Made by a program: the position numbers and the translations under genes
The notes under the pieces: generated by a model
Told to the model about the DNA's origin: nothing
What the model saw: only the letters and a program-made list of their open reading frames with translations
Databases searched by the model: none
DNA from: a virus
Virus record (IMG/VR): IMGVR_UViG_3300034073_001167
Span: 1-36,544 of that record
Reading direction: 5' to 3' (one strand)
Length of the DNA: 36,544 bases
Shown: piece by piece, positions 1 through 36,544 of the stretch
Position numbering within the stretch: position 1 is the first letter of the stretch
Layout: each line of letters starts with the position of its first letter

Positions 1-385
1 GCCTTTGCAACAAAGTGTCCTGATAAAATTTTAAGCCTTCAACCCCCACGTTTTGCCCGTATTCATTATCCAACGTATAAAGTCCATTTGTTCCAAGTTG
101 CATCACCATATAAGGCGCTGCCTCGTAAAGAACCGCATTGGCGCAAAAGGATTTTAACTGGTCATTCCATAACGCTTGATAAGAAGTACTTGTAAATGCC
201 GTGGAGCTTCCTTTGTCCGCAACCAAGGCATCGTAAAAAGTTAAGCCAACGGCGGGAATAATCCAACGATATTCAGCATCTTGAATGTGAGGGCTTATCA
301 ATGACTTATCAAGTCGTATATCCGCTGGCGTTGGTCTTGCAACACCTCCGCTAATAACCTCAGATGGTTGTATTAATTGGCTCAT
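1..385 (-). CDS. head-tail connector-like protein (partial, C-terminus outside window)
   Basis: This open frame starts at ATG 385 and runs off the left edge after about 128 residues; it is too open-ended to have a stop here. The start overlaps the 3' end of the portal gene by 26 nt, so the two are translationally coupled. The N-terminus reads MSQLIQPSEVISGG and continues with a helical, aromatic-rich sequence (WIIPAVGLTFYDAL near residue 45). Position directly after the portal, and resemblance to DUF6712-type proteins of Bacteroidota phages as I recall them, suggest a head-tail connector or head completion protein. The function is inferred from context; no catalytic motif is seen. Confidence 0.5.
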   Translation of the reverse strand, partial: MSQLIQPSEVISGGVARPTPADIRLDKSLISPHIQDAEYRWIIPAVGLTFYDALVADKGSSTAFTSTSYQALWNDQLKSFCANAVLYEAAPYMVMQLGTNGLYTLDNEYGQNVGVEGLKFYQDTLLQR

Positions 386-1769
386 TTGTTTCTATTGGTG
401 AATAACCTAATATTTCCCTCTTTTCATCTTGCGTCAAATTATCCTCAACCTTGATTTCACCCATAAAAGAAACGGGCAAAGTGTTTGAAATTGAGAATTG
501 AACGTCTTTTAAGGCTGGGTTATAAAGCCCAATTTCGGCTAAATAAGGATTTATAATTTTAGATAACATCAAGTTTTGGCGCGGCTTAATCACCGTACTT
601 TGAAGGTACTCCATTTCCTGACGTATCTGTTGATTGCTTCCAAGTTGCCCCGCCGTGGCGAAGCCTGCAAGTGACTTGCTCCACCTGTTAGCCACGACAA
701 TCGCCGAGGCTGCCAAGTTTTGCAAGTTTAAAAATTCGCCCTCGTTTTCCTTTGACGTGGGAATCCAATTTGCTTTTAATTTCTCGTCCCTCAGAACCTG
801 TACAAATAACTTATGATTATTTGCCATCCCAGTAAACTTGCTTTCTATTCCTTCAACCAATTTCTTTGCCTCAGCTGGCGTAATTGAGCCGAAAAATTGC
901 ATGATACCCGAAGGCATAAAGCCGTTTTCGAACTTGCTTGTATTAAACCTTTGAATGCGGTATTCCATCTCAGCCCACATCTTCGCGCCAATCCACTCAG
1001 GTAAGCCAAAGTAAAAATAGCCTGCCGCGTATTGCTTAACATGAATAACGCTTCTTTGTGTTCCGTCCTCAAATTTCTTAAAATCTGGGTACATTGGCAC
1101 CTCTCTGAATCCTTCACTTTCGTAAAATACGCCGTCGGTTGTGAGCGGCACTTCTTCCCAGTTATCGTAAATGCCAAACGATTTTATAATCTGATCCGCT
1201 TCCGCTTTTCGAATACCAATGTTATATACGGGTACATGATAAATATAAGTGAATGGTTCTGAACCTACTTTGCCTTTAACAATTTCGCAAAAGCTATTTC
1301 CAAAAGCATCATAGTCAAAAGCAAGTTGAGCCAAAACCTCCTGAAGATTTTGACCGTGTAAATTAACCTGGCTAATAACATCCTCAATTTCATTTAAAGA
1401 ATCGTCGGTGATAACCTCACCCTTCATTGACGTGGTAAGCAATGTATTTGACTTACCTTTCATGGGAATGAAGCCGTCACCGACAACCATGTTTGTTTTA
1501 TCTTCTATTATCCTTCGTAACGTCGGCGAATTATTTACAATGGCGATAAGGCTCTTTAAAAAGTCGTCTTTTTGCGTAAAGAACCGCACCCATTTTGCCC
1601 CCGTGAAATCAAGCCTCTCCCGTGACGGCTCATTAAAAATATCTTCCTTTACCAGCATGGTATTGGAAGTATCTAAAGTAACGGAAGCAAGTAAAGGGCT
1701 TTGATTCCTTTTACTTACCCTGTTGTTCCTGTTCGGTACTGCCTGTATTTTCTTTAATTGTTGGCTCAT
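360..1769 (-). CDS. phage portal protein
   Basis: About 469 residues from ATG 1769 (MSQQLKKIQ). The frame is open to a TTG at 1808, but the ATG is preferred because it gives a shorter overlap with the upstream gene. The composition is typical of a portal: an N-terminal region with LDFTGAKWVRFFTQKDDF, a central part with repeated aromatic beta segments (IYHVPVYNIGIRK, KQYAAGYFYFGLPEW), and a C-terminal helical region rich in Q and N that ends with an acidic tail. Portals form the dodecameric ring at the capsid vertex through which terminase pumps DNA. It lies after the capsid and tail tube genes and before the connector. The call rests on overall pattern and context. Confidence 0.75.
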   Translation of the reverse strand: MSQQLKKIQAVPNRNNRVSKRNQSPLLASVTLDTSNTMLVKEDIFNEPSRERLDFTGAKWVRFFTQKDDFLKSLIAIVNNSPTLRRIIEDKTNMVVGDGFIPMKGKSNTLLTTSMKGEVITDDSLNEIEDVISQVNLHGQNLQEVLAQLAFDYDAFGNSFCEIVKGKVGSEPFTYIYHVPVYNIGIRKAEADQIIKSFGIYDNWEEVPLTTDGVFYESEGFREVPMYPDFKKFEDGTQRSVIHVKQYAAGYFYFGLPEWIGAKMWAEMEYRIQRFNTSKFENGFMPSGIMQFFGSITPAEAKKLVEGIESKFTGMANNHKLFVQVLRDEKLKANWIPTSKENEGEFLNLQNLAASAIVVANRWSKSLAGFATAGQLGSNQQIRQEMEYLQSTVIKPRQNLMLSKIINPYLAEIGLYNPALKDVQFSISNTLPVSFMGEIKVEDNLTQDEKREILGYSPIETNEPINTTI

Positions 1770-1947
1770 AGCTTTTTTTCTCGGGGGTAAAAATGACGTG
1801 TTGCCCAACGGTCTGAGGGCTTGATTTATACCAAGCCCTCAACTCGTTTTGTGAAAGTTCGCCGATAGTTTTTCGAATGATTCCAGCTTTGCCCGAAAGG
1901 TCAGCCCCAACGTAAAGCATTTGTTTACTTTTATCTCTAACTATCAT
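1711..1947 (-). CDS. small conserved phage protein between tail tube and portal
   Basis: A 78-residue protein starting MIVRDKSKQMLYVG. It has a short beta-rich N-terminal half containing KAGIIRKTIGELSQNELRAW and a polar, low-complexity tail (TGSTEQEQQGK). It overlaps the start of the portal gene by 59 nt and begins 7 nt after the tail tube gene stops, so it is in the same transcript. No known domain is recognised. Its position suggests a role in the head or neck, but that is inference only. Confidence 0.6.
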   Translation of the reverse strand: MIVRDKSKQMLYVGADLSGKAGIIRKTIGELSQNELRAWYKSSPQTVGQHVIFTPEKKSYEPTIKENTGSTEQEQQGK

Positions 1948-1954
1948 ACTTTTA

Positions 1955-2503
1955 TTAATCTAAGGCGTTCATCACTGTTTCGCCGTTAACGATAAACCTT
2001 GATTTGTTCGTTGTTCTACAAGTAATGGTAAGCGTTTCTTGATTTGAATCGGTAAACAATGCACCCGATAAACCTTCGGCACTTGTTAACCTTGCCACCC
2101 TTTTCTTACCACCGATAAGTTCAACGCCCCAAATCCAATAGTTGCCCGTGTTTTCCACGTGTACACAAACCAAGCCACACGCCTGATTTGCCATGTCTTG
2201 AATAAGGTTTCTTAATTCCTGGTCACGGCAATTAATAACGCCCGTCAAACTTTGCTCGATAGACACCGACAAAGTATCAGCATCTTGAGTTACCGTTTCC
2301 GTGAAAGCCCCTGAATTGTCCCTAAATTCAATTTCGTAAAACACGGCAGCCGACGAAGACATTGTTATTGCCGTGGTTGCTCCTGATGCGTTGTTGGTAA
2401 CGCTTGCGACTTCGTTGGCATTGGCAATGTAAAGTTTGCCAATACCACCTGCGCACGTTCCGTTTATACACTCATTAAGCCAACCGCTTGTTATTGCGCT
2501 CAT
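1955..2503 (-). CDS. putative major tail tube protein
   Basis: A 182-residue beta-rich protein. The pattern matches tail tube proteins of Bacteroidota siphophages: an N-terminal cysteine-containing segment (NECINGTCAGGIGKLYIAN), a central stretch FTETVTQDADTLSVSIEQSL resembling the Q-T-L-T strands, a helix (QELRNLIQDMANQACG) followed by VHVENTGNYWIWGVE, and a C-terminal strand LTITCRTTNKSRFIVNG. Tube proteins stack as hexameric rings around the tape measure. It lies between major capsid and portal, away from the tape measure gene, which is unusual. A head decoration protein is the main alternative. Confidence 0.55.
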   Translation of the reverse strand: MSAITSGWLNECINGTCAGGIGKLYIANANEVASVTNNASGATTAITMSSSAAVFYEIEFRDNSGAFTETVTQDADTLSVSIEQSLTGVINCRDQELRNLIQDMANQACGLVCVHVENTGNYWIWGVELIGGKKRVARLTSAEGLSGALFTDSNQETLTITCRTTNKSRFIVNGETVMNALD

Positions 2504-2513
2504 TTGTTTTTGA

Positions 2514-3497
2514 TTAGTAGCCTAAGCTGATTAATGAAGGGTGAATATAATTTACGCCCATTTTGAAGCGCGCCTTGATATACACCTTTTCCTCCTTCTG
2601 GTCGTACCAAAGTTCCAAAGCCGTTTCAGGGCTTAACACGTCCGTTGCAAGTACCTTGTTTTGAGGCGTGGTATATTCAACGTAATGCGGCTTGGTTGTT
2701 CCAAGTGATGTTGCGATATCGTCCCAACGGAATTGAGGTACAACGGGTACACCGCGGAAGGTGAATTGCTCAACGCCGTTGATTAATTGCAATAAACCGT
2801 AATCACCGCCACCGCCATTTTCAATATCTTCGCGAAGCTGAGAATAAACACTTTGCGTCACATTGAACACCTTTTGGTTGGCTGGTAAACCTTTCAACTG
2901 TAATGGTGCTTGGTCATACACGGCGCGAAGGATTGCGAAGCCATCACCTGAGGAAAGGTCGGAACCTGAACCCGTGTTGGTACGTGGCGTCAAAGCATCT
3001 GCAACCAACTGAGGGTAATAAACCGTCCAAAAACCGTCAAGTAAATCAAAGTTTGGGTTATTGCTTGACTGGTCACCGAAGTAAGAAAGACGAGTAATGT
3101 CATTTCTTATCGCCTGTTGTGTACGGGTTAAAAGAATGTTTTCAATCAATGTTCCCGAAACATCTGGAAGCCTTGTACCTGTTTTCAATAACTCCTCGAA
3201 AACTGTGTCCTCGAAATCGTCCCAGCACATTTCCAAATCAACTTTCATTTTTTCAACGTCAATGGTGCGCTGGTAAATGTCAACCGAACCAACGGGATTA
3301 AATCCGCATCCTGAGTATTTGCGTACAATGTTTTCTAATTGTTGTACGAAAACCATTTTCTTTTTATTTGCAACGTTACCAAGTACACGGAATTGTCCGC
3401 GTAAATCATCGTCAAAAAAGACTGGCTCTAAAAAAATGTTATTTGCCTCCGTGCCTCTGAAGGACACATCTAATTGGCTTATTTCAACTAATGCCAT
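2514..3497 (-). CDS. major capsid protein (HK97-fold type)
   Basis: A 327-residue protein starting MALVEISQLDV. Features seen: a cysteine segment YSGCGFNPVGSVDIYQRTI, followed by MKVDLEMCWDDFEDTVFEELL, then AIRNDITRLSYFGDQSSNNP and a C-terminal strand VYIKARFKMGVNYIHP. This architecture and size fit major capsid proteins of Bacteroidota tailed phages with the HK97 fold. It follows the prohead protease and a 153-residue protein in the transcript, the usual protease, decoration or scaffold, capsid order. There is no long N-terminal delta domain; scaffolding may be supplied by the C-terminal part of the protease. Confidence 0.8.
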   Translation of the reverse strand: MALVEISQLDVSFRGTEANNIFLEPVFFDDDLRGQFRVLGNVANKKKMVFVQQLENIVRKYSGCGFNPVGSVDIYQRTIDVEKMKVDLEMCWDDFEDTVFEELLKTGTRLPDVSGTLIENILLTRTQQAIRNDITRLSYFGDQSSNNPNFDLLDGFWTVYYPQLVADALTPRTNTGSGSDLSSGDGFAILRAVYDQAPLQLKGLPANQKVFNVTQSVYSQLREDIENGGGGDYGLLQLINGVEQFTFRGVPVVPQFRWDDIATSLGTTKPHYVEYTTPQNKVLATDVLSPETALELWYDQKEEKVYIKARFKMGVNYIHPSLISLGY

Positions 3498-3509
3498 TTG
3501 TTTTTAATT

Positions 3510-3971
3510 TTAAAGATTTGGATAAGAAATGGTTGCAGACGTATTGGTAAGAACCAACGAATCCTCAATCACAAATGAAAACTCGGTCTTTGCTCCAGCC
3601 GCTGCCGTTGCAAATAACACCTTCCAATCGTTGCCTTTGTTTAACGCCGTGGTTGTTATCTGTAAGATTGCTGTTGGTGCTGAGGATTGCCAATCTGCAT
3701 AGGCCTCGTTACCTGATTCGTCAACAACGGTAACTTTGTAAAAATCACTTGCACTTGTTACACCCGTCAACGGTGCAACGCTCAAGCGATTGCCAGCCGT
3801 GGAAGTGCCATAAGTGAATGAAACGGGAATGCGATCCTCAAAGGTATCGATGCCGTATAATTGCTCCGCGTTTATCCCTTGCGCGTTGGCATACGGGTTG
3901 GTGCGGTTTAAACTGTTTTGCCCGACGTATGTGTTGCTATCGGAAAAACTATTAACGTTTGCTGTTGCCAT
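3510..3971 (-). CDS. candidate capsid decoration or head protein
   Basis: A 153-residue protein rich in S, T, N and A with beta-strand character (VSFTYGTSTAGNRLSVAPL, FYKVTVVDESGNEAYAD, EFSFVIEDSLVL). Its start codon overlaps the stop of the prohead protease gene, and the major capsid gene follows after 12 nt. Lambda-like phages carry decoration proteins in this slot, so a capsid-surface role is the best guess. No domain family is recognised by eye. Confidence 0.45.
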   Translation of the reverse strand: MATANVNSFSDSNTYVGQNSLNRTNPYANAQGINAEQLYGIDTFEDRIPVSFTYGTSTAGNRLSVAPLTGVTSASDFYKVTVVDESGNEAYADWQSSAPTAILQITTTALNKGNDWKVLFATAAAGAKTEFSFVIEDSLVLTNTSATISYPNL

Positions 3972-5353
3972 TATCTTTGTGAGATTTTAGATTGAACTAA
4001 TGAAGCGAAAGAATCAAAATAACTCGATTTCGCTTTTGTTTCCTGAACCTTTTCATGTGCTGAGCCACCCGAAGGAAGTCCAACGCCTTTTTTTACTTGC
4101 GCCCTGAGTGCAACCAATTCATTTCCCAATGTTTCAAGAACCGTTTCGATTTCAGCGATTGAGTTCTTTTGTTCATCGGTTTTTTTGTACATTGATTCCA
4201 TTTCCTCTTTTTGCTTTGAGTGCATTGTTTCCATTTCATCGGGTGATAAAACAAAGTAACCTTTTTCTTTCAGCATGGAAATAGCGACTTCCACTTCGTC
4301 GTTTTTCGGCTCCTCTTCCATTGCTTTATCTTCCTCAACAACATTTGTGACTTCTTCTTTTTCGTCCATATTGCTAAGTAAAGATTTGATTTTTTCTAAA
4401 ATGGAATTACCCATGTCATCTTCTTTTTTTGCTTTTGTTAATAATGCGGCTGGAACATTCAAGAACTTGTTTAGGCTATTTTGCAACGGTAACATATCAA
4501 TGTTTTTTTCGCCAACTTTAACAATTTCATCAATGAAGCCAAATTCTAATGCTTCCTGAGCGGTCAGCCATGTTTCGGCTGCCATCATATTCGTAATAAT
4601 TTCTTTTAGGTTCTTTTGGTCTCCCTTGCGTTTAATAACCGAAGCCGTGTAAATGTCAAGTAACTTTGATTCCATCTTGTCTAACAATTCAGCCGTTGCC
4701 TCAAGTTCGTCGGCGTTACCCATCGTGTAACTCCAAGGTCGGTGAATCATCATGAAGGCGTTCTCAGTCATCTTAACTTTATCCGCTGCCAACAATACAA
4801 CCGTTGCAATGCTTGCTACCAAGCCGATTCCTGTTGCCGTGGTTTCTTCGGGGTAATTAGCAACTAAATCAGCAATACCCATTCCCTCGGTGACTGAGCC
4901 ACCGCCTGAGGATATTGTTAAATTAATTGGCTGCCCGTCCGCCTGGTTAATCTTTGCCCTTACTGAATTGTAAGAATTAACCGATTCCGAAATTTCCCCT
5001 AAAATATCTATACTTACTTTTGCCATGTTTTTTGCTTTGTCCTTTTGGATTGCTTTGTATTTAGCCTCAGCCCAAACCCTCATGGCACTTCCACCCCATG
5101 CGTCGTACATTACTGAGCCGCAAATTTCCGAACCATCTTCATCAAAGTATTTCCCCTGGTCATACGTTTCCGCGCGGCTTAAAAAGGAATATGTACGTTG
5201 CACAGTTTCTTCGCTTAATCCTTCACCATTGGCGATTTGATTTGCCCGTTGCCAGCCGACAAGCGTGCCGCAATCAGACCCATTCTTTTCCTTATGGTCA
5301 AGTGCGCGTCGTGCGTTGTTCTTTGCGGTATCTGGATAATCGGCGTATGTCAT
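3971..5353 (-). CDS. prohead maturation protease, S14/Clp-type, with N-terminal accessory and C-terminal scaffold-like regions
   Basis: A 460-residue protein in three parts. Residues 1-103 form a cysteine-bearing module (YPDTAKNNARRALDHKE, CGTLVGWQRANQ, YDAWGGSAMRVWAEAK) known from other phage head proteins. Residues about 111-280 are a ClpP-like serine protease: SSGGGSVTEG near 148, the nucleophile Ser181 in GLVASIA, His204 in MIHRP, and an AETWLTAQEAL segment near 259 where the third catalytic residue would lie. Residues about 310-460 are acidic and coiled-coil-like (EEVTNVVEEDKAMEEEP, then a helix with heptads), which fits a scaffolding domain removed on maturation. It sits just upstream of the decoration and capsid genes. 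Confidence 0.85.
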   Translation of the reverse strand: MTYADYPDTAKNNARRALDHKEKNGSDCGTLVGWQRANQIANGEGLSEETVQRTYSFLSRAETYDQGKYFDEDGSEICGSVMYDAWGGSAMRVWAEAKYKAIQKDKAKNMAKVSIDILGEISESVNSYNSVRAKINQADGQPINLTISSGGGSVTEGMGIADLVANYPEETTATGIGLVASIATVVLLAADKVKMTENAFMMIHRPWSYTMGNADELEATAELLDKMESKLLDIYTASVIKRKGDQKNLKEIITNMMAAETWLTAQEALEFGFIDEIVKVGEKNIDMLPLQNSLNKFLNVPAALLTKAKKEDDMGNSILEKIKSLLSNMDEKEEVTNVVEEDKAMEEEPKNDEVEVAISMLKEKGYFVLSPDEMETMHSKQKEEMESMYKKTDEQKNSIAEIETVLETLGNELVALRAQVKKGVGLPSGGSAHEKVQETKAKSSYFDSFASLVQSKISQR

Positions 5354-5379
5354 AAAAGAAAAATAATTTATTTACAAAA

Positions 5380-5736
5380 TTACTCGGTCTCGTTTTTATC
5401 TTTTCTTTTTTGCTTGATTTGATAACCAAACCTTTCGGGATGCTGAACCATGTTATAAACGTGTTTCTTTGAAATACCTGTGCGTATGCTTATTTCCATC
5501 ATGGCATCCATCTTTGAATCATTTGAATAAAGGCTATTTGGGTAAAGGTGCATGACCATATATTTTGCAACCGTCTTTTCCTTTATTACGTCGGTTTTTA
5601 CGAGGAAGCAAATTAAGTGAAAAAAACTGGGCGTAATGCCTTCCTTTTGGCAAAACGCACTGTATTTATTTAAGATTTCATGCGTAAAATCCTGCAATAA
5701 ATCCTCATTAATCATTTCAAATTCATCCATTTTCAT
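5380..5736 (-). CDS. small protein with a possible helix-turn-helix
   Basis: A 118-residue mostly helical protein. Residues about 85-105 (MEISIRTGISKKHVYNMVQ) resemble a helix-turn-helix, and the tail is strongly basic (KQKRKDKN). It overlaps the upstream 87-residue gene by 14 nt and precedes the prohead protease gene. The position at the boundary between tail and head modules could suit a regulator, but no family is recognised and the DNA-binding idea is an inference. Confidence 0.45.
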   Translation of the reverse strand: MKMDEFEMINEDLLQDFTHEILNKYSAFCQKEGITPSFFHLICFLVKTDVIKEKTVAKYMVMHLYPNSLYSNDSKMDAMMEISIRTGISKKHVYNMVQHPERFGYQIKQKRKDKNETE

Positions 5737-5986
5737 TCCAATATTGTACTATTTGCCTCATTTTACCAACGACTTTTGTCCGACACGCGGGACAATTTCG
5801 CCGTTCAGGCTCATAATGATTGACAAAATTGTTATAAATGTTAAATAAATAATCCATATCGTTCGGGTCAATACTCAAAACCCTATAAGTCCTGTTGACT
5901 GTGGCGGTAACTTGCGCCTTGTATTCCTCAGGTATTCGAGAACCAAGTTCTCCCCAGATGCTATCCGTTTTCATGCAATTACACAT
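5723..5986 (-). CDS. small protein with paired cysteines
   Basis: An 87-residue protein that begins directly after the tape measure stop codon (TAA then ATG). It has a CNC pair at residues 2-4 and a CPAC pair near residue 66, a pattern that could bind a metal ion or form a zinc ribbon. The middle is helical (DYLFNIYNNFVNHYEPERR). An alternative start at 5974 (MKTDSIW) would remove the first cysteine pair. Function unknown. Confidence 0.45.
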   Translation of the reverse strand: MCNCMKTDSIWGELGSRIPEEYKAQVTATVNRTYRVLSIDPNDMDYLFNIYNNFVNHYEPERRNCPACRTKVVGKMRQIVQYWNENG

Positions 5987-8900
5987 TTATAAAGTGGCGT
6001 TTATTTTTAGCTTATTTCCCTCGGCAAGATCGCGCGCAATATCCTCGCTCACAACGTATGCTTGAAGCCTGTCAATCCTGTTGTTTATCGCGTCCGTCTT
6101 TGCCTCCATGACTTGCAAAAATTCATTCATGTCACCCTGTAAACCCAAGCCTTGTATTGGTGGGCTTATCGGTGGAACCATGCCACCCTCAGCGAATCCT
6201 TTGATACCAAGTTTCCTGAATGTGGGAGAACCGCCTAATAAACTTTGTTGCCGTTGATTCAATACAACCTCACCACGTTTAACGTACGCAAGAACATTGT
6301 CACCGTTTGACCGCGTTGGTATGTTTTGCTTTTGATTTACCCGTTGCCCTGTGACCACGCCACCCTCAGCAAGGGGTTGAGCGATAATCGTCGCCGTTTG
6401 TATGCCTGCGAAAACACCTGCGGAAATGGCTGAACCAATGGTAAACGGCGGGCCAGGCGGAACGGCTAAAGCCCTGTTTACCGCCAGAGCGCCTTGAATG
6501 ATTGATTGAAGAATGGCAATTTTCTTTTCAGCCTTTGCCGCCTTTAACTGCAATGCTTCGGCTTCTTTGTTTCTTGATTCCAATAACGCCTTTTCTTGAA
6601 CAATCTCTTTTTCTAATCTCCTTTTTTTTATACCGCTTGCCTTTTCCGCTTTGGCTTCAAGTGTTGAAATATTTTCTTCTGTCAATTCAATCTGCTCATT
6701 TAATTGGTCAGCATCCTTTTTAAAACGCGCTTGTTGAACCGTTGAAAAAAAGTCGGTTACTAAAGAAGCGGTTTGCAAATAAGTTTCAATTCTTTTGGCG
6801 CGCTCCTCTAAATCCTCCTCTTCCTTTTTTCTTTGTTCGTCCCTAAAGTCGTCCGCGTTTTTTGTAACCTCTTTAAATACCTTTTGAATATCTTCAACCT
6901 CCTTTTTTAATAACTCAGGCGGCTTTGTCGTCAAAGGAAGCGTCGCAAGTTGCTCAGCGTTTTTCAAGTTGTTAAGCAAGTTCCCACGCGTGGCATCCGC
7001 TAAGATTTGGTTCTGTTGTTCAACCGCCGATTTGATTTGGTTATTAATTGCGTTTAACTTTACCGCAAGTTCTTTCTGTGTTCCCGAACCAACCACGGCG
7101 TTAGAAAACGCGCTTTGTAATTTGCTTCGTTCATCTTCGAGGGCTGCAATCGAACCTTCGGTGAATGCTTTTACCGTTTCCCTTGCCGCTGCTTTGCCTA
7201 ATTTGCCGCCTAAATTTCGTGCAGGAACTTCGGGTTTAAATTTATTTAACTCCGATTCAATGCCTTTAATTTCTTCGCTTAACTTTTTATAATCCGCTGA
7301 GGCAAATAAAACAACCTTCCTTTGCTTTCTCTTTTCGGCTAACTTTTGTTCTAATCCTGCCTGAGTACCCAACAACGCGGCTGCTTGCTCTTTTGCAATT
7401 CTTTCTTGTTCTTTAAGCGCCTCTTGATTAATTAAATTTATCTCTTTGTTTCCGTCTTTGATTTGTTGATTAAAAACTTTGAAAAAAGAAAGGATTGACC
7501 CCTCAGGCTTCGTAAACTCGGCAAAGGCTTTTTTATATGCGTTTAATCGGTTTGGAACTTGTTCAAAGTAATTTAGGATTCCAGATAAAACACTATTTAA
7601 AAATAACTTTCCCTTTGCCGTGGCAATTTCAAACTCTACCCCCGTGGTTGCAAGTGTTTGGTTATACGCAACCTCACTTATTTTTAATTGCTCATTAACC
7701 CTAAATAATTCTTCTTGCTGCTTTTGATAAAGGTTGGTTGACAAAGTTACGTCGTCCGTGCTTTGCAAAACGTCTCCCAATGTTATTAAGAAGTCTTTAC
7801 CAATGTCTTCGCCTGGTGCGCCAAAAACGTCTGCAATAATCGTTTGAAGCTGAGAACCTGCGACACCCGTTTCCGTTATCTTATCGGTAACAAGCCCAAA
7901 AGCCTGACCCGATGTTACTGAGCCGTTGTTTATATTTGTAAATAATTCGTCTGTAAATTCTTTGCCAAAAGCATTTTCCAAAGCCGCTCTTGATGCTTTT
8001 GTTTGTTCGTTTATCCTTAATCCAAATTCTTTTACCGCGTCAAGTCCCTTATCTGAAAATATACCTTCATTTGCTGAAGCGATGGAAACCCTTAAAAAAT
8101 CTTCGGCACTTAATCCAGCGTCACGAAATTGAACGGAGTATTCCTTTAATCCGTCAAGGAATTGACCTTGAGCGTCTGCACCTTTTCGAAAACCAACCTC
8201 AACCACGTCCAACGCCTGAGAGAAAGAAATACCCAAAGCCTTACTTGCGCTATTTGCCGCAACAACAATCTCATCAACGTTTTTTCCATACGTCACCGCA
8301 ATAGCTTGACTACTTGCCACAACTTGTGTCAATTCTTCGCCCGTGATTTGTGTAAAGTTGGTCACCTGGGCTGATAACTCCTGCGTTGCCCTTGCGGCTT
8401 CAATTAAGCCTCCAACGATTTCGCTAATGGCTTGAAACGCGGTCAATGCTATTCCTATTGTACCAAGTCCAACGCTTAATGACCCAGAGGCCTTATTTAA
8501 ACTTGCAAATCCGTTTTGTACTCCACCAATAGCGCCTGTAACTTGTCCAAGTGTTCCGCTTAACTTTGGGAAAAAGTTTGATAAGGCTTCGGTATAACCA
8601 CCGACATTCCTTTGAAATTGTCCAACCGTGGCATCAATGCCTTTTAATTCTTTATCAAGTTTATTTATACTTACAAGAAGGTCTTTTGCCTCTTGCGTAT
8701 TTGTCATTTGAGCCGCAGCCAAATCCTTGTATCGGTTGCGCTGGTCATTCAACTCCTTGCTTAACTTGCGATATGCCCCGTTGGCTTTGTCGGTTGCGGT
8801 TATTTCTTCGTTTCGGCTTTTGATTTGTTCCTTAACAACTTTGTTAACCTCCATTTGCGCCGCCTTCAAGTCAACCAACTTCGCCTCAAGTTTCTTGATT

Positions 8901-9028
8901 TCTTGAACGTCCGTTGTTTTCTTTATTTCAGCATTCACGTCAGCAATGGCTCTTTTCAACTCCGTTGCCGTTTCAACCGTTTTGCCTAAGCCGTCTATTT
9001 GTATTTGAAAACCTATTACCTGTGCCAT
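5987..9028 (-). CDS. tail tape measure protein
   Basis: A 1013-residue protein, the longest in the window. The first 150 residues are coiled coil (TELKRAIADVNAEIKKTTD). Hydrophobic, glycine-rich segments follow at about 155-215 (GTIGIALTAFQAISEIVGG) and about 850-905 (SAISAGVFAGIQTATIIAQP), with long charged helices between. The tail reads INNRIDRLQAYVVSEDIARD. This is the standard composition of a tape measure, which sets siphovirus tail length and enters the cell wall at infection. Its ATG overlaps the stop of the upstream tail gene. Unusually, the protease and capsid genes follow it in the same transcript. Confidence 0.9.
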   Translation of the reverse strand: MAQVIGFQIQIDGLGKTVETATELKRAIADVNAEIKKTTDVQEIKKLEAKLVDLKAAQMEVNKVVKEQIKSRNEEITATDKANGAYRKLSKELNDQRNRYKDLAAAQMTNTQEAKDLLVSINKLDKELKGIDATVGQFQRNVGGYTEALSNFFPKLSGTLGQVTGAIGGVQNGFASLNKASGSLSVGLGTIGIALTAFQAISEIVGGLIEAARATQELSAQVTNFTQITGEELTQVVASSQAIAVTYGKNVDEIVVAANSASKALGISFSQALDVVEVGFRKGADAQGQFLDGLKEYSVQFRDAGLSAEDFLRVSIASANEGIFSDKGLDAVKEFGLRINEQTKASRAALENAFGKEFTDELFTNINNGSVTSGQAFGLVTDKITETGVAGSQLQTIIADVFGAPGEDIGKDFLITLGDVLQSTDDVTLSTNLYQKQQEELFRVNEQLKISEVAYNQTLATTGVEFEIATAKGKLFLNSVLSGILNYFEQVPNRLNAYKKAFAEFTKPEGSILSFFKVFNQQIKDGNKEINLINQEALKEQERIAKEQAAALLGTQAGLEQKLAEKRKQRKVVLFASADYKKLSEEIKGIESELNKFKPEVPARNLGGKLGKAAARETVKAFTEGSIAALEDERSKLQSAFSNAVVGSGTQKELAVKLNAINNQIKSAVEQQNQILADATRGNLLNNLKNAEQLATLPLTTKPPELLKKEVEDIQKVFKEVTKNADDFRDEQRKKEEEDLEERAKRIETYLQTASLVTDFFSTVQQARFKKDADQLNEQIELTEENISTLEAKAEKASGIKKRRLEKEIVQEKALLESRNKEAEALQLKAAKAEKKIAILQSIIQGALAVNRALAVPPGPPFTIGSAISAGVFAGIQTATIIAQPLAEGGVVTGQRVNQKQNIPTRSNGDNVLAYVKRGEVVLNQRQQSLLGGSPTFRKLGIKGFAEGGMVPPISPPIQGLGLQGDMNEFLQVMEAKTDAINNRIDRLQAYVVSEDIARDLAEGNKLKINATL

Positions 9029-11463
9029 TATCCTTTTGTTACGCCGTTTACAATAACTTCATAATTTGCCCCATCATAATGGGTATTCGTATCTATGGTG
9101 ACGGTTGAGCCGCTTATTATATATTGCACCGTTGGCAATAACTTTTGTCCGTTCTGGAATACAAGTACATTTGCATTCGTGTTGCTTACATTTGTTACGC
9201 CTGAGTTTACGGGTAATACAAGTACATTGGTTATTGAGTTAAGGAACGGCGTATAAGATAATTGAATGTTTACCGTTGCGCCATTTGCCCCCACCAAGCC
9301 GCTGCCCGATCCTGTCACCGTGCCACCCTGAGGAGATGCGCCTGCCAAAGTAATCGTATTACTTACTTTGCTTAAATCATTTACGTTTGGTTTTTCGTCG
9401 TATAAGATAACGGTACGCGCTGGGCTATTGGATTTGGGATTGTATTCAAGTTCTTGAATGATGAAATTAGAACTTCCAATCATTCCCTTGCGCCTGAATG
9501 ACAGTTGCGTTATGTCTTTGTTCTCCCATTTGACGAAGGTTGTGTATTGCTTTCCAAGTTCAATGCGTTTGTAAGTTTGCAAATGAAACGTTTTAAAAAC
9601 GCCTTGCATCACATTTGTATAATTGGTGACTTCATCTGAAAAGGAAAGGTTAAAATCGCCACCGCTCGGGTCATTGTAATTAACCATGAAAGCCGCAGGA
9701 AAATCAAAAGCCGAAGCCGCTGAACTTGCTTCATCGTACAAACGAACGTATCCGTCTAAGCCGCTTCGCCTGCCTGCGTAATAAAGCAAACGAGGTGCAA
9801 GATTATAATTGGGCTCAGCATCTGGCACCGTGTTATAATCGTCACCGAAAACAAGTGGCATCTGCGCCCCGTATGTTCCACCCGTGGTAATCGCCACGTC
9901 GTTTATATGAATGGCTTTGGCAAAGAACTTTGTGTAAAGAAATTCAATCCCATTTGGAAAACGATCCTCTGGAAAGTTGTAACCCCCTGAGTAAATGTTA
10001 ACCCCGCGCCTTGCTTCTTCTTTGTTTGTAGTGTCATCATCCGTGGCATAAGCCAGTACCTGACTTGATTTGTAATTATCAAGAATGGTTAATTCGCTTC
10101 CGTCAATGTCACGGGTATTTAAGTCGTACTTATTCGTATCCTTAAAAAAGCCGTCAAAGGTTGTAAGGGTAATCGCGCCGCTTGCATTGGCTCGATACCT
10201 TACCGTGTAATTGTCTTTTGGGTATGCGTACACTTGTTTGCTTAGCACGTCTGTTTCCCATGCAAGATTAAAAATGGTTGTTAAATCAGCAATAATATCT
10301 TTGACGTACCAACTATTAGGTATGATGTATTCCAAATTTACCGTTTCGCCTTGCTCTAATCCTTCCTTTTGTGCCACCACGGAAAATGAGCCACCGATAA
10401 CAAGGTTAAATGTTACGTTCTCGTACCTCAGCCTCATTTTAACCAAGTCACCTGCCACCAAGTCCCCAAGGAACTCAAGCGCAATAGAATCGTTCAACGA
10501 TGTTTCATTTGTCAAATCATACGTTGAAACATTGTCTCCGTTAACATCAAAGAAAAGAATGAGTTCTGCAAATGTCTCAGGGTCACCAATAGAAGCCGTT
10601 AAGGTAACGTTTAGCTCAGCGATTAATTCATACAACGCATTTATTGGCACGGTATAAACGCCGCCCGTATAATTGCCTCCAGTATCAAAGTTGGGTGACG
10701 TGGTTTCATTTGTAAAGGCAATGTCAACCGTCCCGTAATCACCTGAGGAATAAACGAAGGATGAAGGCGAAGGATTGGAAGCCCTCATGTTTACAAAGTC
10801 TTTAATGTAATCAGCATCCAAGTTAAGCCCCATTGGAATAATCAAACGGCTGAAAGGATCGGTTTTGAAGATGCTGTTTAATTGGTATCCTTTGTTTTGA
10901 AAAGCCTTTTCCAATATTTGCCAAATGAAAATGGCAGGTGTCAACTCATTATCAACAATGTACGTTTCATTTTCCCACGCCCTCCATTTCATCAGGATGA
11001 AACAATGTTCCGAAGTAAATGGATTGTAATTTGTTTTTACCGTTGCTGTGGAAACGGTTATGTCCTGCCAACCAAGTGACCTGACTAAGATGTTACCCAC
11101 GTCTGCGAACCAATCTGCATTGTTCCCAATCAATGCTACCTTGTAATTATTCGCCTTGAATCCGTGGTTCATGGCGTTTAATTCACCTGAATCCAACCGC
11201 GCTTTGCCTGTGAGAATTGGAACTCCATTTGCCTCCAGCCGTGCGGGTAATAACTTGTAAGCATTGTTTACAATGACATTTGGCGTTTCAATGTTTTCAA
11301 AGATTTCAATGTTCGTCTTTGTACCTGGTAAGGTTACATTCCTTTTCGAGTGCGCTCCCGATATATTACCAAGCTCAATGTTCTCAATCGAATAATCAAT
11401 CGTGACATTGACATCCTTTTGGTTTAAATCGACCTCTTGATTATTTATAAATAATTTTATCAT
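9028..11463 (-). CDS. large tail (tip/hub-associated) protein
   Basis: An 811-residue beta-rich protein starting MIKLFINNQEVDLNQKDV. The N-terminal part (IENIELGNISGAHSKRNVTL, then NAYKLLPARLEANGVPILTG) matches a tail protein common next to the tape measure in Bacteroidota phages. The middle has WRAWENETYIVDNELTP and many aromatic strands. The last 110 residues are low-complexity and Ig-like (GASPQGGTVTGSGSGLVG), typical of an exposed domain. It overlaps the neighbouring 400-residue gene by 4 nt (ATGA). A distal tail or hub role is inferred from neighbours. Confidence 0.6.
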   Translation of the reverse strand: MIKLFINNQEVDLNQKDVNVTIDYSIENIELGNISGAHSKRNVTLPGTKTNIEIFENIETPNVIVNNAYKLLPARLEANGVPILTGKARLDSGELNAMNHGFKANNYKVALIGNNADWFADVGNILVRSLGWQDITVSTATVKTNYNPFTSEHCFILMKWRAWENETYIVDNELTPAIFIWQILEKAFQNKGYQLNSIFKTDPFSRLIIPMGLNLDADYIKDFVNMRASNPSPSSFVYSSGDYGTVDIAFTNETTSPNFDTGGNYTGGVYTVPINALYELIAELNVTLTASIGDPETFAELILFFDVNGDNVSTYDLTNETSLNDSIALEFLGDLVAGDLVKMRLRYENVTFNLVIGGSFSVVAQKEGLEQGETVNLEYIIPNSWYVKDIIADLTTIFNLAWETDVLSKQVYAYPKDNYTVRYRANASGAITLTTFDGFFKDTNKYDLNTRDIDGSELTILDNYKSSQVLAYATDDDTTNKEEARRGVNIYSGGYNFPEDRFPNGIEFLYTKFFAKAIHINDVAITTGGTYGAQMPLVFGDDYNTVPDAEPNYNLAPRLLYYAGRRSGLDGYVRLYDEASSAASAFDFPAAFMVNYNDPSGGDFNLSFSDEVTNYTNVMQGVFKTFHLQTYKRIELGKQYTTFVKWENKDITQLSFRRKGMIGSSNFIIQELEYNPKSNSPARTVILYDEKPNVNDLSKVSNTITLAGASPQGGTVTGSGSGLVGANGATVNIQLSYTPFLNSITNVLVLPVNSGVTNVSNTNANVLVFQNGQKLLPTVQYIISGSTVTIDTNTHYDGANYEVIVNGVTKG

Positions 11464-12662
11464 AGCTGAGCCACTGGCGTATTTTGATAAATGATTTCAA
11501 ACGAAACACCAATGTCGGTTGCCCTGTTGTTATCCGTGTTTATCTCCCCGTTGGCAATGGTGACATTAACATATTTGCCATTCTCAATGATGTACACCTC
11601 AGGACTATTAAACATTGTGGCAATATACAAGGCATCCTCATGACTTACCGCCACCGTAACCGTCTTACTTTTGTTTGACCTTTGATTAACTTTGATAATA
11701 TTTTTATCAAAGGTATTTGCCTTTGGATTTGCGGTAATATCCCACCTTTGCGCAAGGTTGAGCGTGTCCGCGTTGCTTGTTTGTTTATCAATCATTAGAC
11801 CCGTGAATTGGTAGCTTTCCGCGCCTCCATGTTTGCCGAACCAATGAAGCTCAATATTATCGTCACAATTTGGATAAATGTAAATGCGTTGCCTTTCGCT
11901 TAACCTTGTAAATGCTCCGTCGTATGAGCCAACAGAAACGTCGTAATAATCGTATAAGTTTGGGTCGGTTGGAAAATTGCCAGCGTGAAAAATGGCGCTG
12001 CTTCCAAATATATTTGATACGCCAACGGACAAAGAATATAAGTCATTGTTTGCCGTGGAGTTTAAATTGTCAACAATGGTAAGCGCCGAAGATCCTGACT
12101 TAAAATAAAATTCAAATTGAGCCGCATTAGTGCCACGCCCAAGGTAACTTAAAAATATGTTACCCGATGAATTGCACTTAATAAAATCATTCCTTTGTGT
12201 CAGGAATAAGAAAGGATTTGCTGAGGGTTGATAAAAGTCCCCCATGTCATATTCCCCATCCACAAACAATGAAGGCAAAACGTATGCCGTGGTGCTGCTT
12301 TGCGCTGCCGTTGAGGTAACGACGAAGCCAGATGAATTAATCGTTTGATTAAACGCCGTGCAATACAATGATGAAATAACGTCGGTATTATTTGTAAGAC
12401 TGAATCCGTAAAGGTTTCCGAAGAAACTTGTTTTGGCGTTTGTCTTTGGCGCAAGCTGAGTAATCAAGAACGATTGGACATTTGTGTCAAACACTGCCGA
12501 GGTTCCACTTGTTCCCGTTTGAGCCGCCAAGAAAGAACCTTCCAATGTTCCATCAAGGTAAACATTGACTTGCTGCTGGATAACGCCAGACGGTTCAATG
12601 GAACGAAACGACACGGGGTAAAGGCTGCTTGATATGGTATCGGGGTTTATCGTGTAACTCAT
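11460..12662 (-). CDS. tail protein
   Basis: A 400-residue, almost entirely beta-strand protein (MSYTINPDTISSSLYPVSF, later QRIYIYPNCDDNIELHWFGK and VTVAVSHEDALYIATMF). It overlaps the gene before and the gene after by 4 nt each, so all are translated together with the tail tip protein. Size and placement two genes before the tape measure suggest a distal tail or baseplate component. No enzyme motif is visible and no named family is recognised. Confidence 0.55.
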   Translation of the reverse strand: MSYTINPDTISSSLYPVSFRSIEPSGVIQQQVNVYLDGTLEGSFLAAQTGTSGTSAVFDTNVQSFLITQLAPKTNAKTSFFGNLYGFSLTNNTDVISSLYCTAFNQTINSSGFVVTSTAAQSSTTAYVLPSLFVDGEYDMGDFYQPSANPFLFLTQRNDFIKCNSSGNIFLSYLGRGTNAAQFEFYFKSGSSALTIVDNLNSTANNDLYSLSVGVSNIFGSSAIFHAGNFPTDPNLYDYYDVSVGSYDGAFTRLSERQRIYIYPNCDDNIELHWFGKHGGAESYQFTGLMIDKQTSNADTLNLAQRWDITANPKANTFDKNIIKVNQRSNKSKTVTVAVSHEDALYIATMFNSPEVYIIENGKYVNVTIANGEINTDNNRATDIGVSFEIIYQNTPVAQL

Positions 12663-13186
12663 CTGTTAAGTATTGATTTGTAAAATGTTTCAACCGTAAT
12701 TATCATGCTTTGATAAATTGCCATGTTTATCAAGTGCGACATTTCAGCCTCCTTCTTATCCAATGCTTCTTCAATGAAGCCTGTGCGCTTTCCAGTCTTT
12801 GAATGCTTTTGGCTTTTAATTGTTGGCATACCTTCCTTTTTATGCTTTGAGGCAATAGCGAAGGCAATTGATTTAGCTTCTTTATCCGATGCGCCAAACC
12901 TTTGTTTAGCATATTTCATTAAGCCTTTAATGTACTCGCTTTCCTTGCGTCCGCTTCCTGGGTAATACGGAATCTTTGTTGCAAGTACCCCTTTGTTATT
13001 GATTGCCATATACTCTGGGACATAGCCTTCAATGATTAATTCATTTGTTTGGAAGCGTATAACCGTTTCCATGTTCTTAATGGCTGCGCCTGTCAAGTTG
13101 TGCCCTTGCGCCTTCCATTCATTCGCCACGGCATCAATCGCCATTTGCGCAATGTCATCCGCCAACTTTTGAAGTTCGTCTAACAT
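12659..13186 (-). CDS. HK97 gp10-like tail/neck completion protein (candidate)
   Basis: A 175-residue protein with a helical N-terminus (LQKLADDIAQMAIDAVANEW), a central GHNLTGAAIKNMET segment, a beta part ending KIPYYPGSGRKES, and a basic C-terminal half. A helix followed by an xxxxTG turn and a small beta sheet is reminiscent of gp10-like proteins that join head and tail. It overlaps the upstream gene by 7 nt and the downstream one by 4 nt. The assignment is by general pattern and neighbours. Confidence 0.45.
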   Translation of the reverse strand: MLDELQKLADDIAQMAIDAVANEWKAQGHNLTGAAIKNMETVIRFQTNELIIEGYVPEYMAINNKGVLATKIPYYPGSGRKESEYIKGLMKYAKQRFGASDKEAKSIAFAIASKHKKEGMPTIKSQKHSKTGKRTGFIEEALDKKEAEMSHLINMAIYQSMIITVETFYKSILNR

Positions 13187-13635
13187 GAAGAAATAACGTT
13201 TAAATTGAATGTCGCCTGTACGCTTATTAACCTTTGTATTGAGGAGAAGCTATCCAATGTCATTTGAACTCCTTCGGCAATGTTTCCAGCCTGTTTATTT
13301 GTATTTATCTGCAACATGAATTTTTCAGCCAACAAAGTCAAGGCTGACCACTTTTCTATTTGCGTATCCTCATTAACCGTGCCATCTTCATTATATCCAA
13401 GTAAATCGTCAAAGAACAAAGTAATTTGATACACGTCGCGGCGTGTTATCGGGTTATTTGTCAGCGTTGGCACGGCAAAGAAAACCCTGGGGAATAAGTT
13501 TGTACTGTTTTCCCCCACGCCGTCGTAATCCTGTGACCTCGTCCGATCCGACGGCCAACCGAAAGAAAAGCCGTTTAGTCCTTGCGTTGCGTCCGTGGTA
13601 CTTTTGAATAAGTCTGCGATTTCTAATAGTGTCAT
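13180..13635 (-). CDS. putative tail terminator / head-tail joining protein
   Basis: A 151-residue alpha/beta protein (MTLLEIADLFKSTTDA, RVFFAVPTLTNNPITRRDVY, SSIQRLISVQATFNLNV). The size, the strand at FQ-like position (YQITLFFDDLLG) and the C-terminal strand that often pairs in ring-forming terminators fit a tail terminator or minor capsid role. It starts 4 nt inside the end of the chaperone extension frame. Evidence is weak; context is the main support. Confidence 0.4.
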   Translation of the reverse strand: MTLLEIADLFKSTTDATQGLNGFSFGWPSDRTRSQDYDGVGENSTNLFPRVFFAVPTLTNNPITRRDVYQITLFFDDLLGYNEDGTVNEDTQIEKWSALTLLAEKFMLQINTNKQAGNIAEGVQMTLDSFSSIQRLISVQATFNLNVISSC

Positions 13636-13910
13636 TTCTTTTGCTTTTGTATCTCATTGTAAAGATTGTCCTCAGCCGCTTTGCTCGCAAGGTATTGAAA
13701 GACCTCATATAAATTTGCCCTTTCGCTTGATTGTAAGGGTGTGAGCCCTGCAAGGTTAAACAATCCGCACTCAGCTATTTTCTTAATGGTCAAGTACCAA
13801 CCGTATTTATCATTCAATTGTCTTGAAGCGCTGGCATACTTTGCATCGCCTTTCGAAGCATAGAGGTCTGCAAATCGACTTGATAACTCTCGCTTAACTT
13901 CGTCAAAAAA
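13632..13910 (-). CDS. C-terminal extension of tail assembly chaperone, read by probable -1 frameshift
   Basis: The 61-codon frame often taken as a gene here would have to start at TTG 13817 and has no ATG. The same frame is open upstream all the way to a run of nine T on the minus strand (13905-13913) inside the preceding gene. That frame is the -1 frame of the preceding gene. From the slip site it encodes about 90 residues (DEVKRELSSRFADLY, then KYGWYLTIKKIAECGLFNLAG) that read like one continuous helical protein. The arrangement matches the G/GT tail assembly chaperones of lambda-like phages. Separate initiation at TTG is the alternative. Confidence 0.65.
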   Translation of the reverse strand, partial: FFDEVKRELSSRFADLYASKGDAKYASASRQLNDKYGWYLTIKKIAECGLFNLAGLTPLQSSERANLYEVFQYLASKAAEDNLYNEIQKQKK

Positions 13911-14707
13911 AAACCAATTTCAAAGCCAACTTGTAAAGGCAATTTTAAAAAGTCAAGGCAATTCCTTTGAAATACCTCTTCGCTGTATGACTCATCCTTT
14001 TTCCTAAGCAACACGGCAATGACATGAAGCAAACCCTGAGCGTCATTGTTTTCAATCGCCTTGCGCCCTTTGTCAAATTGCGCTGCCTCAGCGAATTCAA
14101 GTAACGTTGATTTTGCCATTAGCTTATCAGGAAGGTAATACAAGGTTCCATTAAAGTCGTAAATCTGTTTGTATTTCAATTCCTCGGGTACGCTTATCGC
14201 ATTGAGTATCTTTGAGAACATGAAAGTCAAATATTTTAACTCCAGACTTTCCGCAACTTTGCCATAACAAGCATCCAGGGGAATGCCCGTGAAATAATTA
14301 ACCACCTTTGCCATGTACGGGTATTTTACCTGCGCCTCCCAAACCTCGTCCATGATTTCAAAGCATTCAATAAGTTTGCTTTGGCTTTGATTAAATTGGT
14401 CAATCAATGCTGGAAGGAAACGGCGCACGTTGTCTTTGACATTATTTGTCAAAAGGATTATTTCACATTCTTTTACCACGTCCGTCGGCGTTGCCTTCAA
14501 GTCAATGCCTAACTTCTTTGCATACGGTTTGATTTTATCATACGCCGCGTTCATTTGCTTTTGCGCAATCAAAGCATCAAGTTCAATCTCGGGGTATTGA
14601 GGTAAAATAAACTTATGAAAATAAACGTATTGCTCAAGCGTTATATCCGCTGCGGTTTCAGGATAAAAATACTTTGTATCGGAGTGGCTTAAATGAAATT
14701 GTACCAT
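13814..14707 (-). CDS. tail assembly chaperone (gpG-like), frameshift donor
   Basis: A 297-residue mostly helical protein (MVQFHLSHSDTKYFY, QIYDFNGTLYYLPDKLMAKS). Near its end, codons 266-268 lie in the sequence GGTTTTTTTTTG on the minus strand, coding G-F-F-L. A -1 slip there would replace the last 29 residues with the downstream 90-residue extension, giving a product of about 358 residues. In known phages the short form is abundant and the long form rare, and both bind the tape measure during tail assembly. Here the pair sits four genes upstream of the tape measure rather than next to it. The family is inferred from this layout. Confidence 0.6.
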   Translation of the reverse strand: MVQFHLSHSDTKYFYPETAADITLEQYVYFHKFILPQYPEIELDALIAQKQMNAAYDKIKPYAKKLGIDLKATPTDVVKECEIILLTNNVKDNVRRFLPALIDQFNQSQSKLIECFEIMDEVWEAQVKYPYMAKVVNYFTGIPLDACYGKVAESLELKYLTFMFSKILNAISVPEELKYKQIYDFNGTLYYLPDKLMAKSTLLEFAEAAQFDKGRKAIENNDAQGLLHVIAVLLRKKDESYSEEVFQRNCLDFLKLPLQVGFEIGFFLTKLSESYQVDLQTSMLRKAMQSMPALQDN

Positions 14708-15003
14708 TATTTGCGTTTGCTTTTTCTTGAGGGTTCGGAAATGTTATCTGCAATGCTTGCGCTCGGTTCAATGTTTTTTGGCTTATCAACCACTTGCGGC
14801 AATGCTTTTTCATGGCTCACCAATGGCAATGACTCAGGGCGTTTCAACTCCCTGTACCTGCCCGTGCCCGTCAAGCGCACTGCCTTTTCAAGGTGAGAAC
14901 GAAGGAGAAGGAGTTGTTTCCTTCGCATGGGAAATTCTTGAATTTCCTTTGTTATCTCCTCAATTAAGTGAATGATGTAAACCGCCTTTTCGTTGTTTGT
15001 CAT
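14707..15003 (-). CDS. small basic hypothetical protein
   Basis: The start is set at ATG 15003 (MTNNEKAVYIIHLIEE), which overlaps the upstream stop as ATGA; a longer frame to 15042 would use a non-ATG start inside that gene. About 98 residues: a helical N-terminal half (EEITKEIQEFPMRRKQLLLL) and a polar tail ending SEPSRKSKRK. Its stop overlaps the chaperone start (TAATG). Function unknown; the tight coupling suggests a tail-assembly or regulatory helper. Confidence 0.5.
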   Translation of the reverse strand: MTNNEKAVYIIHLIEEITKEIQEFPMRRKQLLLLRSHLEKAVRLTGTGRYRELKRPESLPLVSHEKALPQVVDKPKNIEPSASIADNISEPSRKSKRK

Positions 15004-15242
15004 TTCGTTATGATATTTTTTAAATGCAATTCCACTTCGCACCAGTACGCCGTATTTTCGTCAACGTCTGAGCCAAGTTGCCCGCAAATCGTTTGATTAT
15101 TATTTATGATTATGTCAACTAAAAGCAAGGCTATTTTCTTTGCCTCAAGCCAACTATCGTATTCACCCGTTACCACGTGCCGATAAGGCAATGTGTCGTA
15201 AATTATTAAATGCAATTCTCTTGCTTTGTCTTTTGTTGTCAT
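15000..15242 (-). CDS. small hypothetical protein, member 3 of a tandem family
   Basis: Start chosen at ATG 15242 (MTTKDKARELHLIIYD), an ATGA overlap with the upstream stop; 80 residues. It shares a plan with the two genes upstream: an opening K-x-K-A-x-E-L, a central AKKIALLLVDIIINNN, and a final YWCEVELHLKNI. It is the most diverged of the three. Such short proteins are common in Bacteroidota phages; no function is known to me. Confidence 0.55.
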   Translation of the reverse strand: MTTKDKARELHLIIYDTLPYRHVVTGEYDSWLEAKKIALLLVDIIINNNQTICGQLGSDVDENTAYWCEVELHLKNIITK

Positions 15243-15466
15243 AGGTTTTGTATTTCGTCTTTTACGTCTAACCAATAATGAGATAAACTAAAGTCTTTGT
15301 CAACTGAATTGATATTTAAAATTTCATCCACGGCAGTCAATGCGTGTCCCTTTGCCTTTGACGAATCAACGTGTATAATCCAGCCTTTTGTTTCGGTTAA
15401 AAGTTTTCTGCGTTCACTAAATTTGTCTATTAGTTCCTCTGCTTTTTCTTTTGGTGTTTGGCTCAT
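15239..15466 (-). CDS. small hypothetical protein, member 2 of a tandem family
   Basis: A 75-residue protein (MSQTPKEKAEELIDKFSERR, then AKGHALTAVDEILN and YWLDVKDEIQNL). It is clearly paralogous to the gene upstream, with the same opening, the same A-VDEILN core and the same YW-x-x-V-K-x-EI-x-NL ending. It overlaps both neighbours by 4 nt. Predicted all-helical and cytoplasmic. Function unknown. Confidence 0.6.
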   Translation of the reverse strand: MSQTPKEKAEELIDKFSERRKLLTETKGWIIHVDSSKAKGHALTAVDEILNINSVDKDFSLSHYWLDVKDEIQNL

Positions 15467-15690
15467 AAGTTTTCAATTTCATGTTTAACTTTTTGCCAAT
15501 AATATTTATCAATTCTGAACAATCCTTGTTCTTGATTATGATGGTTTAAAATTTCATCTACTGCAATCAATGCAAATTGCTTTGCTTTAGATAAATCAAT
15601 GCGCTGCTTCCAGCCTTCAAATTCATCAAATAATTTTGTGCGAATAGTAAACTTATTAAACAATTCCTTTGCTTTTTCTTCTGGTGTCAT
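15463..15690 (-). CDS. small hypothetical protein, member 1 of a tandem family
   Basis: The start is placed at ATG 15690 (MTPEEKAKELFNKFTI), 7 nt after the terminase stop; the frame extends further but only by overlapping terminase. 75 residues, with AKQFALIAVDEILN in the middle and YWQKVKHEIENL at the end. It is the first of three tandem paralogues between terminase and the tail module, consistent with duplication. Function unknown. Confidence 0.6.
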   Translation of the reverse strand: MTPEEKAKELFNKFTIRTKLFDEFEGWKQRIDLSKAKQFALIAVDEILNHHNQEQGLFRIDKYYWQKVKHEIENL

Positions 15691-15697
15691 TTGTCTT

Positions 15698-16927
15698 TTA
15701 ATTAAATGCAAGTAAATCGCTGCCTTGTAATAAACGCATCGAGGCATAGCGTAGGCTGTCGCAACAATGATTTTCCGCGTCTAAAGGCGTTGAACTTTTC
15801 CTGTCGTTCCAAATGTAATTCCTTAATTCATGCTTCATATTATACGATTCTGGTGTTACAACAATAGTATAATCAAGCATTCGTTTTATTCCATCAACCA
15901 CGCTGCCCGCGTACTTTTCCGTCTTATGTACGTTGATTCCGTTTGAGGTAAGCGCGTCTATCAAACGTGGTTCGCTTGTATCAGCGACAACCATGGCATC
16001 AAGTTCAATGCTATTTCTAATCTTTGTAAGCACCATGTCGTATGAAAGACTTTGCTCGTAAATGATTTCCTTTACGTATATCTTGTTTGCCGTGGTATCA
16101 ACCGCGACTTTGACCAATGCCAAAGGATCGGGATAAAATCCAAAGTCAAGCCCGTAGGCAAAAGGCAAAGAGTTATCAAATTCGCCTTCAACCCAATTTG
16201 GAAATATTACCCCCTGTTTCTTATCCAGCCACTTACCCAAGAACCTGTGCGCGTATGCATCAGGGTACTTGGTTTTAATCGCGTCTATCTTGTTCGTGTA
16301 ATCTTTGCTAAGGTTGTGGTAATTATCTAAGTACGTTGTATGTATATGCGTTATATCCTCATGCGTGCTTATCGGTATTGAATGCCCGTCAATCGTTTCC
16401 ATGCGATGTGACTTTTCAAACCAACGCTTCCAAATCCAATGCTCCACGTCCTGCGGGTTCATAACAAGGATAACAAGGTTCGGCGTATCAGGCATCCTGA
16501 TTGATTCATCAATCGTATCAAAGTCTTTTTCGCTTACAAATTCCTCAGCCTCGTCCACGATGAAAACATTGAGACCAGGTATAGACTTTAACTTTGCCGT
16601 TTGATTTCCTGAACTTGTTTTGATGCCTGAGAAAATTATTTCACTCTTTGTCACCTTGTGACCAATTTGCGCGTTGGTCATATTGAACTCGTCACCCACG
16701 CCCAACAAGTCAATCTTTTCCCTGAACTCTGGGATAACGGAAATGTTGGCACTTGATAACGTGTACCGGGTAAACAGTACCTTCCAATTTTTGTAAGCAA
16801 GTAACATATTACAAGCCCAAAGCCCCACGGTGAAAGACTTTGCCGAACCACGTCCACCAGTTATCAGGAAATAACGTGTTTTCGGTTGCCATAATGATTC
16901 GTACTTTTCACTTACCTTTATCTGCAT
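15698..16927 (-). CDS. terL: terminase large subunit
   Basis: A 409-residue packaging motor. The ATPase half has a Walker A motif GGRGSAKS at residues 24-31, Walker B VFIVDEAEE at 121-129, and a coupling segment VILVMNPQD near 152-160. The nuclease half has the expected acidic residues: Asp261 in YGLDFGFYPDP, Asp316 in VVADTSEPR and Asp390 in HCCDSLRYA. The layout is that of the PBSX/Terminase_3 type. The enzyme docks on the portal, translocates DNA into the prohead and cuts it. It overlaps the small-subunit candidate by 20 nt. Confidence 0.93.
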   Translation of the reverse strand: MQIKVSEKYESLWQPKTRYFLITGGRGSAKSFTVGLWACNMLLAYKNWKVLFTRYTLSSANISVIPEFREKIDLLGVGDEFNMTNAQIGHKVTKSEIIFSGIKTSSGNQTAKLKSIPGLNVFIVDEAEEFVSEKDFDTIDESIRMPDTPNLVILVMNPQDVEHWIWKRWFEKSHRMETIDGHSIPISTHEDITHIHTTYLDNYHNLSKDYTNKIDAIKTKYPDAYAHRFLGKWLDKKQGVIFPNWVEGEFDNSLPFAYGLDFGFYPDPLALVKVAVDTTANKIYVKEIIYEQSLSYDMVLTKIRNSIELDAMVVADTSEPRLIDALTSNGINVHKTEKYAGSVVDGIKRMLDYTIVVTPESYNMKHELRNYIWNDRKSSTPLDAENHCCDSLRYASMRLLQGSDLLAFN

Positions 16928-17219
16928 CCTTTGTGAAAATTATCGTTGGCACGGTTACCTTTTCCCCTTGCGTCGTTATGTCAATGTTTTGTTTGCTTTT
17001 GCCGTACGCCCTTTCAAGGAGCAACTGAGCCGCTTTGATATCACCCTTTGCAGCTTTGCCCCTTAGCATGTTTAAAATGGCTTGTGCTGCCGTAATGCCA
17101 TCCTTTTCTTCGCCCATGACCTCAGCCATAAGCAAGTCAATGGAAGGGAGTTTCTTTGGTCGACCAACGTTAACCGTGTTTCCAGATTTTAATTTGCCAT
17201 TGTTTTTTCCTTCCCTCAT
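16908..17219 (-). CDS. probable terminase small subunit
   Basis: A 103-residue basic protein from ATG 17219. It has a GRPKKLPSIDLLMAEVMGEE segment, then a helical part DIKAAQLLLERAYGKSKQNI that resembles DUF5681-type proteins placed beside terminase in other phages. It overlaps the large subunit start by 20 nt. The likely role is recognising the packaging site on phage DNA and recruiting the motor. Supported by position, size and charge; not by a diagnostic motif. Confidence 0.6.
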   Translation of the reverse strand: MREGKNNGKLKSGNTVNVGRPKKLPSIDLLMAEVMGEEKDGITAAQAILNMLRGKAAKGDIKAAQLLLERAYGKSKQNIDITTQGEKVTVPTIIFTKDADKGK

Positions 17220-17238
17220 GAAACGAGTTTTTTACGAG

Positions 17239-17748
17239 TTATTCAAGTGCCTTTATCAATGCAGATTCAAGCGACTTGCTATCTATTTGTTCCAACCTTG
17301 CAACCACGTTTTTATAATCCCAAGGGCTAAAATTTAACTTAAGTGTTTTAAAATCCTCCTCTTTGCTTTGTTCCTCCTTCACTTCTTCGTCGTAAAACGG
17401 TATCTCCAGCCCCCACGCTTCCAAGTCCACCACGTCCCAATCGTTCGCCAAGGTGTCCCAGTCCCATGACCCCGTGTTTGCGTTCAATCGTATGTTCAAT
17501 TCCTTTTCATCTGCCTCATTCAAATCAACAATGACACATTCAATTTCCTTGATGCCAAGTTTCTTTAATTCACGGACACGGAAATGACCGCCGACAATGT
17601 ACCCCGTTTGCTTGTTGAAAATAATCGGTTCAACCATGCCAAACTTTTCAAGGCTCTCCTTCAAATGCTTTTCTTGCTTTGCCGTGCTTTGCCGTGGGTT
17701 GTAAGGCGCGGGTATTAAATCGGCGATTTGCTTTTTTTCGATTATCAT
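17239..17748 (-). CDS. ParB/Srx-like nuclease-domain protein
   Basis: About 169 residues from ATG 17748 (MIIEKKQIADLIPAPYNPRQ), which overlaps the upstream stop as ATGA. The ParB N-terminal signature is plain: I-PAPYNPR near residue 12, LKESLEKFGMVEPIIFN, and the box GGHFRVRELKKLG near residue 55-67. No partner ParA is present, so this is a phage ParB-fold protein and not a partition gene. Stand-alone proteins of this type often lie next to terminase. Nuclease, DNA-binding or nucleotide-hydrolysing activity is possible; the sequence does not decide. Confidence 0.75.
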   Translation of the reverse strand: MIIEKKQIADLIPAPYNPRQSTAKQEKHLKESLEKFGMVEPIIFNKQTGYIVGGHFRVRELKKLGIKEIECVIVDLNEADEKELNIRLNANTGSWDWDTLANDWDVVDLEAWGLEIPFYDEEVKEEQSKEEDFKTLKLNFSPWDYKNVVARLEQIDSKSLESALIKALE

Positions 17749-18017
17749 TTGTATGCGTTTCTTTGCCTTAAAAAACATTTATAAACACCTCGAAGGGTAT
17801 TAAATTTATAATCGTGACATGCACTTTCCCAACAACTATTTTCAATATTAAATTGCCATTTATCATCCATTAAAAATTTCCCAAACTCATCGATAATATC
17901 GAATTCAAATTCCTTTGCTTTGTTAAAAGTATCTTCAACTGATTTGTCCCAATCATAGCATTCTTTAAAATCCATTTCAAGCCATTCAACTGGCGTCATT
18001 TTTATTACTTTTATCAT
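17745..18017 (-). CDS. small acidic/aromatic hypothetical protein
   Basis: A 90-residue protein (MIKVIKMTPVEWLEMDFKE) rich in W, F, D and K, with CYDWDKSVEDTFNKAKEFEF and a C-terminal basic end. It may start at the second methionine (17999). ATGA overlaps link it to the genes on both sides. It resembles the terminase-adjacent small families in general style only. Function unknown. Confidence 0.5.
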   Translation of the reverse strand: MIKVIKMTPVEWLEMDFKECYDWDKSVEDTFNKAKEFEFDIIDEFGKFLMDDKWQFNIENSCWESACHDYKFNTLRGVYKCFLRQRNAYK

Positions 18018-18214
18018 GCCTTCTTACTTTCTAAAAACATTTGATAAAGTTCTGAAAATAAATAAGTTCTATTTCTAAAATCTTCGTTATACCATTGTGC
18101 TAAATTATCCACAATAGGTGAATAATTATCAAAAACACATTGTTTCCAATGATTATCGCGAATCCATATAGAAAACTCTTCCATGACTTCCATTTGATTT
18201 TTTTCAATTATCAT
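18014..18214 (-). CDS. small hypothetical protein
   Basis: A 66-residue protein (MIIEKNQMEVMEEFSIWI) with a WYNEDFRNRTYLFSELYQMF segment, predicted helical and soluble. Its start overlaps the glycosyltransferase stop and its stop overlaps the next start, both as ATGA, so it is clearly part of the leftward operon. No family recognised. Confidence 0.5.
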   Translation of the reverse strand: MIIEKNQMEVMEEFSIWIRDNHWKQCVFDNYSPIVDNLAQWYNEDFRNRTYLFSELYQMFLESKKA

Positions 18215-19215
18215 ATTCCTTTTAACACTTGTTTACGTTTGTTGTTGACTGTGAGTAAATTTCGCTCACTCAAAAGCCATTGCCTCCCTTGCGTTAAATG
18301 ATAAAAATAATCCCCATCTTTTGCCAAAGCCTTTTCAAATTGATAATACAAATCGTCCGAACCTTCGTACAATCGCACCCCCGGAACATTGAACTCGGTT
18401 ATTTCCTTTGGTGCATAAGGGATGCAACCTGTGACCAACATTTCCATCGCAAAGTTATTTGACTTGCTTTGGTTGAAATTGTCATTTGTCAAAGGGAACA
18501 CGGCGTAATGAGCCGCACTGTTTTTGATAAGCTCAAAATACTGGAAAAGAGAATTGTTCCACGGAATAACCTTTACATTGGGATACAATGTTTTTCCAAG
18601 CCATTCAGGGATTCCAATAAATGCAACCTCGGTGTCTTTGCGTTCACTGACATAATGCCAAAATGTATCAACGGTTTTCAAGTCCTCAATGTGCGTCATG
18701 CTTCCACGCCACAACACGCGTTTAACCTTTGCCTCCAGCTTATCAGGTGACACGGGACAAAGGGGAGTTACTTGGAAGTCAATGGCGTTGGGAATAACCA
18801 TTATTTTACTTTCGTCAAAGAATTGCTTATAAAACTCTTTGAGGTATGGCGTTGAAACAATGGTATAATCCGCATACTTGAAAGCCTTTTCAACCGATTC
18901 TTTCACCTGGGGTTTGCCGAAGTGTGCCGACGCTGGATTTGCGGCGTTGACCTCGTGCAAAAGATCGTCGTGGTCAAGAATGATTTTCTTCCCCATCTTT
19001 TTTGCCTCAGCTATCATTGATAACATTCCGTCACCGTTGGGACGTTGAAACAAGATAACGTCAACGTCGTAAAAATCATACCATTTTACCGTCTCAGGGT
19101 TCAAATACGTAATGGTTAAATTTACCATTTGAGAACGAAGCCGCATAAATGGATTGACCGAACGATAGTAGTCGGTGGTTGGACTGGTTAAATTGGTTAC
19201 AATGCCTAACCTCAT
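18211..19215 (-). CDS. GT-B-type glycosyltransferase
   Basis: A 334-residue protein. The N-terminal Rossmann half opens MRLGIVTNLTSPTTDYYRS and contains KKIILDHDDLLHEV near residue 75-88 and YTIVSTPYLKEFY near 113. The C-terminal half has VIPNAIDF, the nucleotide-sugar segment VLWRGSMTHIEDL near 167, and the end motif FAMEMLVTGCIPYA near 255, where family 4-like enzymes have a conserved E. It probably transfers a sugar to a phage or host target; the acceptor could be DNA, virion protein or cell surface. Neighbours do not reveal which. It is tightly coupled to the genes on both sides. Confidence 0.8.
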   Translation of the reverse strand: MRLGIVTNLTSPTTDYYRSVNPFMRLRSQMVNLTITYLNPETVKWYDFYDVDVILFQRPNGDGMLSMIAEAKKMGKKIILDHDDLLHEVNAANPASAHFGKPQVKESVEKAFKYADYTIVSTPYLKEFYKQFFDESKIMVIPNAIDFQVTPLCPVSPDKLEAKVKRVLWRGSMTHIEDLKTVDTFWHYVSERKDTEVAFIGIPEWLGKTLYPNVKVIPWNNSLFQYFELIKNSAAHYAVFPLTNDNFNQSKSNNFAMEMLVTGCIPYAPKEITEFNVPGVRLYEGSDDLYYQFEKALAKDGDYFYHLTQGRQWLLSERNLLTVNNKRKQVLKGI

Positions 19216-19385
19216 TTACTTTGTTTTTGGTAATTATCCAATAAAATACTTAATACTTCTTCCATCGAGTGTTTGACGTTGGTTTCCTTCCAAAGTTGAA
19301 ATTGCAAATCAAGCAATTTTTTCCTTATTTTTTCATCCCGATAGCTTACCGAAAACACGGCGGCGGCTGGTTTATTCACATTCAT
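19212..19385 (-). CDS. 57-residue protein, possible ribbon-helix-helix
   Basis: A short frame from ATG 19385 to TGA 19212, overlapping the glycosyltransferase start as ATGA and the end of the upstream gene by 14 nt. The sequence begins MNVNKPAAAVFSVSYRDEK, then a helix (KKLLDLQFQLWKET) and a second helix (SMEEVLSILLDNYQK). A strand followed by two helices fits a ribbon-helix-helix DNA-binding fold, but the match is only by shape. The coupling on both sides argues that it is real. Confidence 0.5.
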   Translation of the reverse strand: MNVNKPAAAVFSVSYRDEKIRKKLLDLQFQLWKETNVKHSMEEVLSILLDNYQKQSK

Positions 19386-19596
19386 TTTTTTGTTCTTTTA
19401 ATCTGTAATAACGTTCCATTTGGTATTTATTTACCCTTTCCTTGTTTGCTTGATACCACGCTTTATTCCTAATGCTTTTCTCAGCCTTCTTTTCAGGAGA
19501 TTGGTTTTGGTGATAAAGCCTAAAATATTCCTTTTGCTTTTGCTTTTGGTACTCGGTCATGTTTTCCCGATACTGCTTTTGATACTCAGGCGTCAT
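19372..19596 (-). CDS. small K/Y/Q-rich protein
   Basis: A 74-residue highly charged protein (MTPEYQKQYRENMTEYQKQK, then KAWYQANKERVNKYQMERYY). It starts 2 nt after the SSB stop. The repeated Y-x-x-N-K-E-R-x-x-x-Y pattern is also found in the early protein at 28750-29031, suggesting related nucleic-acid-associated helices. No catalytic domain such as HNH is present. Function unknown. Confidence 0.5.
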   Translation of the reverse strand: MTPEYQKQYRENMTEYQKQKQKEYFRLYHQNQSPEKKAEKSIRNKAWYQANKERVNKYQMERYYRLKEQKNECE

Positions 19597-19598
19597 AA

Positions 19599-19976
19599 TT
19601 AAAATGGGAGTGATTCGTCTTTAACCGTTGTTTCATCTGTTATCTTCGGGTTGTTCTCCCCAGCCGTTGCCTTGCCTCCGAACTCGATGTTATTCACCAT
19701 GCAACGAATAATCCCTGTTGGTTCTCCGTTCTTCATGTAAGCATTCACGCCACCTGTTCCTTCAACCACGACATAAGTACCTTTTACCAAATGAGGCGCA
19801 AGCCTTGAACCACGTTCACCCCATATTGAGCACGTGACCCAAACTGTCTTTTCAGTGGGATTGTTTCCAAATGTCTTTTCCGTGTGAGCCACGGAGAATG
19901 AGCAAACGGTGGTATCGCCAACCGATTTTATTTCAGCATCCTGACCAATACGACCTGCAACTATTAATTTTATCAT
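19599..19976 (-). CDS. ssb: single-stranded DNA-binding protein
   Basis: A 125-residue SSB. It starts MIKLIVAGRIGQDAEIKSVG, carries the OB-fold core with VCSFSVAHTEK, VWVTCSIWGERG and GTYVVVEGTGGV, and ends with the acidic tip DESLPF that in the SSB family recruits replication and repair partners. It is the first gene of the leftward operon, directly behind a promoter-like box. An SSB leading the structural operon instead of the early one is slightly unusual; it may be expressed from early times. Confidence 0.88.
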   Translation of the reverse strand: MIKLIVAGRIGQDAEIKSVGDTTVCSFSVAHTEKTFGNNPTEKTVWVTCSIWGERGSRLAPHLVKGTYVVVEGTGGVNAYMKNGEPTGIIRCMVNNIEFGGKATAGENNPKITDETTVKDESLPF

Positions 19977-19993
19977 TGTATTTTTTCTTTCTG

Positions 19994-20021
19994 CAAAGAT
20001 AATATTTTATTTGTTATCAAA
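19994..20021 (-). promoter_or_regulatory. leftward promoter for the ssb/late operon
   Basis: On the minus strand TATCTTTG (19994-20001) matches the Bacteroidota -7 consensus TAnnTTTG, and TTTG (20018-20021) lies 16 nt upstream as a -33-like element. The usual spacing is a few bases longer. It is 18 nt from the ssb start, leaving a very short leader. Confidence 0.6.
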
Positions 20022-20049
20022 TTTAAAATATTTTTTAAGAATATATTTG

Positions 20050-20057
20050 TAACTTTG
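20050..20057 (+). promoter_or_regulatory. rightward promoter box for the tRNA-like RNA
   Basis: TAACTTTG matches TAnnTTTG exactly and sits a few bases before the first tRNA-like element, so transcription would begin close to its 5' end. No clear -33 TTTG is seen at the usual distance. Together with the leftward box it makes the region a divergent promoter. Confidence 0.5.
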
Positions 20058-20058
20058 T

Positions 20059-20135
20059 GGCGCAAGGTAGCGGATGGGTAGCGCAAAGCGGCGACCGCGG
20101 CTGACATTGTGGGTTCGAATCCCACCCTTGTTGCC
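20059..20135 (+). ncRNA. tRNA-like element 1, class I shape, no normal anticodon loop
   Basis: A canonical T arm is present: GTGGG / TTCGAAT / CCCAC at 20109-20125. The acceptor helix is CAAGG (20063-20067) with CCTTG (20126-20130), and GGC/GCC can pair outside it across a one-versus-two base bulge. The D arm is GCG (20070-20072) with CGC (20082-20084) and a loop holding GG. The anticodon arm is abnormal: 20087-20102 forms either a mismatched 5-bp stem with a 6-nt loop or a GCGG/CCGC stem with a CGA triloop, so there is no seven-base loop and no U33. I therefore do not call it a decoding tRNA; it may be a degenerate tRNA or a tRNA mimic. Confidence 0.55.
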
Positions 20136-20276
20136 CTACAAATGGCAGACATTAAACTAGAGTGAAATAAATGGTGGTAATATTTCTAAAGTCTGTATTG
20201 TACCACTACTTACCACCCGAAGGTTGAGCAATGCTGGCACCGTGCGTTGATAAAGGGCTGGAACGGTGTAAATTTT
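20136..20276 (+). ncRNA. structured spacer between the tRNA-like elements
   Basis: No ORF is supported here. Several helices can form: CAGAC (20146-20150) with GTCTG (20191-20195), GGTGGTAA (20173-20180) with TTACCACC (20210-20217), and CACCGT (20238-20243) with ACGGTG (20263-20268). Pairing at this density suggests one RNA spanning both tRNA-like elements. Not a recognised Rfam family to me. Confidence 0.35.
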
Positions 20277-20424
20277 AGCAAGGTGGCGGAATGGTAGACG
20301 CACTTATAGGTTAATGTTGGTTCGAGACTCACATATCCTAACCATAGGATATAGCATATGAGGTTTAATGCAACTATAAGATTTGAGTGTACAATCAAAT
20401 GCAGTTTCGAATGCTGCCCTTGCT
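20277..20424 (+). ncRNA. tRNA-like element 2: class II cloverleaf with a second cloverleaf in place of its anticodon loop
   Basis: Outer cloverleaf: acceptor AGCAAGG (20277-20283) with CCTTGCT (20418-20424), 7 of 7 pairs; Leu-type D arm GCG/CGC (20286-20301); anticodon stem CTTATAG (20303-20309) with CTATAAG (20374-20380); long variable arm ATTTGA/TCAAAT (20381-20400); T arm GCAGT/TTCGAAT/GCTGC (20401-20417). The anticodon loop is replaced by 64 nt (20310-20373) that fold into another cloverleaf seen from inside: a T-arm-like hairpin with TTCGAGA, an acceptor hairpin TATCCTA-ACCA-TAGGATA, and a D arm GCAT/ATGC with GG in the loop. The inner unit has the order of a circularly permuted tRNA with encoded CCA. 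No anticodon triplet can be assigned to either unit. Confidence 0.6.
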
Positions 20425-20429
20425 TTTTT
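20418..20429 (+). terminator. possible intrinsic terminator using the acceptor stem
   Basis: The 3' strand of the outer acceptor helix, CCTTGCT, runs straight into six further T (20424-20429). A stable tRNA-like fold followed by a T run could end the RNA that starts near 20058. It is a distant-pairing structure, not a simple hairpin, so efficiency is uncertain. Confidence 0.35.
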
Positions 20430-20432
20430 AAC

Positions 20433-20466
20433 CTCTCTTAAATCTCTAATTAAATCTCTCTTAAAT
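20433..20466 (+). repeat. three tandem 11-12 bp repeats upstream of the methyltransferase gene
   Basis: CTCTCTTAAAT at 20433-20443, CTCTAATTAAAT at 20444-20455 and CTCTCTTAAAT at 20456-20466 lie head to tail, ending 26 nt before the ATG at 20493. They could be operator or iteron-like protein sites. No protein can be assigned. Confidence 0.5.
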
Positions 20467-20492
20467 TATACCATTTCGTTGGCGTCAACAAA

Positions 20493-21086
20493 ATGATAAA
20501 AACAAAACAAATGATTGATAACAAATTCTTTTTTGACAAATCCGTTGAACTTGGTTTTACAACCACGGACTATGAACCCCTTGTGAACTTGCATACCAAC
20601 GGCGCAAGGGTTTTGCAAATCATGGGTTGTGAATCCGTCTTTGAATTTGGCTCAGGACTTGGCTTCTTTTTATCAGCGTGTCAGCGCGTGGGCTTGTATA
20701 AACACGTTGGATATGACATTAACCCGTATGAACGTGAATTTGCAATAAGTAAGGGCATTGACCCGAATAGATATTTAATCGGTAAATTTAAAACGCATGG
20801 CAGTTACGATGCCATTTACTCCACCGAGGTATTTGAACACATGGCCGACGAAGAAATAGAAGAGGTCATGCCAATCCTTTACAAAGCTTGTAACAAGTAT
20901 TTTTATTTCACGTCAACGCCTCATGCCTCAGCTGATCCTGCCTTTGACATTGAATGGGGACATATTAACCTGAAGCAAAAAGACGAATGGGTTGCCATGT
21001 TTCATCGCCACGGTTTTGACTTACTGAGGGAAGCGACGGAGGTGACGCCGTGGGGACTTTTGTTTGTTAAGAGGGAGAAAAAGTAA
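20493..21086 (+). CDS. class I SAM-dependent methyltransferase
   Basis: A 197-residue Rossmann-fold enzyme. Motif I is VFEFGSGLGFFLSA near residue 49-62, motif II GYDINPYERE near 72, and the post-motif region YSTEVFEHMADEEIEEVM near 108. It resembles the Methyltransf_23 group, which methylates small molecules, sugars or proteins; DNA-methyltransferase motifs such as DPPY are absent. It is the first rightward gene, downstream of the tRNA-like region and the tandem repeats. With the glycosyltransferase on the other side of the control region it could act in a modification pathway, but that is speculation. A second ATG at codon 7 is possible. Confidence 0.78.
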   Translation: MIKTKQMIDNKFFFDKSVELGFTTTDYEPLVNLHTNGARVLQIMGCESVFEFGSGLGFFLSACQRVGLYKHVGYDINPYEREFAISKGIDPNRYLIGKFKTHGSYDAIYSTEVFEHMADEEIEEVMPILYKACNKYFYFTSTPHASADPAFDIEWGHINLKQKDEWVAMFHRHGFDLLREATEVTPWGLLFVKREKK

Positions 21087-21115
21087 TTTTTTTTAAAAAA
21101 GTAATTAATATTTTG

Positions 21116-21123
21116 TATATTTG
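21116..21123 (+). promoter_or_regulatory. promoter box before leader RNA 1
   Basis: TATATTTG matches the TAnnTTTG -7 box. It lies 7 nt before the first stem of leader RNA 1, the right distance for a transcript that begins at the leader. An AT-rich tract precedes it; no convincing -33 TTTG at about 20 nt. Confidence 0.5.
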
Positions 21124-21129
21124 CTTAAA

Positions 21130-21223
21130 CTTTTTGCAGGACGCACTACCCAGCAAAAGGTATTTGAGGAAACCATTTACCTCATTAAACCCATAAAGAG
21201 TAGTGCCTTTGTGGGTTTTTTTA
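21130..21223 (+). ncRNA. leader RNA 1: kissing-loop/terminator element
   Basis: Three stems. P1 is CTTTTTGC (21130-21137) with GCAAAAGG (21153-21160). P2 is TGAGG (21165-21169) with CCTCA (21180-21184). P3 is AAACCCA (21187-21193) with TGGGTTT (21212-21218), followed by T residues, i.e. an intrinsic terminator. The P1 loop contains GCACTAC (21143-21149), the exact complement of GTAGTGC (21200-21206) in the P3 loop, so a loop-loop contact is predicted. The next ATG is 21234. Leader RNA 2 has the same plan with different bases. It could be an attenuator or a free small RNA. Confidence 0.65.
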
Positions 21224-21233
21224 TTTTTTTATT

Positions 21234-22103
21234 ATGCAAATATTAAACATTGATGAATCGCACGAACTCGAAAGATGCGAGGTAGTCATTAAACAGGGCT
21301 TACAAACCTTCATTGAGGTTGGACAGGCATTAATGACTATTAGGGAAAAACGATTGTATCGAATTGGTTTCAAAACGTTTGAGGATTATTGTATTGAAAG
21401 GTGGTTAATAACCAAAACACAGGCTAATAGATTAATTCAAGCCTCTGAAACAATTAGTAATTTGACACCCATGGGTGTCGTTTTACCTAAAATAGAAAGA
21501 CAAGTAAGACCCCTAACAAGTCTTGAGCCAGAAATTCAAAAAGAGGTTTGGACAGAAGTTGTCAAAACACATGGTGACAATATTACGGCTGCAAAGGTTC
21601 AAAGTGTTGCGAATGATTGGAAACCTGTCAATCAAGAAATTAAAGAAATTAAAAGTGAGCCGATGTTTGCAATTAGCACACCAGAGGAATTATTAAAGAA
21701 AGCTAAGGAAGTAGCCAGGGAAAGAGCCGAAGTAAAAAGACAAATTATTGACCAAAAAGGAAGTACCGAGGTTATTCCAATGGAAGATTTGGATTTGATT
21801 AATCGAATGAAACAAGGCGAAACGGTTGTTCTAAACATGAATACAAATTTCCATGCGATGAAATGGGCAAAGGATAATAATAGGTATCAGCAAATAGACC
21901 GTTGGAGTGACTGGGGAAATCCTTTTATGTTAAATTCTGACGGGGATCGGGATACGGTATGCGAATCCTTTAAAATTTACTTTGATTTGAAATTAGGATT
22001 AAAGGCAAAAGTAAAGGAATTAAAAGGCAAAGCATTAGGCTGTCATTGTTACCCGCTTCGTTGCCATGGTGAACATTTAAAACAATTGGCAGATGGAGAG
22101 TAA
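21234..22103 (+). CDS. two-domain protein: ParB/DUF3102-like N-terminus and DUF4326 C-terminus
   Basis: A 289-residue protein. Residues 1-120 have the pattern of phage and plasmid DNA-binding proteins: FIEVGQALMTIREKRLYR near 27-44, then FEDYCIERWLITKTQANRLI with a helix-turn-helix look, then ERQVRPLTSLEPEIQKEVW. Residues about 195-289 match DUF4326: VVLNMNTNFHAMKW, WSDWGNPFMLNSDGDRDTV, and the closing LKGKALGCHCYPLRCHGEHL with paired Cys/His. The cysteines suggest metal binding. It follows leader RNA 1 closely and overlaps the next gene by 11 nt. DUF4326 has no function I can state with confidence. Confidence 0.65.
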   Translation: MQILNIDESHELERCEVVIKQGLQTFIEVGQALMTIREKRLYRIGFKTFEDYCIERWLITKTQANRLIQASETISNLTPMGVVLPKIERQVRPLTSLEPEIQKEVWTEVVKTHGDNITAAKVQSVANDWKPVNQEIKEIKSEPMFAISTPEELLKKAKEVARERAEVKRQIIDQKGSTEVIPMEDLDLINRMKQGETVVLNMNTNFHAMKWAKDNNRYQQIDRWSDWGNPFMLNSDGDRDTVCESFKIYFDLKLGLKAKVKELKGKALGCHCYPLRCHGEHLKQLADGE

Positions 22104-22803
22104 TATAGATTTTCTATGTTTAGGTCAAACAGTACCAGAGGAAAGTAAAAAATACGGGCTTCGTGTTTGCACGGCTGGATGGGATGTTCAAAATGAATGC
22201 TTAGTTAGGATATATCCATTAGGCGTAAATAAAGACCACCATTTTAAAAGATGGCATATTTATAAAAATCTTCCCGTTAGAAATAATCCAAAGGATAGCA
22301 GGAAAGAAAGCTGGAGGCTAAATATTGATATTACTGAATTAAACACCGTTGAATGTAAAAAATACGACGGCAATAGAATCAATGCTTTAAAAATGATGTT
22401 TGATTTGTATGGTTCAAAAGATATTATAACGCTAAATCAAACACGGAAAAGTTTGGCAATTATTAACATGATTAAGCCTCATGGTTACTTTGAAAACAAA
22501 AGTAAAATTATCCAAAATGTAAATCAATTATCTATATTTGAAGACTTGAATACCAATAATATGGTTGGTAAAAATGGCTTTGATTATTTACCGAGAATAG
22601 AATTTAAGGACGAATTAAATAAGCCTCACAAATTAATGTTTAATTCATGGGACGCTTATATGCACCAAATTAATTTAGCACCTAAGTATGGAAAGGATAA
22701 TTTATGGAACCAATTAAAATTAAACCCAAAAGAAAATAAGTTAGCATTAATTGGAAACATGAATCATCAAAGGAACGCTTGGTTAATAATTTCAACTTTT
22801 TAA
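22093..22803 (+). CDS. conserved hypothetical protein, possible dual-OB-like fold
   Basis: A 236-residue protein overlapping the DUF4326 gene. The opening DFLCLGQTVPEESKKYGLRV then CTAGWDVQNECLVRIYPLGV, and NPKDSRKESWRLNIDI near residue 65, recall small bacterial proteins with paired OB-like domains found beside mobile elements; this is memory of a pattern, not a secure match. The gene is more AT-rich than the structural genes. Coupling to the DUF4326 protein suggests a joint function. An alternative is a novel family. Confidence 0.5.
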   Translation: MESNIDFLCLGQTVPEESKKYGLRVCTAGWDVQNECLVRIYPLGVNKDHHFKRWHIYKNLPVRNNPKDSRKESWRLNIDITELNTVECKKYDGNRINALKMMFDLYGSKDIITLNQTRKSLAIINMIKPHGYFENKSKIIQNVNQLSIFEDLNTNNMVGKNGFDYLPRIEFKDELNKPHKLMFNSWDAYMHQINLAPKYGKDNLWNQLKLNPKENKLALIGNMNHQRNAWLIISTF

Positions 22804-22814
22804 AATAAATTCCT

Positions 22815-22822
22815 TATCTTTG
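22815..22822 (+). promoter_or_regulatory. promoter box before leader RNA 2
   Basis: TATCTTTG matches TAnnTTTG and lies 4 nt before the first stem of leader RNA 2. It is only 12 nt after the stop of the preceding gene, so the leader has its own promoter inside the early operon. Confidence 0.55.
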
Positions 22823-22826
22823 GTTA

Positions 22827-22923
22827 TTCTTTTGAACGAGGTGCAAGTCATTCAAAAGAACTTCGGGACAATATCCGCATTGTTTCAACTAACCCAGTAG
22901 CCTTGCACCTGCTGGGTTTTTTT
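22827..22923 (+). ncRNA. leader RNA 2: kissing-loop/terminator element
   Basis: P1 is TTCTTTTGAA (22827-22836) with TTCAAAAGAA (22851-22860), 10 bp. P2 can be ACAAT (22868-22872) with ATTGT (22879-22883). P3 is AACCCAG (22891-22897) with CTGGGTT (22912-22918), followed by a T run, an intrinsic terminator. AGGTGCAAG (22839-22847) in the P1 loop is perfectly complementary to CTTGCACCT (22902-22910) in the P3 loop. The ATG of the replication gene is at 22934. Architecture matches leader RNA 1 while loop sequences differ and compensate. Confidence 0.68.
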
Positions 22924-22933
22924 ATACATCTTT

Positions 22934-23950
22934 ATGAATAAGTTAAATAACAAAATCAAGGATAATTTTACCATTATCCCCAATGACATTATCCGAAACA
23001 AAAGCCTGAGCGATCGCGCTCGTTTTATCTTCTGTTACATGGCTTCCATGCCAGATGATTGGAAATTTTATCAAGGCGCAATGGCAAAGGAACTTGGATA
23101 CACAAAGGATACATTGAGAAAATACATTGAAGAACTTTTGACAACAGGTTACCTTCATCGGGAACAAAGGAGGGAAACGGGTAAATTTGATAGTTATGAT
23201 TATACCCTGAATTTTACACCGAGTGGTAAAAATACCGACACGGTAAAAATCCGCAACGGAGAAAAACCGACACGGGAAAAGTCGGCACTAACAAATAAAG
23301 ACTTGGAACAAAGAAAGATTATAACAAATATAGACTTTGAACAAAGTATTGAAAATCCTTCAGATTTTACCGACTTCACAAAAGTTGAAACAAATGATTT
23401 TCCAAACTTTCCATCTGTAGAAATAAAATCTGTATCAGTAAAAACAAATGTTCAAAGCCCCAAAGTAAACCCTTTTACCGTTGTTGCTAAGTTGCAAAGT
23501 GAAAAAGAAAGAAAAAAAGTTGCGGAGCAAAAAGAAAGAAAAGCCGACGCTGAGTCGAAAGCCGAGCGCCAACCCTCCCCCACGTACGCCGCCTTTTCCG
23601 TGTTTTGCCAAACGTTTGAAAACTTATCCGGTGCTGCGTATCCGACTGATCAAAACGGCAATTATATCATGATGCCCAAAGACGCGGGGCAAATGACAAA
23701 TCTCCTGAGATACATTGACAAAATTGACAGGCAGGGCGATAGCATTGAGGCATTGAAGGTGTTTATTCAAGCCGCGTGGAATTTGAATGACAAATGGCTG
23801 AGGGCAAATTTCACCATAGCAAACATTTATGGACAAGCCTCAAAGATATTTACCGCATACCAAACGACAAGCCCAGCGGCAAAGGACAAGGCGTATAATG
23901 ATAAGCTTCAGGAATTGCTTGCAGAACGCATGGCAAAGTTTCAAGATTAA
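22934..23950 (+). CDS. replication initiator-like protein with N-terminal winged HTH
   Basis: A 338-residue protein. The N-terminus (FTIIPNDIIRNKSLSDRARF then IFCYMASMPDDWKFYQGAM and AKELGYTKDTLRKYIEELL) is the winged helix seen in phage replication organisers of the RepO type. The middle (about 100-215) is low-complexity and K/E-rich. The C-terminal part is helical (DAGQMTNLLRYIDKIDRQG, RANFTIANIYGQASKIF). Its likely role is binding the phage origin and recruiting host helicase; no helicase or loader is recognised nearby. It is placed directly behind leader RNA 2, so its dosage may be RNA-controlled. Confidence 0.7.
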   Translation: MNKLNNKIKDNFTIIPNDIIRNKSLSDRARFIFCYMASMPDDWKFYQGAMAKELGYTKDTLRKYIEELLTTGYLHREQRRETGKFDSYDYTLNFTPSGKNTDTVKIRNGEKPTREKSALTNKDLEQRKIITNIDFEQSIENPSDFTDFTKVETNDFPNFPSVEIKSVSVKTNVQSPKVNPFTVVAKLQSEKERKKVAEQKERKADAESKAERQPSPTYAAFSVFCQTFENLSGAAYPTDQNGNYIMMPKDAGQMTNLLRYIDKIDRQGDSIEALKVFIQAAWNLNDKWLRANFTIANIYGQASKIFTAYQTTSPAAKDKAYNDKLQELLAERMAKFQD

Positions 23951-23964
23951 AAAAAATAACAATT

Positions 23965-24186
23965 ATGACAAACGAAGATTATTTAGTTACCCATCTTGGC
24001 GAAGGTAAATTTCAAGTAAAGATGAAAAATAATGAAATTAAGGAGGCTGGTTCTTTATTGCGAGGCATTATTAGATATACGTATTTTGAAGATTATAGTT
24101 TACCTAAAATTGGGTGGAAGGTAACAAGAAGCCAATTAATGAAAGATTATTTACCAAAGATGCAGCAAGATTTTTTAAACCGTTAA
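23965..24186 (+). CDS. small hypothetical protein
   Basis: A 73-residue protein (MTNEDYLVTHLGEGKFQVKM) starting 14 nt after the replication gene. A beta start and helical end (QLMKDYLPKMQQDFLNR). It is probably co-transcribed with the initiator-like gene. No family recognised. Confidence 0.5.
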   Translation: MTNEDYLVTHLGEGKFQVKMKNNEIKEAGSLLRGIIRYTYFEDYSLPKIGWKVTRSQLMKDYLPKMQQDFLNR

Positions 24187-24206
24187 CTTGTGTCAAATAT
24201 TGATTG

Positions 24207-24242
24207 TTTTTGTGGCGATTAATTTTTTTTAATTTATATTTA
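24207..24242 (+). promoter_or_regulatory. weak promoter candidate before the 244-residue early gene
   Basis: TTTTTG (24207-24212) is followed after 22 nt by TATATTTA (24235-24242), one base off TAnnTTTG. The ATG is at 24264. It shares the TTTTTG and ATTTAC ends with the AT-rich element described elsewhere, but with shorter spacing. Confidence 0.35.
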
Positions 24243-24263
24243 CAATTATAAAACCAACCAATT

Positions 24264-24998
24264 ATGAACAATTTACCAATGATTGCCAACCGCGTGGAAG
24301 AGAAAATACAAGACGTGCAGCTTGTTATCCAAAACCGCGAACTTAGGATTTTTAAAACAGGGACAAAGGAAGCCATCCCCAAGATTGCCCAAGCCCTGAG
24401 CCAACTCCTCCCAGTGTATGGCATTGAGCCAAAGCCTGAACACTTGATGGAGGTTACCGAATTTATTTCAAATTACAAGTTGTTAGCCGTTGATGAAATT
24501 AAACTTGCTTTTGAAAAGTTTGCCAAACAAGAACTTGATATTAATGACCATAAACTTTATGGCAAAGTTGACCTTCATGCCATTGGGCGAATAATCACGG
24601 CGTACATCACTTGGAGGCAAAAGATATACTTTGCCATGGATTCCGATTTGCAGGCGAAGAAAGAGGAAGAAGAAAGGATTAAACGTCTGGGCAAAGTGGC
24701 TGAGGAATACGACAAAGACTTTGACAATAAGCTGAAAAACTTTCAAAAGCCATTGGAAGAAATACCCGTGTTTTGGTACGACGAATGCGTTAAGCGTGGT
24801 TATATCAATGAATGGGGCGAAGGCGAAAAGGAAGCCTTGTGGGCTGAGGCTCAGAAAATGGCAAAGCAGGAAAAGCCAGATTCAGATAATATGATTGACA
24901 GGAAGAACCACATGAGAAAGATTGAAGAAGGAAACATGCCACGCGCCCGCGCACTTGCTTACAAGTTAGCCGTCTGGCGCAAGGTGTTGCTAAGATAA
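24264..24998 (+). CDS. replication-associated hypothetical protein
   Basis: A 244-residue, mostly helical charged protein (MNNLPMIANRVEEKIQDV, FISNYKLLAVDEIKLAFEKF, AIGRIITAYITWRQKIYFAM, then a long K/E helix). The middle pattern is typical of a family that accompanies initiator-like genes in Bacteroidota phages and prophages. It may load helicase or bind DNA; no ATPase motif is present. A terminator follows after 24 nt, closing this sub-operon. Confidence 0.5.
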   Translation: MNNLPMIANRVEEKIQDVQLVIQNRELRIFKTGTKEAIPKIAQALSQLLPVYGIEPKPEHLMEVTEFISNYKLLAVDEIKLAFEKFAKQELDINDHKLYGKVDLHAIGRIITAYITWRQKIYFAMDSDLQAKKEEEERIKRLGKVAEEYDKDFDNKLKNFQKPLEEIPVFWYDECVKRGYINEWGEGEKEALWAEAQKMAKQEKPDSDNMIDRKNHMRKIEEGNMPRARALAYKLAVWRKVLLR

Positions 24999-25022
24999 GT
25001 TTCATAATTTGGTTTTGTTTTG

Positions 25023-25054
25023 GTGAGGCATAGAAATTATGTCTCACTTTTTTT
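25023..25054 (+). terminator. intrinsic terminator
   Basis: A 10-bp stem, GTGAGGCATA (25023-25032) with TATGTCTCAC (25038-25047), a 5-nt loop, and seven T (25048-25054). It ends the replication sub-operon; a repeated AT-rich element follows at once. Confidence 0.8.
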
Positions 25055-25060
25055 ATAAAT

Positions 25061-25116
25061 TATTTTTGTAAATATTTTTTTATTCAAATAATTATATTTA
25101 AATTTACATATTGAAA
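25061..25116 (+). promoter_or_regulatory. AT-rich repeated promoter/operator element, copy A
   Basis: TATTTTTG (a TAnnTTTG match) runs into GTAAAT (25068-25073), then exactly 28 nt, then ATTTAC (25102-25107), making an inverted pair. The same element precedes 29442 and 30849 with identical spacing. It likely contains the promoter for 25136 and a binding site for one regulator. Confidence 0.55.
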
Positions 25117-25135
25117 ATAACAAAAGCCAATTATC

Positions 25136-25354
25136 ATGATGACAATGAATGAATTAAAAAACCACTTTGACAAGGTTCACGAATTAGTAGCCGATGCAGC
25201 ATTTGTAAAAACTGTTTACCACGCGGTAAAATCTCAGGGTTGCACCGACGAAGAATGGGAGGCAAACAAAATGCCAATAGTTGCAAGAATGGCAAACGAG
25301 TATCTAAACAAATTAGACCAAGACATTAAAAAGGTTCAAGAATCATGGCGCTAA
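25136..25354 (+). CDS. small early hypothetical protein
   Basis: A 72-residue helical acidic protein (MMTMNELKNHFDKVHELVAD, CTDEEWEANKMPIVARMANE). First gene after AT-rich element copy A. No family recognised; being first in an early sub-operon is compatible with a host-takeover protein, which is only inference. Confidence 0.5.
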   Translation: MMTMNELKNHFDKVHELVADAAFVKTVYHAVKSQGCTDEEWEANKMPIVARMANEYLNKLDQDIKKVQESWR

Positions 25355-25389
25355 TCCCGCCATTTTTCCACCCTCAAAAACTTACCAAA

Positions 25390-25653
25390 ATGAATATTAC
25401 AAAATACACCTGCAAATGTACCCTCGATAAAAAGCTGGGTCACTTTGTACACGTGATCTTCTCCCACGGCTTCGGCTTGTACGGGCAAACGTCACCGCAT
25501 TCGCCTGAGGATAACATTCAAATCCACGGCTGGACATTTGAGCCGCATGACATTGACCTTGAATTATATCCACCAATAACCAGTCGCAACCTAATGCCCC
25601 TTGTGGCTGAGCATGAAATGGACTGGGTAATATTAACAAATCAATCACTTTAA
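25390..25653 (+). CDS. small early protein with HGFG-type motif
   Basis: About 87 residues from ATG 25390 (MNITKYTCKCTLDKKLGHFV). The frame also has an ATG at 25345 overlapping the previous stop; the internal start is preferred because the sequence before it (IPPFFHPQK) looks untranslated, but this is not certain. Contains HVIFSHGFGLYGQTSPHSP and a final EHEMDWVILTNQ. Cys at two N-terminal positions and several His. Function unknown. Confidence 0.45.
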   Translation: MNITKYTCKCTLDKKLGHFVHVIFSHGFGLYGQTSPHSPEDNIQIHGWTFEPHDIDLELYPPITSRNLMPLVAEHEMDWVILTNQSL

Positions 25654-25663
25654 AAACAAACCA

Positions 25664-26014
25664 ATGGAAGCTTTAAAAACCACATTAACCGACAACGCTC
25701 TTACCCGTTATTACGAGGAACGCATCGTATATCTTGAAGGCGAAAACGAAAGATTAAGGAATGAGGCGCGCGCCGACTTTTGGATTGTTCTTGATTTTTG
25801 GATTTACTCCCAAAGAATGATTCAAGCTTATGTTAGTTGGCATAATGAAGCCAAGCATAATCATTACCTTGATTGCATAAAAACGATGCTTGAAACATTG
25901 GAAGCTCATGAAACCAGGGTTTTAGATACTGGTATAAATAAATTAAGAATCGGTGTTATTGAAGAATGTAAAGAAGCCATTACCAAATGCCAACAAATAA
26001 CCGCAGCAAGATGA
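25664..26014 (+). CDS. early hypothetical protein
   Basis: A 116-residue helical protein (EERIVYLEGENERLRNEARA then FWIVLDFWIYSQRMIQAY). The N-terminal third looks like a short coiled coil. It overlaps the next gene as ATGA. No family recognised. Confidence 0.5.
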   Translation: MEALKTTLTDNALTRYYEERIVYLEGENERLRNEARADFWIVLDFWIYSQRMIQAYVSWHNEAKHNHYLDCIKTMLETLEAHETRVLDTGINKLRIGVIEECKEAITKCQQITAAR

Positions 26015-26271
26015 TTAATATACAAGACTTTGCGCTAAACGTATCAATAACCGTTTGCCCTTCCCACATTGTTGAGCCTGACCACCTGAAAAAATGGTGG
26101 AGGCAGCGCGGGGTTGGTGAACTTGAAAAATACTTTGTATCTGGAAAATCAATTCACTATAACGAGGAAATAAACTGGAACGAAATAAGCAACCATAAAA
26201 AATCCTTATGGTACGATTCTCAAAACTTTCAAATAAATATGGGTCATGAATATTCTAAAAGGCAGGGTTAA
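26011..26271 (+). CDS. early hypothetical protein
   Basis: The start is taken at ATG 26011 (MINIQDFALNVSITVCPSHI), an ATGA overlap; the frame opens 24 nt earlier without an ATG. 86 residues with PDHLKKWWRQRGVGELEKYF in the middle. It overlaps the next gene by 26 nt. Function unknown. Confidence 0.5.
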   Translation: MINIQDFALNVSITVCPSHIVEPDHLKKWWRQRGVGELEKYFVSGKSIHYNEEINWNEISNHKKSLWYDSQNFQINMGHEYSKRQG

Positions 26272-26704
26272 ATACACGGCGGGCAAAATTTTCGAAGGTC
26301 AATACGGACCTTCAATTAACGCCGCCATTACATTGGATAACGGTACTGATGTTCGCGTGTACGGAAAGCCAGACGATAACAAGTTAATGGCATTGAAGAA
26401 AGACGATGTCGTTACGATTATACACGACGGCAAAAGTTACAAAGTCGCATTTGACATGGTTACAGCGAACGAAATACCCGAAAAGGTACAAACACCCACC
26501 GAAGGCACAAACGTGCAGCAGGCGGCAAATGTACCCCCTAAAAACAACGGTAAATTAACACATGATGAAATCACGGAGAAAGCCACGCTTATGACTTCGG
26601 TTTATGCCGACATATTTCACCAGTTGCAAGCCTCTGGGCTTGAGCCTGCCCAGGCGCAACCAGCCGCTGCCACGATCTTTATTCAGATAGGAAAATATTT
26701 TTAA
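26246..26704 (+). CDS. OB-fold-like protein, candidate ssDNA-binding
   Basis: A 152-residue protein. Residues 1-75 form a run of short strands (ILKGRVKYTAGKIFEG, NAAITLDNGTDVRVYGKPDD, KDDVVTIIHDGKSYKVAF) in the style of an OB fold. A linker rich in P, T and Q follows, then a helical C-terminal domain (EKATLMTSVYADIFHQLQ). It lies just before the RecB-type nuclease, so a role in recombination or repair is plausible. Not the acidic-tip SSB type. Confidence 0.45.
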   Translation: MNILKGRVKYTAGKIFEGQYGPSINAAITLDNGTDVRVYGKPDDNKLMALKKDDVVTIIHDGKSYKVAFDMVTANEIPEKVQTPTEGTNVQQAANVPPKNNGKLTHDEITEKATLMTSVYADIFHQLQASGLEPAQAQPAAATIFIQIGKYF

Positions 26705-26722
26705 TCAATTTGGTACGTTTTT

Positions 26723-26746
26723 CCCCAGCCTGAAACATGGCTGGGG
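26723..26746 (+). other. perfect 8-bp hairpin between early genes
   Basis: CCCCAGCC (26723-26730) pairs with GGCTGGGG (26739-26746), loop TGAAACAT. No T run follows on either strand, so it is not a standard terminator. It may be an RNA processing or translation-control hairpin 26 nt before the nuclease gene. Confidence 0.5.
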
Positions 26747-26772
26747 ATTTACCGATAAAAAAAACAACTTAG

Positions 26773-27372
26773 ATGCTACTTCCAAAACCATACATATCAG
26801 TTAGCCAAATTAATCTTTGGTACTCAGACCGTCAAAAGTATATCAATCGATACTTTTTAAACCTTCCTGAAGAACCATCCATTTACATGAACTTTGGGAA
26901 ACAATTTGCCGAGGACACGGAAGCGTTTATCAAAAATGGAATCATCATGGATACCTTTCCCGATTTTTACATTGACAAAATACGCCCCATGAAAGGGCTG
27001 GAAGCTGAAAAGGAAATAAGCCTATCAATTAACGACATTCAAGTCAAAGGTTTCATTGACGCATGGGACGTTCACAATAACAGGGTTATTGACTTTAAAA
27101 CCTCAGGCAGACCGTGGACAATGATGACGTTGCACAATAGCCTTCAAATGAAAGTTTACGCCCTGGCAATGTTTGTAAATGGTGACAAGATTCCCGAAAG
27201 TCAAATCAACTGGCTGGGAATAAATAGAACCAAAAACGGCTTATCTTTTACAGGCGAAAGTTATGAATTAAATCATACCTTTGAAATGGATGACTTATTA
27301 AAAGCCATTGTTTTGATTGAGCAGACTTGCAAAGAAATCAGTGAGGCTTATAAAAGTTTTTTAAATGACTGA
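26773..27372 (+). CDS. RecB-family PD-(D/E)XK exonuclease
   Basis: A 199-residue nuclease. The start PKPYISVSQINLWYSDRQKY is the usual opening helix of Cas4/RecB-like enzymes. The active site is visible: VKGFIDAWDV with Asp96, then VIDFKTSGRPW with Asp107 and Lys109, and the downstream QMKVYALAM with Gln125 as in the RecB QxxxY motif. No iron-sulphur cysteines, so it is not a Cas4 of the 4Fe-4S type. It probably resects DNA ends in phage recombination, with the OB-fold neighbour as a possible partner. It overlaps the next gene by 8 nt. Confidence 0.8.
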   Translation: MLLPKPYISVSQINLWYSDRQKYINRYFLNLPEEPSIYMNFGKQFAEDTEAFIKNGIIMDTFPDFYIDKIRPMKGLEAEKEISLSINDIQVKGFIDAWDVHNNRVIDFKTSGRPWTMMTLHNSLQMKVYALAMFVNGDKIPESQINWLGINRTKNGLSFTGESYELNHTFEMDDLLKAIVLIEQTCKEISEAYKSFLND

Positions 27373-27694
27373 GGAAAATGAAACAAGGGGTTTAAGGTTC
27401 AATAATGAAAAAATCAGATACGACCTTATTCCCCCGTTGGCTCACCGTGAATGCGCCAAAGTTTGGACAAAAGGGTTGGACAAATATCCAGCTGGAAATT
27501 GGGAAAAGGGTATGCCATGGAGCGAGGTGATCGCCTCCGCCTTGCGTCACCTTGAAGCCATTCGTTTGGGCGAGGACATTGACCCAGAGGACGGTTGTTT
27601 GCACGCGGCACACTTGCAATGCAACGCGCAGATGCTTACCGAATATTATTTTACAAAAAAGGAATTTGATAACCGTAAAAAATACGACTTATGA
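27365..27694 (+). CDS. dATP/dGTP diphosphohydrolase-like protein (MazZ family, DUF5664)
   Basis: A 109-residue protein with the family pattern: GLRFNNEKIRYDLIPPLAHR at the start, then KGLDKYPAGNWEKGMPW, then ALRHLEAIRLGEDIDPEDGC and HAAHLQCNAQML. These supply the expected Glu, Asp and His metal ligands of the MazG/MazZ fold. In cyanophage S-2L the relative MazZ converts dATP and dGTP to monophosphates as part of the 2-aminoadenine pathway. No PurZ or matching polymerase is in this window, so here a general nucleotide-pool role is more likely. Part of an early nucleotide-metabolism cluster with dCTP deaminase. Confidence 0.75.
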   Translation: MTEENETRGLRFNNEKIRYDLIPPLAHRECAKVWTKGLDKYPAGNWEKGMPWSEVIASALRHLEAIRLGEDIDPEDGCLHAAHLQCNAQMLTEYYFTKKEFDNRKKYDL

Positions 27695-28008
27695 AATTAT
27701 ACACAGAAGACCAAGTGAGACAAGCTCTTAAAAAAAGCCGAAGCATAAAAGATAAACACGCAGATGCTTTGAATTATTTTTTTTCAGATGATGAAGCAAT
27801 TGATTCTTTGACACCAATAGAATTTCCAGAATACGAAGAAATACATAAACAAGCTGAAGTTGTTGAGAAATATCATGAATCAATGTCACTTGAAGAAAGT
27901 TGTGCATCAATGGGAAGATTTCATGGATTTTTTCATGGCGTTTATTACATAATGGAAAAATTGCAATATTTTGATTACAACGAAACTTATAAAAACGAAG
28001 AAAAATGA
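27691..28008 (+). CDS. early hypothetical protein
   Basis: A 105-residue acidic protein (MKLYTEDQVRQALKKSRSIK, later GRFHGFFHGVYYIMEKLQYF). Its last residues NETYKNEEK repeat at the end of the next gene, encoded by an identical 26-bp DNA stretch. ATGA overlaps tie it to both neighbours. Function unknown. Confidence 0.5.
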   Translation: MKLYTEDQVRQALKKSRSIKDKHADALNYFFSDDEAIDSLTPIEFPEYEEIHKQAEVVEKYHESMSLEESCASMGRFHGFFHGVYYIMEKLQYFDYNETYKNEEK

Positions 28009-28208
28009 GTAAGCAAACGGCAGTTGAATATTTAATAGAGGTATTACGGGTAAATGCTGGAATAAAAGTTTCAAAACAGTTGCAAGAAGAAGTTTTACAA
28101 ATGGAAAAGCAAATGATAATGGAGGCTTTTTTAAATGGCGCTTACGGAAATTTATTAGCAACAAAAGACATAGCGCAACAATATTACAACGAAACTTATA
28201 AAAACGAA
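27974..28208 (+). repeat. 26-bp perfect direct repeat at the 3' ends of two adjacent genes
   Basis: Copies at 27974-27999 and 28183-28208 are identical and encode Y-N-E-T-Y-K-N-E in the same frame just before each stop. They may mark duplication of a module or gene conversion between the small genes. Confidence 0.65.
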
Positions 28209-28217
28209 ACAAAATGA
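28005..28217 (+). CDS. small conserved phage protein
   Basis: A 70-residue helical protein (MSKQTAVEYLIEVLRVNAG, QMEKQMIMEAFLNGAYGN, final YYNETYKNETK). This plan, a T-A-V-E-W/Y-L start and a Y-Y-N-E-T-Y/F end, is widespread in Bacteroidota phages. No function is known to me. Confidence 0.6.
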   Translation: MSKQTAVEYLIEVLRVNAGIKVSKQLQEEVLQMEKQMIMEAFLNGAYGNLLATKDIAQQYYNETYKNETK

Positions 28218-28753
28218 TTTTAACCGACAAGACAATTAACGACGAAATAGCCGAAGGCAACATCGTTATTGAGCCGTTTAACCCTGAGAACCTTGGTACC
28301 AATTCCTACGACCTTACCTTGTCAAATACCTTGGTACTTTACACGGAGCGCGTGTTGGATGTGCGCAAGAAAAACCCATCCGCACCGATGATTATTCCCG
28401 ATGAAGGTTTGATATTGCAGCCTGGTATTGTTTACCTTGCAAGCACGGTGGAATACACGGAGACTATGAAGCACGTGCCAATTATCCAAGGCAAATCAAG
28501 CCTCGGGAGATTAGGTTTATTTGTCCATGTGACCGCAGGTTTTGGCGATGTTGGATTTAAGGGGCATTGGACACTGGAACTTTTGACGGTTCAGCCGCTC
28601 AAGATTTACGCGGGCATGAAAATAGCCCAGCTTACTTATCAGGATATATCGGAGATGCCTAATATTTCGTATGATAAGAAAGAAAGTGCAAAATATTCGA
28701 ATCAGGGCAAAGATCCAGTTGCTTCCAAGAATTATTTAAATAAGCAACCATGA
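28214..28753 (+). CDS. dcd: dCTP deaminase
   Basis: A 179-residue enzyme of the dUTPase-like trimeric fold. Key segments: FNPENLGTNSYDLTLSNTLV near residue 22, the strongly conserved GKSSLGRLGLFVHVTAGFGD near residue 92, then GFKGHWTLEL, where the Glu before LL corresponds to the catalytic glutamate, and YAGMKIAQLTYQ. It turns dCTP into dUTP, supplying thymidylate synthesis. It overlaps both flanking genes by 4 nt. A bifunctional dCTP deaminase-dUTPase cannot be excluded. Confidence 0.88.
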   Translation: MILTDKTINDEIAEGNIVIEPFNPENLGTNSYDLTLSNTLVLYTERVLDVRKKNPSAPMIIPDEGLILQPGIVYLASTVEYTETMKHVPIIQGKSSLGRLGLFVHVTAGFGDVGFKGHWTLELLTVQPLKIYAGMKIAQLTYQDISEMPNISYDKKESAKYSNQGKDPVASKNYLNKQP

Positions 28754-29031
28754 CCGACGAAGAAAGGAAAGCAAAGCGCGCCGCTTATATGGTACAATGG
28801 CGTAAAAATTTAAGCCGCTTCCAAAAAGAAAAACGACGGCTTGAAATGAATGAGTACCGAAAGAAGGCGCGCAAAAATTGGACGCCTGAGTACTTGGAAA
28901 AGATGAGGGAGCGAAATAGGATTTATTACGCCGAGAATAAGGATATATTATTAGCTAAAATGACAATTTATCGAGAAAACAAAAAAAAGAAAAATCATGA
29001 TGACCGAAAACGAAAAACAAAAATTAATTAA
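28750..29031 (+). CDS. small highly basic protein
   Basis: A 93-residue protein dominated by K, R, E and Y (MTDEERKAKRAAYMVQWRK, later RERNRIYYAENKDILLAKM). The repeated helices resemble those of the late-operon protein at 19372-19596. It probably binds nucleic acid through charge; no enzymatic motif is seen. The 3' end overlaps the next small gene. Confidence 0.5.
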   Translation: MTDEERKAKRAAYMVQWRKNLSRFQKEKRRLEMNEYRKKARKNWTPEYLEKMRERNRIYYAENKDILLAKMTIYRENKKKKNHDDRKRKTKIN

Positions 29032-29125
29032 AGATGCCCTCAATGTCTTTGTTTCCGCTGGTGGAATCTTAACTTTGGCTTATGCTATTTATTTTATTGT
29101 TGACCTTGTAAAAAAATGGTACTAA
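28997..29125 (+). CDS. 42-residue single-pass membrane peptide
   Basis: A short frame from ATG 28997 to TAA 29125. A charged N-terminus (MMTENEKQKLIKDALN) precedes one hydrophobic segment (VFVSAGGILTLAYAIYFIVD) and a basic KKWY end. The stop overlaps the next start as TAATG, and it overlaps the previous gene by 35 nt. The coupling supports it being translated. Possible small membrane effector or pinholin-like peptide; untested. Confidence 0.5.
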   Translation: MMTENEKQKLIKDALNVFVSAGGILTLAYAIYFIVDLVKKWY

Positions 29126-29274
29126 TGAGTAAATTTGAAATCAAGTACAATGACAAACGAATGATCATTGAAGCCGAAAGCGTTGAAAAGGCGCTTGAGC
29201 AATTCAAGGAATTAAAAATCGACGTGCCAAGCTTTGAGATAAGTATTTCAAAGTTTGGAGAATACAGGAAATAA
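29125..29274 (+). CDS. 49-residue hypothetical protein
   Basis: A short frame, start overlapping the previous stop (TAATG), end TAA 29274. The sequence MSKFEIKYNDKRMIIEAESV then EKALEQFKELKIDVPSF folds plausibly as strand, strand, helix, strand. A terminator follows 36 nt later, so it closes the sub-operon. Function unknown. Confidence 0.5.
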   Translation: MSKFEIKYNDKRMIIEAESVEKALEQFKELKIDVPSFEISISKFGEYRK

Positions 29275-29310
29275 ATGTGAGGTAGTAAGTTGTTAAAAGT
29301 GTTCTAATTC

Positions 29311-29343
29311 ATGTCCGCGTCAACCGATGCGGACATTTTTTTT
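29311..29343 (+). terminator. intrinsic terminator
   Basis: ATGTCCGC (29311-29318) pairs with GCGGACAT (29329-29336); 10-nt loop; at least eight T follow. It separates the nucleotide-metabolism sub-operon from the next. Confidence 0.85.
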
Positions 29344-29347
29344 ATTT

Positions 29348-29403
29348 TATTTTTGTAAATATTTTTTTATTCAAATAAATAATATTAAATTTACGAACCG
29401 AAA
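29348..29403 (+). promoter_or_regulatory. AT-rich repeated promoter/operator element, copy B
   Basis: TATTTTTG then GTAAAT (29355-29360), 28 nt, ATTTAC (29389-29394), as in copies A and C. The ATG of the next gene is 47 nt after ATTTAC, the same distance as in copy C. Confidence 0.55.
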
Positions 29404-29441
29404 GGAATTAACCAGTTTACAAATCTTAAAAAAAACCAATT

Positions 29442-29702
29442 ATGGAAACCAAAATTTTTGCAGTTATGTACTTTGGCAATGCCAAAAGATACCAAGATTT
29501 AAATTACGAAATCGAAGCCTTCACAAAGCGCGAAGCCGTTGAAAAATTTTACGAAAAAATGCGAAACGAGGATTATTTCCCTGAAGACGCATTTGGCGGT
29601 GGAATTATTCGCGATTGTGACGGCAATATTATAGCAGACCACACCGACGAAACCATCGAATATGATGGAGGTTGTTTTTACGCTGAACCAGTAATACAAT
29701 AA
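29442..29702 (+). CDS. small early hypothetical protein
   Basis: An 86-residue acidic protein (METKIFAVMYFGNAKRYQDL, AFTKREAVEKFYEKM, IRDCDGNIIADHTDETIEYD). First gene after element copy B. Strand, helix, strand pattern; no family recognised. Confidence 0.5.
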   Translation: METKIFAVMYFGNAKRYQDLNYEIEAFTKREAVEKFYEKMRNEDYFPEDAFGGGIIRDCDGNIIADHTDETIEYDGGCFYAEPVIQ

Positions 29703-29704
29703 CC

Positions 29705-29902
29705 ATGAAATTATATAACAATTTTCAAAAAGAAGTACAAAAATTTCCAATTATTGCTGGTATGCGATTAGACGGAAAAGGTAACAATAAATTAAAAATT
29801 GTTGGTTATAGATGGGTTGAATTTACGTATGATGTTAATCCTGAAGTTGCAGACGATAAATTAATTGTTGAAGAAAAAATAATTAAAAAGACATTTTTAT
29901 GA
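29705..29902 (+). CDS. small early hypothetical protein
   Basis: A 65-residue protein (MKLYNNFQKEVQKFPIIAGM, then VGYRWVEFTYDVNPEVADD) starting 2 nt after the previous stop and overlapping the next gene by 4 nt. Function unknown. Confidence 0.45.
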   Translation: MKLYNNFQKEVQKFPIIAGMRLDGKGNNKLKIVGYRWVEFTYDVNPEVADDKLIVEEKIIKKTFL

Positions 29903-30741
29903 AAGACCGCATCATTGACTATGTTCCTCAGAACAAACGCCTCCCGTACCAAGTTGCCGCAGGTGTTGGCGTTGCCTTCGTGGTTGGGTTAATTTATTCC
30001 CCAATCAATACTCAGTACCAATATACCTCATTCGTGCCAGTCATTGAGCGCGACACGGTGTACGTTCACAAAATTACAACGCTCACCTTCCCTGCAAAAG
30101 AGGAAAAAAGCGAATTCAACGAAATGGCTTATGGCTCAAGGTCATACGGATGGGAAATAAGGAAAATGAATATACACGAATTAAGGAAAACATTACAAGG
30201 CAAAGGTTTTCGAAACCTAGATAAAATTGACCTTTTTAAAATGCGTCGTATTTGGCTGGCGTATTCTTATGAATCCATGCTTATGAATGTGCATTACCTG
30301 ACCGACTTTCCCGTTTCCATGATTTATTCCTTTTTTATCATTGAGGCAACCACCTCTGGCGTTGAAACCGAACTTTGGAGAAAACACGCCAACGCTGGCG
30401 GCGTGAAGGCTTTGAAAAATCAAAAGTCGGTGACGTACAAAACACGCGAGGTCATTCGCGGACGTGACAAGTATATCCGCGCCAAGTTCATGAGCGCAAG
30501 TTCCACGGAAGAAGGTGTTAAACTTTGGGCGGGTGTTTTGAACTCAGGAAGGTACGCGGAATGCAAGAAGGCAAATTACAAGTTAAAAGGGATCAGGTTG
30601 TACGAATCCATTTGTAAATGCGTGTACAAATCAGGGTATCACACGGACACGGATTACAAGTTTCGCGCTTCGCTTATGGCTGAGTTCTGGGAGTTGAAAA
30701 AGAACCATTACCCGATTAAAGGGAAAAGAGATGAATTTTAA
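29899..30741 (+). CDS. membrane-anchored glucosaminidase-like peptidoglycan hydrolase
   Basis: A 280-residue protein. A basic N-terminus is followed by one hydrophobic segment (YQVAAGVGVAFVVGLIYSPI, about residues 17-36), so it is membrane-anchored or exported. The C-terminal half (about 115-270) resembles glucosaminidase/lysozyme-like domains: DFPVSMIYSFFIIEATTSGV with Glu near residue 149 as candidate catalytic acid, then ELWRKHANAGGVKAL, then a long end with RYAECKKANYKLKGIRLYE and CVYKSGYHTD. Such enzymes cleave the glycan chain. It is early-expressed and far from the late amidase, so host takeover or wall remodelling may be its role. Confidence 0.55.
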   Translation: MKDRIIDYVPQNKRLPYQVAAGVGVAFVVGLIYSPINTQYQYTSFVPVIERDTVYVHKITTLTFPAKEEKSEFNEMAYGSRSYGWEIRKMNIHELRKTLQGKGFRNLDKIDLFKMRRIWLAYSYESMLMNVHYLTDFPVSMIYSFFIIEATTSGVETELWRKHANAGGVKALKNQKSVTYKTREVIRGRDKYIRAKFMSASSTEEGVKLWAGVLNSGRYAECKKANYKLKGIRLYESICKCVYKSGYHTDTDYKFRASLMAEFWELKKNHYPIKGKRDEF

Positions 30742-30754
30742 ATTATTTTGCATT

Positions 30755-30810
30755 TATTTTTGTAAATATTTTTTTATTTCAATATTTAATATTAAATTTA
30801 CGTATTGAAA
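30755..30810 (+). promoter_or_regulatory. AT-rich repeated promoter/operator element, copy C
   Basis: TATTTTTG then GTAAAT (30762-30767), 28 nt, ATTTAC (30796-30801). Same order and spacing as copies A and B. It precedes the membrane protein gene at 30849 by 47 nt. Confidence 0.55.
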
Positions 30811-30848
30811 CAACGAAACGATATTTCACACAACAAAAACAAAATCAA

Positions 30849-31376
30849 ATGGAAAAGAATTTTAACAACCTTCAATTTAAATGGACATTCGAAAGTATTT
30901 CGGATAACATTCCCACCATCATGCTTTTAACAATCGTTTTAACGTATGGCATCAACGCCTATCTGACCGCCATTTTTCTCCCCATTGACTTTTGGCTTGC
31001 GATCATTGCCGCCAGTATTTTGCAACTCGGACGCTTCGCCGTGGTTTTCATGGACTTCTTGAATCCAACCAAAGGGCGAAGTACTTACCCACCAAAAATT
31101 GCCCTGGGCGCAACCCTTGTGGCTTTGCTTGAAATCTTTTTTGGCTTACAGGAAAAGTACGAAGGCGGCGAATTTATTACCATGTTCCTTTTTATCGGAA
31201 CAATCGTTGTTTTCGGTTACCTCCTTGAAATCAACTTTGTTGACAAGGGTGTTGAGGCTTATGGGTTAATTGAAACAAAGCCAAAGCGGAAAAGAAAACC
31301 ACGCGTAAAGGCTGAGGCGAAACCAGTATCAAAGGCAAAAAACTTTGTATCTTCATTTAAAACAATCACACTTTGA
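30849..31376 (+). CDS. polytopic membrane protein
   Basis: A 175-residue protein with about four hydrophobic segments: near 22-45 (PTIMLLTIVLTYGINAYLTA), near 48-70 (WLAIIAASILQLGRFAVVFM), near 83-97 (KIALGATLVALLEIFFGL) and near 110-127 (MFLFIGTIVVFGYLLEI). A basic tail (KPKRKRKPRVKAEAK) would be cytoplasmic. First gene after element copy C. It could be a superinfection or membrane-modifying protein; no family recognised. Confidence 0.55.
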   Translation: MEKNFNNLQFKWTFESISDNIPTIMLLTIVLTYGINAYLTAIFLPIDFWLAIIAASILQLGRFAVVFMDFLNPTKGRSTYPPKIALGATLVALLEIFFGLQEKYEGGEFITMFLFIGTIVVFGYLLEINFVDKGVEAYGLIETKPKRKRKPRVKAEAKPVSKAKNFVSSFKTITL

Positions 31377-31849
31377 GGACACTGATAGGAGTCGACCCAG
31401 CGTTAAGAATAAAAGGAATGGCGGTTTGCATTATCGCAGACCGCACTATGATTTTTAAAAGATATAAAAGGTTTGTCGATTTCATCGGAGACGTTATAAC
31501 ATGGGTGGCATACGAAAGTCCTGTTGTTTTAGTTGAAGATTCAAGCCTCCAGAATGTGACCTTTAATAATTCAATCAACCGCGCGATCCTTTCCAGAATG
31601 TCCCGCAACGTTGGCATGAATCAAGCCGCATCAAGGATTGCTTATGAATGGATAAAGGAACACGACATTGAGGCGTACAATATTTCCCCTGAGGCAAAGG
31701 GTAAAAAGTTTAACAAAGACGTGTTTATGCGCGTGGTCGCAAGTGAGCGATTGAAATTTGAACCAGATTTTAAACCAGCCAAAATAAGTCAAGATGAAAT
31801 CGACGCTTTCTTCCTTGCGCTTATGGCAAAAAATTATATCAAAAGATGA
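31373..31849 (+). CDS. RuvC-like Holliday junction resolvase
   Basis: A 158-residue RNase H-fold protein. It begins at TTG 31373, overlapping the previous stop as TTGA; no ATG is available before the first motif. IGVDPALRIKGMAVCII holds the first catalytic Asp, VVLVEDSSLQN the Glu, and a C-terminal ISQDEIDAFFLALMAK the paired acids of the RuvC fold. It probably cuts recombination or replication junctions before packaging. It lies between the membrane protein and the last early gene. Confidence 0.7.
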   Translation: MRTLIGVDPALRIKGMAVCIIADRTMIFKRYKRFVDFIGDVITWVAYESPVVLVEDSSLQNVTFNNSINRAILSRMSRNVGMNQAASRIAYEWIKEHDIEAYNISPEAKGKKFNKDVFMRVVASERLKFEPDFKPAKISQDEIDAFFLALMAKNYIKR

Positions 31850-32130
31850 AAAATAACGAATTAACAGACGGCTTAACCAACGAACAATGGAAGGAAGCGC
31901 AAAGATGTTTCAACGCGCGCCCAAAGCCCTTACGATTTGCCGACACGGTAAATAGCAAACAATCGGTAATAAATTTTTACCTTAATCCTTTGATTCCTGA
32001 GACCATGCCAGCTTATCAATCAATGGAAAAAGAAAGAATGGTAAGCATTTGTTACCAACTTTATCATTCAAAGGAAACCGACACTTTAAAAGAATCAGCC
32101 GCAAGGCTTATAAAACTTATAATTGATTGA
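31846..32130 (+). CDS. last early gene, hypothetical protein
   Basis: A 94-residue protein (MKNNELTDGLTNEQWKEAQR, later PETMPAYQSMEKERMVSICY) overlapping the resolvase as ATGA. Helical and soluble by composition. A terminator follows 32 nt after its stop. Function unknown. Confidence 0.5.
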   Translation: MKNNELTDGLTNEQWKEAQRCFNARPKPLRFADTVNSKQSVINFYLNPLIPETMPAYQSMEKERMVSICYQLYHSKETDTLKESAARLIKLIID

Positions 32131-32162
32131 TTACTAATTTGTTAATTGTTGATGTGTATATC

Positions 32163-32191
32163 AGGGCTGGCATTTGAACCAGCCCTTTTTT
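32163..32191 (+). terminator. intrinsic terminator at convergence of early and late operons
   Basis: AGGGCTGG (32163-32170) with CCAGCCCT (32179-32186), loop CATTTGAA, then T residues to 32191. It ends the rightward operon; the minus strand lacks a T run after the hairpin, so it acts mainly on the plus strand. Confidence 0.85.
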
Positions 32192-32192
32192 A

Positions 32193-32855
32193 TTAAAAGA
32201 TTACCCCTTGCGTCTTTGCATAATCCACGACCGCCCGAGCATGAGACAAAGCCAACGTATTTTGAAACACGGGGTCAAACATCATTAAAGCATCGTGGTA
32301 ATTTGTAAAGAATCCATTTTCGCTGAGTACCGCTGGCATATTTGTTTGGGTAATAACAAAGAAACTTTCTTCTTTGTCCTTATCTCCGTCCGTGGTATCC
32401 ATGCGATATACCCATTTCGGAAATGCCTCCTTTACCTCGTTAAACAAGAACTCCGCGTAAATGTCCGACCTTGTTTTACCCTTGCTCGTGAACACCTCAA
32501 AACCCCTTGCATTGGGCGAAGCCGCCGCGTTGCCGTGGATGCTTAGGTATAACGAATCTTCGTAATTTTTGGCGTTGATGTTTGCCTTCGCCACGCGCTT
32601 TGCCAAAGTTAAATCCAAAACAGGATCGTAAACGCGAATAACTGGAAAACCCCAATCAATTAAATACTGCTCAATCTTTGCCGCAACTTCGCGATTAAAC
32701 ACGCCTTCAAAGAACCACCCGTAACCGTGGAACTTTGCATTGTTATGCTGAGCGCACTTGGAAGGATACGTGGTATAATTGTAAGGTAATTTTTTCTTTG
32801 CGTCAATGCCTCCATGGCCTGCGTCGATGAAGATGCAAAATTTAGATGCTTTCAT
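32193..32855 (-). CDS. N-acetylmuramoyl-L-alanine amidase (endolysin)
   Basis: A 220-residue Amidase_3 protein. The zinc ligands are clear: His14 in FIDAGHGG, Glu50 in FFEGVFNRE, His107 in YLSIHGNAAA. The catalytic Glu179 is in AVLSENGFFTN. It cuts the bond between N-acetylmuramate and L-alanine in peptidoglycan. It has no signal peptide, so release through the neighbouring holin is expected. No separate cell-wall-binding domain. It is the last gene of the leftward lysis module. Confidence 0.9.
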   Translation of the reverse strand: MKASKFCIFIDAGHGGIDAKKKLPYNYTTYPSKCAQHNNAKFHGYGWFFEGVFNREVAAKIEQYLIDWGFPVIRVYDPVLDLTLAKRVAKANINAKNYEDSLYLSIHGNAAASPNARGFEVFTSKGKTRSDIYAEFLFNEVKEAFPKWVYRMDTTDGDKDKEESFFVITQTNMPAVLSENGFFTNYHDALMMFDPVFQNTLALSHARAVVDYAKTQGVIF

Positions 32856-32870
32856 ATTTTGATATTTTTA

Positions 32871-32898
32871 AGGGCGATGCAACTCAATGCACCGCCCT
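32871..32898 (-). promoter_or_regulatory. strong hairpin upstream of the amidase
   Basis: An 11-bp stem (AGGGCGATGCA at 32871-32881 with TGCACCGCCCT at 32888-32898; one G-T pair) with a 6-nt loop in the 75-nt gap before the amidase. No T run follows on the minus strand. It may be an RNA processing, stability or translation-control site. Confidence 0.5.
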
Positions 32899-32930
32899 GA
32901 TAGTCGCCCAAGGTAGCGATTCTTCTGCGC

Positions 32931-33224
32931 CTATAATTTAAATCCAATGAGTGCAAAAGCTGCCGTAATCAAAGATAATTTTGGTGGAACTTTCACCTCA
33001 ATTTCTTTGCCAGCGCACTCGCGGCTTGTTTCTTTTATCTTATCCCAAATGATTTGCGCCAGTCGCACATATTCGCGCCATGTGAATTTGACTTTGTTAC
33101 CCTCAAGGTAAACATTGATTTCACCTGCAAGTTCGGCAAAATTCATTGAATAGCATTCAATGTCGCCAAGAGGTGACTTTATCCCATCTGCATTTTTCAA
33201 TGCTTCTTTTAAATTAGTCTGCAT
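32931..33224 (-). CDS. small lysis-module protein
   Basis: A 97-residue protein between holin and amidase. N-terminus MQTNLKEALKNADGIKS; central WREYVRLAQIIWDKIKETSR; C-terminus KLSLITAAFALIGFKL is hydrophobic and may insert in a membrane. A spanin-like or lysis-timing role is possible from position, but no motif proves it. Confidence 0.45.
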   Translation of the reverse strand: MQTNLKEALKNADGIKSPLGDIECYSMNFAELAGEINVYLEGNKVKFTWREYVRLAQIIWDKIKETSRECAGKEIEVKVPPKLSLITAAFALIGFKL

Positions 33225-33235
33225 GATTATTTGAT

Positions 33236-33637
33236 TTAACGATTAAAAAAACGTGTTATTAAAACGCCAAGGTTTACGCCTGTGATGCGTTTCGTGTTTT
33301 CCGAAATAGAATATAGCTCAACCGTTGCAATTAAAAACGCTGCCATGTATGTTATGTTAGGAAGGCTAAACGTATTCCTTGCACCCTCGAATATGAGTAT
33401 GGCACAAAAATACACCACTATTTTTTCTATTGTCCGATAAAGCCCACGGCTATTTATCTTTTGCCCTTCCTTCTTTGCCGCAATGATGCCTGTTGCCATG
33501 TCAGCGAAAACAACGAAAACCGTGAATATCAGGAAGCCTTTGATTGGTATGAAAAATGAAAATATCCAGCCGCAGCAAATTGCGTATGTTATTTTCTCCC
33601 ATCCAAGGTGCAAAAAGTTGATTAAAGTTGCTTTCAT
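33236..33637 (-). CDS. phage holin (Cph1/phage_holin_4 type)
   Basis: A 133-residue membrane protein with hydrophobic segments near 17-50 (IFSFFIPIKGFLIFTVFVVF), 70-85 (IVVYFCAILIFEGA) and 93-108 (ITYMAAFLIATVELYS). The signature DMATGIIAAKKEGQKINSRG with GLYRTIEKI and ELYSISEN is that of the Cph1 holin family. It would open the inner membrane for the amidase. Its ATG overlaps the upstream stop. Confidence 0.88.
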   Translation of the reverse strand: MKATLINFLHLGWEKITYAICCGWIFSFFIPIKGFLIFTVFVVFADMATGIIAAKKEGQKINSRGLYRTIEKIVVYFCAILIFEGARNTFSLPNITYMAAFLIATVELYSISENTKRITGVNLGVLITRFFNR

Positions 33638-34239
33638 TATTCCTTTTTTATCAGCCTAACATCATTGTCCACGGTTGCAAATTTGCCATTGGCAAACTTG
33701 TATAAATCGTAGCGCACACCGTTGAAGGCAAAGCTAATTTGATTGGTAAAGGTGCTGAGTAATAAGTTGGTTGTAATCGTGTACACTTTGCCATTGTCAG
33801 GATTAAAAATATACCTGTCATTTGCATTCAGCTTTATAACGCCTGGAATGTTTTCCCCTTCAAAAACCAATGTCCAATCGCCAAAAAATGAAGATGTGTC
33901 CCTGAGTGCCGTTGACGTGTAAACAGGTCTGCCACTAATTTGAAGGTGCAAATTATTGTAATAATTAATCCGCTTCACCGATTTTCCTTTTAAAATCAAG
34001 GGCTTAGCATGGATGGCAATCGTGTTGCTTTGCCTTTCAGCATCGGTAACAAGTGCTTTAATGGCTGTTAAGCTATCGCCAAGTATTTGTTTATTCCCTG
34101 TCACCGTGCTATCGCTGAACGTGGTCATAGTAACAATGTAATAAATGTCGCCTTGCTTTTGAATGTACACCGTATCGGTAACAACGTCTTGAGAAAGGGC
34201 AAGGAAAGGAATGAGTAAAAAGAAAAGTATGTTTTTCAT
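33637..34239 (-). CDS. secreted-type protein of the fibre/lysis region
   Basis: A 200-residue protein with a clear Sec signal peptide (MKNILFFLLIPFLALSQ, likely cut after the S-Q or A-L-S-Q). The mature part is beta-rich (DTVYIQKQGDIYYIVTM, VFEGENIPGVIKLNANDRYIF). It resembles host-type exported proteins of Bacteroidota. Placed between a tail fibre with a similar signal peptide and the holin. It may coat the host surface or be part of the receptor-binding apparatus; function unknown. Confidence 0.55.
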   Translation of the reverse strand: MKNILFFLLIPFLALSQDVVTDTVYIQKQGDIYYIVTMTTFSDSTVTGNKQILGDSLTAIKALVTDAERQSNTIAIHAKPLILKGKSVKRINYYNNLHLQISGRPVYTSTALRDTSSFFGDWTLVFEGENIPGVIKLNANDRYIFNPDNGKVYTITTNLLLSTFTNQISFAFNGVRYDLYKFANGKFATVDNDVRLIKKE

Positions 34240-34240
34240 G

Positions 34241-35251
34241 TTATTTGTTTTCGAGGATTAATAATCTTTGTTCAAGTGCTTTGATTAAAGCGTTTTGTTC
34301 TTGGATGGCTTTAGTAAGGATGGGGATTAATTTAACCATGTCAAGATACAAATCACCATTATTCATTGTTCCTGTTACTTCTGGAACAATTGGATAAATA
34401 TCTTCAACGATAAAACCTAATTTTCTATCTTCGCCCCATTTATCTTTATCTATATAATCAAAAGATACTGGATTTATTTGTAATATTTCATTTAATCCGT
34501 AATTTAAAATTTGTACATTTTCCTTTGTATTGATAGAAGATACAGGTGCGCTTAAAACTCCTGTTGCACTTGCAATGACTGTTCTGTTGCCTGAACCTTG
34601 TAAATTATTTATAGTAACTTCACCAGTTGAAGCTACACGGAAGCGTTCCAAAAAATTAGTAGATATAGCAATTACTCCATTTGTTGACAATGCTGAAAAT
34701 GTATGAGTATCTCCAGTACTTACAGTAGTAGAAGATGTAAATGTTAAACCACGTGTGTTTGAAGCATTATCTCCACCCACTCTAAGGTATTCCCCTATTG
34801 ATCCTCTTGCAACTTCTAATGTAGCAGCTGGATTGTTCTTTCCAATACTTACTTTTCCACCAGCCTCATAAATTGCACTTGTGTCAAAAATACCAGAAGA
34901 GTTTGTTTTAATTAAATAATTATTTGGACTAAATGATGTTGCTCCCGTTCCCCCATTTGCCACGGGCAACACGCCCGTGACACCTGATGAAATAGAACCG
35001 CCTACCCGTGTCCAAGCATTGTTTGTTGCCTTTTTATATTGCCAAATAATATTCGTATTTGTATCAAGTAAAATGTAAGCCATGGTATCCACGGAAGGCT
35101 TACGCGTGGTATCAGCCGCTAAACCTCGATACACCAGCCCATCGGCACTGGTTTGTTCGCCCAATGTTATCTTTTGGTTTCCGTTGCCTTGATACTGTGC
35201 CAAGGCAAGGTAAGGGAAAAGGAGGAGGAAAAGGGGAAGGAGTTGTTTCAT
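34241..35251 (-). CDS. tail fibre with S74 intramolecular chaperone and N-terminal signal peptide
   Basis: A 336-residue protein. The first 19 residues (MKQLLPLFLLLFPYLALAQ) look like a signal peptide. A beta-repeat fibre region follows (GVTGVLPVANGGTGATSF, KVSIGKNNPAATLEVARG). The C-terminal 100 residues are an S74 domain: NTKENVQILNYGLNEILQIN, PVSFDYIDKDKWGEDRKLGF, IVEDIYPIVPEVTG, and a final coiled coil. S74 domains help fibres trimerise and are then cleaved off. The usual Ser of the S-D dyad is not obvious at the start, so cleavage may be lost. Confidence 0.75.
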   Translation of the reverse strand: MKQLLPLFLLLFPYLALAQYQGNGNQKITLGEQTSADGLVYRGLAADTTRKPSVDTMAYILLDTNTNIIWQYKKATNNAWTRVGGSISSGVTGVLPVANGGTGATSFSPNNYLIKTNSSGIFDTSAIYEAGGKVSIGKNNPAATLEVARGSIGEYLRVGGDNASNTRGLTFTSSTTVSTGDTHTFSALSTNGVIAISTNFLERFRVASTGEVTINNLQGSGNRTVIASATGVLSAPVSSINTKENVQILNYGLNEILQINPVSFDYIDKDKWGEDRKLGFIVEDIYPIVPEVTGTMNNGDLYLDMVKLIPILTKAIQEQNALIKALEQRLLILENK

Positions 35252-35261
35252 GTTTATTTTT

Positions 35262-36544
35262 TTAGTTTGATTGCATTACGTGCCAATTAGTACCATCGGC
35301 AACCAAGGTAACCCATTGAGGCGTAACATTTCCAGCTGACAAAATAGCCGTACCTGATGAACCACCCGCCAATGGAATAACGTTTGAAGAGCTACTTATG
35401 ACCGTTGCATTTGAAAGATTTTTAATCATGTATTGTCTTCCATTTGTTGCCGTTGTTAAATCAATCGTTGTTGTTGAGCCAGTACCTGTTATTACTAATG
35501 ATACCCTATTTGATGAAAATAAAATAGTTGCCCCAGTTGTTGTTGAATAAAATGTATAACCAACTCCGAGGGTTGTTCTTGCAACCGATGCACTTTCCGC
35601 ACCTGTTCCGCCATTTGTTATTGGCAAAGTTCCCGAGAATTTATCTGCACGCCAATAAGGGTTGAGCATTGTAGCGGTGTCGCTTTTATTTAACCTTGCA
35701 TCAATTCTCGTTGACAAAGAAACCGTGTCAAGGTTGGTAAGAACATTGTTGCCGCCTTCGGTAATGTTGCCTGTGACCGCCAAGGTTGAGCCAAGGGTTG
35801 TTGCGCCTGTTACGTCTAATGTTTTATGAATTGTCGTATTACCCGATTGTCTTAAAATTGAAATTGCCAATTCATCGCCACTTGGGTCAGCTGCAAAAGA
35901 ATCACGCATTACAAATTCTAATCTGTCACTTGGAGAATTATATTGTATTTTTGCGCCAAACTGAACGTCGTTTTCATTTCTTCCATTTGTTTCGTAAAAT
36001 AATATTCTTGGTATATTATTTGACGAAGCATCAAGCATTATATTTTTACCCTGACCCAATGTTAATGAGGCAAAAGGCGTTGTATTAATTCCAATATTAT
36101 TACTTGATTGTTGTATTACTGAATTTCCTAAAGTTGAAGCGCCCGTAAATAACGGCAAAGTATTTGTCGTTCCCGTTCCTGTGACTGGGTTGGTTAAGGT
36201 GTTTTGCTTTGCCGCAAATCTGGAAGTTAAATTTAATTGATTTGTATCTGATTGAGTAAACAAAAAAGACGTATCAGTATAATTTAATTTACCTGCAAAT
36301 CTGGAAGTAAGATTTAATTGAGAGGTATCAGCGGTATTAAATTTAAGATTCAACGCCGTTTGTGTTGCCGTTGATATTGGTTTATTTGCATCCGAAGTAT
36401 TATCCACATTCCCTAAGCCAACCATACTTTTCGTTATCCCCGAAACCGTACCCGTGAAGGTTGGTGAGGCTAAATTTGCTTTTAACGCAAATCTGGAAGT
36501 TAAATTTAATTGATTTGTATCTGATTGAGTAAACAAAAAAGACG
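35262..36544 (-). CDS. tail fibre with repeated SDTNQLNLTSRF unit (partial, N-terminus outside window)
   Basis: Open to the right edge; a TTG at 36536 is not a real start because the repeat continues upstream (S-F-L-F-T-Q-S-D). At least 424 residues are seen. The N-terminal part consists of about 30-residue repeats of the form F-T-Q-S-D-T-N-Q-L-N-L-T-S-R-F-A-x-K, then LPLFTGASTLGNSVIQ and a fibre body with TNGGTGAESASVARTTLG. The C-terminus ends WVTLVADGTNWHVMQSN, common in phage fibres. It overlaps no neighbour and is followed by the S74 fibre after 10 nt. Probable receptor-binding or long fibre protein. Confidence 0.7.
   Translation of the reverse strand, partial: SFLFTQSDTNQLNLTSRFALKANLASPTFTGTVSGITKSMVGLGNVDNTSDANKPISTATQTALNLKFNTADTSQLNLTSRFAGKLNYTDTSFLFTQSDTNQLNLTSRFAAKQNTLTNPVTGTGTTNTLPLFTGASTLGNSVIQQSSNNIGINTTPFASLTLGQGKNIMLDASSNNIPRILFYETNGRNENDVQFGAKIQYNSPSDRLEFVMRDSFAADPSGDELAISILRQSGNTTIHKTLDVTGATTLGSTLAVTGNITEGGNNVLTNLDTVSLSTRIDARLNKSDTATMLNPYWRADKFSGTLPITNGGTGAESASVARTTLGVGYTFYSTTTGATILFSSNRVSLVITGTGSTTTIDLTTATNGRQYMIKNLSNATVISSSSNVIPLAGGSSGTAILSAGNVTPQWVTLVADGTNWHVMQSN
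36214..36271 (-). repeat. 58-bp fibre repeat, inner copy
   Basis: Identical to 36487-36544; encodes the SFLFTQSDTNQLNLTSRF unit. A third, diverged copy begins at 36296. Part of the fibre repeat array. Confidence 0.8.
36487..36544 (-). repeat. 58-bp fibre repeat, copy at the window edge
   Basis: Perfect match to 36214-36271, and it ends exactly at the last base of the window. The window may end there because assembly stopped in the repeat. Confidence 0.8.

Follow-up and report, generated by a model that had tools for sequence, protein, structure and literature searches.

Leader RNAs with a covarying loop-loop contact ahead of early phage genes: a candidate promoter-attenuator cassette

What do two leader RNAs of the same design, each with its own pair of matching loops, do in front of two early genes of one phage? 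The question is raised by the window, by which we mean the whole stretch of 36,544 nt analysed here, a 36.5-kb virus record. Its genes include portal, ClpP-type protease, terminase, minor-tail and amidase genes as well as genes of the SSB, ParB_N, DUF4326, rep, exonuclease-like, DCD and dGTP-diphosphohydrolase types. A marginal tRNA-like gene lies between two gene blocks (20061-20135, plus strand; Rfam tRNA with 29.9 bits against a cut-off of 29; ARAGORN tRNA-???). Two leader RNAs of about 95 nt could be read from the sequence, leader 1 at 21116-21222 and leader 2 at 22815-22923 (Table 1). In the protein encoded after leader 1, the DUF4326 domain comprises residues 217-283 of 289 only, and no Pfam match was obtained for the first 200 residues.

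Both leaders follow one plan: a TAnnTTTG box, the hairpins P1 and P2 and the terminator P3, with the loop of P1 (L1) complementary to the loop of P3 (L3). The initial annotation had proposed this plan, including the T run, and reading, folding and scanning confirmed it. The perfect complementarity of the loops can be read directly in each leader (GCACTAC with GTAGTGC, AGGTGCAAG with CTTGCACCT); in leader 2 the match extends into the top of P3. A terminator indeed stands ahead of each ATG, but the distance of about 20 nt had to be corrected, as the ATG follows 15 nt past the stem and 10-11 nt past the T run. With fold energy z-scores of -4.07 and -3.53, leaders 1 and 2 were equalled by 0 and 1 of 200 dinucleotide shuffles, respectively. 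A scan for the full pattern (box, P1, loop match of at least 7 nt, terminator and ATG) returned exactly these two sites in the window; 20 dinucleotide shuffles of the window gave no hit. Loop matches as such came up 20 times in total in these shuffles, never with a box, a third time in the window, likewise without a box, and four times in four other Bacteroidota phage sequences plus part of a fifth, again never with a box. The TAnnTTTG box, which we take to be the Bacteroidota -7-type promoter motif, is treated here as a motif and thus a putative promoter; by eye, no clear -33 element was seen upstream of the leader boxes. A sigma-70 consensus scan yielded 40 matches with 37.9 expected, which is chance level. 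Two more strong terminator-like sites are present on the early strand (25022-25048 and 29311-29336, plus) and are absent from the box-plus-match hits. An open frame of leader 2, running from TTG at 22832 to a TAG in P3, was inspected as a possible leader peptide and rejected, because one-base length differences in close relatives (TTTCAA versus TTCAA) break the frame.

Table 1. Features of the two leaders and of the adjacent genes in the window
Feature	Position	Strand	Evidence
Leader 1, promoter box TATATTTG	21116-21123	+	Sequence, TAnnTTTG-type motif
Leader 1, hairpin P1	21129-21161; arms 21129-21137 / 21153-21161	+	Minimum-energy fold; family covariation
Leader 1, L1 kissing sequence GCACTAC	21143-21149	+	Sequence, loop-match script; family pair counts
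Leader 1, hairpin P2	21165-21184	+	Fold; P2 of family alignment
Leader 1, P3, intrinsic-terminator stem-loop	21187-21218	+	Terminator scan; covariation
Leader 1, L3 kissing sequence GTAGTGC	21200-21206	+	Sequence, loop-match script, covariation
Leader 1, T run	21216-21222	+	Sequence
Downstream gene 1, DUF4326 protein, 289 aa	21234-22103	+	PF14216, E 1.8e-16
Gene between leaders, 236 aa	22093-22803	+	phrog_25907, function unknown
Leader 2, promoter box TATCTTTG	22815-22822	+	Sequence
Leader 2, hairpin P1	22827-22860; arms 22827-22836 / 22851-22860	+	Fold; covariation
Leader 2, L1 kissing sequence AGGTGCAAG	22839-22847	+	Sequence, loop-match script, covariation
Leader 2, hairpin P2	22865-22886	+	Fold; covariation
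Leader 2, P3, intrinsic-terminator stem-loop	22891-22918	+	Fold, terminator scan, covariation
Leader 2, L3 kissing sequence CTTGCACCT	22902-22910	+	Sequence, loop-match script, covariation
Leader 2, T run	22917-22923	+	Sequence
Downstream gene 2, replication-initiation-like (rep), 338 aa	22934-23950	+	HTH_36 PF13730, E 2.9e-6; phrog_428, E 9.6e-16

The search with the rep protein gave 79 virus loci, and a first script, which required both the box and 7 nt or more of loop match, gave 63 different leaders in 107 instances. The covariance model R1 was built from an alignment of 61 leaders (A1) with nested pairs only and has no L1-L3 term. Of the 49 virus records searched with it, 46 had one or two strong matches (at least 75 bits) each. 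By protein, DNA-pattern and model searches the set was extended to at least 171 strong matches and at least 98 different full-length RNAs in related metagenomic phages, and in the model searches the set members score at least 69 bits and everything else at most 42.2 bits. Before counting, 40 of 211 rows of the alignments A3-A5 were dropped, namely 39 opposite-strand matches overlapping real leaders and one further match of 40 bits (L254 7525-7652), which proved to be the truncated leader lacking L1 described below and counts as an exception to the rule of matching loops. All 171 strong matches start with TAnnTTT, the box having been required by the first script and in the training set of the model. 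Two complete leaders on one locus always share the strand (39/39), and no locus has more than two. The T run comprises at least five nucleotides in 92 of the 98 leaders and is shorter in the other six, and L3 measures 8 nt in 80, 7 nt in 12 and 6 nt in 6 of them. Seven alignment positions from P1 to P3 do not vary among the 98 leaders, namely those of two U-A pairs in P1 and of one A-U pair in P2, and a single column just 3′ of P2.

A leader of the same plan with unrelated stems was observed at L080 2858-2971 (plus), with the loop match TGTGGAACC/GGTTCCACA, 36 nt ahead of a rep homologue. Since R1 misses this diverged leader, the architecture may be wider than the family; a search with the L080 rep protein gave six loci, all on contigs already in the set. 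A truncated leader on L254 (about 7600-7652, plus) comprises the 3′ part of P2, P3 with the L3 sequence GTCCTAC, the T run and a following ATG but neither P1 nor L1; the opposite strand of this contig carries a complete leader, and the two are divergent. It is either a decayed copy or an assembly junction and, as it keeps the terminator without L1, indicates that, in one of these two forms at least, a terminator may be present with its partner missing.

Covariation of the loop pairing, which had been noted between the two leaders of the window, extends to the whole family. The perfect L1-L3 match is 7 nt long in 72 of the 98 leaders, 8 nt in 17, 9 nt in six and 10 nt in two. The sole full-length leader below 7 nt is the one on L248 with 6 nt, so that 97 of 98 keep at least 7 nt, an unfiltered count in a set that includes the 61 training leaders preselected for such a match. 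A search for homologous leaders without complementarity had been set beforehand as a test and produced no full-length one; the truncated copy on L254 lacks L1. When the 98 leaders were aligned by R1, blind to the contact (A6; contact core in columns 28-34 and 95-101), 674 of 675 cells of the core L1-L3 pairs were standard-paired, none was G.U, and all seven core pairs had changes on both sides. In the same rows, one-sided (G.U) cells number 40 in P1, 91 in P2 and 66 in P3, 197 in total. The corresponding count in A1, whose leaders were selected for the match, was 99.3% paired with two G.U cells, and rows with shifted loops explain part of the mismatches. For the whole structure, four of five measures were reached by none of 500 shuffles and the fifth (pair types) by two, and versions of the structure slid along A6 pair 38.6-51.2% of the cells compared with 97.9% for the true one.

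On a tree built from the other columns, the contact changed 48 times on both sides and 12 times on one side, whereas the respective numbers are 17 and 51 for P1, 7 and 38 for P2, and 55 and 56 for P3. Changes per column amount to 7.7 in the contact, 8.3 in P3, 7.8 in the rest of L1, 10.4 in the P2 loop, 4.7 in the P1 stem and 3.7 in the P2 stem; the rate of the contact is what a plain tertiary contact would give. An example is presented with the leaders of L074 and L014: their loops differ by one C-G to G-C swap (CTAGACA/TGTCTAG versus GTAGACA/TGTCTAC), and none of the 81 other P1-P3 columns differs (promoter columns not counted). The chimera L057:1059 combines a 5′ half of the leader 1 type with other P2 and P3 stems and has kept the L1-L3 match. 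Among the 61 leaders of A1, 18 loop sequences occur on one scaffold, and over the 98 leaders the own L1-L3 duplex has a mean of -12.3 kcal/mol as against -6.35 kcal/mol for cross duplexes. As judged from these alignments, the L1-L3 match is under strong selection, the loop pair having been rewritten many times and yet kept matching, and the leaders are almost certainly functional RNAs with a loop-loop contact.

In all 119 distinct contexts the model end is followed after 4-25 nt by the ATG of an ORF, which either has 45 aa or more or extends beyond the contig end. By a similar, not identical rule, an ORF follows the stem after 5-33 nt at only 6 of 50 further strong terminator-like sites, taken from the window and four other phages. 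The downstream proteins of at least 40 aa (118 of 119) fall into 11 groups (blastp, 1e-5), two of which are joined under the looser rule of another survey, one that left out L001 and the contig-repeating loci L081 and L083-L085. With an ORF start in every context and many different genes behind it, the element is a 5′ leader that occurs before different genes. The commonest gene after the leader in the relatives (e.g. L059 573-1838, plus) encodes a protein of about 420 aa, the start of which looks ParB-type-like by eye; in other phages, other proteins replace it. Within 150 nt upstream of the rep start, a leader is present at 19 of 47 loci (18 of the family and the diverged one of L080) and absent at 28. 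On L037, L038 and L040 the upstream gene ends as in the window (the phrog_25907 gene) and rep follows directly, with no leader. We therefore read the leader as a discrete, mobile cassette of about 120 bp, present or absent at rep starts, which forms part of the promoter-attenuator reading that we consider probable as a whole.

Strong model matches were found in virus contigs only. The rep profile had a single match in the cellular-genome collection (L086 1693-2589). It belongs to a Chitinophagaceae MAG contig of 3.25 kb, which is either a hint to the host or a binned phage contig. Together with the promoter box, it suggests that the host probably belongs to the Bacteroidota. Draws of 294, 395 and 396 genomes from the family, phylum and order of this MAG, which overlap, contained no strong match; weak matches in 0, 2 and 7 genomes (32.6-42.2 bits) turned out on reading to be ordinary terminators without an L1-L3 match and were rejected as host or prophage copies. 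As only 9-12 candidates were scored per genome, absence from host genomes is not proven by these draws. Among named phages, blastn gave no match for positions 20000-24000 of the window or for the best-scoring leader, and a weak model match in Flavobacterium phage tant8-1 (24.7 bits) was rejected, having neither terminator nor loop match on reading. Phage_integrase, the one recombinase family searched, had no match in 24 of 24 records, which may be fragments, and matched in 14 of 14 control genomes; this suggests that the leader-bearing phages are virulent.

The best explanation for the leaders is probably a mobile promoter-attenuator cassette, the terminator of which would be clasped by the loop-loop contact. 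Transcription would start just after the TAnnTTTG box, P1 and P2 would fold, followed by the terminator P3, and L1 would pair with L3 over 7-10 bp, as the covariation indicates, and so clasp the terminator loop. Judged by the anatomy, RNA polymerase would then either stop at the T run and release an RNA of about 95 nt or read through into the early gene, and the contact would tune the split between both outcomes. It may favour termination and a compact released RNA, whereas occupancy of L1 by anything else would raise read-through. The general attenuator order of putative promoter, intrinsic terminator and gene is found in the sequences of all 119 contexts, and an attenuator is the plain reading of box, structured leader, terminator and gene. 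Attenuation of the DUF4326 and replication genes had been suggested in the initial annotation; the terminator between box and ATG fits this suggestion, while regulation itself, and especially its sign, is what we infer from it. Only about 15 nt separate the stem from the ATG, and the gene should hence depend on read-through by transcripts that start at the putative leader promoter or at a more distant site upstream. We consider it probable that the downstream gene is controlled by termination or read-through. In most leaders, 7 of the 8 L3 nucleotides take part in the contact, which ends where the P3 stem begins. Because the 7-pair core ends at this stem and L3 has 8 nt in 80 of 98 leaders, contact and terminator can coexist, and from this geometry we would expect, given such control, that the contact favours rather than opposes termination.

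Other readings of the leaders in cis have to be weighed. Chance complementarity around two ordinary terminators is practically out of the question: shuffled windows do contain hairpin loops that match a terminator loop over 7 nt (20 in 20 shuffles), but none of these has a promoter box, a match of at least 7 nt is kept in nearly all full-length homologues, and all core pairs covary. The main rival retains the cassette and assumes kinetic antitermination, in which L1 would capture L3 as it leaves the polymerase, delay the closing of P3 and drive read-through. In the order of the transcript L1 is made first and L3 would emerge before the 3′ arm of P3; the own L1-L3 duplexes are strong, and the match reaches 8-10 nt in 25 of 98 leaders and enters the top of P3 in leader 2 of the window. 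However, the conserved core of seven pairs does not enter the P3 stem, and L3 keeps the size of a hairpin loop (6-8 nt), suiting coexistence rather than exclusion, so that we regard this rival as possible, though not probable. Rather unlikely is a leader bound by the polymerase or by a protein of phage or host, like HK022 put, or a 5′-UTR stabiliser, with a contact that only holds the fold. Sequence-specific recognition would need invariant columns such as the seven found between P1 and P3, and a pair of leaders ahead of early genes is reminiscent of putL and putR (PMC9378689), but put RNAs act on terminators further on, whereas here the terminator is part of the motif, and a stabiliser would not need the T run.

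The leaders could also act in trans. Cross-regulation between the two leaders, which had been considered as well, is not supported, since the match of L1 to the L3 of the other leader comprises 3 nt in the window and no more than 5 nt in any of 21 distinct two-leader pairs. The higher stability of the own L1-L3 duplex makes homotypic action possible, in which the released RNA of about 95 nt would pair via L1 and L3 with nascent leaders of the same allele, in the manner of the P4 CI RNA. The outcome might be a shut-off of early genes as the copy number rises, or the exclusion of co-infecting phages with the same loop. This would agree with the 18 loop sequences on one scaffold, with loops that change while the background stays, and with the two leaders of one genome, which never share a loop in the 21 pairs; G.U-free pairing would sharpen specificity, and rep genes would be a natural target. 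On the other hand, the avoidance of shared loops is not significant (by 300 random draws, the chance of no cross match of at least 6 nt is 0.07, and of at least 7 nt 0.36), the contact columns show no elevated rate of change, lysogenic immunity would hardly be expected from the 24 records, which may be fragments and have no Phage_integrase match, and the contact in cis already explains the covariation. We therefore consider such trans control, together with its outcome, doubtful. An arms race with faster evolution of the loops was not supported overall by entropy or by the tree of the other columns; the two closest background pairs do differ mainly in the contact. A still wider reading as an RNA address system, in which interchangeable early-gene attenuators would carry the L1/L3 pair as a self-recognition code read by the released leader RNA, is speculative and improbable. 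If true, it would mean copy-number-dependent shut-off of early genes and RNA-based exclusion of co-infecting relatives with the same code, favouring new codes.

Returning to the promoter-attenuator cassette, its relation to known RNAs is to be considered. No Rfam 15 family reached its gathering score over the leaders, and the search of the whole window gave only the tRNA at 20061-20133. With a relaxed threshold in 21050-22960, leader overlaps were obtained with ncr1575 (26.1 bits, cut-off 60), rli38 (23.8, cut-off 49) and PyrR (22, cut-off 54), and on the minus strand with His_leader (20.9 bits, cut-off 49); these families were rejected for the leaders because of scores far below the cut-offs. 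No description of such a leader was recognised in the literature searched, in which subscription papers are few and bioRxiv is not covered, and which included PMC8040213. This points to a new family of attenuator-like leaders without an Rfam match. The repeated rewriting of the loop pair with its match kept suggests an early-gene switch of a kind that seems not to have been described, and the family points to a layer of control at the RNA level in phages that probably infect Bacteroidota.

Among phage RNAs, putL and putR of HK022 are similar in that two related structured RNAs in early transcripts bear on termination (PMC9378689). As described there, put RNA has about 70 nt and two stem-loops and does not include the terminator; its effect, exerted by contact with RNA polymerase, reaches terminators over a distance of at least 10 kb, and the text does not contain the word pseudoknot. 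In contrast, the leaders of the window consist of three hairpins including the terminator, joined by a loop-loop helix, and thus depart from the two-stem-loop form of put. In the CI RNA of P4 with seqA and seqC, complementarity in leader-region RNA controls premature termination before replication genes, and CI is a processed antisense RNA in lysogens (PMC4825925). Here, however, the match joins two hairpin loops, one of them that of the terminator, and Phage_integrase had no match in the 24 records. The c4 RNA of P1 and P7 is grouped with P4 CI as an immunity RNA. A kissing hairpin likewise governs the terminator decision in antisense attenuators of the pT181 type, of which orthogonal variant sets exist, and which employ a separate antisense RNA (PMC3753616). 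The leaders described here differ in that both partners lie in one sense transcript. Loop-loop contacts also occur in aptamers such as that of the purine riboswitch, where they close the fold of a leader on which an expression decision depends; loops of the purine riboswitch type have a conserved sequence and lie apart from the terminator. The loops of our leaders, in contrast, are nearly free in sequence except for their complementarity. Here the terminator loop itself is one half of the long-range contact, which is supported by dozens of compensatory changes, and since many natural loop variants exist on one scaffold, the effect of a terminator-loop contact on termination becomes directly testable by loop swaps.
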